DNA of 64,000 nucleotides from Platerodrilus igneus (taxonomy: Eukaryota; Arthropoda; Insecta; Coleoptera; Lycidae): the NCBI GenBank assembly GCA_036346225.1, contig JARFIW010000108.1, positions 3,410,001 through 3,474,000 of the forward strand. The letters run 5' to 3'. Positions 1-64,000 of this stretch are shown here, one piece after another. Position numbers and translations under genes: made by a program. How positions within the stretch are numbered: the stretch's first letter is position 1; every line of letters begins with the position of its first letter. The notes beneath the pieces are model-generated. The model saw nothing but the letters and a program-made list of their open reading frames with translations, had not been told where the DNA came from and searched no databases.

Positions 1-44
1 TTTACAATAGGAAAATGACCCCTGGCCACGTGCATGTTTTAAAT

Positions 45-114
45 AATATAAAGTCGGGAGTGTGATGTGCATAATCGTGCACGATTACGCACATTACAAT
101 CTCGACTTTATATT
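45..114. repeat. 70 bp near-perfect palindrome without spacer
   Basis: Two 35-base arms pair around a centre at 79/80 (GTGCAC). Pairing position by position I count about four mismatches (57/102, 60/99, 64/95, 71/88). There is no loop. The outer ends read AATATAAAGTCG and CGACTTTATATT. It lies about 600 bp downstream of the mRpL16 stop codon. No gene or known element explains it; it could be a tiny foldback element or a cruciform-forming site. Confidence 0.85.
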
Positions 115-521
115 TTTTACAATGTTTAGATTATAGTTGACATCATACTCATTTAAAACTACTGTTGCTGTTGAATTATTTGAATGTTTTTTAAACTTGA
201 AGACATCGGTGATATAACTTATTTATTTGTTAACAGAATAAAGATAACCGTAGTTGTTGCATCTGTGAGAATGTGTTACTGAACTCTGTTCTCTTAGTAG
301 TTAAACAATCGTAGACCCGATAGGGCTGATGTTGTGCGCTGTCTTCTATATTGTGTAGTTCTAGAGCAGGAATGAGATGCGACCACAGCTGACAAAATTA
401 AACTAAAGCATTCAACATTCATATTCGAAGCGTACATTATGACAGTAAAAAGACATACTAACCGAAGAGCACTTACAGAAATTGAATTATGGACAAAATT
501 TTATATTTTGTGTTGATAACG

Positions 522-527
522 TTTATT
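522..527 (-). promoter_or_regulatory. candidate poly(A) signal of mRpL16
   Basis: The minus strand reads AATAAA about 190 bases after the mRpL16 stop codon. The position is plausible for 3'-end processing, but in AT-rich DNA this hexamer also occurs by chance. Confidence 0.35.
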
Positions 528-713
528 TCAATTTTTATGTTTTACAATTAATGAATTAAAAAATTTGAAATCAAAATGAAATAATCACTCAAAAACTAAA
601 ATTTCTCCAAGATTGGTTTTGATTTTGCAAATGTCACGTTCGATAATTTTGAGTTCGACCACGCAGGACTTCGTTATAAACACATAACATTTAAACAAAT
701 AAGAATTTAACAT

Positions 714-1632
714 CTAAATATATTTACAAAACCATTTATAATCGTATGATGATATCCACGAATGGCAACCGCCCATGTTATTCTGAATAGCATACTTCAT
801 AGTATAAGGATTCAAATTCCTCTTTTCATCATCAATCTCTTGCAATCGTCGTTTCTCTAACAGCTCGTGTGATACAGCCATTGCTTTACATGGCAATTTC
901 ATCGCTATTTTGTGTAGAAAATCCTGTACTTCTGCAAAATCACATTTACCACCTAATTCCAATACGATACGTCCTAAATAATATTATTATTTCCATATGA
1001 TTGCACAAAAAATGAATAAGAAACCTGCTTTTATAGGCGTTACATAATGATCAATTGCACCTTTTCCACCACCCATTCTTTGTCCCTGTCCTTTTTTTGT
1101 TACAGGTTGCCATGGCGCATCAACTCGCCAAATAGCAAACATGCGTTTCATATCAAGTTTACGAGCAATGGCAAGTCGCATCATTTCAAAGTGTGTCCAT
1201 TTTAAACGAGCACCACCCAAAGCCTTGAAAATTGTTTACATTAATATGTATTAACGGTTCACAAAGAAATTACCATAATACCGTACTGCTTATATAATAA
1301 AGTATTGTGTACCAATTCTGGTCCTCGCATGTATCGTAATCGCTTTTGCATTTTGGGTACTTTAACACCAGGAGGATATACAGGTGCTCGATCAATTATA
1401 GTTAACCTTGGTCTTTCGGGAAATTTTATGTCTAAAACGTAATAAATTAGGAATATGTAACAACAAGACTTTGCTACTGACGATCATAGGAAGGAGAAGG
1501 ACCCAAGTGCTTCACTCCACAAACTTGAATCCAAGGTATTTTGATCGCTGAAAATTTTAAGCTTTAGTGCGTAAACTTAATTTTCAAATAGTACCCACCT
1601 TTTAAAAATGCCCCTCGCGTTAGGAAATTCAT
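714..1632 (-). CDS. mRpL16: mitochondrial ribosomal protein uL16m (mRpL16), five exons
   Basis: This is the large-subunit protein uL16 of the mitochondrial ribosome, which sits near the tRNA-binding centre. Exons on the minus strand are 1632-1599, 1547-1482, 1431-1274, 1223-1025 and 973-714. The four introns are 50-51 bp with GT-AG ends, and the joined frame is open for 238 codons, the usual length for insect mRpL16. Family signatures in order: [14 protein letters not shown] near residues 60-73, [16 protein letters not shown] near 93-108, [20 protein letters not shown] near 115-134, then [19 protein letters not shown] near 135-153. The conserved RMGxGKG loop approaches the peptidyl-transferase centre in bacterial uL16. 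The short N-terminus ([11 protein letters not shown]) is basic and hydrophobic and could be a mitochondrial targeting sequence. I chose the ATG at 1632 because it opens this presequence and is followed at once by a consensus donor (AAAG|GTGGGT). I see no frameshift or stop, and the gene looks functional. Confidence 0.96.
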
Positions 1633-2782
1633 TTTACCTTCTAGATATTTCACAAATATACCCTAAATTATAAATACGAAAACGTTAAATCATTACTTAT
1701 TCTTGTTAAGTATTAAATAGCTTAGATAGGGTTAAATGCTTATTTTTTTGAGTAAAATTATTAAACCCGCACTAATGTAAGGTTAAGTTTGTAAAATTGT
1801 CGATTCTCAAACCGGCAGTGGAAATGTCAATGCTTTTTTTGTAGTTATGTAAATTAATATTCGATTGCTTCCTGTATGAGCATGAATTAACCAATCAATT
1901 ACTAATCGGTTTTATCTGATTTTAAACAGCGTTCCAGGTATGTCTTAATTATCACATAAACGATCTTTAGCGTCATATTTTACCCGAATACATATTTATA
2001 AAATTCCAAGTTTTAAATATAAGAAAATTTTTAAATGTTAAAAAAGCATAAGTTCTTTGTACACATACCTAGTAGTTTCTAAAATAGTATAAGTAAGTAT
2101 TATAGAGCACTGAAAAAAGACAGTGACAAACCGAAACGTCTATTTTGTATTATCGAAACCTATTTTTGTCAATTACAATTTAAATCACGAATTTCAAAGC
2201 AAGATTTGGGTTTGAAACCTAAGAAAATCATATGAATATATTTTTTGTAATACAATATTTAGATTTACCAAGTCCACAAAAATCACTATTACTGTACACA
2301 CACACATAAAAATATACGCTTCAAAAAGCTTCACAAAGAGTCTAGTTTGTATTATTATGGGATTTCTAATCATTAATTTAAAATATATTGCACGTGGTTG
2401 TATAAAATAGTTTTAGCATCAAGGGGAATTACACTTTGTAATTTAGTTGTATAATAGTTCATGTGAATTATCCTTGGGGCTTTATGGAATTAGTTTTTAT
2501 TACTAAGTATTTTGCGGTGTAGACGTTTCCAATGATTTGAAAGAAAAATGCGTCATTTTTCAACCAATTAGAATGCGTTACCCTCAAGGAAGGATTAACT
2601 AGTTAAGAAAATAACGGCGACTATTATGGCATTCAACACGTAACTACCTTATCTTAAAGAACTGTAGAGTAATGATTTATAACTTAAAGTAGTGAAGCTC
2701 ACCTGTCTATTTCCTACCTTAATTATTTTTGTATCTCTTGTAGGTATTGTCGGAGGCTTTCACGGCCGGAGTCATTATAAAT
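1633..2782. other. AT-rich intergenic stretch, no gene seen
   Basis: No coding frame or repeat is recognised. The mRpL16 promoter should lie in the first part, just upstream of 1632, but I see no clear core-promoter motif. Confidence 0.5.
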
Positions 2783-3238
2783 ATTAATGGTTCCGTGTTG
2801 GGACCGTGTCATTTTATAAATTGAGGTCGACGTTTTGCCCACTTTTGTAAGGGCTTCATCAGGACAAGAAAAGAAAATAAAATAATAAAAAATATAAAAA
2901 AGATAATATTAAGCAGACAAGTTAAAGTGTAAAGAGAGTTACTCGTGAACTAGCAGACTCACTAGCCCATTTAAAGCCAAAAGGTGTCTTGTGACGAAGT
3001 AACGAAGTAAGGTGTCTTGTGGCGAAGGAACTTCGCCACAAGACCCTTTTTGGCTTTGAATAGGCTAGTGAGTCTGCTAGTTCAGGAGTAACTCTTCTCT
3101 TTACACTTTAACTTGTCTACTTAATATTATTTTTTATTATTTTATTTTCTTTTTTTGTCCTGATGAAGCCCCTTACAAAAGTGGGCAAAACGACGACCTT
3201 AATTTATAAAATGACACGGTCCCAACCCGCAACCATAA
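2783..3238. mobile_element. foldback (MITE-like) element with about 210 bp inverted arms
   Basis: The left arm (about 2783-2995) and the right arm (about 3030-3238) are inverted copies. Both carry, from outside to inside, TTGGGACCGTGTCATTTTAT, a block containing GATGAAGCCC, an A/T-rich tract, and CTAGTGAGTCTGCTAGTT. The centre holds a tandem of GGTGTCTTGTG units and a tight hairpin at about 3013-3045 (CTTGTGGCGAAG / CTTCGCCACAAG). There is no ORF. The outer halves resemble a dispersed insect repeat I have seen before but cannot name with certainty. Each arm contains a hammerhead-like core described in the findings. No clear target-site duplication is visible. Confidence 0.75.
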
Positions 3239-3560
3239 ATACCCTTGTAGGCAAATAACTAATTTCAGTACAAGAATTTGGATTAGATAGATGTTAATCC
3301 AACACACGCTCTGCATTCAGCAAACAAAGAAAGGCTATTGGTTTTCCAGATGGATGTAATGCTGTAAGACAAAGGATTCATTACTTGGCTTTGCCTAACT
3401 TAATTATTTAACTGGACAAAAGGTAAGTCTATTCATAATCAAATTGCATGAATAATTTGTAGGTAAAGTAAATATGGTGTTTGTAAACCATGTGAAACCG
3501 ATTACGCCCTCTGTACGGGCAAGCGACTACTATAGTATCTTTTCCCTTTGTATTGACAAG

Positions 3561-3600
<40 letters not shown>

Positions 3601-5634
3601 GTGTGCACGCACACACACACACACACAATGTCATTTGATTATCTTGTTATTGAAAATATTATGTTAATCGCTACATTATTTGTACTTGCTGACCCATAAG
3701 TCACGACGAAGTTTTAGTTAGTTACTATTTCTCTAATTCTTAATTTCCTTTAGTCATTTAAAGCTTATAAAAGAGAACACATCTTGGAGATTATTTTACA
3801 TTATGAATGAAAGATGACATTTTCTAAATGTTCTTCATTTGCAACTTTGCACCGATGTTCTCTTTTGTTTGCATGATTTATTATAGATTTTAGTGTCTGT
3901 GACTCTATTGCCCTAATTTCTCTAGTTCTGGAAATGTTCTAGGTTTATTAACGACTACTCTTTCTTTCAGCGTCCCTCATAAATAGAAGACAGGGGCCAT
4001 GAGATCTGGAGACCGTGGAGGCTAATCATTGAACATCGTCTTGAATTATTCATTCGCCTCAAATGGTCCTTGAAACTTGCAGTCTGGTTTCAGCTGTTTG
4101 GCTGAAACTACATTCCAGGCCTATTTTCCACTGCAGGTTTTACAAAATTTTCAAGCATTACCCGATGTCGTTATCCATTTTCAATCACTGCATTACCATT
4201 CTTATTTATTTATTTATTTGTTTATAGTGATCACTACAAACAAGCAATGCCCTGGACCAACTTAACAATAATTATAAACCCAACTTAAACAATCTGCAAT
4301 GTAGAGAGACGTTAATCAACGCTTACGTACACACAAAAACACACACACACACAACAAATACCCTTATCACACCCGCGCTCGTGCACACACCCGCGTGCGC
4401 ACACACACACACACAGGACACATGCACATTTACAAAAGGCAAAGGTCGAAGAAAAGTAAAGATATTTAGAGTTACAGGTCGTCATAGCAGTGCGACAGGG
4501 CTAAGCACTACACTTTAGCAGGTAAAGTGTTTAAATGCGTGCATGTCATAGTTATAAGAGTTGCAAGATGGAAACAACGTCCAATTTATTGCTGCCCATA
4601 ATTACAATGATTTAACACAATTTTTACGAACCCATTATAAGCAACAGTAAAATCGAGACCGGTATGAGCACTGATTTCGTTGATTAACGTCTGCATCACC
4701 AGTAAAAGACAATAGAAAGTACAGAAGACGCGTGTAATATAAAAACTGTGGTGTTCCTTGTCAAACAAAAAAGTCCGATGGTCTTGTTATGCGTTATGTC
4801 TTGTGTTGTTTTTCTACAACAAGCTGTGCATTTGAGAGGGTGTAATTCGTGATGTTACAAAACCACAAAGTACAGTTACAGTAGTAAATCGCGTGCTCGT
4901 CTAGAAGGCGTAATAATATTGCATACGTTTTACAACATGCAAATCAACGATAATCAAGCTTACTTTTGGTCTATCTAAATAATCAAGTTAAGTTGAAGCG
5001 TATTAATAAATCCTTTATATATTACGACACTTGTAAAGACTGGAATGCTACTAATATGTTTGCTACGTACCTAAACGTAGCCGGAAGAAAAGTAAATACC
5101 AGGCAAAATTGGAACGTAACATGTTGCCTATGTATTCTGTGTCATGGATCAAAATCTTCTTCTATAACAGATTTATTTAGCGGAGTTCATTATTTAGATA
5201 CAAAATTAAACAGAGAAAACAGGCAAGAGATACGATAGGGGGAATATGAAGGAAAATCGATGGGACATTCTAAACACTCAGACACTACTGCCTCAGTTCT
5301 TCAAGATAAGGAAGATACGTTCAGAATGAATGCTGGTCACCGTTGTTTTCAACTTGTACACCACTCGCTTCTACATATACCTTCTCATTGACCAGGACAA
5401 CGATGCATATCCTTTTAAACCATGTGAAACGTATACACCACAAAATTACATAATAACGGATCATTTCCCATAAACATTAGTGGGAACTTATATCACATTA
5501 ATGTGCGTAAATATTCTAGATTCTAATACTTTTTTAAACAACTACGTGTAATATACTTAAATTAATAATTAGAAATTCCCTAACATAATTATTAACTCGA
5601 ATCTTTAAGAAACGATATTGAAGCGTAACACAAT
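3239..5634. other. intergenic, low-complexity tracts, no gene recognised
   Basis: It contains (TA)n at about 3561-3595 followed by (CA)n at about 3609-3627, and further CA-rich tracts at about 4331-4355 and 4389-4415. A 90-codon open frame at 4966-5238 matches nothing I recognise. No splice-linked coding series is visible. Confidence 0.5.
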
Positions 5635-6110
5635 GCTCTAAATTATACAGTTTTGCTGATTTACAAACCCATTTAAGTTAAAATGAGCTTTATCGGTCAT
5701 AATAAAATCAATAAAAAATCGTTTTCTTCTCTTGTCAATCATTAAAATCGTGCAGCGCAGTTTGGGCATCGCGGATAATCCGCAAATTCTTAATTCCTGC
5801 GCCATTTGAGTCTTACATGGTAAGAGATGCAAACCGTGTAAAATCCGCTGCAGTGAGGTAAAGTTAAATAGCTTGCCTCCGAATTGACGTCTCTGGTTTT
5901 TCTTCGATATTCTCCTTCACACGATCTACGGTCAATTCTGTTCTAACTCTTTGTGGTCTCCTGGTACGTAACAGATCAGTTACCGAACCTTGTTGTTGTA
6001 AACGAGTAATTAAGGAACGAATCATTGATTTCGAAGTGCAACTCCAACACTTAAATACGATGATGTGCTCGCTGCGTTCTAACAATTAAACGCTGCTTTT
6101 CAAAGTAAAA
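5635..6110 (-). pseudogene. decayed mariner/Tc1-like transposase, N-terminal half
   Basis: Minus-strand reading, 5' to 3' of the gene. Near 6105-6060 is a decayed start (EKQRLIVRTQ). At 6085-5864 lies a helix-turn-helix region with RSLITRLQQQGSVTDL, RRPQRVRTELTVDRVKENIE and PETSIRR. At 5832-5638 is the beginning of the catalytic domain, with KTQMAQEL, a MIDKRRKRFFIDFI stretch, and TDKAHFNLNGFVNQQNC, where TD corresponds to the first acidic residue of the DDE/D triad. This arrangement matches insect transposases whose HTH is followed by a DDE domain. The rest of the catalytic domain is missing and the segments are separated by frame breaks, so it is dead. The 5' end of the same element occurs again at 7788-7915. 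Confidence 0.8.
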
Positions 6111-6270
6111 CTAAACGATTTTGGTGCGTTGTAGAGTACCTATTATTCAATGTAGTACCTCCGGGTGGAGCATTGGAGACGTGGCCGCAAGTAAAGCGGC
6201 CCTTATTCAAATTAAAATGTAGAGTACCTATTAAAATTTTCCAAACTACTTGGTACGATATCTGAAACAA
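6055..6270. repeat. transposon end, copy 1 (interrupted by a 73 bp insertion)
   Basis: This segment aligns in direct orientation with 7788-7915. Shared blocks include GTTCTAACAATT, TAGTGCGTTGTA or GGTGCGTTGTA, and AACTACTTGGTACGAT followed by CTGAAACAAAAGA. The alignment is broken here by the insertion at 6146-6218. It is the 5' end and flank of the minus-strand transposase element. Confidence 0.75.
6131..6233 (+). mobile_element. 73 bp two-hairpin retroposon with 15 bp target-site duplication (copy A)
   Basis: A perfect 15 bp direct repeat, GTAGAGTACCTATTA, lies at 6131-6145 and 6219-6233. The 73 bp between begin with CAATGTAGTACCTCCGGG, continue through GCATTGGAGACGTGGCCGC and AGCGGCC, and end in an A/T-rich tail. 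Hairpin 1 pairs CAATG with CATTG and ACC with GGT around the TCCG loop. Hairpin 2 pairs GGCCGC with GCGGCC. The related transposon end at 7788-7915 has no such insert at the matching place, so it serves as an empty site. A second copy with its own duplication is at 28859-28958. I infer insertion by target-primed reverse transcription. Whether it is a complete tiny element or a 5'-truncated SINE or LINE tail is open. Confidence 0.8.
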
Positions 6271-6590
6271 AAGAAAATAGAAATAAAATAATTAAAATGG
6301 TTATAAAAAGTCCAAACGCCGTCTTGATTATGGGCTATCCAATATTTTCATATTTTTTATTGTATTTTGATATTAAATCTTATAATAATTGCGGTATTGG
6401 AAATTGAATAAGTTTATAATGAAAACGGTCGTAGTTTATGCATGTTAATCTCAATTATATTTATTCTAACTTACATGGTAGTGTGTTTAGACAACGCCGT
6501 AACAAACGGCTTAGTTTAACCTCAATCTGTCAAAATTTTTGTTTACAGCTTTTATACATTTGTGACCTATTTGTTGTTTATTTACAGAAA

Positions 6591-7375
6591 ATGACTTCAG
6601 AATCACAACAAAATCATGAAATATACCACGAACGACAAGTAAGAGAGCTATGCGCATTACACGCATTAAATAACCTATTTCAATCAAAAGGCTTTTTTAA
6701 AAAATTAGAATTAGACCATATTTGTCATTCACTTTCACCTAATGTATGGATAAATCCACACAAGTCGTTATTAGGACTCGGAAATTACGATATAAATGTT
6801 ATTATGAAAGCTTTACAAAGTAGAGGTTATGAAGCAATTTGGTTTGATAAACGCAAGTAGTAGAATTTATTGGAGTTTATATTGCATGCATAATTAATGT
6901 ATTATTTTAGAGATCCGATATGCTTGAATGTAGATAATATTTTTGGTTTTATCCTAAATGTGCCAACCGATTATAAATTAGGCTTCGTAACGATACCATT
7001 ACATCGACGACATTGGATTGCACTAAGACAAATAAATGATAATTATTATAATTTGGATTCGAAGTTTCAAACGCCGGTTATTATAGGAAATGTATATTTT
7101 AATAGCATCTAAGAATTTTACTTATTCATTTATGATTTTAGAAATTTGATTTAATAGAGTATTTGAAAGAACAATTAGAATCAAAAGAAAAAGAGCTGTT
7201 TTTAGTTGTGGCATCTGAAGTAGATAAGACACAAACCTGGTTATCTAATCAAGCAAAGTATTGTACGAACGTAATTGAAAAAGATGTCGAAATAGTACAA
7301 TTAAAAGACATTATGTGTGATGGTGTTAATGTGACAATTAACCCTCTGTGCAGTAATAAATCAGGTGGTCGATAA
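6591..7375 (+). CDS. Josephin-domain deubiquitinase (JOSD1/JOSD2 type), three exons
   Basis: A cysteine protease of the Josephin family, which removes ubiquitin; it is related to ataxin-3 and to the short Josephin proteins JOSD1 and JOSD2. Exons are 6591-6856, 6911-7091 and 7142-7375, with introns of 54 and 50 bp, giving 226 codons. Visible active-site motifs: [16 protein letters not shown] with the nucleophile Cys21, HRRHWIAL with the catalytic His123, and YYNLDSK with the third residue Asp138. The alternation [13 protein letters not shown] and GYEAIWFD is typical of the fold. The protein is longer than mammalian JOSD2 (188 aa) because of a C-terminal tail of about 40 residues of unknown role. 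I prefer the ATG at 6591: an in-frame ATG at 6438 would add a hydrophobic, unrelated leader, and TTTATTTACAG ending at 6587 looks like the acceptor of a 5'UTR intron. No ataxin-like UIM or polyQ tract is seen. It lies between two direct copies of a transposon end but looks intact. Confidence 0.95.
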
Positions 7376-8745
7376 GGTGTTCTATTTGGCTGTAACGCCA
7401 AATTGTTTGGATACAATTTTAATATATAATAACAAGCCGTATACTTGTAACACATCTTTAAATTTATCTGAATGTGCCTCGTAATGTCTAAAGATATCAT
7501 TTGCATGTATAACAAATAACGAAGATGGATTACAAGTAATATGGTGACCTTTTTATGTAATTTTTTTACAATGACACAGCTACCTAAGCAATGTGTAATG
7601 TGTATTAATTATTGGTATATGAAAGATGTGTACAAGGACTCAAATTCCTTTTAAGAAGATAAATATTTTGGTGGTCGTGTATGTATTTTGATTGGAAATG
7701 GCTCCCTGAGTGCAAATATGTTATAGATTTTTCACAAATAAGCCCTTAAAAAATTTTAAGTTCATACTGAAGGTTCAACTCTGACGTTAGTTGACGATAT
7801 ACTCGATGTGTTCTAACAATTGAATGCTGATTTTCTAAGTAAAATTGAATATTTTAGTGCGTTGTAAAGTAGTGAATTTAAACTACTTGGTACGATTACT
7901 GAAACAAAAGACGGAATTAACATAAATAAAAAGTTATCAAAAGCTGTTGTGGAAATTATTTAAAAATCACATGTTGTGCATATCAAGTTTTACTTGCATT
8001 TGCTTTGATCCCACCTTGCTTCTACTTTTAAAAAGAAAAGTTGCATCGTGTTTCGCTGTTTAATCAGGTATTTATGTTTAAATTTTTTTTCTCTTTCAAT
8101 TTGAATTCTAATTTATGTTCTATTTAGATTATGGCCTCTTGCATCTTTGTGTAAGAAGTATAATCGTGGTCTGTTTGTAGTGGTTTTGAACGCAGCGAGT
8201 TAAGGTTTGTGGCTTGGGAGCGGCCTTTTTAAAAACCATTTCCAAACTTCTTAACAATTTGTTTTATTATACAGAAATTAATGATGAAATTTTACAAAGC
8301 TTGAATTAAAATTATTCTAAATCCGAAAATTAATATTAATTGTACTAAAATGAGTAATCTAATGAACTGTAATGCTAAAGCTGATCGATGGATTAACTGT
8401 CGTCGACTGAGGCTCCCGGGCTTTTTATATTATCCCTACCCCCTCACATGACTGTGGGAACTTGCAGATCTCATGTCTGCTTACACTTAATACTATTTAT
8501 AAATACAATGTTGTAATCTTAATTTCTAAGTGATCACAGTACCTGACCGCCTGTGACCTGACATCTGCGATACAAAGTAGCGTTTACGTTCCCATGAACG
8601 TTAATAAACTGTATAAATTGTCTTTGATTTACTTTGTTGCACTTCACTTAGCACTTTCTTAATATTTCTAACAATTTCCTAATTTATTCTGTTTTTTTTA
8701 TACATATATCAATTGGGGATACATAACTAGCGTAAATAATTATTG
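7376..8745. other. 3' flank of the Josephin gene and intergenic DNA
   Basis: It contains the second transposon-end copy at 7788-7915. Otherwise I see no gene; no convincing poly(A) signal stands out close to the stop codon. Confidence 0.5.
7788..7915. repeat. transposon end, copy 2 (uninterrupted)
   Basis: It aligns directly with 6055-6270 but lacks the 73 bp insertion. Read on the minus strand it contains ENQHSIVRTHRV, matching the decayed transposase start near 6100. The coding homology stops where the copy is truncated. Confidence 0.7.
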
Positions 8746-11700
8746 ATTACTTGTATATATTCCTTTGCCATTTATTTGAAAAACTGAAATTTTCATTAAT
8801 ATTTGTTTCTTTTCTAAAGGTGTACTTGATAACCAATCGAGCAGATGGGTTCGCTTACTGGAAAAACGATTATGCACAGGTTGTGTTGAAATTCTGTATT
8901 ACCTTAGTTGGGTGGCTACAAGAAGTATTAATAGAACATCAACGACACTAACAGACAGGGGTGGCTGTATGATTAGCTGCAATCTCCTGTTCCTCGTAGA
9001 GACGCTTATAAAGCCATTTTGGAAATTCTTTTAGACTGTTATAGAATTCTTTCGATGATTCTCATTTGTTGAAATATAGGTTTGTGGTTTCTTGTACCTA
9101 ATCGTATTTGCCGACTGGTGCATGTGTTTTTGTTTGCTTGTGTGCTTTGTGAAAAGTACTGCAAATTTATATTTTCATGATCTGTCGGAGTTGAAACGTT
9201 TGTTTATTTCATTGACTGATGGTAATAGAGCACTTTAGTGTTAAAAAATGCATTCAAAGTGACCTAAAACTGATGTGATAAGACTGTGTCGGTAGTATTA
9301 ATTTTAATTTTGTAATATTTCCACATAGTCGTACGATTTTTATTGGTGTTTACTTTTATCAGCGGCGAGATATGGCCAATACAGTTCCGTCAAATTCTTT
9401 TTCTTCTATATAAATTCCACATGTGATAATAAGCTTGTGCTGATATTGACAATGAGATTCGTGAACTGTATATTGCAAACTTATCAACACGACTAAGCAT
9501 CTAAGTAAATGAATCGAAGCCGTATTTTGTGTTGATATTTTAGTTTTGCATTGCTGCGGGTAAAATGAACATTACGTTAACAAATTTTGATTTCTCCTTG
9601 AAGGGACAGGGATCCCGTAACAATATAAGGGTGTGTCGACTAACTGCAATGGTGAGGGAGTAGGTTCCTATGGAATAAACTATAAAGTAAAAATGATAAA
9701 GAAAAAATGATGAATAAAATGGCTGAAATTATGTAACACTGATCACTTACCCAAAAACGGCTTTTTACTTTTGTCATAATTGAGGAGCGTCAAATTGTTT
9801 GGTCATAGCAATCACTTTTGATATTCTTATATGGAAAACGAGTATTCTGCATAGGCCTGTCGCTTCAGTTCTAAAAACTTTTTCCATTATAATTTTCTGT
9901 TTTCTAAAATACCTTAAACGCTTTTTAAATTTTTGGTGAAATTAAATCAAAGTGAAAAATAAAATGCTTCCTTCAAAAAAGATTCCATCACTGGGGTAGC
10001 CGGAGTCCTTTACAAATGTGTCTGTTTGTGTAGGATTTAAATTAATTCAAATAAAATTCAACCTTAACTTAAGCTCAATAAACATTAAATAACTTCAGTA
10101 AAAATACAAATATACTTTCCTTAAAAGAAAAACCTAGATTCCTAATCTCACTCTGGCCAGGTATTGCTAAAGGATGTCCTAAAAAGACCTTAACTCTAAT
10201 CCATGTATAATACTAACACTCCAAATTTTTGTTTCCTATATTAAATTACATAAATCTTAGTAGGGATATACAAATTCCAACACTTTTACTAAATTCTCTT
10301 GCACCTACCTAGAAAGGTCTGCGAAGTCCTGTCTAATAAAGTCTTTGAGCACCAACCCACCCAAATTCAAATAAACCCACTCGAAATGTGTGTCTGGAGT
10401 ATCTATTTGAACAGTTTTTACTGCAGTAGAGGTTTTGGAGTCACGATTACACTTTCTCGCCTCATAATTTTAAAATAAATAGGAAAAAACAGCTTTGTTT
10501 GTTTACGTTTGCAACTTTTTTTTGTGGCTCTAGTTTATGGGTTTATTACAATTGGGGGTAATCTACCATGATTGTAGTTTCTTTGAATTTGTGTGAATGT
10601 TACAAATATACTTTCCTAAACCAGTTATTTTCCCAGATCTATCTGTATTTTTCTAATTTAATATGAAGAGTGTAAAGTCCCGATCTTTATTACTGATTTT
10701 ATAAGAATGAACTAGGTGCTTTACTATTTTATTTCTGAAACCTAATACAATATTACATTGAAATAGCCACCAAAGCTTGTATAAATGTTTCAGGCTTCTT
10801 TCATGCTAAAAGTTCATTTAACTAACTGAAATTAATAAATTCTTTTCTACTGCTTAATGTTTGCTTAAATAATGCACTAGCGTTACAAGATTTGTGTTTT
10901 ATGGAATTTGAGTTATTGCTTAAACATTTGTGTAATGATAAAAGGAAGTCCGCAATCTTGTTAGTTTAAGAAATTCTTGATTTGATTTTTGTGTGTGAAT
11001 AGAAGACGTGTAAACCTGAATATATTTGAATTCAAAGAAAATACTTTGCGTAGTGGCATGATAATGAAATAGCTCAAAGGTTCGAGTTCCCAATATTTTA
11101 TTTACTAATTGATTAACTAAAATAGCATGAAGTGTGATTTTAGGTCATAACTTTAGGACTTGCCTGTTGTATATGGTCTGCAGTCCGTTATGTGGATGTG
11201 GTTTCGTGCTTATCTCTATTCCAACGAAACCCGAACTCAAAGACCAAAATTTAAATACCTATTTTAAAAAATAATGCTACCTAAAGTTATTTACCAACAC
11301 TAAATAACAAATAATTTCCCCAAACTAAAATAAAAATTAAAAGTAAATTCAATTAAATATCATATTATGCCTACCTGTTTCGTGTCAAAATTTTTTTAAT
11401 CTCAAACATTCTCTTTAACATTTTATTGAAAGTCTCATTCGCTTAAAAAAACTTTCTCTCATACCAAATCCCTCAAGGTTGATCTATATAGTCATTACTT
11501 CAGATACCTTTATCAAAACTTTATCAATAATCAAAAATAAATCTCAAAATTCGAATATTCATCTGGTTCTGAAGAAATCCATCGTGTCTGAGAGAAAAAT
11601 ATTTCCCCCAAGCTTTATTTCCGACCAATAACGAAATCCATGCCATCCTACATTATAATTGTGTTTTTTTTAAATTATTGTTAATCTGGTAACTGTCAAA

Positions 11701-12468
11701 TTATTACTTTTTCACATTCTATCTTGTAAATCATAACTCGGTTCTATTTTCAACAAAACTCCATATTTATATGTGTATATTTCCATTTAAAGTAACAAAA
11801 CTTATCCATTTACAAGCCCCGACCAGGCAATTTCTGTCTTAAAAGCCTCTCACGATAAGTTTTAAAAAAAATCTTTCCTAAAATTTACAAAGGATAACTA
11901 ACCTTTTAAAAATTCACAACTTAAAATAACTCGCATTAAAAAATTTTTACAGTTAAACAAAAAAATTACGACCTATACATTAACAAAAAAAGTTTTACTA
12001 ACCAACCAAAAAAATAAAAACCTAAAATTAGAGAGGTTACTTTAAAGTAACGAAAAACAACTTTAGAATTTAATGCTAGAAATTTTAAATCCAAAAAATT
12101 AACAAATCACGCAATTAATTTCGTATATAAAAAATATCCTATTAAAAACGACCCTAATAAAACAAAACAAATTCAAGGTTTAAAAAAAATTTAAATAAAC
12201 AACTTTAAAAGAAATTTCTCTGGAAAAAGACCAGCCCTAATTTTAAAAAAGCTATCACAAAAAAAATGTTGAAGATGTCCATCAAAAAGTTCACAAAAAG
12301 ACAGAAAATTTTCCTATCAAATCACGAAAAACTCTCGTACTAAAATAATTTGCACGTGCTTGGGCGCCATTGTTACAGATGTTTTTGGCTCTTAGAATAT
12401 CTGCAGGTAATTCACAAAGAATTATTCTGTTAAAAATTCGGCGCCGGTACAATACCGAAAACCTCGAC
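8746..12468. repeat. repeat X, copy 1 (about 3.7 kb)
   Basis: It is a direct repeat of 29326-33129 over its whole length, with scattered small indels and substitutions. Landmarks shared by both copies are ATTTATTTGAAAAA near the left end, AGGGACAGGGATCC or its variant near 9605, TCAAAAACATTCTC-like tracts, and GCGCC near 12440. The left end corresponds to transposase sequence (minus strand) that is complete only in copy 2. The right end stops at ACCTCGAC. The interior is AT-rich and has no convincing coding frame. A block around 9560-9670 (CTAACTGCAATGGTGAGGGA) is also found in the arms of the large palindrome. Confidence 0.85.
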
Positions 12469-12539
12469 TGTGTGAATAAAAATGTTGTTGGTCCGCCGAC
12501 TACCTCAGTGGAACGAGTGGTGTAAGTGTTTGAGGAGGG

Positions 12540-12540
<1 letters not shown>

Positions 12541-12591
<51 letters not shown>
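12541..12591. repeat. (TG)n microsatellite
   Basis: About 25 uninterrupted TG units, just outside the right end of repeat X copy 1. Confidence 0.95.
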
Positions 12592-12592
<1 letters not shown>

Positions 12593-12884
12593 CCAGAATG
12601 CTAACGGGTATGAAATGTGGTCTTGATCGGGAAATACCTTGGACACTGCCTAATCTCGCAGGAATGCTGGGGGAAAAACTTGAGAATGAATAACAAAGGC
12701 GATGCCAAAATCTTGCAATCAGGATAGTGATTCTGACTTACAAATATACCTGAAAATTCATTGAAACAAACATTATTTTAAATCTAAACCAAACCTAAGC
12801 ACTTTGTTACATTTATTTTCGACGATAGATTTAAATACATCCATTTTGTGGTCATTCGTTTTTTATTCACCAAGCTTTTGTTTC

Positions 12885-13200
12885 TATTCAAAACCTCATC
12901 CTGAATTTTTATCTCCTTACAATAGTATGCGCAATCATAACATTTCTTTCAAATCTATTCATTCTAAAACGAAAATTTATTCGATAAATTAAATAGTCAA
13001 TACCTTGCTTTAGGTATCCGCTACTTTGTTAAACATTCCGAGAACGTATAATTGCTTTCTCTTGCGTTTCCCATTTAAAGACTTGTCGAAATAGTAGATC
13101 CTACTATTATTTGATAGCGTTTTTTCCAGTTTGCTAATCGCGCTTTAATGACACGAGGATTGCAGTTCGAACTCGTGTTATTTGAAACAATTTCTAATTT
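12885..13200. repeat. diverged dispersed repeat, related to 36140-36400
   Basis: Matching landmarks occur in the same order in both places: CATCCTG, a TACTATT/ACAATAGTA block, AAAACGAAAA, TACCTTGTTTTAGGT-like sequence, ACGTATAATTG-like sequence, and a TTATTTGATA block followed by GCTAATC. Identity is low, so this is an old family. No coding content is visible. Confidence 0.45.
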
Positions 13201-15596
13201 GATTCTGCAGCTTGTGCGGTGAGATATTTTCTACATTACTCGTCCCAGTACTTCAAAAGCGATGCACGTTTTTTGTTGGACAAATAGGAGGTATCCTGTG
13301 TGTATTGCTCTTAGCTGGAGGCCAAGTGGGTTCTTTCTTTATGTAGGCCCAACTGTTCGTTGACGTAGACCAACTGCTTTTATCTGTAGACCGCTGCTGC
13401 AGTTACGATGGCACGGCGAATGAATCCTAACTACCGTGGCGTTGCTGTACTGACTCACCCCCCGACGGATTGCAAGATAAGCATCCCGACGCATTGCAAG
13501 ATAAGCATCCCGATGCATAGGGGTATGTAACTCGTTTTCTTTTATGCACATCAAGGATTATTATTTATCAGTGGTTGATGTTGTGAAACCTGTTCACCAT
13601 ACATGTTTAAAAGCTAGCTTTGCCAGTGCTTCTGGTTATATTTTTTTAATTCTTACTACAACTTGGTCTACATTTAATACTTTAATTTAACACACTTGCT
13701 ATAGAGAAAACCTACATTTAATACCATTATAAAATTTGTCTTTTACGATATAACTTAAATTTAATACTTTTCTTTGTCCATGTGAATCAAGAAATTTTAA
13801 TTTATTTTTATTGTTAATAGATAATCATGGGCGACGTGTTTTTTTTTGTTATGTACGAATCCCCTGACTCTCCGCGGTTGGTAGCTAGCCTGGTACTTAC
13901 GTTTATTCTGGCTAAGTCTAGGTACGTAGCAACGTAGACCTAAATATGACTGCCAACTGCCAAGAAAATTTCTGAAAATAGATGTTGAACCATACCTTAA
14001 ATATTTAATCATGCTTCAAACAAAATTCATAACGTAATTTATTTTGGCAAAACCATCACTATATCGTTTACAATAACGGACAAAACAAATGTACAATCTT
14101 TACAAAATTTGCTGTGGCATTATTAATTCTATAACACGTGTTCACGCAGTACCAGCTTACACAAATATTAAACTTAGTCTATACACATGCGCACTTGTAA
14201 GTACGTTCTTTAAACAGTCTATAATACATTCAAGTACTAACCTTTGCACCAGTATATTTTCAGCTTTCGTTATGAACTCAATTTTTAAACTACCATAGGG
14301 TGATTGATTTTGTTTCTCCATTAAAGCTTGGACGTTTCAACCTACTTCCAACACATTGGTTGAATAATTGGGAATCAATATGCCCCTAAAAAATAAACTG
14401 AGCCGCGTGGTAGGGGATTATCTGAATATAATTGGCTATTTAGCCTAGCTTGCAACCTTCTAGCCAAAGGTAATTGCCCTACCGAAGCGACCTGTTGAGC
14501 GTCTTGATGTTAGCAATGGAGTCTTCCTTCAAAGAAACTGCTCTTTTAAAACTACAGGAGGCCTTCTCGACAAACTTCGGACAGATGAATCAAAATTAGA
14601 TTTCCTTTTATGTCGATTTCTCTATCTAAGCTTTATATATTTAAACTTGCATATTTTGGATTTTACATGTAATCTGAATCAGCACAAAACGGTATATGAC
14701 CTGCTTTGTTCTTAGATGGATGAAATCACCAATGCCATTCTATATTCTCTAGACAAAACAAATCAAGCTGTATTAATTACCAGGATGATATCACCCCTAA
14801 TCTTATTAAAAACTGACGTATGAATTTTTATAATCGTTGATTATGAATTGAATATGATGCCAAATAATTTTCTCTTAAATTAGCATTTATAGAAGCTTAA
14901 AATTTATATTTCCTGAAGGGAATAACCTAATTCTATTGGTGGACTTTATTTATACAGAAACTATTAAAATGAAATATGGTTACAATTATTTCTATAGGAA
15001 TGCCACATTCATCACTTAATTCCACTTTAATACAATCGTCTATTATGCACCTCCTTACTTAATTAAAAATTAAGGTTCTAATAATGCAAACTTCTACATA
15101 CAAAATTTTAAATTATAACACTCACCGTTCAGTCCTTCCTGATAAACTCAGCTCATCTTAGGGTTTTCAGCGGGGTCCGGTTTCCTGTAGATTTTTAACA
15201 TGGTGCTTACTGATGGTAAAAGATAATGCCTTAAGGGAAAGGTAAAAGAGGTTAGATAGGTAAGGAGCACTACATCAAAGGTACCCACGAGAACAGCACT
15301 TTGAAAAGCACAATTGCGTTTTGTTAAATCCTGAACTGAAATGATCAATTTTGGTTCGATCGTTTCGACACATTCCTCATTCTGCGGAATGGGCTCATTC
15401 AAATTGGCTGATGTCTTATAACCAATTGGAATAGAGAACCGTGACACTTTGATAATGCGTGTTTGCAGTATATCCTCGAGAATAATAAAATTAACTCTGA
15501 AAGTATCTTAACATATTTATACTTATTAAATCATTCGAAATCTACAATGTAATTTATAGCATGCTCAGGATGGATTCAGGTAGCTAGGGAATTAAC
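13201..15596. other. intergenic, no gene recognised
   Basis: It holds a structured hairpin at 14409-14483 (listed separately). A 99-codon minus-strand frame at 15148-15447 resembles nothing I know and has no supporting splice structure. Confidence 0.45.
14409..14483. repeat. 75 bp hairpin with 7 bp closing stem
   Basis: GGTAGGG at 14409-14415 pairs perfectly with CCCTACC at 14477-14483. Inside lie two further small stems, GGCTA-TT-TAGCC and CCTT-CTAGCCA-AAGG. The span is tRNA-sized, but the arms are not placed like a tRNA cloverleaf and no B box is present. Confidence 0.5.
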
Positions 15597-18500
15597 TTTT
15601 ACTATTAAACTAATTACAGTAAATCTAATGAATATAAGAAATGAGAACTGGTTATCCAATAACTGTGAAAGAAGACATGTTATGAGTTAATTCACCTAAC
15701 ACATAAGCATCATAACATTCCTGTAAACAGATACACACAAAATTTTAAATTACATAAATAAACTCAATTTCAAATTGTCATAACATTAACTAACCAACTA
15801 CAGTAATTTAATCACGTCCTCAGCCTTTTAAATTAAATTTCAATGTCAAGTTTTTGTATATCTAATAAAGTATGTTATGGATGAAATAGGCATTAAAACA
15901 AATCAAATTTTGATTTACCCTGAAGGGACGAAGACACTGTTACAATAAAAGGGCGCGGCAGCTAATTGCAGTGGTGCAGGAGTAGGTTCTTTTGGTTAAA
16001 CGATAAAAAAATACAAAGATAATAAAGAAATACAAAAATGACTAATAGCATGGCTGTGACTAAAAATTCTACATTACGTTAACACCCTGAAAGTCTTGTT
16101 TGTGTCAAAATCGAGGGGCGCCAAACAGTCTGTTACCGTAAGACTTTTGATGTCCTTTCTGTGTGGAAGACTGTTATTTCGCATAAAGTTGGTCATAATT
16201 AAATTTCTCTGTCAAAATAAAATACTCTTTCCAGATACGACTCTCACTGGAGCATCTGGATATTCTTTACAAATCATTGACTTTACACCTATTGCCTAAA
16301 TCAATTAAAATAAAAACCAACCTAAACTTAACCTCTATTCATATCAAAATTATTTCAATACAAATATAAATATACTTTTCTAAAAATAAACACTTATTCA
16401 CAAATCTGGTCAGGTGTTGCTGAACTGAATCGTAAAGAAAATCTTAAACCTAAGCAGTCGACAGTACTATTTGCCACTCCAAATTTTCCCGCTTTCCTAG
16501 TTAAATACTAACTTTGCACCACATCATCATCCTTTCAAAAATATTTAACACCTATGTATTTCTTAATATTTTACTTGTAACCTTAACCTTAAAGTTACTT
16601 GCCATTCGTCCTGTTGATAAATCATTCCATAAAATTCAAATAACTGCGATGATCAATAAATGTCCTATAACATTACTTATAGTTAAATGCCTTTAATTTA
16701 TTGTTCGGGTTGTCTAGACCACACCAGTTTTCCATTTTCCAAACAGTAGTTATAACACAACAAAAAATCTCCGGTGTTAGGTGCTTTATATTTTTCATAT
16801 TTAACTTTATATTGTGCTAATTTATTATGGTTAGACTGTACAATCAACTACCAGTTTGAATGCTAACGAACCAACCTACTTCCAACAAACAGTAGTATTA
16901 AATTAACAGTGCAAGGAGTAGGTCGAGTGCTAGAAGGTATGAACTTCTTATGATTTACTTTCTAAATAAATACAAAAATTTATATACTCTGTTGTGTACA
17001 TGTGTTATTTATTAACATTTGTCACTATTAAAAACAAAAGATTAATAGGTGAAATAAACTTGGACTGTCCAAATCTCCACTCCTTTCAAATGGTCACAAT
17101 GCTAATAAGTCAACACTCTAGTGATAGAAAATACCTCGTCTCACGCGAGGGTAAATTTACATTTAATATCGTATGTCGCGTTTTTGTTGCCTCTGCAAGA
17201 CATCCATCTTAAATATTCCTTGCAGCTACGTTACATTCAATGCTGAGTCTAATTGAACCCCATATCAACTCTTCCCCTTGCGGTCAAGTTCACCGCCGTC
17301 TATTCGCACACCTCTCTACATTTTGATGTTTTCAGATAATGGAGTACTATATAACTGATTAATTCTCCTTCTACTTCACTATTCTTACACCGATACTTCT
17401 GTATTCTGTTTTTTTTCAATGTCTGGTTTGTTTCATTGTAGTAAAGCGTATTTGTGAACTTTATGATAATTTGCAACGTCTATTAAAACTATGTCCTATT
17501 GCTTGGAATTTATTGAACTAACTTCCTAAAGCTCATATTTGGGGTGCATGTTTGAGTTTCCTATCATTTATTTAATAATTCCTGAAAGTATTTTATACCA
17601 CGCTTTTACTGTAAAATTTGATGATTATAATTGATTTGTTTACATTCTCTGGTTTAAAATAATTTACAACCCGTTATTCAAGTTCTCCTATATATTTAAC
17701 AGAAATAACATGAATTTTTTGTAGTTTTTAGTTTAATTCGAATAAAAATACGGATTTCATTGCAAGTCTTTATTTTTAAACACCATTTTACATGAAATTA
17801 AGATTCTATAGGGTGCTTCAATAACAAGTTAGTCCATTCAAGATTAAATATTATTTCTTTTGTATCTAATTGATTGTTTGTGTAACGCATCATGTTACAA
17901 GTAAACATAATAACCTACAATGATGGTGGACGTTTTATAATCTCAGCACTGTCTATCTTAGCGGTATCAATTCACAAATGTCACCATAATGAAAAATATT
18001 TAATATAATAACTTATAGTTTTGAGTTTCCTTTCGGTTATTATAGAAAAAAATTCATGAGCCAGGCTTAAGTCCACAAGGTAAAAGGTAAAGGAATTTCA
18101 TCTATGATGGTGAAAACAATATTATCAAACCTGTTCTTGTTTTTCGGGGCCGTCTTCTATGAAATCCACGGATCTCACCATGCTGGAATTATATGAGCTA
18201 AACGTAGAGCCATATTTCTCTTTACAACTCTTAAAAACGGATTAGCTCCAACGTGCTTTCTGTTCACCGGTTCACAAGTACTGTCAACTGTGTAGATCAC
18301 TTTATCCCTCGCACTTTCAATATCTTCGAGGGGTATTTTATTGTATTATGGTCATTCATATCGAGTTTATATGAGATTACGTGGTTTTATCATATTAATA
18401 CCACATGCTCATTGTTATCTCATATTGTACAGTCTGTAAATTGTTACATTGTCTGTAAAATTATCTTCATGAATTTCACTTACGTCATCTCTATCTAGAC

Positions 18501-19191
18501 TATATAATTATATTGTAACAAAATCTACAATTTAACTGTGGATGCATTTGCTTTTATGTAACTTTAAATGTAATCATTCTAATGAAAGATACTAAAAAAA
18601 GCTTTGCTGTAGCATGAGGTAATTAATTGTACGAAACCATGAATATAGACAATCCTACTGCTATTAACCATTAATTGTTCTAAAAGCTTTCTTAAAATAA
18701 CATGCGTTATAAAAATTTACTGTTCGAGTTGATTTATTTACCCAAATTATTTATAGTAATTACGTGTACTTGCGTCTTTATGTTCGAATTTGTAATACGT
18801 AATATCGAAACCCATTTTCCTTTTTTATGGTTTTTGAATAAGTCATTGACCTGAGCTACATTCAACTATGTATTGTAAAAAAAAGTAACTATAGTTTTGT
18901 GGTTTAGTTTGCATGAATTCCCTTTACAGAAACTAAAAAGTATTGAAATGTCATGCTTAGTTAACATTACTTATTCGCGAAATCTAAATATACGGGGTAT
19001 ATCTGCATTTATTCTGTTCGTTTAAAATGAATTTTTTCCTTTCATATCGAAGTAATGTGAATGCGATACATATATCCTTTTACAAGCTTGAACTTTGAAT
19101 CATGAAAGTCGACGTCGTCTTTACTGCATTTCTGTAATTCATTTATGGTACTTTATTACCCCCTTGGGGTAAGGGTTATAGACTACTACAA
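15597..19191. repeat. left arm of a 9.1 kb palindrome
   Basis: It is an inverted copy of 21115-24740. At the inner end, ATTTATGGTACTTTATTACC followed by CCCTTGGGG and a GACTACTACAA block mirror the right arm. At the outer end, AAACTAATTACAGTAAATCT mirrors 24740. In a stretch of about 170 bases compared directly (18253 onward) I judge the identity at roughly 90 percent or a little more. No gene is recognised; short open frames in the two arms mirror each other but have no family resemblance. A segment near 15890-16000 is related to repeat X. Confidence 0.88.
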
Positions 19192-21114
19192 GCCTGACTT
19201 CCAAAATCGTAAATAACACTAGACAGATTAACATTTACATGTAACACATACTAAATCAGCAATATTAGCACCTTTTCCGGAATAAATTAAAGCAGAATAA
19301 ATACTTACTTACCCCCATGAGGAATATATTACTTACCACTGGCCCTGTTTATTATGCGATTATATGATCGGCTAACCTTATACTGAGCACAAGTTCTATG
19401 TACCTCAGCGGATCCTTAGGCTCTATAAAAGTACATTAGGAAATAAAATGAATAAAAGATTTGGGGTTGACCCGCTGTATCTGTTGCTTCTTACATTAAT
19501 AAATTAACTTTATATACATTTATCTCATTACTTTCATGAATAAAATATAAAAGACCAAGTGCATGCATTTGGGGAATATTTATAATATATATTTTGTACG
19601 ATACCAAAATTATTTAAATAAGTTGAACCAACTTAATGTGAGTACAGCATCCTTGGCTTAGAATCGACTAACAGATAAGCGATATAATTCTACGAACATT
19701 GAAATGATGCCGTGTATTTCTGTTGCCCTTGGTGATAGGAAATAGGATAACTAGGATCTCCCCAGCAGTAGCACTTTCTCAAGAAGATAATTTCGCAAGA
19801 TGATCCCAACAAGTTACCATGACCAAATTTGCTTTTTATACAATAAACTCCAATATGCCAAATAAAGTATTAATTTTTATATCTCTCAAGTAGAGGAAAA
19901 TACATATATTCATCATTAAAGTAGATTCACAGTAAAAATAAGAATAGTACAAGGTGTTACGTTCAAAACCCTGTAAATAATTTTTTCTGCACTCATATTT
20001 AAAACACCCTAAAATTTCTCAACAAGCTGGATTTTTCAATATTATTCAATAAAATTTCTTGAATAATTGTTCTATAAAATTTTGTCTTGTAAAATCAAAC
20101 AGCTGCTTAGAAAACTTTACGTTACAAAGTAGTTGCAATACTTCCTACCACCTGCAGTGACTACATTTTAATTAAAAGCTGCACGTAAATGCACAGCTTT
20201 CTTCTAAAAGAGAAGGCCACTTACCACCTGCTTACTGCTTACAATGGGTTTGTTATCTATAAGTATACTGTTACTCTGCTGCTGTTAGATGTTACAAAGT
20301 AACAATATTGCTTTCCTTTGTCTAAAAATCCTTTGATAATTGCGTTATCTGCTTGTTGGCAAGCTGTTATAGTTTGCATTTCAGCAGCTGTTGTCTGGGA
20401 ATTTTGCACGCTTGTAACGTAACGTTTCCTAAGCAGCTGTTTGATTTTATAAGGCAATATTTTATAGAATAATTACTTGAGAAATTTTATTAAATAACAC
20501 TAATTTCAAATGATAGGAAATCGAGCTTGTTGAGAAATTTTAGGGTGTTTTAAATAGAATGCAGAAAAAATTATTTGCAGGGTTTTGAACGTAGCTAAGG
20601 AATAGAGGTACCTAAAATAAATGAAATTAGGAAATGTACATGACGTGCCGCCATACTTACAAGAATGCTCCTCTAGCGCTAAAATGGTTATCTTAAAATC
20701 GCAAATCCGTTAAATAGAATAATACATACTTATTAGTGTATACTAGAAACTCTTGTAACATTATCCCGCAGTAAATGATGCGGATGAGTTAATTTCCAAC
20801 TAATTAATTTGAATTATTAGAAGGATCTTTAAACCATTTGCCCGCTTTGATGAACGTGTAAAATCAAAGAGACGTATAATCTTGCCCGAACCTTTGATAA
20901 CGCGATTCAAATTTGAAAATAACACCTGTCTCATAAACGTCGTCGATTCTAATAAAACTAAATGATTCGAATTATAGTTTTAACCGGAATATAAATATGG
21001 AACAAGCTTGTACCTTTTAGAAAATTATAACTAACACCAAAACTCTGAACGAAATCTGAAAATAATGCCTAACGAAACTTCCTAAAACGAAAATGGAAAT
21101 TAATGAAAATTCCA
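19192..21114. other. spacer of the large palindrome
   Basis: About 1.9 kb of single-copy-looking AT-rich DNA between the arms. It contains the TIR element at 19958-20593. No gene is seen. Confidence 0.6.
19958..20593. mobile_element. 636 bp element with about 180 bp terminal inverted repeats
   Basis: The left end reads TACGTTCAAAACCCTG and the right end is its reverse complement. The inverted match continues through AAACACCCTAAAATTTCTCA and AAAATCAAACAGCTGCTTAG to about 20136 and 20410. The interior of about 270 bp has no transposase, so it is a non-autonomous DNA element (MITE-like). I found no convincing target-site duplication: the flanks are AAGGTGT and GCTAAGG. Confidence 0.8.
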
Positions 21115-24100
21115 TTGTAGTAGTCTATGACCCTTACCCCAAGGGGGTAATAAAGTACCATAAATGAGTTACAGAAATGCAGTAAAGGCGACGTCGACTT
21201 TCATGATTCAAAGTTCAAGCTTGTAATAGGATAAATGTATCGCATTTACGTTACTTCAGATATAAACCAGATATGAAAAGAAAAAATTCATTTTAAACGA
21301 ACAGAATGAATGCAGATATACCCTGTAAATTTAGATTTCGCAAATAAGTAACGTTAACTAAACATGGCATTTGAATATTTTTTAGTCTCTGCAAAGAGAA
21401 TTCATGCAATAGATTAAACACAAAACTATAGTTATTTTTTTTACAATACATAGCTGAACGTAGCTCAGGTCGATGACTTATTCAAAAACCGTAAAAAAGG
21501 AAAATAGGTTTCAATATTACGTATTACAAATTGGAATATAAAGACGCTAGTACACGTAATTACTATACATAATTTAAGTAAATCGTTCAGCTGCAACAGT
21601 AAATTTTTATAACGCGTGTTATTTTAAGAAAGCTTTTAGAACAATTAACGGTTAAATAGCAGTAGGATTGTCTATATTCATGGTTTCGTACAATTAACTA
21701 CCTTATGTTATAGCAAAGCTTTTTTAGTGTCTTTCAGAATGATTACATTTAAAGTTACAGAAAAACAAATGCAGCCAGAGTTAAATTGTAGACTTTGCTA
21801 CAATATAATTAAATAATCTAAATACAGCATATGACCTAAGTGAAATCCATAAAGATAATTTTACAGACAATGTAACAATTTACAGACTGCACGATATGAG
21901 ATAACAATGAGCATGTGTTATTAATATGATCAACCCATGTAATCTCATATAAACTCGGTATGAATGACCGTAATACAATGAAATACCCCTCGAAGACATT
22001 GAAAGTGCAAGGGATAACGTGATCTACACAGTTGACAGTACTCGTGAACCGGTGAACAGAAAGCATGTTGGAACTAATCCGTTTCTAAGAGTTGTAAAGA
22101 GAAATATGACTATACGTTTAGCTCATATAATTCCAGCGTGATGAGATCCATGGATTTCATAGAAGACGGCCCTGAAAAAAAAGAACAGGTTTGATAATAT
22201 TGTTTTCACCATCATAGATGAAATTCCTTTACCTTTTACCTTGTGGACTCAAGCCTGGCTCATGAAGTTTTTTCTATGATAACCGAACGGAAACTCCAAA
22301 GCTGTAAGTTATTATACTAAATATTTTACATTATGGTGACATTTGTGAATTGATACTGCTAAGATAGACAGTGCTGAAATTATAAACCGTCCACTATAAT
22401 TGTAGTTTATTATGTTTACTTGTAACATGATGCGTTACACAAACAATCAATTAGATACGAAAGAAATAATATTTAATCTTGAATGGACTAACTTGTTATT
22501 GAAGCACCCTATAGAATCTTAATTTCATGTAAAATGGTGTTTAAAAATAAATACTTGCAATGAAATCCGTATTTTTATTCGAATTAAACTAAAAACTACA
22601 AAAAAATTCATGTTATTTCTGTTAAATATATAGGAGAACTTGAATAACGGTTTGTAAATTATTTTAAACCAGAGAATGTAAACAAATCAATTATAATCAT
22701 CAAATTTTACAGTAAAAGCGTGGTATAAAATACTTTCAGGAATTATTAAATAAATGATAGGAAACTCAAACATGCACCCCAAATATGAGCTTTAGGAAGT
22801 TAGTTTAATAAATTCCAAGCAATAGGACATAGTTTTAATAGACGTTGCAAATTATCATAAAGTTCACAAATACGCTTTACTACAATGAAACAAGCCAGAC
22901 ATTGAAAAAAACACAATACAGAAGTATCGGTGTAAGAATAGTGAAGTAGAAGGAGAATTAATCAGTTATATAGTACTCCATTATCTGAAAACATTAAAAT
23001 GTAGAGAGGTGTGCGAATAGACGCCGGCGAACTTGACCGCAAGGGGAAGAGTTGATATGGGGTTCAATTAGACTCAGCATTGAATGTAACGTAGCTGCAA
23101 GGAATATTAAAGATGGATGTCTTGCAGAGGCAACAAAAACGCGACATACGATATTAAATGTAAATTTACTATCGCGTGAGACGAGGTATTTTCTATCACC
23201 AGAGTGTTGACTTATTAGCATTGTGACCATTTGAAAGGAGTGGAGATTTGGACAGTCCAAGTTTATTTCACCTATTAATCTTTTGTTTTTAATAGTGACA
23301 AATGTTAATAAATAACACATGTACACAACAGAGTATATAAATTTTTGTATTTATTTAGAAAGTAAATCATAAGAAGTTCATACCTTCTAGCACTTGACCT
23401 ACTCCTTGCACTGTTAATTTAATACTACTGTTTGTTGGAAGTAGGTTGGTTCGTTAGCATTCAAACTGGTAGTTGATTGTGCAGTAAAACCATAATAAAT
23501 TAGCACAATATAAAGTTAAATATGAAAAATATAAAGCACCTAACACCGGAGATTTTTTGTTGTGTTATAACTACTGTTTGGAAAATGGAAAACTGGTGTG
23601 GTCTGGACAACCGGAACAATAAATTAAAGGCATTTAACTATAAGTAATGTTATAGGACATTTATTGATCATCACAGTTATTTGAATTTTATGGAATGATT
23701 TATCAACGGGACGAATGGCAAGTAACTTTAAGGTTAAGGTTATGAGTAAAATATTAAGAAATACATAGGTGTTAAATATTTTTGAAAGGATGATGATATG
23801 GTGCAAAGTTAGTATTTAACTAGGAAAGCGGGAAAATTTGGAGTGGCAAATAGTACTGTTGATTGCTTAGGTTTAAGATTTTCTTTAGGATTCGATTCAG
23901 AAACACCTGACCAGATTTGTGGATAAGAGTTTATTTTTTAGAAAAGTATATTTATATTTGCATTGAAATTATTTTGATGTTAATAGAGGTTAAGTTTAGG
24001 TTGATTTTTATTTTAATTGATTTAGGCAATAGGCGTAAAGTCAATGATTTGTAAAAGATGTCCAGATACTCCAGTGACAGTCGTATCTGAAAAGAGTATT

Positions 24101-24740
24101 TTATTTGAACAGAGAAATTTAATTATGACCAACTTTAGTACACCAAACAAAAGGAGTTTTATGCGATATAACAGTCTTCCTCACAGAAAGGACATCAAAA
24201 GTGTTATGGTAACAGACTGTTTGACTCCCCTCGATTTTGACAGAGTCAAGATTTTCAGGGTGTGTTTACATAATGTAGAATTTTTAAAGTCGCAGCCTTG
24301 TTATTAATCATTTTTGTATTTCTTTATTTTTCTTTGTATTTTTTATCGTTTATCCAAAACCTACTCCTGCACCACTGCAGTTAACTGCCACACCCTTTTA
24401 TTGTAACAGGGTTTTCACCCCTTCAGAGTAAATCAAAATTTGATTTGTTTTAACGCCTATTTCACCCGTAACATGCTACATTAGATATACAAAAATTTGA
24501 CATTGAAATTTAATTTAAAAGGCTGAGGACGTGATTAAATTACTGTAGTTGGTTAGTTAATGTTATGACAATTTGAAATTGAGTTTATTTATGTAATTTA
24601 AAATTTTTGTGTGTACCTGTTTACAGGGATAATGTTATACGTGTTAAGTAAATTAACTCATACGTGTCTTTCAAAATTATTGGATAGCCAGTTTCCATTT
24701 CTTATATTCATTAGATTTACTGTATTTAGTTTAATGAAAA
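21115..24740. repeat. right arm of a 9.1 kb palindrome
   Basis: Inverted partner of 15597-19191, of similar length and with only small indels. Short frames such as 21836-22066 and 22994-23326 (minus) correspond to frames on the plus strand of the left arm. Their encoded strings differ at several residues, and nothing suggests selection. Confidence 0.88.
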
Positions 24741-25031
24741 TTCAACGCTGCCACTGTTTACATCTGAAGGCTATAGTCTACATTTATTGATTATATTCAG
24801 TGCGCAATAACATCAAACTTTAAATTCAAAACCCATTGACATTAACGTATACATACACATGTGATCGTACAAAATTATAAATACGAATCTAACTGAAATT
24901 AAATTAGAACTATTTTACCTACCGTGTCAGAAATCATTATGGAAATCATAACTGAACAGTAAGTAAAAGCTTTATGATAACCAAATAATTCTGAACTAAG
25001 AAGGTTTCTAAAAAATCGTTTCTTATGTACA

Positions 25032-26229
25032 AATACAGATAATATTAACGCATGACTTGTGCACCAAATAACTTTACTAAATAAAATACATGGACGATTT
25101 CAAAACGAAAATGTATTCCCCATTAAATTAACTCAACATTATCAAATATGGGACCACTGTAAAATCCATAAAATTTATTGTTAAAATTCATTGGAGAGAA
25201 ACTAACCTTCTCCCCATAAATAAACATCATTGCTCTCTTGTATAGTTATTATTTATGAAATATCTTTACAAAACCTAGTAAGAGAACGGTATCAAAATCG
25301 GGCTGTTACAACTTGATCTCCAAACACTTAAAATATAAGTTTTTGCAATGCATATTATTTCGCTTGTGCCACCACATTTCTTATAAACTGATTAAGAAGT
25401 TTTGAGTGTACTTCCCTAAAAGAATTGTTACACTTTGTTAGTTTTAAGATTTGTTTCGTTTATAAAATTGTATCCAAGCATATCGATAAGGATCGTAATT
25501 AACTGCAATCATAAACAATTAATTCCTGTATAACAGACAGGGTACACAAAGCCTAATAATAAATTTATGTAATTACAAAGTTTTGCAATTTTTAAACCTC
25601 AGGTAGCGTTAACGAATACGTTTATTTTATATTTAAGTTGCTAATCGTTTATTTGTGATATTTTTAAAATGTTATTAAATGTGTTATGTAACTTAGTTGT
25701 CACAACACACGATTTTAGTTATTTATTAATGTTTTTATGTTATTTTGTATGTGTGCAATACTTAAAGACAACTGCATGTGCTCTAACGTCAATAATTTAT
25801 TATATTTATTTATATTATATATCGTGTTTGACTTTAAATCTGGAAACTAAAGTTGTAGAAAAATATTAGTCAGCATAACCAGCAAGATACCCACTCTGAC
25901 GTTTCGCAACAAATTCTTCACTTCATCATCATTAGGTTTTCAGTCCTGGGATTAGTTGGATGCATACCTCCATTGTTTCCTATTCTGAACTAACCTACAC
26001 ATTTCCCTGAAACTACCACAGCTTACGTTTTTCACTATCTGTGTGCAATAGTTGAAATTAGGCCGATGTCTACTTCTCTCAGTGCCAAGAACAAGAAGTT
26101 GATGTAGTAATAAAGAAGAGAGGAGCTAGAAGCCAGCCACGTGTAGGAACTATAAGGAAACAATAAGTAAGGAGATCAAGCAAGCAGCATACATTTAATT
26201 GTTTTAGGTATGGGAAGACTTGTGCAAGA
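25032..26229 (-). mobile_element. LINE 3' fragment Y1 (end of ORF2 and 3' UTR)
   Basis: Reading the minus strand from 26229 down, a frame near 26080-25945 ends in CRLVQNRKQWRYASN and a stop. This is the typical basic, tryptophan-containing C-terminus of a non-LTR retrotransposon ORF2. The remaining 0.9 kb to 25032 is non-coding, consistent with a 3' UTR. A nearly identical copy lies at 33130-34325, ending at the same two points. It is a 5'-truncated, inactive piece. Confidence 0.72.
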
Positions 26230-28344
26230 TTTTGGCAGCAAAGAATATAACAAGATTTTTTCATTAGAAAAGAATAAGGAGACGAGAAGGGCCCACTGTT
26301 ATGCTGTATTGGCACTCTTATGTAAATTGACAGATTTTTGCGGTGATATCTTATTTTTGCGTTTTCGTTTGTTACGTCAGTTTGGTTCTTAACCCTCGAT
26401 ATACAAAACAATTTAAGTCGTTTGAAACCTGGTTTGTAAAGTCATAAAGAGCAATATAATATTTCAAAAGTCCATGTAAACACCTTATTGTCTACAACAT
26501 CCCTCAAGATTTTCAACTGGTTTCATACACACAGTGAATGGGCATTAAACGTTTGTCCTGATAAGATTTTCCCCGATTGAATTGTCTTTGTAAGTAATTT
26601 TTTCAATCTGTTCACTTCCACATCATCTTTGAATCACGCAGAATGGGGAGTTGTTGATGGTGAGATTTAGTGGTAAAAAATTTGTGCTTCAATCTGTCTT
26701 TATTTTAGAGTGCACAAAATCCCGTATGGCAACAAAATCCACTAAAGCCATTAAATACCATCGAGCCAACAAATACCTCCTAGCCTACATATACCCTCGA
26801 TCCTACCAGCATGTCCAAGCATCCTCGAGCTCACCCATCACATACTGTGACATCAGTCTGTGGACATTGCCGTTGTCATTGCAAGCAACCAGCTGAAATC
26901 TGGGGCTAACCAATGTATGGGTAGCAGCCAGTGGCTAGAGGTTAAGGGTAAGTTATTTTTGCTGGATTTATTTCACAGTCCCCTTTCCCACAAACAGCTA
27001 AGTTTAGAGCTACGAAAACCGCCACCGTTTCAGTCTGTAAGACCTGGCGTCCAACTAAATCGATATATTTTTTGTTGATTATTTAATATTTTTTACCACA
27101 AACATACATTTTCTTGAAAGTAAAATTTGCTCTAGCTTGTTATATTTGAAACTCTCACTAATAACTATTTTAAGATTACTTAAATTACCGTTTTTAATAA
27201 AATTTGTACGTAATTATCAGATCTGATGCTCATTTAAATAATAAGTAACGAAATTTTGTTCAATTAATAATTTTATATATGACTAAAATTATTTATTTCT
27301 TTTTATATCATTATTGTATACAAATTATTTATCATAGAATAGAAACATTCTGATATTAGTATGTTTAATTTTCCAAAAAGTTAAATTAAAAATTTTAAAA
27401 CTATCTCCTCCGATAGGGTTTCTGTATCTACCCTAAAATTATATTTTTTTCATACTTGCTAGATACAGTGGCGTCCAACTTCACTTCGTTTTGTTTCAGT
27501 TTAACAAAGAATATTTATACTCTGCCCACCTCACTCTCACTTGGGTAATGGCCAAGTTAGTCGTCGGTGCAACAGTTTTTTATAGTTCCATCTCATGCGT
27601 GTAAAAGTTTTAAGTCCTTTTGAAGCTCCGAATTACTGTATATTACAAGCACTATTATTTCTAAAAATTTAGAACTGTCACAACCGTTTCAATTCTAAAA
27701 TATTTTTTTTTTGAACTGTTACAATTGTTGTCGCATTGTGAGGCCCGAATTGTAGCTCTATCTCCTCCATTAGGGTAAGATCTCAAAGTGCGTTCTCTAT
27801 AAAATAAAACTGTCATAGGATGAAAATGGTAACATCTTCAGAAAAAAACACTTCTTTTCTTAAACATAGAACGAAATATTGTAAATCCTGAATGTAACAT
27901 AGATCCAATTCATGGCAGTGTGTTTGTAATAAAGCTGACATGGGATCAGAAGTTGATATTAAGAATGATTCTAGTGATACGAGTCAAGGCTATGTACCTT
28001 GTGTTGAGAACTGTTACTGCCAGGTCAAGTAGAACTATTAAACGACCTAGATATTTGAATGATTATTATAATTATACTTAGTTTGTTATTATTTAGTTTT
28101 AATAGCTTTAGTCATTTTTTTGTATAGAAGGGGGATGCTACAAGTAGCATGTCGAGAGACAGCTCCAGAGCGATGGTTGGTGGCGGGTCATCGCATACTA
28201 TAAAAAATAAATGCACTTGCATAAAGTTGTTGGTTTTATTAAGACAAGTTCACTACAGGATATGTTATAATTAACGCCTGTAGTTGTTTACGATAATTAT
28301 TAGGTTTAAATACAACTACTTTTTCATCTTTAAGTTTTACGGCC
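26230..28344. other. intergenic, no gene recognised
   Basis: AT-rich DNA with a few 60-110 codon frames on both strands (for example 26079-26411 minus and 26651-26896 plus). None of them resembles a known family or forms a splice series. Confidence 0.5.
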
Positions 28345-28620
28345 TGGAACTAGTTGGACGCGTACCTCCATTGTTTCCTATTTTGAGCTAACCTACACAT
28401 TTCCTGAAAGTCCCACAGCGTATACCTTTCACTGTCTGCGTGCAATAGTCTGATCTAGGTCTACCTCTACCTTTCTTTTTCTCCTTTCTCTGCTTCTAAT
28501 ATATTCCACACTATTCCCTAATGCCTTAGTATGTATCCTATCTTCCCTATTTTTTACTGTTTTCTACATATTTCTTTCTTCCCCTACAATATCTACACCT
28601 TGTGTTTTATTTCAGAAAAT
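28345..28620 (-). pseudogene. LINE ORF2 C-terminal fragment (third copy)
   Basis: On the minus strand, TKALGNSVEYIRSRERR and KKKGRGRPRSDYCTQTVKG are followed, after a one-base frame change, by CRLAQNRKQWRYASN. This is the same C-terminus as in Y1 and Y2, extended further 5' but broken by stops and a frameshift. It lacks the shared 3' UTR. Confidence 0.65.
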
Positions 28621-28858
28621 TTAAACTATTATATTTACTATTATATTTCAGAAAATATCACTTGAATTTTATATAGTAATTTTTATTTCAGAAAGCATTA
28701 ATTAAACTACAGATTTAAACTTGTATTTGAAAGTAATTAGTTGTGTTTCAGAAAAATTCACTTAACTACATATATACTAACAGAAATACTCATATTTTTA
28801 ACGATAAATGAAAATATATTTCTGCAGTACTTATTCATCGGCCAACAAGCATGTCTTC

Positions 28859-28958
28859 CATTGCTAATACAGTATAATGTAAGTAAGGGCCGCTACACGT
28901 GCGGCCACATCCCCAATGCTCCACCCGAAGGTATTACATTGGGTCATTGCTAATGCAG
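28859..28958 (-). mobile_element. 72 bp two-hairpin retroposon with 14 bp target-site duplication (copy B)
   Basis: CATTGCTAATACAG at 28859-28872 and CATTGCTAATGCAG at 28945-28958 are direct repeats with one mismatch. The 72 bp between, read on the minus strand, begin ACCCAATGTAATACCTTCGG, continue GTGGAGCATTGGGGATGTGG, and end in an A/T-rich tail after AGCGGCCCTTAC. It starts at the same base of hairpin 1 and ends at the same place after hairpin 2 as the copy at 6146-6218. Hairpin 1 here is capped by a TTCG tetraloop closed by ACC/GGT. Confidence 0.8.
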
Positions 28959-29029
28959 CAAGATGATGCACTGTACTATGCTGAACTGAACGAGTACAAT
29001 CATCACTGACAATTGTACTCTTTTCTTTG

Positions 29030-29600
29030 CCCGGTCAGTTACTTTCTTCAAGTAAACCAGACTTTGGGCAATAACATCAGGTTGCACAATGTCTGACATG
29101 GGTTTTAACAAATGCTTCCGCTTTAAACCATATTGTTTATACTGGGTTTAACATGGGAGAGTATGGAGCCAACTGTAACAACGATACTGGTGTTTCATCA
29201 AGAATAGTTTGTGACAAGGTGCATTGTCAGCTACAATAACTAAATCGTCGAGGTGATTACCAATATCCTGCCATCGTTGCAGTATCGATTGAACCCATGC
29301 ATTTGCTGTTTCCGCAGTAAAAGTGTCTTGTATCTTCGTTCGCCATTTATTTGAAAAAACTGAAGTTTTTATCAATATTTGTTTCTTTTCTAAAGGTGTA
29401 CTTGATGGTCAATTGAGCAGCTGGGTTCGCTTACTGGAAAAACGGCTTTGCACAGGTTGTGTTGAAATTATGTACCTTAGTTGGGTGGCTACAAGAAATA
29501 TTAATAGAACAGCAATGACACTAACAGACTGCGGTGGCCGTATCATTAGCTGCAATCTTCTCTTCCTCGTAGAGATGCTTATAAAGCCATTTTGGAAATT
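29030..29600 (-). pseudogene. decayed DDE transposase (mariner/Tc1 superfamily)
   Basis: In the minus-strand frame at 29375-29148, KWRTKIQDTFTAETANAWVQ leads to LVIVADNAPCHKLF, where the D of DNAPCH is the second catalytic acid. After a frameshift the next frame reads LAPYSPMLNP, the block just before the third acidic residue. That residue is lost to a stop (TAA). Upstream, into repeat X copy 2, the N-terminal part is only faintly recognisable and full of stops. Copy 1 of repeat X carries just this upstream part, so repeat X probably belongs to the same transposon. It is inactive. Confidence 0.7.
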
Positions 29601-32600
29601 GTTTTAGACTGTTATAGAATTCTTTCGATGATTCTCATTTGTTAAAAATATAGGCTTGTGGTTTTTTGTAACTAATCGTATTTACCAACTGGTGCATGTG
29701 TTTTGTTTGTTTTCGTGCTGTGTGCTTTGTGAGAAGTACTGCAAATTTATATTTTCATTATCTGATTGGAGTTGAAACGTTTGTTTATTTCGTTGACTGA
29801 CGGTAATAGAGCATGTTAGTGTTAAAAATAGATTCAAAGTGACCTAAAACTGATGCGAAAAGACTGTGTTGGTAGTATTAATTGTAGTTTTGTAATATTT
29901 CCACATAGTCCAACGATTTTTTATTGGTGTTTACTTTATCAACTGCGAGATATGGCCATCACAGTTTCATCAAATTCTTTTTCCTCCATATAATTTCGAT
30001 AATTCTTCTACATGCGATATAAGCTTGTGCTGATATTGACAATTAGATTTGTGAACTGTGTATTGCAAACTAAGCACCTAAGTAAATGAATCGAAGTCGT
30101 ATATTGGTTTCGATATTTTGGTTTTGCATTGTTACAGATATAATGAACATACATTAACAAATTTTGATTTTTTCCTGAAGGTACAGGGATCCTGTAACAA
30201 TATAAGGGTGTTTCAACTAACTGCAGTGGTGAGGGAGTGGGTTCCTATGGAAAAAACTATAAAAGAAAATAGAAGAATTTGAAATAAAGAAAAAATGACG
30301 AATAAAATAGCTGAAATTACGTAACACTGATTACTTACCCAAAAAAACGGCTTTTTCTCTTTGTTATAATTGAGGGTCGCCAAACCGTTTGGTTATAGCA
30401 ATCACTTTTGATATTATTCTTACATGCAAGACGATTATTCTGCACATGCCTCTCTTGCTTCTGTTCTAAAAACTTTTACCATTATATTTTGCCGTTCTCT
30501 AAAATACCTTAAACGCTTGTTAAATTTTTGGCGAAATTAAAGTGAAAAACAAAATGCTTCTTCCAAAAAAGATTCCATCACTGGGGTAACTGGATATCCT
30601 TCACAAATGTGTCTGTTTATTTAGTTTTTAAATTAAGTCAAATAAAATTCAACCTCAACAAGTTGAATTAACATTAAATAACTTCAGTAAAAATACAAAT
30701 ATACTTTCCTTAAAAGAAAAACCTAAATTCCTAATCTCACTCTGGTCAGGTATTGCTAAAGGATGTCTTAAAAAAACCTTAACTGTAATCCATCTATAAT
30801 ACTATCACTCCGAAATTTTCTGTTTCCTATATTAAATTGCATGGCATTTATAAATCTTATTAGGGGTATACAAATTCTAACACTTTTACTAAATTCTCTT
30901 GCACCTACCTAGAAAGGTCTTTGAAGTCCTGTCTAATAAAGTCTGAGCACCAACCCACCTGGATATTCCCAAATTCAAATAAGCCCACTCGGAAAGTGTG
31001 CCTGGAGTATCTATTTGAATGGTTTTTACTGCAGTAGAGGTTTTGGAGTCTTGATTACACTTTTCCACCTCCTAATTTTAAAATAAATAGAAAAACAGCT
31101 CAGTTTGTTTACATTTGTAACTTATTTTTTTGTGGCTTTGATTTATGGTTTATAACGATTGGGGGTAATCTACCACGATAGTAGTTTCTTTGAATTTGTG
31201 TGAATGTTACAAATAAACTTTCCTAAACCGGTTATTTATCCAGATCTATTTGTATTTTTCTAATCTAATACGAAGAGTGTAAAGTCCCGATCTTTATTAC
31301 TGATTGTATAAGAATGAACTAGGTGCTTTTCTATTTTATTTGTGTAACCTAATACAGTATTACATTCGAAATTGCCACCAAAGCTTTTATAATGTTTCAG
31401 GCTTCTTTCATGCTAAAACCTCATTTAACTAACTGAAATTAATAAATTCCTTTCTACTGCTTAATGTTTGCTTAAATAATGCACTAGCGTTACAAGATTT
31501 GTGTTTTATGGGATTTGAGTTATTGCTTAAACAATTTGTGTAACTATAAAAGGGAGTCCGCAATCTTGTTAGGTTAAGAAATTCTTGATTTGATTTTTGT
31601 GTGCAAATAGAAAACGCGCAATCTTGAATATATTTGAATTAAAAGAAAAAATCTTTGCATAGTGACATTATAATGGAATAGCTCAAAGGTTTGAGTTCCC
31701 AATATTTTATTAACTAATTGATTAACTAAAATACCATGAAGTGTGATTTTAGGTCATAACTTTAAGACTTGCCTGTGGTATATGGTCTGCAGTCTGTTAT
31801 GCAGATGTGGTTTCGTGCTTATCTCTATTCCAATGGGATCCGAACTCACAGTCCAAAATTTAATTCATATTTTAAAAAATAATGCTACCTAAAATTATTG
31901 ACCTACACTAAATAACAAATAATTTCCCCAAAATAAAATAAAAAAAAAATAGTCAAATAAAAATTAAAAGTCAATTCACTTAAATACCATATTATGCCTA
32001 CCTGTTTCGTGTCAAAATGTTTTTAATCTCAAACATTCTCTTTAACATTTTATTGAAAGTCTCATTCGCTTAAAAAAACTTTCTCCCATACCAAATCCCT
32101 CAGGATTGACCTATATCATCATTACTTCACATACATTTATCAAAACTTTATCAATAATCAAAAATAAATCTCAAAATCCTAATATTCATCCGGTTCTGAA
32201 GAAATCCATCGTGTCTGAGAGAAAAATATTTCCCCCAAGCTTTATTTCTGACCCAATAATGAAATCCATGCCATCCTACATTATAATTGTTTTTTTTCGA
32301 AATTATTGTTAATCCGGTAACTGTCAAATTATTACTTTTTCACATTTTATCTCGTAAATCAGAACTCAGTTCTATTTTCAACAAAATTCCATATTTACAT
32401 GTATATATTTCCATTTAAAGTAACAAAACTTATCCATTTTTGTCAAGATCAGTCAGTTTCTGTCGTAAAGGCTCTCAAGATGTTTTTAAAAAAATCTTTC
32501 TAAAAATTTACAAAGGATAACTAACCTTTTAAAAATTCACAACTTAAAATAACTCGCATTAAAAATTTTTTACAGTTAAACAAAAAAATTACGACATATA

Positions 32601-33129
32601 CATTAACAGAAAAAGTTTCACTAACCAAAAACCAAAAAAATAAAAAACCTAAAATTAGAAAGGTTACTTTAAAATAACGAAAAACAACTTTAGAATTTAA
32701 TGCTAGAAATTTTAAATCCAAAAAATCAACAAATCACGCAATCAATTTCGTATATAAAAAATATCCTATTAAAAAACGACCCTAATAAAACAAAACAAAT
32801 TCAAGGTTTAAAAAAATTTAAATAAACAGCTTTAAAGAAATTTCTCTGCGGAAAAAGACCAGCCCTAATTTTAAAAAAAGCTATCACAAAAAAAATGTTG
32901 GGGATGTCCATCAAAAAAGTTCACAAAACAGCTAAAATTTAAAAATCTACAAATTAAAAAGATAGAAAATTTTCCTATCAAATCACGAAAAACTCTCGTA
33001 CTAAAATAATTTGCACGCGCTTGAGCGCCATTGTTACGGATGTTTTTGGCTCTTAGAATATCTGCAGGTAATTCACAGAGAATTATTCCGTTAAAAATTT
33101 GGCGCCAGTACAATACCAAAAACCTCGAC
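29326..33129. repeat. repeat X, copy 2 (about 3.8 kb)
   Basis: Direct repeat of 8746-12468. On its left it continues into transposase sequence that copy 1 lacks. On its right it ends at ACCTCGAC, exactly where the LINE piece Y2 starts. There is no intact coding frame. A minus-strand frame at 32871-33131 contains RAKNIRNNGAQARANYFSTR, which I do not recognise. Confidence 0.85.
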
Positions 33130-34325
33130 AATTACAGAAAATATTAACGGATGACCTGTGCACCAAATAACTTTACTAAATAAAATACATGGGCGATCTC
33201 AAAACAAAAATGTATTCCCCATTAAATTAACTCAACATTATCAAATATGGGACCACTGTAAAATCCATAAAATTTATTGTTAAAATTCATTGGAGAGAAA
33301 CTAACCTTCTCCCCATAAATAAACATCATTGCTCTCTTGTATAGTTATTATTTATGAAATATCTTTACAAAACCTAGTAACAGACGATATCAGAATCGGG
33401 CTGTTACAACTTGATCTCCAAACACTTAAAATATAAGCTTTTGCAATGCATATTATTTCGCTTGTGCCACTACATTTCTTATAAACTGATTAAGAAGTTT
33501 TGAGTTTACTTCCCCAAAAGAATTGTTACACTTTGTTAGTTTTAAGATTTGTTTCGATTATAAAATTGTATCCAAGCATATCGATAAGGATCGTAATTAA
33601 CTACAATCATAAACAATTAATTCCTGTATAACAGACAGGGTACACAAAGCCTAATAATAAATTTATGTAATTACAAAGTTTTGCAATTTTTAAACCTCAG
33701 GTAGCGTTAACGAATACGTTTATTTTATATTTAAGTTGCTAATCGTTTATTTGTGATATTTTAAAAATGTTATTAAATGTGTTATGTAACTTAGTTGTCA
33801 CAACACACGATTTTAGTTATTTATTAATGTTTTTATGTTATTTTGATGTGTGCAATACTTAAAGACAACCGCATTTGCTCTAACGTCAATAATTTATTAT
33901 ATTATTTATATTATATATCGTGTTTGACTTTTAATCTGGAAACTAAAGTTGTAGAAAGAATATTAGTCAGCATAACCAGCAAGATACCCACTATGACGTT
34001 TGGCAACAAGTTGTTCACTTCATCATCATTAGTTTATCCATCTTGGGAGTGGTTGGATGCATACCTCCATTGTTTCCTATTCTGAACTAACCTACACATT
34101 TCCCTGAAACTTCCACAGCTTACGTCTTTGACTATCTGTGTGCAATAGTCCAATCTAGGACGACGTCTACTTCTCTCAGTGTCAGAACAAGAAGTTGATG
34201 TAGTAATAAAGAAGAGAGGAGCTAGAAGCCAGCCATGTGTAGGAACTATAAGGAAACAATAAGAAAAGAAATCAAGCTAGCAGCATACATTTAATTGTTT
34301 TAGGTATGGGAAGACTCATGCAAGA
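33130..34325 (-). mobile_element. LINE 3' fragment Y2
   Basis: Nearly identical to 25032-26229 and in the same orientation, with the same 3' end near TAATATT and the same 5' limit near GGTATGGGAAGACT. The shared 5' truncation argues that Y1 and Y2 are duplicates of one fragment, or that the element itself is an internally shortened type, rather than two independent insertions. Confidence 0.72.
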
Positions 34326-34647
34326 AGACAATATTTTGCATTTCGAAAACAGTGCAATAGTTGTGGAGGACTTGGACATTTTTAAATAGGGTGTCAATAG
34401 TTTCAAGGTGATACAAAAGTAAGACTAAAATGTCAGTAGTACATGAGGTAGCTGGTAGCAACGATAATGAACCAGTGCTAACGTAACTCAAGTGTGCTCT
34501 GCTTGTGTTTTTTTTTTGTAAGGTTTATTCTCTTACAGCCAATACCTTTTCTTTTTCTATCTTTCATATTCTGACAACCCATGATGTTTCTTTTTCTATT
34601 GTTGACTTTTTACCACCAATTCTAACAACAAACAACTTTATTCCATA

Positions 34648-34890
34648 ATGCATTCTGAGTTTCATAAACTACGACAACCTATACTACCTCCACCCATGCT
34701 ACCTCCTAAACCGCGTGCTACAACTGCTACACCCCCTGCTGTTCCTGTTTTGCAGAAAACTGCTCAAAAGAGACATAAGTTAGTCTATGCAGATTCCGAA
34801 CCTGAAGATATATGTCGGAAAACTCATATTGTCCTTGATCTCATTTCGTTTTCTTGCTGGCGGCACAAATGTCTTACGCCCAATATCTAG
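34648..34890 (+). other. unrecognised 80-codon ORF with a proline-rich start
   Basis: The frame begins with PILPPPMLPPKPRATTATPP and continues KTAQKRHKLVYADSEPEDI before a less plausible end. C-rich coding-like composition stands out against the AT-rich surroundings. TTCCTGTTTTGCAG at about 34742-34755 could be a splice acceptor, so only the part after it may be an exon. It may be a fragment of a host gene or of a retroelement gag. I see no catalytic motif. Confidence 0.2.
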
Positions 34891-35005
34891 TTCCTCGTGC
34901 CGCCAAATTCTTATGCCGACTTTGATCTCTTTAGCACTTGATTTCCGGACTTTAAGGGTTTTTTTTAAATTTTTTTCTATTTTGCTGGGGTTCTTTCTTT
35001 TTCTT

Positions 35006-35245
35006 CCACCTGTGTGGGTCCGGAAATAGAATAGGCCCACGGTACGACCTGCCTGTCGTAAAAGGCGACCAAAGCGGTCCAACACACACACACACTTCAT
35101 AAACACATACATTTCTGCTGGTTCTCTTTTCTTTCGCTCTCTCTTTGTACTCCACTTGTGTGGGTCTGTGAATAGAATAACCCCATGGTACGACCTGCCT
35201 GTCGTAAGAGGCAAGTAAAGTGGTCAAACACATACACACACACTC
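35006..35245. repeat. two tandem repeat units, 146 bp period
   Basis: Units starting at 35006 and 35152 share TGTGTGGGTC, ATAGAATA and GGTACGACCTGCCTGTCGTA, followed by AGGC and a CA-rich tail. The CCTGCCTGTCGTAA phrase recurs in many insect repeats in my experience, but I cannot assign it to a named family. The unit 1 tail is (CA)5, and the unit 2 tail grades into longer CA/CATA repeats. Confidence 0.65.
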
Positions 35246-36139
35246 ATATACTCATTCATCAACACACACATGCACACACATACTCATACATAAATACACT
35301 GGGATTCTGTTTTATTTTCTTTTGTGCGATTCTTAAGGTTTTTTGTGGTTCTTGTATATGTTGCTCAGTGTTATTTTTTGGTTTTTTTTTTTTCCTTGTT
35401 CCACATTCCTCTTCTTTTTGCTGTGGCTGATGTTACTTTCTGTCGATCTTCGTGCTGACTTGGTAAAAAAATTTTTGATCCACTTCTTGTGGTATGTGCT
35501 TCTAGACTATTTTTTCTTTTTTTGGAAACCACGACTTAGTCGACTTTCGGCCTAGTTGGTAGTTTTTTTCTTCGGTTTTTCGTTTGTTGCTATTCTTGGG
35601 TACCACAGCTTGAAGTATTTTGATTTTTCTCTATTTAACATTTGTGTTGTTCCCTGGCTTACTTTGGCGATTACTGTTGGTTTTTTCTCTTCCTTTCATT
35701 ACTTTTGGTTTTCTGCAAGAAACCAATCATCGTCTGAGGTTGAAGACAGTTTTGTTTCTTTGCTGAAGAAGCATCCGTTCTGTGACGACTTTGACAGTGT
35801 TGACGTCGTTCTGTCTTTGCCCTCACTCAGTGCTACTACCTACCTATCTTTCCCTGTGCTTTTCTTTAATTTTTTTTGCTTTGTCCGGTACCTTGTTCTT
35901 TGAGCCGGATGAAAATTCTTTCATTGCTTTTTGAGTATTTTTTTAAAATTTTCTTAAGCGAATTTTTTTTTGTTTGTTTTTTTTTTGTTAGTACTATACT
36001 GCCTGCTTCGTTACTTTTGCTTTCCTACCCCAACCTTTTAATTTTGCTGGGGGGATTTGTTACGTTCACTTTCGACGATAAGTTATAACACACCCTTCTT
36101 TGTCTTACATTATTCATTCACGTAGATTGTTTTAATACT
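35246..36139. other. T-rich stretch, no gene recognised
   Basis: Strongly T-rich on the plus strand with long T runs. Plus-strand open frames of 70-115 codons are Phe/Leu-rich because of this bias and are not evidence of genes. Confidence 0.5.
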
Positions 36140-36400
36140 CCAACAACATCCTGTATATTCTACCTTCCTACTATTAGTACGCTTCCTAATAATTTGCATT
36201 TAAGTTTATTTATTTTAAAACGAAAAGCTCTTCTACAGTCGGATAGTCGGTACCTTGTTTTAGGTGTCTGTTGGGTTGACCCATATTCTTACAGCGTATA
36301 ATTATTTCGTATATTACTTCAACTCAGAAACTCGTTGAAATAAGGTATCACATTATTTGATAAAGCGTGTTTCGAATCGCTAATCACCCCTGGGTTTGAT
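36140..36400. repeat. diverged dispersed repeat, related to 12885-13200
   Basis: Partner of the copy at 12885-13200, with the same order of short matching blocks. Old and non-coding. Confidence 0.45.
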
Positions 36401-36540
36401 ATGGCCGGCATGGAAACAAATTCATGTTACTAAACGATTTAATATTCATTTTCCGTTTCGATATACTACTGCGAGAAATTGACGTTTCGGTATTTACCAA
36501 CTTTTCGTGCACACACTGTGTGGTGAGTACTTTTAATTTT

Positions 36541-36543
<3 letters not shown>

Positions 36544-36585
<42 letters not shown>
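36544..36585. repeat. (TA)n microsatellite
   Basis: About 20 TA units. Confidence 0.95.
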
Positions 36586-36997
36586 TTTCCTTTGTGAAAG
36601 GTGTAATCTGTGACTACACTCTTTATAACTTCTTCCGATGGATAGGACTACCTGTTACCTTGGACCTAATTGATGAGACAATTGCCGTCCTTTTTTTATA
36701 TGGCACAAATTACGTGGTTGTAGGCCCCGCTGCGGCCCTAAGGAGGGTGTGATAGGTCTAGCATGATCGACACGTGGGTGAGTGTTTATCCACTATTTCT
36801 TAAATGGGTTCTATAAACTGGTCGAACCAGAATATTTGTTTTGTTGGATGACTACACCTTGTAGTTTTAAAATGATTATCTGTATGTGAGATGATACTTA
36901 TTATTGATATTGTATTTATTGTAACGATTTTATATATTTAGTTTTATATTTAAAACAATGATTTAGAGCTGTTGTTTTTAGAGTTATTTCATTTTTT

Positions 36998-37229
36998 TGT
37001 TAATTAGTATAGGGGTAGGTACCTAAAAACGGCAGCTCGCCGTTTTAAGAATTGATCTTTTTAGCTCTTCCTGATCTGTATATTGTGATTATTAATTATT
37101 TTTGTTTTTATTTGTTTTTGGTACTACTGTTCTTGAGTAACATGTTTATTTATTAGAAGTTTTTTTTTAGGTTTTGTTGTGAGTGATTCTTTCATTGATT
37201 CCGCCAACTACGTCAATGTACGTAGCATA
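36998..37229 (+). repeat. left LTR-like repeat of a short LTR element
   Basis: It matches 37638-37952 in direct orientation: AGGTACCTAAAAACG, TTTTAAGAATTGAT, TCTTCCTGAT, GTTTTGTTGTGAGTGAT and TACGTAGCA occur in the same order. It is shorter than the right copy by about 80 bp near its end. AAAACGGC-AGCTC-GCCGTTTT forms a perfect hairpin in this copy. Confidence 0.7.
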
Positions 37230-37234
37230 AATTT

Positions 37235-37250
37235 TGGCGCCCAACGTGGA
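37235..37250 (+). other. primer-binding-site-like sequence
   Basis: TGGCGCCCAACGTGGA begins a few bases after the left LTR-like repeat. TGGCGCCC followed by an AACGTGG-type sequence is the usual form of a tRNA primer-binding site in Ty3/gypsy-type elements. The position supports the LTR reading. Confidence 0.6.
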
Positions 37251-37637
37251 CTCCGATTTTGTTTTGTGTAACTTTTGCTCCGCTTTTGTTTTGGGTAACT
37301 TGCTCTGATTTTTTGTTGTTCCTGCCTAATTTCCGACATTACCCGCATTTCTCGACCTTATACTACTTATTTCTTTTTTTCTTTCGGCCCTTTAGTGTTC
37401 CTCACATGGAGATCGATTTTCTTTATTTCTGGTGTGGGTTCGATCTTCTTAAATTTTGATTTTGTTTTCGTTCTTGATCGCTAAATATCACTGGTTGGCT
37501 AATTTCCAATTATTGGACTTGTGTTTTCGCCAATAATTCTAGTTCCTTGAAAAGTCTGGCGCCCGTAATTTTCTTTTCATTCCTCTTTGCACCTTCTGTT
37601 TTCCCCGTCAGGTCTAGAGTTGGTTTTTTCCTTTTTT
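37251..37637 (+). mobile_element. short internal region of a defective LTR element
   Basis: Only about 0.4 kb lie between the two LTR-like repeats, with no gag or pol frame. The element is either a TRIM-like non-autonomous unit or an internally deleted retrotransposon. Confidence 0.55.
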
Positions 37638-37952
37638 CGTTAATTAATGTAGGGGATAGGTACCTAAAAACGACAGCTCACCATTTTAAGAATTGATTTT
37701 TTTAGTTCTTCCTGATATATGTATATTGTGATTATAATTATTTTTGTTTTCATTTGTTTTTCGTACTAGTGTTCTTGAGGAACATGTTTTTTCTTATTAG
37801 AGGTTTTTAATGTTTTGTTGTGAGTGATGCATGAGTGCATGTATTTCTATTTCAGAACTTCTTTTATTTTGTATGTGTAATACCCCGCCTACTCGCCAAC
37901 TGAGCCCGCACATTCTTTCATTGTTCTGCCACCTACGTCAAGTGTACGTAGC
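37638..37952 (+). repeat. right LTR-like repeat
   Basis: Direct partner of 36998-37229, ending at TACGTAGCAACA. It contains about 80 bp (around 37829-37910) that the left copy lacks. The hairpin seen in the left copy is degraded here (CGACAGCTCACCATTTT). No clear target-site duplication was found. Confidence 0.7.
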
Positions 37953-38949
37953 AACATGAGATAAAGAGAGCTTATTACTCGCTTGTATCATATGGTAATC
38001 ATAAGCCTTAGTATTGCGGGGCAATGTAATTTTGGGTTGTTTAGTAAGAAGCAAAAATATTGAATAAAATTTGTAGTTGTAAATAAAGGTAAACTATTGT
38101 TAGGACTAAATGCTTGCAAATGGTAGGATTTAATAAGAGGAGTAGACAAGGTTAACTTATACGTAGACAAAAGAGGTAAAGAGAATTTTATTAAATATAA
38201 CAGGGATATCTTTGAGGGAACAGGTGAAACACCGTTTATATTTAAGATAGTTTTAAAAATAATTATTGTCCAGTTGTAAGCAATTGCAGAAGATTGCCAG
38301 ATACAGTTAAGTTTAAATTAATAATAACCTTAAAAAGTTCGATGCAGAGACAGAGAAAACTGATGAAACTTCAGAGTAGGGAACAACTTTGTTTGTGTGG
38401 AAAAGGCAGATGGAAGTTTAAGGGTGTGTTTAGACCCTTTATATTGAAATACGCTTTGTGGTCATTGCATAGCTATTGGTAGAGCTGTGGTAGATTTTTG
38501 AAAGGTTGCAAGTTGCGAGAGGTGGTATTTAACGCAGGTCTTGGACATTGGAAGGGGTCTTTAGGAACCGCGATGGGGTTTTGAGACAAGACATTCCTGT
38601 AAAACAATTATAGTAATAAAGGGTAATGATAAGATGGAATTAAACAAAATATTTAATGACAGCAAATGAACATGTAGATAGATTCAATATAACAGCAAAC
38701 CATAATAATAGTTCAAGCAATCATAATAATAATAAAAGTTGACTTACGTTATAGAATTTCAGTGACCATTGTAATTATTGACAATGTCTCAACAACCATA
38801 AAAGATCAAGTCGCAAAGTCTTACTGTTGACTCGAACCGACTTGCTTCGGAGCAGTGGATGATTGACAAAATGCCATATTGGCAGTAAGTTAGGTTTATG
38901 TAGAGTAATACATGATTTAAATTTGTAAATTTCCCAATTGTCGTCATTG
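37953..38949. other. intergenic, no gene recognised
   Basis: Short frames only, for example 38294-38482 plus. No family resemblance and no repeat recognised. Confidence 0.5.
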
Positions 38950-39092
38950 GTGGGTGGCGTAATTGGTAAACGCATGGTTCCATTTTAACCTAGGATACAG
39001 GTCCAAGTCCTTATAGGTTTATATCTTTCAATTATTAGCTCGATTTGAAATAATCATTTGGGCTTTGCATAAAACCCGGGGTGATTATTTCA
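38950..39092 (+). mobile_element. tRNA-derived SINE-like sequence
   Basis: TGGCGTAATTGG at 38955-38966 fits a pol III A box, and GCGT/ACGC form a D-arm stem around AATTGGTAA. GGTCCAAGTCC at 39000-39010 fits a B box, 34 bases downstream, a tRNA-like spacing. The anticodon region pairs GGTT with AACC around CCATTTT, which lacks U33, and the T-stem is weak, so this is not an intact tRNA. Downstream, TGAAATAATCA at 39046 and TGATTATTTCA at 39082 form an 11 bp hairpin stem. A degenerate tRNA pseudogene is the alternative. Confidence 0.45.
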
Positions 39093-39787
39093 TCTTATTC
39101 ACTCACTACGACCGCCTGATTCAACTTAACCTTGCAAAATTAACTAGTTAAAATATTTAATAATAATAAAATTGACCGTGGAACTTCTAATTTAAGCTCC
39201 GGACCTCGCCAGAGTAAAAACAAAATTCTTCAAAAATATAAAACAAGTACCAAATTTTCTTACCCGGATTTGCTTTATCAAACAATTGCTTCAGCAGTTC
39301 CAAATAGCTCATATGTCCTACTCGGATTACCTAAATTCACTATCATTCTTTACTTCAAATTCATTCAATAAAATCACAAAATAATACAACAATGGACAAT
39401 TGGTATTTACCACTAGTTTACAAATAATAATTCACGGTTAATTTACAGTTAAGTGATCAAGTTACACCTTAATAATGCTATCTTTGTAAAGTACTGGTTT
39501 ATAAAATTGAAATTTCAAACAAATTTAATCAACTGGAGTAAATGCGGCCGAATAATAACATATTTTTTTTCTAACCGCACACTAGAGTATGGTGATAACA
39601 TGATAACCCAGTTTATTAATGTATGAAATCCAGTGCATACTATTACTTCAAACTTTAAAACTCAAGTACTCTTAACAATTAAATTTTGAAATTATAAAAT
39701 CAATAAGCTTTAAATACACCTATTTGTTTTATATTCAAAAGACCATAATAATAGTCAAATCTAAGTAACCTCTTAAAATACGTTAAA

Positions 39788-39839
39788 TTTTAAACGGACA
39801 TTTTACATAGAAAGGCCTGCCAGTTAAAATAAAAGTTTA
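39788..39839. repeat. about 50 bp direct repeat, copy 1
   Basis: TTTTAAACGGACATTT, then ACATAGAAAGGCCTGCCAGT and TAAAATAA, recur at 41144-41196 with a two-base insertion. Confidence 0.75.
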
Positions 39840-41143
39840 AGTAAATTAAACCAGCAAATTCAAATGCGTTACCTGGAAATTGTTAAAGGTCCATCACATT
39901 GAAACTATAATCCAGAACCCTTCGGCAAAGTGATTATGCGCTCCACAGCTATTTAGATGACAAAGCAGTATTAAGCTAAACTGTGTGCTTAAAAATTAAC
40001 ACCAAGTGCAAGATCCCAACCCAGGTATATATACCACAATTTGTTTATTATTGCATTATGAATTTACAAGCTTGTTAAAGTATATTGTGGACCTCAGTTA
40101 AATTTAAATTACACTATTATACTCGCGTTACTAAGGATAAGGTCACATCGAATCTAATACTATTCCACTGAAGCTTACAATTTAATACTTAAGCTTTGTC
40201 AGGTGATTATAATACGTAGTTAAGCGATGAAAATTAAAGTCCTCCTAAATTTCCCAGAATAGTTTATATCAAAATTAGACCCCTTGACTACACTAAACGC
40301 GAACTACTTAATCGGAAATTAATAATTTCCGCAAATTTTGTCTAACCGTTTAAAACTTCCTAATTTTCTTACTCTTTACTCGCTATATCATAAAAATTAA
40401 ACCACCTGTTGCGAGTTTGTCTGTTCTAAAACTATCTATTTCGACCAATGATACATTTCAGTCACGTCTTAAAACTCCGCCTTGTAATAACTCTAATTCT
40501 TGTCTTATGCATAGTTAATGTCGCATTCTAACCGATAGCTTGCGTTAAAGAAAATCGATATAGCTGCCCGCGTCTTAATAGGACGCCGTGGATCGTACAC
40601 GTGCCTACCAAAATGAACGGTTATGCCCGTACATTCTGAAGAATATTATGGATTGTTGCTTCTTTGTATTTAAGAACTTTTGTTAGCGTTTATGCGAAAT
40701 ACCAGGTAGAACAATAATTTCGGCTTGAAGCTCGCTAGTTATCTTGAATGCGAGTGAAGAGGATGACCTTTCAACACGCAGGTGTGCCTAATTAATGATC
40801 GTTTAAAATAACAATTCTTGGAGCTTCTTTTCACGGTATTTTATACAACAGATGTCTGTTTGTTCGTTAAGAAAGCTTTTGCCTTGCGTTCTCTAACGTT
40901 ATTACTCTTTGAATTAAACTAAATTAAATTAATTAATAATTGCTATTGGCTTATACCATTGATTTTTTATGAACCTATTGCCTTTTAATCCCTAATTATA
41001 AAATTATGTCAATACTTGTTAATTTAAATTAAATAAATGAAATAAATTTTGCACGTAAATATTATGTGTCCTCTCTTACATTTAACTAAACTAGACGTTC
41101 GTTGAATACAAATCCTAAGAACCTCTAAAACTTGGAAGTACGA

Positions 41144-41196
41144 TTTTAAACGGACATTTGCTACATAGAAAGGCCTGCCAGTTAAAATAACAAGTT
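41144..41196. repeat. about 50 bp direct repeat, copy 2
   Basis: Partner of 39788-39839, 1.36 kb away. The family is unknown. Confidence 0.75.
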
Positions 41197-41689
41197 CAAG
41201 GAAACTTAAATGAACGTTGGAACAAAATTCTGTAGAATTGTATTTAACGGTCGATGCAAATGCCACTAAATCAACAGATGGTTTGAAGGCAAAGTGAAAC
41301 GGAATATCCGTAGTGTAAATCAGACAGAGAGCACGTATAATAAACGTTGGTTAAAACACTCGTTTAAAGTACGCGGTAGATTTGGAGGTTAACCACAATA
41401 TCGATTTTTTGTTGCTTGAGTGGGATTGTAAAAAGAGACATCAAATATGGGTTAAACGAGGGAAGATAGCTAAAGACTTGACGTAAAAATGAGGGAAAGG
41501 AGTATGATTAGTCGAATGCTAGAAATTTTCAAGAAGCTCGCGACGGTTATATGTTGTTGAGCAGTTTTTAGGCTAAAAGCACGGTAGAATGAGAATTTTT
41601 GGTTGTACTAGTCCGTTACGTGCAAAATTTTTAGAATCAGTTATGATGAAATGAGCTTTCCGACTAAAATAGGGTCCGAGAGGGGTGTA

Positions 41690-41839
41690 TTAAAGAATAT
41701 AAATACACTAGGAGATGTAGTAACGAACTCTTATTTTCTTACTCTTTTACGTCGCTTATCTCTATTAAAGAATATAAATACACTAGGAGATGTAGTAAAG
41801 AACTCTTATTTTCTTACTCTTTTACGTCGCTTATCTCTT
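41690..41839 (+). repeat. tandem duplication of 75 bp
   Basis: Two units at 41690-41764 and 41765-41839 are almost identical; one visible change turns AACGAACTC into AAAGAACTC. The unit is 25 codons long, so an open frame at 41651-41857 simply repeats KNINTLGDVV and SYFLTLLRRLSL. I regard the frame as incidental. Confidence 0.9.
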
Positions 41840-42931
41840 ACTTCGCTTAGCTTGTAATACAACATCCTAATTTAAAAGTGTATAAAGTGGTGTTAGTACA
41901 GTACGTCGATAGTTTATTAAACGTGTGAATTGCACAAGTGAGTGCTAGTTAATAGACGGTGCTGTTACTACACTCACCAAACTAATGAACGGATGGTACT
42001 AGGGTAAGCGAGATGAGAAGTGTTTGGAACAAGATTGCTTGAGGTTTAGTAATTACGGTAGATTGAGCTTGATCTAGACAATTATCGGGGTAGAAACACT
42101 GAATGCGGCTGCAGAGATTTGAATAGCGAGTGGAAATGGGTTTGATCTACGTATAACAACGAAGTGTATGGATGCAACGACGAGGTTTTTGACAACATCT
42201 TCAGAGGTGATGATGGAAAAAGCTTACTCCAGGTAACGAAATTAATTTCTCTTGCTTTTGTTTGAACATTTGTGCTGTTATTTTGTGCTTGAGTTATTTG
42301 ACATATTGGGGGGTGTATTTTATGACCATAAAAACTCATTTGAAGGGGTATATGTAAAGGACAATTGGTATTTATCATTTGTAAGTGTTAATAAATGACA
42401 TAAAAATTTGATGTAAGGAGTAAACGAATCTTTAAGGTTGTTTTTAACAAAGATGCGATGTTTATAAGCATTTAGAGTAACTGGGTTTATACTGAGCTTA
42501 TCATAGAACAGAGTAAAAGTCAATTTAGGGTTTCACGACGGGCCCATCTACTCGTATAAAATAAAACTTGAAATAAATAGAAATCATGAAATTTTAAAAG
42601 GTTTAAGGATTGAGATTGTAACATTTTATGAAGCTGTATATACGAATGTATAAATATTTTCTTGGTAATGAAAACTTTTTAATATGTATAAATAAAAAGG
42701 TTGTATGTCTCGTTGCATTATTTGAGTGGTAAATTTATTTGACTGTATATGTGAGAAAGCGTGAACTTAGGATGGTAAGTATCTAGGAAGAAGCAGATTT
42801 TAGAGCTAGCCGAGGGTTGCAGAAATAAGGAGGCGTTTCAGAGGTAATGGAAGATGTTCTTTTTTATATTTTTCAGAAAAATTTCATGACGGCCCGACAA
42901 CGCTGGGACTCGAAGGCGATCCCGATATCTT

Positions 42932-43170
42932 TAGAGAAACGAGTCTAGAGGTTTAAACCACAGCAACTTTTATGTTGGCCCAAGCGTGGGGCTCGATTGT
43001 TCTAGAGTAACCACTGCTTTAATATATATATATATAGTATATATATATATATATGGATATATATTATTGAAGTGTACGTAATAGCTAAAAGGGTGAAAAG
43101 ATTATTTTGTTTGAAGGTTGTGTATATGCCAAATAAAGCCAATGATCAGATTACTAACTGGAAAATTTTT
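42932..43170 (+). repeat. about 230 bp direct repeat with PBS-like core, copy 1
   Basis: It matches 44487-44730: AGAGAAACGAGTCTAGAGGT, ATGTTGGCCCAAGCGTGGGG, CTCGATTGTTCTAGAGTAAC, an (AT)n tract of different length, then GTGTACGTAATAGC and CCAAATAAAGCCAATGATCA. The core resembles the LTR/primer-site junction of LTR retroelements. A more diverged PBS-like phrase lies just upstream at about 42886-42910. Confidence 0.8.
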
Positions 43171-44486
43171 CGATAATAAAGAAATCAATTTGCACCAATA
43201 CGAACAGGTTAGAAAAGGAAGCCAAACGTAAAAAAACTATAGTAAAAGGCGTGATTTAAGAACGTCAGAGGGTCACAATTGGTTGAAAATAGGATGCAAA
43301 TATCAGAGGTAGAAACAACAATTTCTGTACAAAATTAATTAGTTTTCTCGGACATGTTTGTGTGCCGTGTGAGAATTTCTGAGATTTAAATGGGGCGAGT
43401 GAAAAATTCGTAAAACCGACGCGCGAGCGACGGACTGGGAACATAGAATGAGAAATTCTTAAGAATTGTCTGTTTTGAGGACAAAAGCGACGTGCCGGCT
43501 ATTCGCTATATATACCGGTGGTAATATGAATTTCGGCCTCTTAGACTTTTGACTATTCGATGCGTTAAAAGCTCTTACATCCGCGACTTGATTCAAGATG
43601 TTAAACAGTGCATTTTAGTTTGATAAAATAATTTAAAGTTTAGCTCGTATATTTTAGTGATTCAAAATAGTTTGTTATTTACGTGCTAACATGAATGTAC
43701 TTCAGTGCACTTAGATACAAGGTAATAAAATTTAGTATCACTGTACCAATTAGCAAAATTTACAACGACAAATGTATACACAAAAGTAGGCAGTTTTGGC
43801 GTATATTGGTGAAAGACGCATGAATTTCTTTGCTATTTTCGGGGTGTTAATAATTAAATGGTTCAAATACGTGTCTGGATCCACGAAACAAGGGTCAGAT
43901 ATACACAGATGAGTTCCGGAAAAGCCCAGAAACAACTTTAAATAAATGGTGATGGAGAAAATTTTAAAAGCGTTGAGAATTAGAAGCCTTAAATATAATC
44001 CTGTTGGAATGGTGTGATTAACTAAAGGGACGATGTACATTGAAGCTACGAGGACAGTAACCTTCAGGTAAATTATACTATTTTGTTTGCCATTTTGTGT
44101 GTGTTGAATAACTTTATAATTGATTTACTTTAAATGGACATTAGTGAAATTGTACTAACCATAAAATTTTAATTTTAAGATGAAATTTGCTTGTTTAAGT
44201 AGAAAGGGTATTTAGTATTGATGTTCTGAATTATGATGAAACTTTGGGTATGTCTTTGAGCTCAATTAGACGAACCTGGTTAATTAACGTAAAGGGGTGG
44301 TAGATGCTCCTTTATACTCAGACTCTGGTCTGCTTATATTGTTATATTAATTAGTAGGCATCCAACAAGGACTTTAATTCTGGATGCACGTTAAAGTGAT
44401 AATAAAATTAATCTTGAAATTCTTTTTAAAACTGAATTTTATGCTGAAATTTAATTTGAAAATTTAATGTATTCTGAATATTGATG
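43171..44486. other. DNA between the 230 bp repeats
   Basis: No gene recognised. The largest frame (43750-44040 minus) has no family resemblance. Confidence 0.4.
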
Positions 44487-44571
44487 TAGAGAAACGAGTC
44501 TAGAGGTTTAAACCACAGCAACTTTTATGTTGGCCCAAGCGTGGGGCTCGATTGTTCTAGAGTAACCACTG

Positions 44572-44627
<56 letters not shown>

Positions 44628-44730
44628 TGAAGTGTACGTAATAGCTAAAAGGGTATAAAGATTATTTTGTTTGAAGGTTGTGTATATGCCAAATAAAGCC
44701 AATGATCAGATTACGTAACTGAAAAATTTG
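44487..44730 (+). repeat. about 230 bp direct repeat with PBS-like core, copy 2
   Basis: Partner of 42932-43170, with a longer, pure (AT)n tract at about 44573-44622. Apart from the microsatellite the two copies are nearly identical. Confidence 0.8.
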
Positions 44731-46268
44731 TGTTTGCCGTACTTTACAAATGGTAAAGTATTTGAAGTTTATTAGTCAGAGTAGAAGTGCCAATACGTAA
44801 AACAATGACTTGATGACGTGAGAAAGCGCGGTATTCAAGGATTTATACTAAGTTGTACGTTGATAAGCCAAAGAATGTAAATTTGCTGGTCTGAAAGCCG
44901 GTTGCGTCTGTGGAAGTTCCACTATTCACACCACAGAGCCAGGTTTATATGTGAAACATTTCGGCACTTATTTATTAGAATCAACCTTTGGACAAACTTG
45001 TAGTATCAAAATTATATGTGAAAATAATGTATCAAAACTGATTGAAGTGCGACGCGGTCATATGAACCAATGATTGAACATTTAATTATATAATTGTAAA
45101 GTGTAAAAGATGAATAATAGGTATTAGTGACACAAACTAGTTGGGACGATTTAATTGGATGTTGGGTGTGTAAAAATGTATAAAGAGTAGGCATAATTTT
45201 AAAAGGTGGTATCACCTAGGTAAACATAATAATAAGAGATCGATTTGAATATTTTTTGTAACAAGACGTGTTTTTGGATAATTGCGCTAATTTGGATATT
45301 TAAAAGTTAAAAATAAAATATTTTGAAAAGTAAAGCCTTTAATTGAAATAAAAAAGAATATAGATAGTTAAACGGAATAGTAATAGTCAAGAAGAGTAGA
45401 GAATTACAAGATTAGATATTGGAGCGGCATTGAGACAAACGTAAATAAGAGTGGATATTTAGAACGAGTTGGATTAAGGTAGAAAGGATTTGGATTGGAG
45501 TTATTAGACGGAAGGAAAACGAATTAGGGTGATTTGGATAGTACATTGCGGATAGATTGGTATTGAGTGGAAAGTAGAAAGCAGCATAGAATTGGAACGA
45601 GCAGGTTAAGGATCGGATGGTGTTGGATTAGAAGGAGTGTTATATATATGAAGGCATAATTATAGGAAAATTAGCGAGGGGGAAGTTAAAATTTAAGGTA
45701 TTCAAAATTCTAAATTTAGTCATTATTTATAGATTTGGGTGGATATCAAAATTAAATAAATCAAAACCTGGTGTCTGGAAAGCAGAGTAGTCCCAGTGAT
45801 AGTGAAACGCAGTGTGAAGACCCATCCGGTGACTGAGATCTTGAGCCAGAGTTCAGAAAGGCCTACAACGGAGAGTAAATCGGGTGAGTACTGTGTTTTT
45901 GATACGTCAAAGTCAATTTGGTAAGAGTATTTGATTTGGCACAAGGCTACGTGGATCTGTTTATTAAATTTGGCATATACGAATATAAGGTTACGTGTAC
46001 TAAAATAAAGGTAGTGCAGTTTGGTTGGTGTCGTGACCATCTACCTATCACTGAACCCACGGTAGGTAGGTGTAGATACCCTGAGGAGGAGAGTTTCAAT
46101 AGTCGAGGCATATTTATATAGTTTTGTTTTGTATACCGACCGAACTTAGTTAAAGCACGAAATATAAGAGTCAAAATTTTCACACTGTCAAGTATATAAA
46201 AATTATAAATAAAGAAACCACAGTTTAAAGTAAATATCTTATATAAAGGGGGGGGGGAGAGCATAAGA

Positions 46269-46299
<31 letters not shown>

Positions 46300-46440
46300 T
46301 TACTGTGTAGTTTCTCTGGAATGAAACTCTTTTATTCGAACCCTACCGTTGGGCTGTCATAAATTACTGCAAGAAGATTTCCCCTTTTAATCGAGTCCCA
46401 CGCTTGAGCGGCATAAAATTCAGTGAGGTTTTGGTAAAAT
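46269..46440 (-). repeat. inverted, diverged relative of the PBS-like/(AT)n unit
   Basis: On the minus strand two phrases occur in sequence, GCTCAAGCGTGGGACTCGAT and CAGCCCAACGGTAGGGTTCG, followed by a CAGAGAAACTACACAG block and (AT)n at 46269-46294. The layout equals that at 42970 and 44525. A G9 run lies at about 46250. Confidence 0.6.
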
Positions 46441-48459
46441 AAAGTTAACACCTACGAAAGTTTTAAAATCATTTTAAATTCCAATCTCTTGAACGACTAG
46501 CTCTGCTTTCAGCTTCTTCAGAGATACTTACCCATCCTATACATATTTTCTATCAGTTAGACTATCAATAAAAAAAATTACCAACCAAATAATTCAACAA
46601 AACATACAGCCTTTTTATTCATCAAAACAAAAGTTACGTCACACCAGCTCAATGCTTACACAAAAAATGGATATAAAACATCTCCATAAATTTTCACAAT
46701 ATCAACAATTAAATCCTTTTAAATTTTCTTAATTTATTTCAACACTTCTTTTTTTTTCAAGTAGATGGACCTGTCAAGAATCCCTAAATTGAACTTTACC
46801 CTGGTCTATGGTGACCTCAGTATAAATATTCTTACTCTGAATGCATAAATAAATTGAATTTTGTTTTAAAACTACTCTAAAGACCCGTTTACTCTTTCCA
46901 TCAAAATTATACGTCATGTATTTATACCTTTAAATAATAAAATCAAATTGTCTTTTTCATATAACCCTCAAAATAAATTGTATGTTTATAAAAAATTCAC
47001 TAAATACGTCATATTACTCTAACAAAATACCAGCACCAAAATATTCAAACAATAGCCAAAAAACAAATTTCTTTACCTGGAGTATGCTCTTAAACCATCC
47101 CCTCTGTAGACGTCGTCCACCCAATTCTCTTCGTTGAATTACAGCCAACTCATTTCCACTCGCTCATCCAATACTAAGTAGACGCCTTCGATACAGCTAC
47201 CCATATAATCGTTCAACGATGCTCGTCTGCTTCTGAATATATCATACAACCAGTACCCTCGTTCCGAAAATTAACTTGGCTCGCTTACTTTTGTAACACC
47301 TCTGTTCTTTATACTTTTTTTAACATACAGCCCCGTTTATGAAAGAGCACTTACTCGTGCTTTAAACACTTGTAATTTAAACTAAACGGACTGCACTATC
47401 TATAAATTTTCAGCTTTGATGTTCCCATGTATGTCTGAAGCGAACAGAAGAAGTAAAAGAGCCTCACTACGTCTCCTTGTGTATTTATACGCCTCGAAGC
47501 CTACCTCCTGTACCCTGTTTTCATCGAAAACACCACCACTGTAACCGATTCTTAAAACTTGAAACGCAACGATTTTTGAAAACCAAGAATTTTCTCCCCC
47601 ATCGTTGCTTTAGTCCGAAAATACTGATTAGCTTTCTCAACGGTCGCACTACTCTTAGAAAAGTTCGCCCCAACCACAATCCACTAATCCGAGACATTTC
47701 CCCTGTTACAGGTTGATCGTGCAATCCTATTATCCTCGTCTACCTCATATTTGCTGTCTTTATTAAAATCCCACTATAGCAACAAAATCGATATCGTCGT
47801 TAGCCTCTACAAATTATCGCGCGCTTTAAATAGCTGTTTCGTACGTCTGTTATTTTTCATCCTCTTTTACCCTGTGTTATTTCTACTGTCTCCGCTTGAT
47901 GCTTCTCAATCTTCACTTCGGTCGTTAGCTCAAATTTCTAAAAAAATATATTTCAACATACATTATGGTTTCTCGAATTGTTTGTTTATTTGAAAGTCCT
48001 TTCTATGAACTATTTGCCAGTTTGAATATTGTATTTTCCCAAGTTGTTTCGCCTGTTGACTTTCTAGAAATTTGTTTATAACGGACGCTTTATTGGTTAA
48101 ATAAATATACGTGTTTACATTATTGATTTTATATACTGCATAGCTTTCCGTTCTACCCGTCACTTATATGGAATTGAAAATACGCCTAAACTATTGATTT
48201 TATACTCGATTTACAACCTTAGAATATTAAAGCTAATTATACTCGTGTTATCCTTGAGTTTTTACGTACTACAAAGCTCCCACACTATGCAACTTTTAAT
48301 TGCGACTTATTGATACAAATGTATGCTACTATACGTTTGTTTTAAGGTCAAAACTAATTAATTTGAAGCGTAACTAATATATTCCTGTTTTCTATATACA
48401 AGGTCCTTACAAAATTACTTTCTTGACTTATCTTTCACTATTTACATATAACCTACACG

Positions 48460-48497
<38 letters not shown>

Positions 48498-50023
48498 GTG
48501 TGATTCAAAAGTCAGTTTACCGAGGGATACTGAATATATAATTCGGCGGAATACTTACATTGGTATATTTAGTTAATGTAATACGCATGTCTTCTTACTC
48601 GGTAAACGCGACGTATCAAAAATCATGCGTGCTCATAACAGACGGGTCTTGTAAAACAAGCAAATTACAGAACGTAAGAAAGTCAATAAAAACGCATTTA
48701 ATTTACGTCATCTGTTAAAGAATACCATTATAAATTTGACTGCTTGATCTTTTAATTGGAAACTTGACAAAATTCGAATAAAATCCAGCACATTGGTAAA
48801 CAAAAATAAGGTACCATACGTTTGAGTACGTGCAGAATTAAACGGGAAATTTGAATGAATTCCTATACAAATAAGAGGACGTGACTTGAGAAGGTACAAC
48901 GTATCATGGTCAACGGAATCCACAATGTAAAATTTTGACGTCTACGTGATGTGGTAAAGCATTGCGACGAAAAATTAGAATGGTAACTACATGGAAATCC
49001 GAAGGCTGGCACGATAAGACAAATGCAACGCCTTAATCAGCAAGATAAACTTGGTAAACCAACTATAATGGGTGAATAGGCGTACCTTTAAATAGCGCAG
49101 GAGTTGATAAACAGTCAGTCTTTCTACGACCAAGCCACGCTCTTTACTTGTCTGAACCAAGATAACACGCGAAGTTAAAATATCAAATTAAATAATAATA
49201 TAAGTGAAAGTTGGCGACTGAACATTTCAAATACTAGTACAAGTGTAAATATACAACAGAAATTCGCCGTTTGACATTTAAAACGTAAGTCCAAAATTCT
49301 AATTAAACATAATCTTTAATATTTTATTAACTTAGGCACCAGGTATTACACCAAGTATTGAACCAAATACTGAACCAAGTATTACACCAGGGTTGAACTA
49401 AATTCAACTAAGTAAACGATTAAGTGTTAAACTGGGCGCTTAACCCAGCTGTGCTACGCGATTCGATAAACAACTACCAAACAAAATCAATAAGAAAATC
49501 TAATTGAAAACAATCAAAGGACTCTGGTCAATAGCATGCAGCGGAAGTTCTAAGAATTGGGGTGCATGCAGAGACACGTATTCACAACAAAGAGTTCAAC
49601 AAGGCAAACAACTTTTAACATAGTGTATTACACAACTTGTAGCATGCTGTCAAGGAAAAATAATCTTCAACTGTATAGAATATCTGAAACGTGTCTTGCA
49701 TTTCTCATTGCTCCCCATACTTTCGTACTAACTTTTTTTTCTACTTTAGCTAATGGATGTTTAGTCTAAATTGTTGAATTATCACGTCCAACAAAAGGTA
49801 CGTTAGGTGCTAAATTATCTGCTTCTGAATTACTTTACTCAGAAATATGTTCTTTCAATTGAGTAGCTGGTTGTCTCGTCACTTCATCGATATCCGAATC
49901 ACAATCTCCAGTAACTTATCCTTATCAACCACTTTGTTATATAATTGCAATTAATGTTCGGTTTCTTTTTCACATAAGTACGTCATCACTAACAAAGTAG
50001 TTATCGCAGCTGCTATATATATT
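46441..50023. other. pyrimidine-rich then mixed intergenic DNA, no gene recognised
   Basis: The plus strand is pyrimidine-rich to about 48.4 kb. (TA)n at about 48463-48495. No coding family recognised; if the gag/pol remnant at 50 kb had a left LTR, it should lie at the right end of this stretch, but I could not define it. Confidence 0.4.
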
Positions 50024-50045
50024 ATGGCGACCCGAACATGAGGGG
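50024..50045 (+). other. primer-binding-site-like sequence before gag
   Basis: TGGCGACCCGAACATGAGGG precedes the gag frame by about 150 bp, and a similar TGGCGACCTGAG follows at about 50083. The phrase is of the type found between the left LTR and gag in LTR retroelements. Confidence 0.4.
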
Positions 50046-50169
50046 CACGATTCCAAATAAACAAATTTATTTCAGGAAACTGGCGACCTGAGATGAAAGG
50101 GTGGATTGTTTTGTAAATATTTTAGCGATAGTTTTAGATTTATTTTGAGGCTTAGTGAGTGTATGAACG

Positions 50170-51449
50170 GTGTGTGGTGAACGGATGTTAAGAAAGAGTG
50201 GCTTAGGAGTGAAGGAGTGGAAATTGGAAGTGACGATAGTGCGTTGTTTGAAAAATCAGGAAAATGGAGGAAGCGGAGGTATTAGGGATCAATCAAAGAC
50301 AGAGTCGAGAGAGCAAGGAAATGAGCTGATAATGAGAATGTTAGAGGAAATGCGACTAGGTAGGGAGGAATCAAACCGGAAATTTGATCAGATGAGTGGA
50401 ACACTAAACGGAATTAGGGAAGAATCAAACAGGAAATTTGAAGAAATTAGGGAAATGGGTGAAGAATCAAAAAGAAAAGTGGAGCAGATAAACGAAACAT
50501 TAACTGGAGTTATTGAGACGTTAAGTGAAAAGATAGAGAGGTCAACTAAGGAATTTTCTGATTTTAAAAATAGTTTAACCGTAAAAATGGGGGAGGTTGA
50601 AATGAGAGTTGAGAGAATGAAAGGAGTATAATTGGTATTCGGAATGAAATTGAACAATTAAAAACGGAAGTCAGAATTTTTTGGGAAGAGAAGATAAATG
50701 GGAAAATGATTGAGTGGGTCATGTAGGAATCAGATAGGTAGATTTGAGAGAGAGAGATGTCAGGAATTAAACAAAACGCAAGTGCTTTAGCGGGAGAGAG
50801 CCGAAGGATTTTTACTAGTAATATTTCAGTAGAACAACAGATGAAATTTTATGGAGACAATAGGGTGAACCTACACATTTTTATAAATAATATTGGGGCA
50901 TTAGTGTGTAATTTGTACGATGAACAGGCTAAGTTAAAAGTGGTGAAGGCCTTATTGAGAGATAACGCAGAGGCCTGGTATAATTTGGTAAGGCCAGATA
51001 TAGATTCATATTTAGATTTCGAGGAGAAATTCCTTAAACACTATTGGAGTGATCATAGGTAGGATCAGGTTAGAGATGATCTAATTTCAGGGAAGTATAA
51101 GGGAGAATTTGGAGGATCCCGTGAACAATACGCGATTAGGAAATACAGTATCGCTAAACAATTAAGTCCACCATTGACAAATCGTCAAATTATCAAATAC
51201 TTGTCGAGACATTTTGAGATTGAGGTCAAGCAACACGTTGCTTTACAAAATATAGTGGATAGGGAGACATTTTTGGAGTACCTGCAGAGGTATGATGACG
51301 TAGTTTTGGGAAGATCTCGGGAGAGCAGGGACAGGAATATCAATTCCGTACGATTTGAGAGTAGAAGAGAAAATGTGTATAACTATAGGGGGACAAAATC
51401 AAAATTTCAGGAAAAACTGGGAACCACGAGGAAATTATTTTCGGAGTAA
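50170..51449 (+). pseudogene. gag region of a Ty3/gypsy-like LTR retroelement
   Basis: The first frame (50170-50631) is rich in Glu/Lys/Arg with three similar blocks (REESNRKFD, REESNRKFEEI, GEESKRKVEQI) and is probably a coiled coil. The second frame (50757-51449) shows the order FINNIGALV, LRDNAEAWYN and FEEKFLKHYW, which resembles the retrotransposon gag capsid domain. It is interrupted by one in-frame stop (TAG, 51060-51062), after which the same frame continues through EQYAIRKY and IKYLSRHFE to 51449. A frame change separates it from the following part. It is a defective copy; I do not reconstruct it. Confidence 0.75.
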
Positions 51450-51584
51450 TATAAGTACGAAGGGAGCTATTCCAAGACCAGGAGTACAAAGGCAAAATAG
51501 CTCCCAGAAATAAATTGGACGTCAAGTGGGAATAATGAGAGATCTGATGGACAGGACACTAATAGGAGGACATACGCACAAGCA

Positions 51585-51849
51585 GTGGAAGGACAACGCA
51601 CAAGGTCCCGGGTTCGAATCCCTACACGGTCCGATTGAAAAATGTTAGGCGAGCATTTTTCACAAAAATACACCCTCGTTCGGATGAGAGATAAAAGGGG
51701 GTCCCGCGTTAAAGATCCCTACCTTGCTTGGAACAGCAAGGGTTCGAGAAAATTCCAAATTTTCCAGGTAAAAAAAAACTCTTTTCCTGGCCAATGTAGT
51801 ACCTTCGGGCGGCGCATTGGAAAAATCACATATAAGGTGGAAGGACAAC
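51585..51849 (+). mobile_element. 239 bp SINE inserted in the retroelement, 13 bp target-site duplication
   Basis: GTGGAAGGACAAC occurs at 51585-51597 and again at 51837-51849. The 239 bp between start with a tRNA-like B box (GGGTTCGAATCCC at about 51608). A middle part contains GTTCGGATGAGAGATAAAAG and GTTAAAGATCCCT; this resembles the conserved central domain that unrelated metazoan SINEs share. The 3' part carries CCAATGTAGTACCTTCGGGC and GGCGCATTGG, the same UUCG hairpin as in the 72-73 bp elements. The A box is missing, so this copy is probably 5'-truncated. Removing it would make the flanking retroelement sequence continuous. Confidence 0.82.
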
Positions 51850-52882
51850 CAGGACCTAGTGGAGAGACCAGAGCTAGGCAGGATTTTTAAAAACAGACCA
51901 GCCACTAGAAATTGAGATTTATAAATATGAACATCCACGTAAATTTATGAACATTGAGGAAGAAAAGGAACCAGAAGAGGAAGAGAAAATTTGTTTGCCG
52001 GTGGTTGAAATTAAATTTTTAAACAGGTGTGTAGGATCGTTGCACGATTCAGTAGGGGAGGCGAGTTTAATGTCTGAGGAATTCGTTGCGGAGATTCAAA
52101 CTGAAATTCAGAATAGGGTTATGCCAATAAAAATAGCTCCTAATAAGAAAAAATTTGTTATAGTTAATAGTATTGCCATATTAAGGGTAGAAATTGGATT
52201 AGTAAGCTGTGAGCAGGAGTTTATCATCGTTCCTGGACTTACATGTAAAAGTATTCCAGGAGTAGATTGTCTGAAGAAGATGAGAATTGTAATCAATTGT
52301 GATAAGAGTTTGGTGAAGGTAAAGGGCGTAGAGTTTCCCTGGATGAGTAGTTATAAGGTCAGTGAAGATGACACTGGGTTGAATGTGAATGTTTTAGAAG
52401 TAGATGAAGAGGAGAATAAGATAGCTGATACTTTTAAATGTCCAGATGAGAAAGTTGAAGGAGTACGAGATTTATTAAAAAAACATTCTGAGCTAGTGGG
52501 GGTACAAGCGATACTCGCAGCATACAAAGAGCAAATAAATTTTGAATTGGTAACAAGGTTAAGGGATGGTATAATTTTAAAGAGGTTAAGTGGCAAAAGA
52601 AATTTGGATAAGTTAAAGTTCAGGAACTCGTTCTGGTTAAATCCATTAGATGAAAATTCTAGAAGGTACATAGGTCTATGTGTAAAGAGAAAAACTGAGA
52701 ATTCGGAAGTGGTACCGTATGGTTTGTTTGAGTCAAATTTAGTAGGATATGAAGATAAACAGATAAAGTTAGAGGCGTTTGGACAATTTTCTGTTCAAAA
52801 TGTGAAGGATAAGTTTTACCGCGACATATATGTAAATATATATATATTAATCTTATATTTCATAAGATTATTTAAAATATGA
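51850..52882 (+). pseudogene. pol remnant: degenerate protease and truncated reverse transcriptase
   Basis: The open frame 51947-52882 begins with an acidic stretch. Near residue 32 it has LHDSVGEASLMSEEF, which aligns with a retroelement aspartyl protease, but the third residue of the active-site triad is Val instead of Gly. IPGVDCLKK near residue 104 corresponds to the second conserved Gly-Val/Ile-Asp block of the protease. DLLKKHSELVG near residue 172 marks the linker to reverse transcriptase. FRNSFWLNPLDENSRRYIGL and VVPYGL resemble the middle of the RT domain. The part before them is largely deleted, and the YxDD box, RNase H and integrase are absent. The frame is open but the protein cannot be functional. 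Confidence 0.72.
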
Positions 52883-52898
52883 GCACTGCGCGGTAAAT
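52814..52898. repeat. 85 bp palindromic insert-like sequence
   Basis: TTTTACCGCG at the left and CGCGGTAAA at the right are inverted, and TAATCTTAT-ATTTC-ATAAGATTA forms a 9 bp stem in the middle (52848-52870). It lies at the end of the pol frame and supplies its stop codon. It could be a tiny foldback element. Confidence 0.5.
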
Positions 52899-55800
52899 AC
52901 ATCAGCCTGGTATTTCCAGCCGTGCTGATAAAATATACGGTGCTTAGCTAGGAAGGTCAATCGGGGGGCGGGTAGTTAGTTGATGTTTAGATGCGCGTGG
53001 ATACAGGTGGCTATGTCAGCTGTCTATGCCGAGGGTGTATCAGGTTTATTAATTATAAGGTATTTAGTCGGATGTTCACATACCTCTAGTATAAAAGCTT
53101 TGATATTTACTCTGTAAATATCAATTGTAGATATTTGCTAGTTGTGTTTTAGAGATTTAGCGTTACGGGTAATGAAGATGCTTTTGTAACGTAATTTAAG
53201 GTGTTGACGATGGTATTAGTGTAAAGCCCGAGTGAAAGATAACGTGGTGAAGCTACCCGGAGCACCGGCAGGTATTTACACACTTGCACCTGCAAGGACT
53301 TCTAGAACGTGAGTGTTTACCTTTTATTTAAGCAGATAATTTGATATAATTTGTGCGCTAGCACGTGCTGTAATCAGTTCGCATTAAGAGGTGTTTAATT
53401 GGGCGTATTATAAAACATATAAACATTGTTAAGTTAGCTTTTTATTACCAGCGGTACGACGTGTGAAGTAATTTATGTATGTATTTCAACAGTTAATAAT
53501 AAATGTTATATTGCCCTCAGCCTGTTGTTGTATATTTGCTAACCTAAACCCCTGAGAACAATTAAGAGTAGCACGTCTTTCTTTGTGCTCCACACGGATT
53601 GACATCTACAAAGTTAAATGTGCGTGAGGTAAAGACACATATAGTGATAGAGATGGGAGAAACTGTCGGAGTTAAGGTTGTAAAATATGTACAAAGGATA
53701 GTATTTAGGATTAAGGGGAGAGTTAGGTTCAAAGAGTAAATCAGTTTAAATAAAATAACAGTGATAGGTTTACATAATAGGGAATAATAATAGATGTATA
53801 AACAAATGAGTAAAGTAAATTTAGGGTATTTGAATAAAAAGAAAATTCCAAAATTTGTAGTTATTTTTTCTATTAAAATAGGAGGATAATATCGTGTAAT
53901 TTGTGACTAATTGTAAATACATAACAGCATAAATCAAGCTGGGGTTAGAGTAATAACTTATAAGAAAGTCAAGTTAGGCATGTTAGATAATTAGGGTATT
54001 TTAAATAATTAATTTAGAGCTTATTCGACGTATAATAATGTAGAGTTAATTTAATTTTAGTTATATTTATTTAGGAATGACGTAGCATAATATTTATTGT
54101 AAGATAGGGCATTAAGGATTAGAAACAATGAGGTAAAAATACCATTTTTAATTTTTATTTAGTGTAGCATACGAAAACATAAAAGCTTTGCATATTCGTT
54201 AGAAATAGGACTATTATTTTCAATAGTAAAACCAGAAAACATTTCAAAACAAAGTAAAAAGGGAAGATATTTCAAGACAACACGTACGATGAACAAGCTT
54301 TAATATGTTACAAGCAGGAAAAACCGTTGGGAGTAAGCGTAGTCAATATACAACAAGGACCGAACAGAAAACACATAAGTAGGACAAAGAAGCAGTATGT
54401 TTGTTTAAGATATCAATTTTTAATTATAAAGGTAGTATTGGAGAGAAGCTAGAAACATCTGTCATGGAGGAACAAGGGCGGACCAGAAACGCAGTGAGAA
54501 ACAGAGATGTAGAATAGAAGGGAAACGACGAACAAACTTATTTTAGAGGGGGAAACAAAATTAATAATTTCTAGGAATATTAGAAGCAGACGCGCATTGA
54601 TTGAAAGCAAGGAAAAGGAACTGAGCGAGATGATTGGACGATGCATGTATACGTGCGACAAGTTTGTATTAAGTAGAGCAAATATTCAGTTGGTGGAAGC
54701 ATATATGTGAAAAGGAGCTATATGAATAAGAAAGATGAAAAGATGTTTGTTTGAGTTTAAAGGCGTGAATGTATTCGGATTCGAGTGACAGTTGAGGCTA
54801 GTTTGCGAAATCAGAAGGACGGTTGGCCGTTGTGTACGTTTTACCAAGTATTTTAGCATGTTTGTTATCGCAATTCAAAGGAAACGAAGAGTCGTTAGAG
54901 CTTTTCACAAGAATATCGAGTCGGTTAAGCGAGCAGTTTTAAGAAATGAAAAATGGTTGGGATTATTACAGAGAATATTGTTGTACGTTGACAATTTTAT
55001 TGCTCATAAGTTAGTATGATGACATAGTCATTTAAAAGACGAATAAAGCTTTTTATATAAAGAGTAAATTTTGTATGTAAGTACAAACGATTAATTATTG
55101 TGGCTTTGGAATGCACAAAAGTTAGTAAATTTTGGACGTATTTGATGGTGAAGGCGGCGATTTTTGGTCGATTTATTTGGGAATACAAAGAGTAAATTTT
55201 GAAAATTGGATGCTCATGGTTTCATTATAAATGAAGAGATTTTGGGGCAGCAGCAGGTGTAGAATGATGGTGATTTAACAGAGGAGCTATTTCGTGGACT
55301 AGTGCCATACTGGACGGCATCATCTTCAAGCGCTGGTTAGCGGTAACGTTTGGAGATAGTTACCAAGTATGCCATTGTTTAAAAACATTGTGTTGTGAAT
55401 ATTTTCTAGGATTTTTTGATTTTTTTTGTGCGTTTGACTGTTTCGTATTTGATATATTTAATGAACTTAAAATGTATGGGACTGAAGATGAAAATGTAAT
55501 TTATTTAGGTAGTCAAGGATAATTAATTTACAGATAACCAGGCTATGTTGTAAATAAGTATAGGTGACTTATTGTATTTTGTAGTGCGGTAAATTTGCAC
55601 TCACATTTAACGAGTTTTACTATAAGCTCATGATAAGACAAAGGGGTCAACGTAAGGTATGAGAAACGTCCTCTTACTTTAATAAAATATTTGTTTGAAT
55701 AAGGTTATCGAATTAAAATACTTTTGAACATGAAATTGTTGACATTACAAATAATACGAATGTACATAAGGAAAGGTATGTGGAAATTGTAATATTTATT

Positions 55801-56377
55801 TCACGTAAATAGAGTGTGATGTATTTTGTGAATTGCGTTATTTTGAGTATGTGATTGTAGGGTGTGAATTTCTATTAGGTTTCAGCATAAAAGCAGTGAG
55901 CGGGAGTTTTTAAATCCAGCTTTAACAGGTAAGCATTGTTACGTGCTGAAAATTTCGGCACTAGAAATTTTAATTAAGTTTTAATATGCCATAAATTTAA
56001 AAGACCTGTTGCGCGTATTTCCGTCACTTCAGAAGTGCGTTGCGCGAGATTCGCGTCAACGCGTGTGGGGGAAGAAAGAAGAGAAAAATTTCCGGAAAGA
56101 CGCGGAAGGACTTGCCTCCGAAACGCGAAGAGAGTGATATCGTATCTTACGGGGTCTTTTTTCTGATATGTAGGTTTCCTGTGTTCCCAAATTATCGTAC
56201 CTTTTACCTGTCTTCACTACCTTATTTGTCTACATATAGGAAGAAGACTAATCAAATTTGGATGCAACCTGGCTTAAGAGTTCCCACGACCCGAGAAAGA
56301 TTAGTGAAGTAGCCGACACCCGAGAAAGAGCCGCGAGCAGCCCATACCCGAAAAATATTAGCGAAGCCACGGGCGAC
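52899..56377. other. intergenic, no gene recognised
   Basis: Purine-rich on the plus strand over much of 53.6-54.8 kb. TATAAAAGC at about 53091 resembles a TATA box and could belong to a lost right LTR, but I could not match a left partner. A CG-rich patch at about 56030-56150 encodes a 90-codon frame without recognisable motifs. Confidence 0.4.
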
Positions 56378-56440
56378 CATCATGGAGTAATCCTGAAGGA
56401 AGCCGCCGCCATCATGAAGTAATTCTGAAGGAAGCTTTAC
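56378..56440. repeat. short tandem repeat, two units of about 33 bp
   Basis: CCATCATGGAGTAATCCTGA and CCATCATGAAGTAATTCTGA, each followed by AGGAAGC, lie in tandem. Confidence 0.7.
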
Positions 56441-56772
56441 ATGTTCACGTGAGTGCCCCTTTTGGGGGTTTTCTTTAAAATTTATTTCCTTTAAAAATTC
56501 ATGCAATTATGTGCAATAAATTGCATATTGTGTGACGTCAACGAAATTTGCGCGTCAATTTTTACATTATGTAATATCGCTACCAACTGTCATTTGTGGC
56601 GCACGTACCGCGTTTACGGAGTTATAATAGCATTTGTGTTGGTTTTAAAAAGGTTTTGGTGGATTTAGGAACTTAGAGAAGACTAGCCGAGGAAAACCTC
56701 ACAACCTAATATAGTGTAGATAGTTTTTTCTGTAGAGCAGCTGAGGGCCGATTCAGGAGTAAGTTTCACAAA

Positions 56773-56833
56773 ATTTTGTCGACCTAAGTTGTGGGGCACG
56801 AATTAGAGGGCAGTTTCAGAGCAAGCTTCACAG

Positions 56834-56870
<37 letters not shown>
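56773..56870 (+). repeat. PBS-like phrase followed by (TA)n
   Basis: GTCGACCTAAGTTGTGGGGC and ACGA are followed by TTCACAGCG and (TA)n at about 56837-56870. This is the same layout as at 42970, 44525 and 46300 (minus). Confidence 0.45.
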
Positions 56871-56871
<1 letters not shown>

Positions 56872-59800
56872 TTCTACCTACCCTTAAACTTAAACTTATT
56901 TACTTTTGTTTGTTTACTCCACCCTTTATTTTTAAACAAAATTTGCTACACGACTTTTGTCGTCGTCCCTATTTTAATATTCAATAAATGACTTCTATTT
57001 GAGGTGCTTTAGCAACGTTTGGTTGGTTCTTTATTTACTGTTTACTATATATTATGCCTCGACTATATGAAACTTTAATCTCAGGGCGTTCACCTACTCA
57101 CCGTGAGTTCAATCGTGAGTAGATGTGCACTACCCAACCAAACTGCACACTCGTTTGTTTTACCACTTTTTTAATGCACTGATTTACTATATATGCCAAA
57201 TTTTAACAGATCAAAGTTGCTTGGTGCCAAATTAATTTATGTAACTATTTATGACTTTAATTTTGACGTTTTAAGATATTCACGGTACTTACCAGAATTA
57301 TACCGCGCTGAAGGCCTTCTTTTAACTGCTGGCTCAAGATCGTATTCACCGTACGCACCTTCACAAGGATTCTCACTCGTAGTCCACTTGCGTATTGCCT
57401 CCAGGTGTTCTTAACCAATTTCGTTGACCCCAAATCTGAAATAATTTTACCCCAATTTAGAATTAAAAAAAAACCGTTGTATCTACTTCCCCTGCGTTAA
57501 TTCTTCCTCGTAATATACTGCTCTCCTGTTTCTCTGCTTCGTACTCCAATCAATCCTCTCCTTGCTCAATCCACAATCCTGCCGTCCTATCTTAAATCAA
57601 TCCTTGTCCTGCTATTCCTTTAATATCCACACAATGTCCTTACTGCCGTTAATCTGCTCAAATCACTCCAAAAATTATCAATATCGTCGTTGCCTTCTAT
57701 ATCCACTCAAATCTCCTACTGCCGTTAAACCAAATCTTTCCAAAACCAACACCAATCTTGCTCAAACCTAAATAATCGTCGCTTTTCCCGTCGCACTAGT
57801 TACCACTCTAAATCTTCTTTAATACTCGTTGCCTTTAATACTCTCGATGCTTCTTATTACTCACACTTTACTAAATTAGACTCTTTAATACACATAAACT
57901 TTTATTTCAATAAATCTTTGTACAACTTTTAACGCAGGTTTTGTAAAACACGTCTTTATCTGAATATAATCGAAAATAGAATCTTTTTATTTATTTTGCT
58001 TAGCGATAAGATCAACAACCTTAGCTTACTTGAATTACAATTCTAAAACATACAATATCCAATAACAATTCGTCTTTCTTTTCGTGTCCAAAATACCTTC
58101 ACTACAGTCTTTATAATATTCTTAATTTCTACTATTGGTCCAAATCACTTCACAACTCTCCAATAACCTTTTACATTTCTATTCACTTTTAATTTTGATT
58201 TTACAATTCGTCCAAAAGTTGATTCTATTAAAAGAAAAGCCAAATAATTTACACACGACCTGGACGCTTTGTTGGTTGCAGATATCCATAAATGCGTTCG
58301 GCTTTCCGACGGCAAATGTACTTTCACTGGCTCATAAAATATCAACTCAGTATAAAACCTCAAGTACCGTGCATTGTATCAACGTCATAAAGTCATGTTG
58401 TCTACCTTTTGGCACATATGTTTCAAACTAAAATGGTACATACTTTAGCGTATGTAAAGTACAGCAAAATATAGTTTTTTTAAATTATTATATCTGATAT
58501 ATTAATCCTATTGTTTGGCATACACCCCTATTAACACCAATCTACCCTTAGAAGCCTTGTACCCCCCCCTACATAATAATATATATATATATTTTAGTAT
58601 TTGACATCATTAAAGGATTTAAAAAGATAATTGTTAGTACTACGGATAAAAACATTAATTTACCACTTTTATCAAGCTATTCTAAAATTTAAAAACACTA
58701 CGGTTAACAAAGATTGATGAATAATTACTTGTTAAATGCAGATATAGAATATTATGTACTAATGAGGCAGCGTTTGAGGTTTAAAAAAGCATTTTCCATT
58801 GTTTTCCAATACGAAGGGTATCTAATGTAACTTCAATTGAATGTGTATAGGTTTTGTCTATAAAATTATTATTTGTAATTTGTGCAGGATACTTTATGCC
58901 AATTATAAATTTGATTTACCTGAAATGAAAGTCGTTTAATATATTGTAATTATAAAGTGAAATAAAGTTATGAAATGTCAAAATGAAATGTAATAATACC
59001 AAAGCTGTTCTAAAATAGTAATTAAAAGTAGAATTAAGGTTAAAATATTGAATGCAACCCATATATATTATTAGTTAGTAGGCTAGATATAATTGTTTTA
59101 GTTGTCCTAGGTGATAGTTGTTTAGAAGAAATTAATTGATAAAAAAATTTTGTAAAAGAATGGATTATAAAATTGTACACTGAATAGATGTTTTTGGCTT
59201 AAGAGCCTGTAAAATTAAAATTTATCGAAATTAATAGATGTGTTTTCAAGTACATGCAGTTTGATTGAGTTGTAATACAAAATAAGTGAAAAGGTTATAC
59301 GACAAATAAAATTACAAAAGAGGACTTCCAATTATACCAAACCTCGGGGCATCTTTTATGTATTGAAGAGTTGCAGCTGTGATAGTGAATTATTTTGCAG
59401 CAGGGTCCAGTCTTCTAGGATTACAGATCAGTTTATTTGGTGAAGTATTGAAGTGTTCATAGTGATAGAGCAAATAAAGCATATAGTTGGTGAAGTAGTA
59501 GTTAATTGTAGAACCTAAAACTATAGTAAAATCCTTTTTGAACATAAACTAAAACATACTTTTAATAGGTAGTCACTGAAAGCGTTCGAGGCGATCTTGT
59601 GGTATCCTGTTTCAAAGCCCATGTACACCCAGACACATTCAACGGAGTTGCAGGTATTTTAAGTTATCTTTATATACACTTCATTTAAAGTAATTTGTGA
59701 ATAATTTAAATTTCAAACGCTTAACTAAATTAAATATTTGTTGAGATTTATCAATCTTTGCATAATCTCGATACGCAAGCACAAAAAAGAGGTTAAGTGA

Positions 59801-60050
59801 CTTTGATCTAACAACGCTTTAGGCGCCTGTGTTTTCAATACCTGTAAGGGGACAAAGAACCCACGTCTTCTTACAGAGTTTAAATAATAGATTCAGTTTC
59901 CCTGAGCGAGTTTTTAAAAGCCGTGGCATAATTAAATTTGAAAATTTATTTTATATAAATCATTTTAAAGGCCAACACCACATTAAGGTTGCACTTATTA
60001 CTTTTTAACTCGTATTTTAAAGCATAATTTCATTTAATATCACCATACAT

Positions 60051-60053
<3 letters not shown>
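56871..60053. other. intergenic, no gene recognised
   Basis: Pyrimidine-rich on the plus strand at about 57.4-58.4 kb. A small hairpin (TACTCAC/GTGAGTA) lies at about 57092-57122. Short frames only. Confidence 0.45.

Positions 60054-60087
<34 letters not shown>
60054..60087. repeat. (TA)n microsatellite
   Basis: About 16 AT units beside the hammerhead-like sequence at 60176-60210. Confidence 0.9.
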
Positions 60088-60092
<5 letters not shown>

Positions 60093-60175
60093 ATTGACCT
60101 TTTTTTATATAAATATTGGGATAAATTTCGTTGGATTAAAGTTTGTGGTTTATTTTAAAAACATTTATTCAACTT

Positions 60176-60210
60176 AACGTTTCGGAAAAATTTGTTTCCT
60201 TAATCATAAG
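60176..60210 (-). other. hammerhead-ribozyme-like core
   Basis: Minus strand: CTTATGATTAAGGAAACAAA followed by TTTTTCCGAAACG. GGAAA/TTTCC form a stem, followed by the GAAAC of a hammerhead core; the usual CTGATGA is altered to TATGATTA, so activity is unlikely. Such motifs are known from Penelope-like elements and other retroelements. Confidence 0.4.
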
Positions 60211-60455
60211 CTACAAAGTGGATAGCATTAAATTACATATATAAAAGTTATAAATCACTTACTTAATGTGTTTTTAGTAGAAAACCTGTTTTAACATGTA
60301 ACGTCATTTCATTGAAAGTTGTTATTACAAGTGATGTTTGTCAAAACTAGCTTTCTACGTTTTAATAATTTGATTAAAATACAAAATGTTATGATTGTTT
60401 AGAAATTCTTGTTTTATCTGACCAACAAATCTTTATTAAGTTTGTATGTGTGTAG

Positions 60456-60494
<39 letters not shown>

Positions 60495-60525
60495 CGCAAA
60501 TACGTTCGTTATTGAAGGAAAATCA

Positions 60526-60579
<54 letters not shown>
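60456..60579. repeat. compound (GT)n and (TA)n microsatellite
   Basis: (GT)n at about 60456-60491 and (TA)n at about 60529-60579, separated by about 37 bp. Confidence 0.95.
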
Positions 60580-60582
<3 letters not shown>

Positions 60583-60939
60583 GCTTCATCAACGGTCGAT
60601 ATGAAACTAATTTAAAGCGACACTAATTTGTTGCAAAAGCATATAAAGGGGAATTACAGAATTTTTAAAAAGGTAAAGGACTATTGTACATCCTATGCTC
60701 ATAAACATACACCTCCAAAGGTTTACCGTTAACTGTTGGAACATAAAAAAATGCTATTCTAAAAATATACCCATTAAAAAAATACTTTAGTATAATTTAA
60801 AAGAGCCTATTTTGTGAAAATACTAAAAATTTGCTGGACCGGGGAAAAACCGACGGCGCGTGTAATAAAGAATTAATATACATTCAATCGGATAAGCCTG
60901 CATAAAGTGTATTTTTTCGACGCAGCTTAATTACACACA
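60580..60939. other. intergenic, nothing recognised
   Basis: AT-rich DNA downstream of the zinc-finger array. No repeat or frame stands out. Confidence 0.5.
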
Positions 60940-61204
60940 AAACATCCAAATAAACATAAGTGCTATGGGATCGCACATATGCTTTTAGATTATTCTTCTC
61001 CTATGCAAATTAATAGCATTTTTCAAAAAAAAATTTCTGCGGTACAAAATAATCACACAAATAGAAATTTGTTTCTTAGTATGAGATAGCAAATTTAGAG
61101 TAATTGTTTTTATGCGGAGTAGTCACACAAATTGCATGCAAACGGGCGTTCCTTAGTATGCGATTGGACGTTCGTTAATATGCGACCGCAAATGTACTTG
61201 TAAA
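60940..61204 (-). pseudogene. decayed zinc-finger units downstream of the array
   Basis: On the minus strand, directly after the stop codon of the zinc-finger gene, another frame reads EKSNLQVHLRSH with an INERP linker. After a frame change come HTKERPFACNLCDYSA and a stop, and further down EKNNLKAYVRSHS. These are fingers of the same type, broken by stops and frameshifts. They show that the array was longer. Confidence 0.8.
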
Positions 61205-62542
61205 TTACTTTTTTCTGCTATGGTATAACGCATGTGCGGTGGGGGGGGGAGGCTTGTGAGTACGCGACCGTATGTGTTTTTGTAAATCACTTTTTCGTGA
61301 CGCTGTATAATTATACAAATTGCATGCGAACGGACGTTCCTTTGCGTGCGATAGCAAATGGACTTTTAGTGAACTTTTATGTGTTGCGGCATAGCCACAC
61401 AAATTGCATGGGAACAGACGCTCGTTAGTATGCAACTGCACATGTCTTCGTAAAGTACCTATGTGTGATGAGGCATAATCACACAAATTGCATGAGAATG
61501 GACGTTCTTTCGTATGCGACAGCAAATGAATTTTTAGTGAACTTTTTTGTGTTGCGGCATAATCACACAAATTGCATGGGAATGGGCGCTCGTTAGTATG
61601 AAATAGCATATGTCTTCGTAAAGTATTTAAGCGTGATGAGGCATAATCACACAAATTGCATGCGAATGGACGTTCGTTAGTATGCGACCGGAAATGTACT
61701 TGCAAATAACTTTTATCTGCTGTGGTATAATAGCACAAATTGCATGCGAATGGACGTTCATTGGTATGTAACCGCAAATGCTGTTGTAAATTACGTTTTC
61801 GTGATGCACTATAATTACACAAATTGCATGTAAATGGACGTTCATTGGTATGCGACCTCAAATGTTCTTGTAAAGCACTTTTTCGTGACGCATTATAATT
61901 ACATAAATTGTATACGAACGGATGTTCGTTAGTATGTAACCTCAAATGTTCTTGTAAATTACATTTTCGTGATGCAGTATAATTACACAAATTGCATGAG
62001 AATGGACGCTCGTTGGTATGCGACCGCAAATGTGATTGTAAATTACTCTTTTCTGTTGAAGTATAACTGCACAAGTTGCAAGAGAATGGACGTTCGTTAG
62101 TATGCAATCGCAAATGTTTTTGTAAATTACTTTTTCGCGACGTACTATAATCACACAAATTGCACGCGAACGGACGTTCATTAGTATGCAACCACAAATG
62201 TTCGTGTAAATTACTTTTTCGTGATGTAGTATAATCGCACCAACTGCATGCGAATGGACGTTCGTTGGTATGCGACCGCAAATGTACAAGTAAATTGCTT
62301 TTTTCTGCTGTAGTATAACTGCACAAGTTGCATGCGAATGGACGTAATGGAATGTAAGTATGTGACCGCAAATGTTTTTGTAGATTAATTTTTCGGGACG
62401 CGCTATAATCACACAAATTGCATACGAACGGACGTTCCTTAGTATGCCACCACAAATGTTCTTGTAAATTACTTTTTCGTGATATAGTATAGTCACACAA
62501 ATTGCATGCGAGTTGATTTTCTTTAATCTGAGACTGCATCAT
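61205..62542 (-). CDS. C2H2 zinc-finger protein with 15 tandem fingers
   Basis: A 445-codon uninterrupted frame made almost wholly of 28-residue C2H2 fingers (84 bp period), probably a nuclear DNA-binding protein. The typical unit is CNLCDYTASRKSNLQEHLRS followed by HTNERPF. Linkers are mostly T(N/K)ERPF instead of the common TGE(K/R)P. Finger 8 has Tyr for its first Cys (VYNLC). Finger 15 lacks its second Cys (CNLYNY) and has Arg in place of its last His. Finger 2 has an altered linker (HTYIPLRPF). No KRAB, ZAD or BTB domain is present. The ATG at 62542 is only a candidate start: the codons just before it (LRH) look like the end of another finger, so the true 5' part may be an upstream exon or lost. 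Fingers 11-12 and 13-14 look like a duplicated pair. It could be an expressed gene or a recent pseudogene, since the downstream part has decayed. Confidence 0.8.
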   Translation of the reverse strand: MMQSQIKENQLACNLCDYTISRKSNLQEHLWWHTKERPFVCNLCDYSASRKINLQKHLRSHTYIPLRPFACNLCSYTTAEKSNLLVHLRSHTNERPFACSWCDYTTSRKSNLHEHLWLHTNERPFACNLCDYSTSRKSNLQKHLRLHTNERPFSCNLCSYTSTEKSNLQSHLRSHTNERPFSCNLCNYTASRKCNLQEHLRLHTNEHPFVYNLCNYNASRKSALQEHLRSHTNERPFTCNLCNYSASRKRNLQQHLRLHTNERPFACNLCYYTTADKSYLQVHFRSHTNERPFACNLCDYASSRLNTLRRHMLFHTNERPFPCNLCDYAATQKSSLKIHLLSHTKERPFSCNLCDYASSHIGTLRRHVQLHTNERLFPCNLCGYAATHKSSLKVHLLSHAKERPFACNLYNYTASRKSDLQKHIRSRTHKPPPPTAHALYHSRKK

Positions 62543-62849
62543 GTGCCGTAGCCTTATACAATTGTTAAGCTTTACTAACTATGTATCAATTATTAACGCA
62601 AATATACTTTGCTTCAATTTATATTTCATAGTAATCCTATGCGTTTTTATGCGAAAGGCGGTGCTCAAGATTCTCTTTTAGGGGAATTTGCAGATTTCGC
62701 AATAAAAAGATGTAAGTTGGATTTCTTGAGTATTTATACGTTAATTGAGATATTCCATTTTGAATGGACCTGCACCTTGCCGAAGTTCTAGATTATTAGA
62801 GCAGGTGAAATGACTTGCGTGTTATAACGAACTAAAGAGCCAAACTACA
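62543..62849. other. gap between zinc-finger array and LINE
   Basis: No gene recognised; a 60-codon plus-strand frame at 62609-62791 has no known relatives. Confidence 0.4.
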
Positions 62850-64000
62850 GGTCCAACCAAAGTAGTAGGGTCGTTAGTGATGAACCACACTAAGACAGGT
62901 CCCCGAAAGAGGGCAGTGGCTCTTTAGGTACTAAGATTGGGAGACTGTAGGGGTCGGTATGGCAGTCTAAGACTCACTACCGCGATGTGGAAGGCAACGG
63001 GAAACCACCACATTACCTCCCAAGTACACAGCGTACCTAAATTGAAATAAACACGATGGCATTCTCTGGGGTAAAAGATTCCGGAGTTAAAATAGTTCCC
63101 CATTCGGATCTTCGGGAGGGGATTACTTCGGAGGATGCGATCGGAAAGTCCAGAATAAGAATCGGGAATATTTTGAGAGTCGGAGCGTGGAATGTTAGAA
63201 GTATGAAGCAAGTAGGTATGCTAGAGAACCTAAAAATGGAAATGAATAGGTTAGCACTAGACATAGTAGGGACAAGCGGAGTTCGATGGCCAGAGACGGG
63301 GGTTTTTGGAGTGGAGACTTCAGGGTAATTCATACAGGAGCAGAGGAAGGAAATTTGGGGGTGGGGATAGTTATGTGAAAAAAAATAGGATACTGGGTAC
63401 AAAATTACTTTCAAAAGAACGAAAAAGTACTCATGGCTAGATTAGAATCTAAACCGGTAAACACAGTAATAATACAATTATACAGGCCCACCTCTAGCTA
63501 CAGTGACGAAGAGGTAGAAGCGATCTACAAAGATATTGAAGACATATTACGATACGTAAAAGGACATGAAAATTTAATAATTATGGGGGAAAAAGACACT
63601 TTGACTTTGAGAAACTAAAAGATAAAGATATCCAAGAAAGATTCGACAAAAAGTCAAATGAATTGCTGAAAGATATCGGGAAAATTTCTGATACTAAGGA
63701 AGTAGAAACAGAGTGGAATAACATTAAATCCAGCCTGGACATGGCGGCCAGAAATATTCTGGGGTATACACAAAAAGAAAATAAGAAACCATGGACAACA
63801 AAGGATATCCTGAATTTAATAGAAGAAAGGCAAAAATACAAAAATAGAACAGACAAAACAGGAAAACAGAGATACAAAGCCATCAAATGGGAAATTATTC
63901 GCAAATGCAGGAAAGCTAAAGAACACTGGATTGATGAAAAGTGCAAAGAGGTACAAACTAAGATGGAAGTAGGAAAGACAGATGAAGCATACAAACTAAT
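62850..64000 (+). mobile_element. non-LTR retrotransposon, 5' part, internally deleted, cut by the window end
   Basis: A GC-richer leader (about 62850-63055, including TCCCCGAAAGAGGGCAGTGG) precedes the coding part. The element runs to the window edge. The organisation, with an APE-type endonuclease followed by a reverse-transcriptase linker, fits RTE-like or related LINEs, whose ORFs are often mis-annotated in insects as craniofacial development protein 2. Confidence 0.75.
63056..64000 (+). pseudogene. LINE ORF: endonuclease domain with frameshift, stop and internal deletion
   Basis: The frame from 63056 contains LRVGAWNVRSMKQVGMLENL and LDIVGTSGVRWP, the start of an apurinic-type endonuclease. 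A frameshift near 63300, in a G/T run, moves it to a frame with FRVIHTGAEEGNLGVGIV. A stop at about 63376 follows, and the same frame goes on with VNTVIIQLYRPTSSYSDEEV and NLIIMG. At that point, where D-F-N and the rest of the catalytic half should follow, the sequence jumps to FDFEKLKDKDIQERF, which belongs to the linker before reverse transcriptase. So the second half of the endonuclease, including the usual SDH motif, is deleted. The linker then stays open to the window edge (NIKSSLDMAARNILGY, KPWTTKDI, KCRKAKEHWIDEK). Confidence 0.8.

Follow-up and report, generated by a model that had tools for sequence, protein, structure and literature searches.

LINEs of the R1 clade and other APE-type LINEs have endonuclease, reverse transcriptase (RT), and RNase H domains and prefer particular sites. 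In LINEs, the points of 5' truncation are usually regarded as scattered. UnaL2 and UnaSINE1 are a LINE/SINE pair of the stringent type, with a common 3' stem-loop. The idea of a common LINE/SINE 3' end is mentioned in PMC5135761. For R2, template jumping and tandem copying have been described, and head-to-tail products are tied to target-primed reverse transcription (PMC11371274). Hebe/Athena retroelements form head-to-tail chains in subtelomeric regions (PMC2861651).

The elements that we describe here resemble each of these systems in part. As in the stringent pairs, a hairpin close to the 3' end is common to a SINE and a LINE, and the two elements use the same insertion sites; here, however, hairpin 1 is followed by a second hairpin in the LINE and by none in the SINE, and the LINE gives a discrete class of copies of ~70 bp. 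Like R1-clade and other APE-type LINEs, the LINE has these domains and a site preference, and it has named relatives in insects; it may resemble R1 in its motifs, but its target is a short motif instead of one gene. There are head-to-tail products as in R2, but with a full target-site duplication (TSD) between the units, and a succession in one orientation as in Hebe/Athena, but at many sites on many contigs and with one TSD reused. In the accessible part of the open-licence PMC text on same-site stacking, truncation hot spots, LINE/SINE common ends, and the SINE sequence (including MetaSINE), nothing was recognized as the same. This kind of element is familiar; what deserves a specialist's attention is how exact the end is, how the LINE contrasts with the SINE, and how TSDs space the stacked units. 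We are confident in the overall account, namely, an origin from LINE tails, a discrete 5' end, a SINE with a common hairpin, and TSD-spaced stacking, with trimming of the RNA and stepwise growth of the arrays as proposals. A more specific statement is rather doubtful as a whole: that an exonuclease-trimmed, hairpin-protected LINE remnant of ~70 nt would be an efficient template for retrotransposition and also that the LINE and the SINE would reuse single sites to give TSD-spaced arrays.

An earlier note on the window (the whole 64-kb stretch of DNA that was analyzed) had described two copies of one element, and this is borne out: there are two inserts, of 72 and 73 bp, both with TSDs (Table 1). 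The direct repeats also stand, but their lengths do not: the perfect repeat around copy 1 is 16 bp, not 15, and the repeat around copy 2 is 13 bp with one mismatch, not 14. Accordingly, the positions in Table 1 are shifted by a base or two from those in the note. Similarly, the two copies were said to start on the same base, which is correct to within 3 nt but not exactly, as they start 2 and 3 nt ahead of the same CAATG. Chance does not account for the recurrence of the unit: elsewhere in the window, it reaches a local score of 94 at best, whereas none of 100 mononucleotide shuffles of the unit scored above 36. The empty site that had been proposed for copy 1 is real, in that the joined flanks (6060-6145 plus 6234-6290) align with it. 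These related copies (~6060-6290 and 7796-7931) adjoin a Josephin-domain gene in exons at 6600-7400 of the window, whose protein has its closest relative in the firefly Abscondita terminalis (78%); the host insect is therefore probably a beetle. By eye, degenerate repeats with ATTTCAGAAA every few dozen bases are present at 28600-28780 of the window.

Table 1. Positions in the window of the two short inserts and of a partner SINE copy, and the order of units in stacked arrays
Feature	Positions	Strand	Details
Left TSD of copy 1	6130-6145	+	TGTAGAGTACCTATTA, 16 bp
Copy 1, short LINE 3'-end copy of 72 bp	6146-6217	+	TT + CAATG...; CAATG from 6148
Copy 1, hairpin 1	6148-6175	+	Loop TCCG; by folding
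Copy 1, hairpin 2	6183-6201	+	GGCCGC/GCGGCC; by folding
Right TSD of copy 1	6218-6233	+	Perfect repeat of TGTAGAGTACCTATTA
Empty site	~7796-7931	+	Insert absent from this related sequence; identity in 110 of 145 alignment columns
TSD at 3' side of copy 2	28859-28871	-	13 bp
Copy 2, short LINE 3'-end copy of 73 bp	28872-28944	-	ACC + CAATG...; more diverged; loop TTCG
TSD at 5' side of copy 2	28945-28957	-	13 bp, one mismatch
TSD of partner SINE copy (taken as such)	51585-51597	+	GTGGAAGGACAAC, 13-mer
5'-truncated copy of partner SINE-like repeat	51598-51836	+	Hairpin 1 near the 3' end (~51792-51821)
Second GTGGAAGGACAAC	51837-51849	+	
Array L011			SINE, then short tail
Array L028			LINE, then SINE
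Array L029/L071/L072			LINE, SINE, LINE, SINE
Array L046			SINE, then short tail
Candidate array L017			Looks like LINE, then older LINE

Both copies fold into two hairpins, as had been noted, with a UNCG loop in hairpin 1 (z = -3.33 and -3.48 relative to shuffles), while hairpin 1 of the window's SINE copy has an unremarkable fold on its own (z = -1.32). Among 61 tails, there were no compensatory changes in hairpin 1, and the tails hardly vary. The 72-bp unit starts at hairpin 1, and no tRNA-like head was seen by eye. Rfam found no RNA family in two loci with the short unit (L001 and L079), in a search that did not pick up the tRNA-like head of a 302-bp repeat either (see below). We also considered a MITE or DNA transposon and rejected it: by inspection, the two hairpins are neighbors within the unit, whose ends do not pair with one another.

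The 72- to 73-bp inserts derive by 5' truncation from a non-LTR retrotransposon, a LINE with endonuclease, RT, and RNase H, of which they retain the last ~70 nt. The earlier note had offered two alternatives, a minimal nonautonomous retroposon or the tails of a longer SINE or LINE; the second is right, with a LINE as the longer element, and the first is unsupported, as the short copies carry LINE haplotypes. Across the genome (2.71 Gb searched), exact patterns without mismatches gave 3,317 matches for 34 bases of the unit, 4,019 for 24 bases at the 3' end, and 3,397 for 34 bases of hairpin 1. We sampled 60 loci, which were the first in contig order (not at random) among the matches to the 34-base unit and 24-base 3' patterns; 17 of them were dropped because they represent the same place as another, which left 43 distinct tails. 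Most of these (39 of 43) run upstream of CAATGTAG into one consensus, which is the outcome that the earlier note expected if the inserts were not a distinct element. Specifically, 24 tails reach the edge of the fetched sequence (at least 1.49 kb), 15 are truncated at 117 to 1,231 bp (including two of 142 bp, L068 and L069, which may be a duplicated region), and 4 are just 63 to 73 bp.

Three of the long copies (L041, L039, and L047) align with each other over kilobases, and L041 ends in the unit. L041 contains Exo_endo_phos_2, RVT_1, and RNase_H domains, in several frames, and the other two contain RVT_1 and RNase_H. The closest relatives of the RT have 53% identity, followed by 43 to 44% in the beetle Trypoxylus dichotomus. 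Thus, the family has what is expected of an APE-type LINE: endonuclease and RT domains on the source element, a common 3' end, variable 5' truncation, and TSDs. About 300 bp of L041 (1,529 to 1,231 from the 3' end) is absent from L010/L050, and the copies at L029 and L071 start there; this part of L041 may be an extra insertion.

Although most tails belong to longer copies, the short copies do form a class with a sharp 5' end, so that the other expectation of the earlier note, a peak at 70 to 75 bp with duplications of 10 to 16 bp for a distinct class, also came true: a 4-nt interval at the foot of hairpin 1 holds ~350 LINE matches, and 20 of 20 copies have TSDs. To count such starts, we matched the 29 bases at the beginning of the unit and required a departure from the LINE at positions -6 and -4, so that copies with a start between -3 and +1 at the hairpin foot are caught. 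This gave 439 matches, compared to 1 match in an interval of similar size at -12 to -9 and 16 matches at +6 to +9, inside the hairpin. Of the 439 matches, 100 were listed, and these included 80 short LINE tails and 20 SINE copies, which were set aside; this implies ~350 LINE matches overall. In 47 of the 80 listed short LINE tails, there was no base in common with the LINE upstream of CAATG. Given the base composition, we estimate that 0.45, 0.45, and 0.37 of sequences pass the filter at -3 to +1, -12 to -9, and +6 to +9, respectively, and correcting for this gives totals of roughly 780, 2, and 43. By count, the short copies are ~20% of LINE tails (relative to the 3,397 exact tails); in the direct sample, 3 of 43 were 72 to 73 bp. 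We therefore put at roughly 10 to 20% the share of LINE tails in a discrete class, whose starts lie no more than ~3 nt from the foot of hairpin 1 on its 5' side.

We fetched 20 short copies, which were the first matches at -3 to +1 that were not SINEs. All 20 have direct repeats at both ends, and the insert is 70 to 73 bp in 17 of them; the other three (L080, L096, and L097) scored 68, 69, and 61 bp, and in these the detected repeat runs into the neighboring tail or into the element. If trimmed to the first TG, the TSDs are 13 to 15 bp in the 20 fetched copies and 13 to 16 bp across 29 short copies. TSDs of this length that start with TG are as target-primed reverse transcription gives. Furthermore, 19 of 31 short tails are identical to the tail of a long copy (this set of 31 includes a few misfiled or odd copies: L049, L061, and three matches at distance 8). 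The top haplotypes of the short copies (11 and 7 copies) are the commonest and the joint second among the long copies (17 and 5 of 46).

The LINE has a partner, a SINE-like repeat of 302 bp. The two have hairpin 1 and the final TAATG in common, but the intervening stretches are different. By eye, the 302-bp repeat contains words that resemble box A and box B, while neither ARAGORN (on L029) nor Rfam (on L028, L029, and L015) found a tRNA in it. The exact 32-base tail of the SINE occurs 17,805 times in the genome. SINE tails that start at the foot of the hairpin gave just 38 filtered matches, of which 8 have the LINE-like prefix AAC and 30 do not. The SINE filter is narrower than the LINE filter, as it only accepts starts at the CC of CCAATG (of the 80 short LINE tails, just 33 have a C in that place). 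If ~0.46 of sequences pass the filter, foot starts account for under 0.5% of SINE tails, or maybe ~1% if we allow for the narrower filter. We estimate that ends at the hairpin foot are about tenfold rarer in the SINE than in the LINE, despite the common hairpin 1. Therefore, hairpin 1 alone seems not to set the rate in the LINE. In one place (C46:3193728-3193820), two SINE-type copies of hairpin 1 lie 58 bp apart, and these are possibly two short SINE tails at one site.

We propose, tentatively and from the positions of these ends, that the short class comes from trimmed RNA: a 5'-to-3' exonuclease would degrade the LINE RNA until it met the stable hairpin 1, and the remnant of ~70 nt, which would keep the whole 3' recognition signal, would be copied to its end. 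We put the chance that this is correct at a little short of even. We favor trimming slightly over fall-off of the RT, which is a close rival, mainly because the rate in the LINE seems to depend on more than hairpin 1. Trimming also fits the position of the end: a 5'-to-3' RNA enzyme would be expected to halt at the 5' foot, whereas an RT that is blocked by a folded template would be expected to halt at the 3' foot, unlike the 5'-foot end that we observed. The earlier note had suggested that reverse transcription stopped at the hairpin foot. The end is indeed at a foot, but it is the 5' foot, beyond a hairpin that the RT has already copied, and such ends are much rarer in the SINE, although it has this hairpin too. 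On the other hand, three observations go against trimming: some SINE-type foot ends exist, the type of transcript is not the sole difference between the SINE and the LINE, and hairpin 1 lacks support from covariation.

In the fall-off explanation, the RT would leave the LINE RNA upon finishing hairpin 1, for example, if RNase H degrades the template and the end of the cDNA meanwhile snaps back into the matching DNA hairpin. In the predicted fold of the cDNA strand, the last CATTG is paired inside the hairpin; the LINE has an RNase H domain, and the insert ends where the cDNA hairpin is complete. Short ends of the SINE type, such as the 30 of 38 without the AAC prefix, also fit, but their rarity in a SINE with the same hairpin (an estimated ~1%, versus roughly 10 to 20% of LINE tails) does not. 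Fall-off would give the same ends if features that are found only in the LINE (hairpin 2 or the upstream sequence) matter. It is a serious possibility, if on balance somewhat doubtful. A nested promoter or a self-cleaving ribozyme that sets the 5' end of the RNA at CAATG would account for the discrete end as well, but we consider this improbable: Rfam identified no ribozyme family in five loci at E values up to 5, which is a weak test, given that the tRNA-like head of the SINE escaped the same search. A minimal retroposon of ~72 nt that forms a separate lineage would explain the discrete size and the clean TSDs, but it is very improbable, as the short tails share the haplotypes of the LINE, the sole variant that is seen at least twice in short copies and never in long copies is at one position (2 of 31 versus 0 of 46), and no promoter-like head was apparent by inspection. 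A truncation that is sharp to ~3 nt, for which a SINE carrying this hairpin provides a natural comparison, makes it possible to ask directly if the RNA template or the enzyme sets the truncation.

The short copies prefer sites of the type GC-TG(T/C), where the TSD starts at TG. Upstream of the TSD in 29 short copies (at least 3 of which lie behind the tail of another element), G is at -2 in 22 and C is at -1 in 15. The third base of the TSD is T or C in 66 of 74 3' flanks; the LINE flanks among these were preselected to begin with TG. Short copies at L049 (63 bp) and L073 (72 bp) inserted at the same base pair in two copies of another repeat, and there is a LINE at the corresponding place in L078. 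A target near TGCCTTACAACTT recurs in L009, L071, L080, L083, and L091 and in junction matches, and is sometimes followed by GT(T)AAAAA. This suggests that another repeat is a favorite landing site.

LINEs, short tails, and SINEs often follow one another at a single site, with copies of one TSD between the units (Table 1). In L015 (which is the place of L057), three SINEs, a short tail, and a truncated LINE succeed each other at one 14-bp site; TGTAGCTAAGTTGA stands between the units, and its last copy has a single change. By inspection, 6 of the 20 fetched short copies have a neighbor across the TSD, either before (L080, L083, and L097) or after (L082, L090, and L093). Genome-wide, TAATG followed by 9 to 15 bases and the head of the SINE gave 630 matches, versus 146 in a control with a spacer of 2 to 8 bases; with the short tail in place of the SINE head there were 97 matches, to which this control does not relate. 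Among the matches listed, T or C follows TAATG in 93 of 100 SINE-head junctions, compared to 46 of 98 for the control (98 of the 100 listed control matches were used), and this excess is predicted by the target motif. By eye, the TSD starts with CCTTACAACT in 9 of the 97 short-tail junctions and in 6 of 100 SINE-head junctions among the matches listed.

Probably, the arrays grow stepwise: each insertion would leave two intact copies of the preferred target, so that another insertion could follow. Because one site can be used repeatedly even without stacking, this is the simpler account. L097 and L098, which are ~16 kb apart, have the same TSD and the same right flank, but the upstream LINE tail is present in L097 only, and the difference fits one added insertion. 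Alternatively, an array might be made in a single event, in which the RT, having copied one element, continues onto the TSD overhang (which restores the primer) and from there onto a further element. The TSD copies are nearly identical in the arrays that we read, and template jumping by the R2 protein is described in PMC11371274. However, L097 and L098 differ by one unit, and the L015 array holds elements of different divergence, so a single event is unlikely. Unequal crossing-over between TSDs or elements is more unlikely still: it could produce the one SINE array that repeats the same junction five times (C2:136880-139699), but the neighboring units are of different kinds in L011, L015, L028, and L029. 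If the arrays did grow stepwise, they are a record of the repeated use of one site, and the order of insertion is perhaps partly readable. The five SINE junctions at C2:136880-139699 have the same TSD, TGTCTGAGTGAAGA, and are ~320 to 930 bases apart, which fits an array of about ten SINE units.
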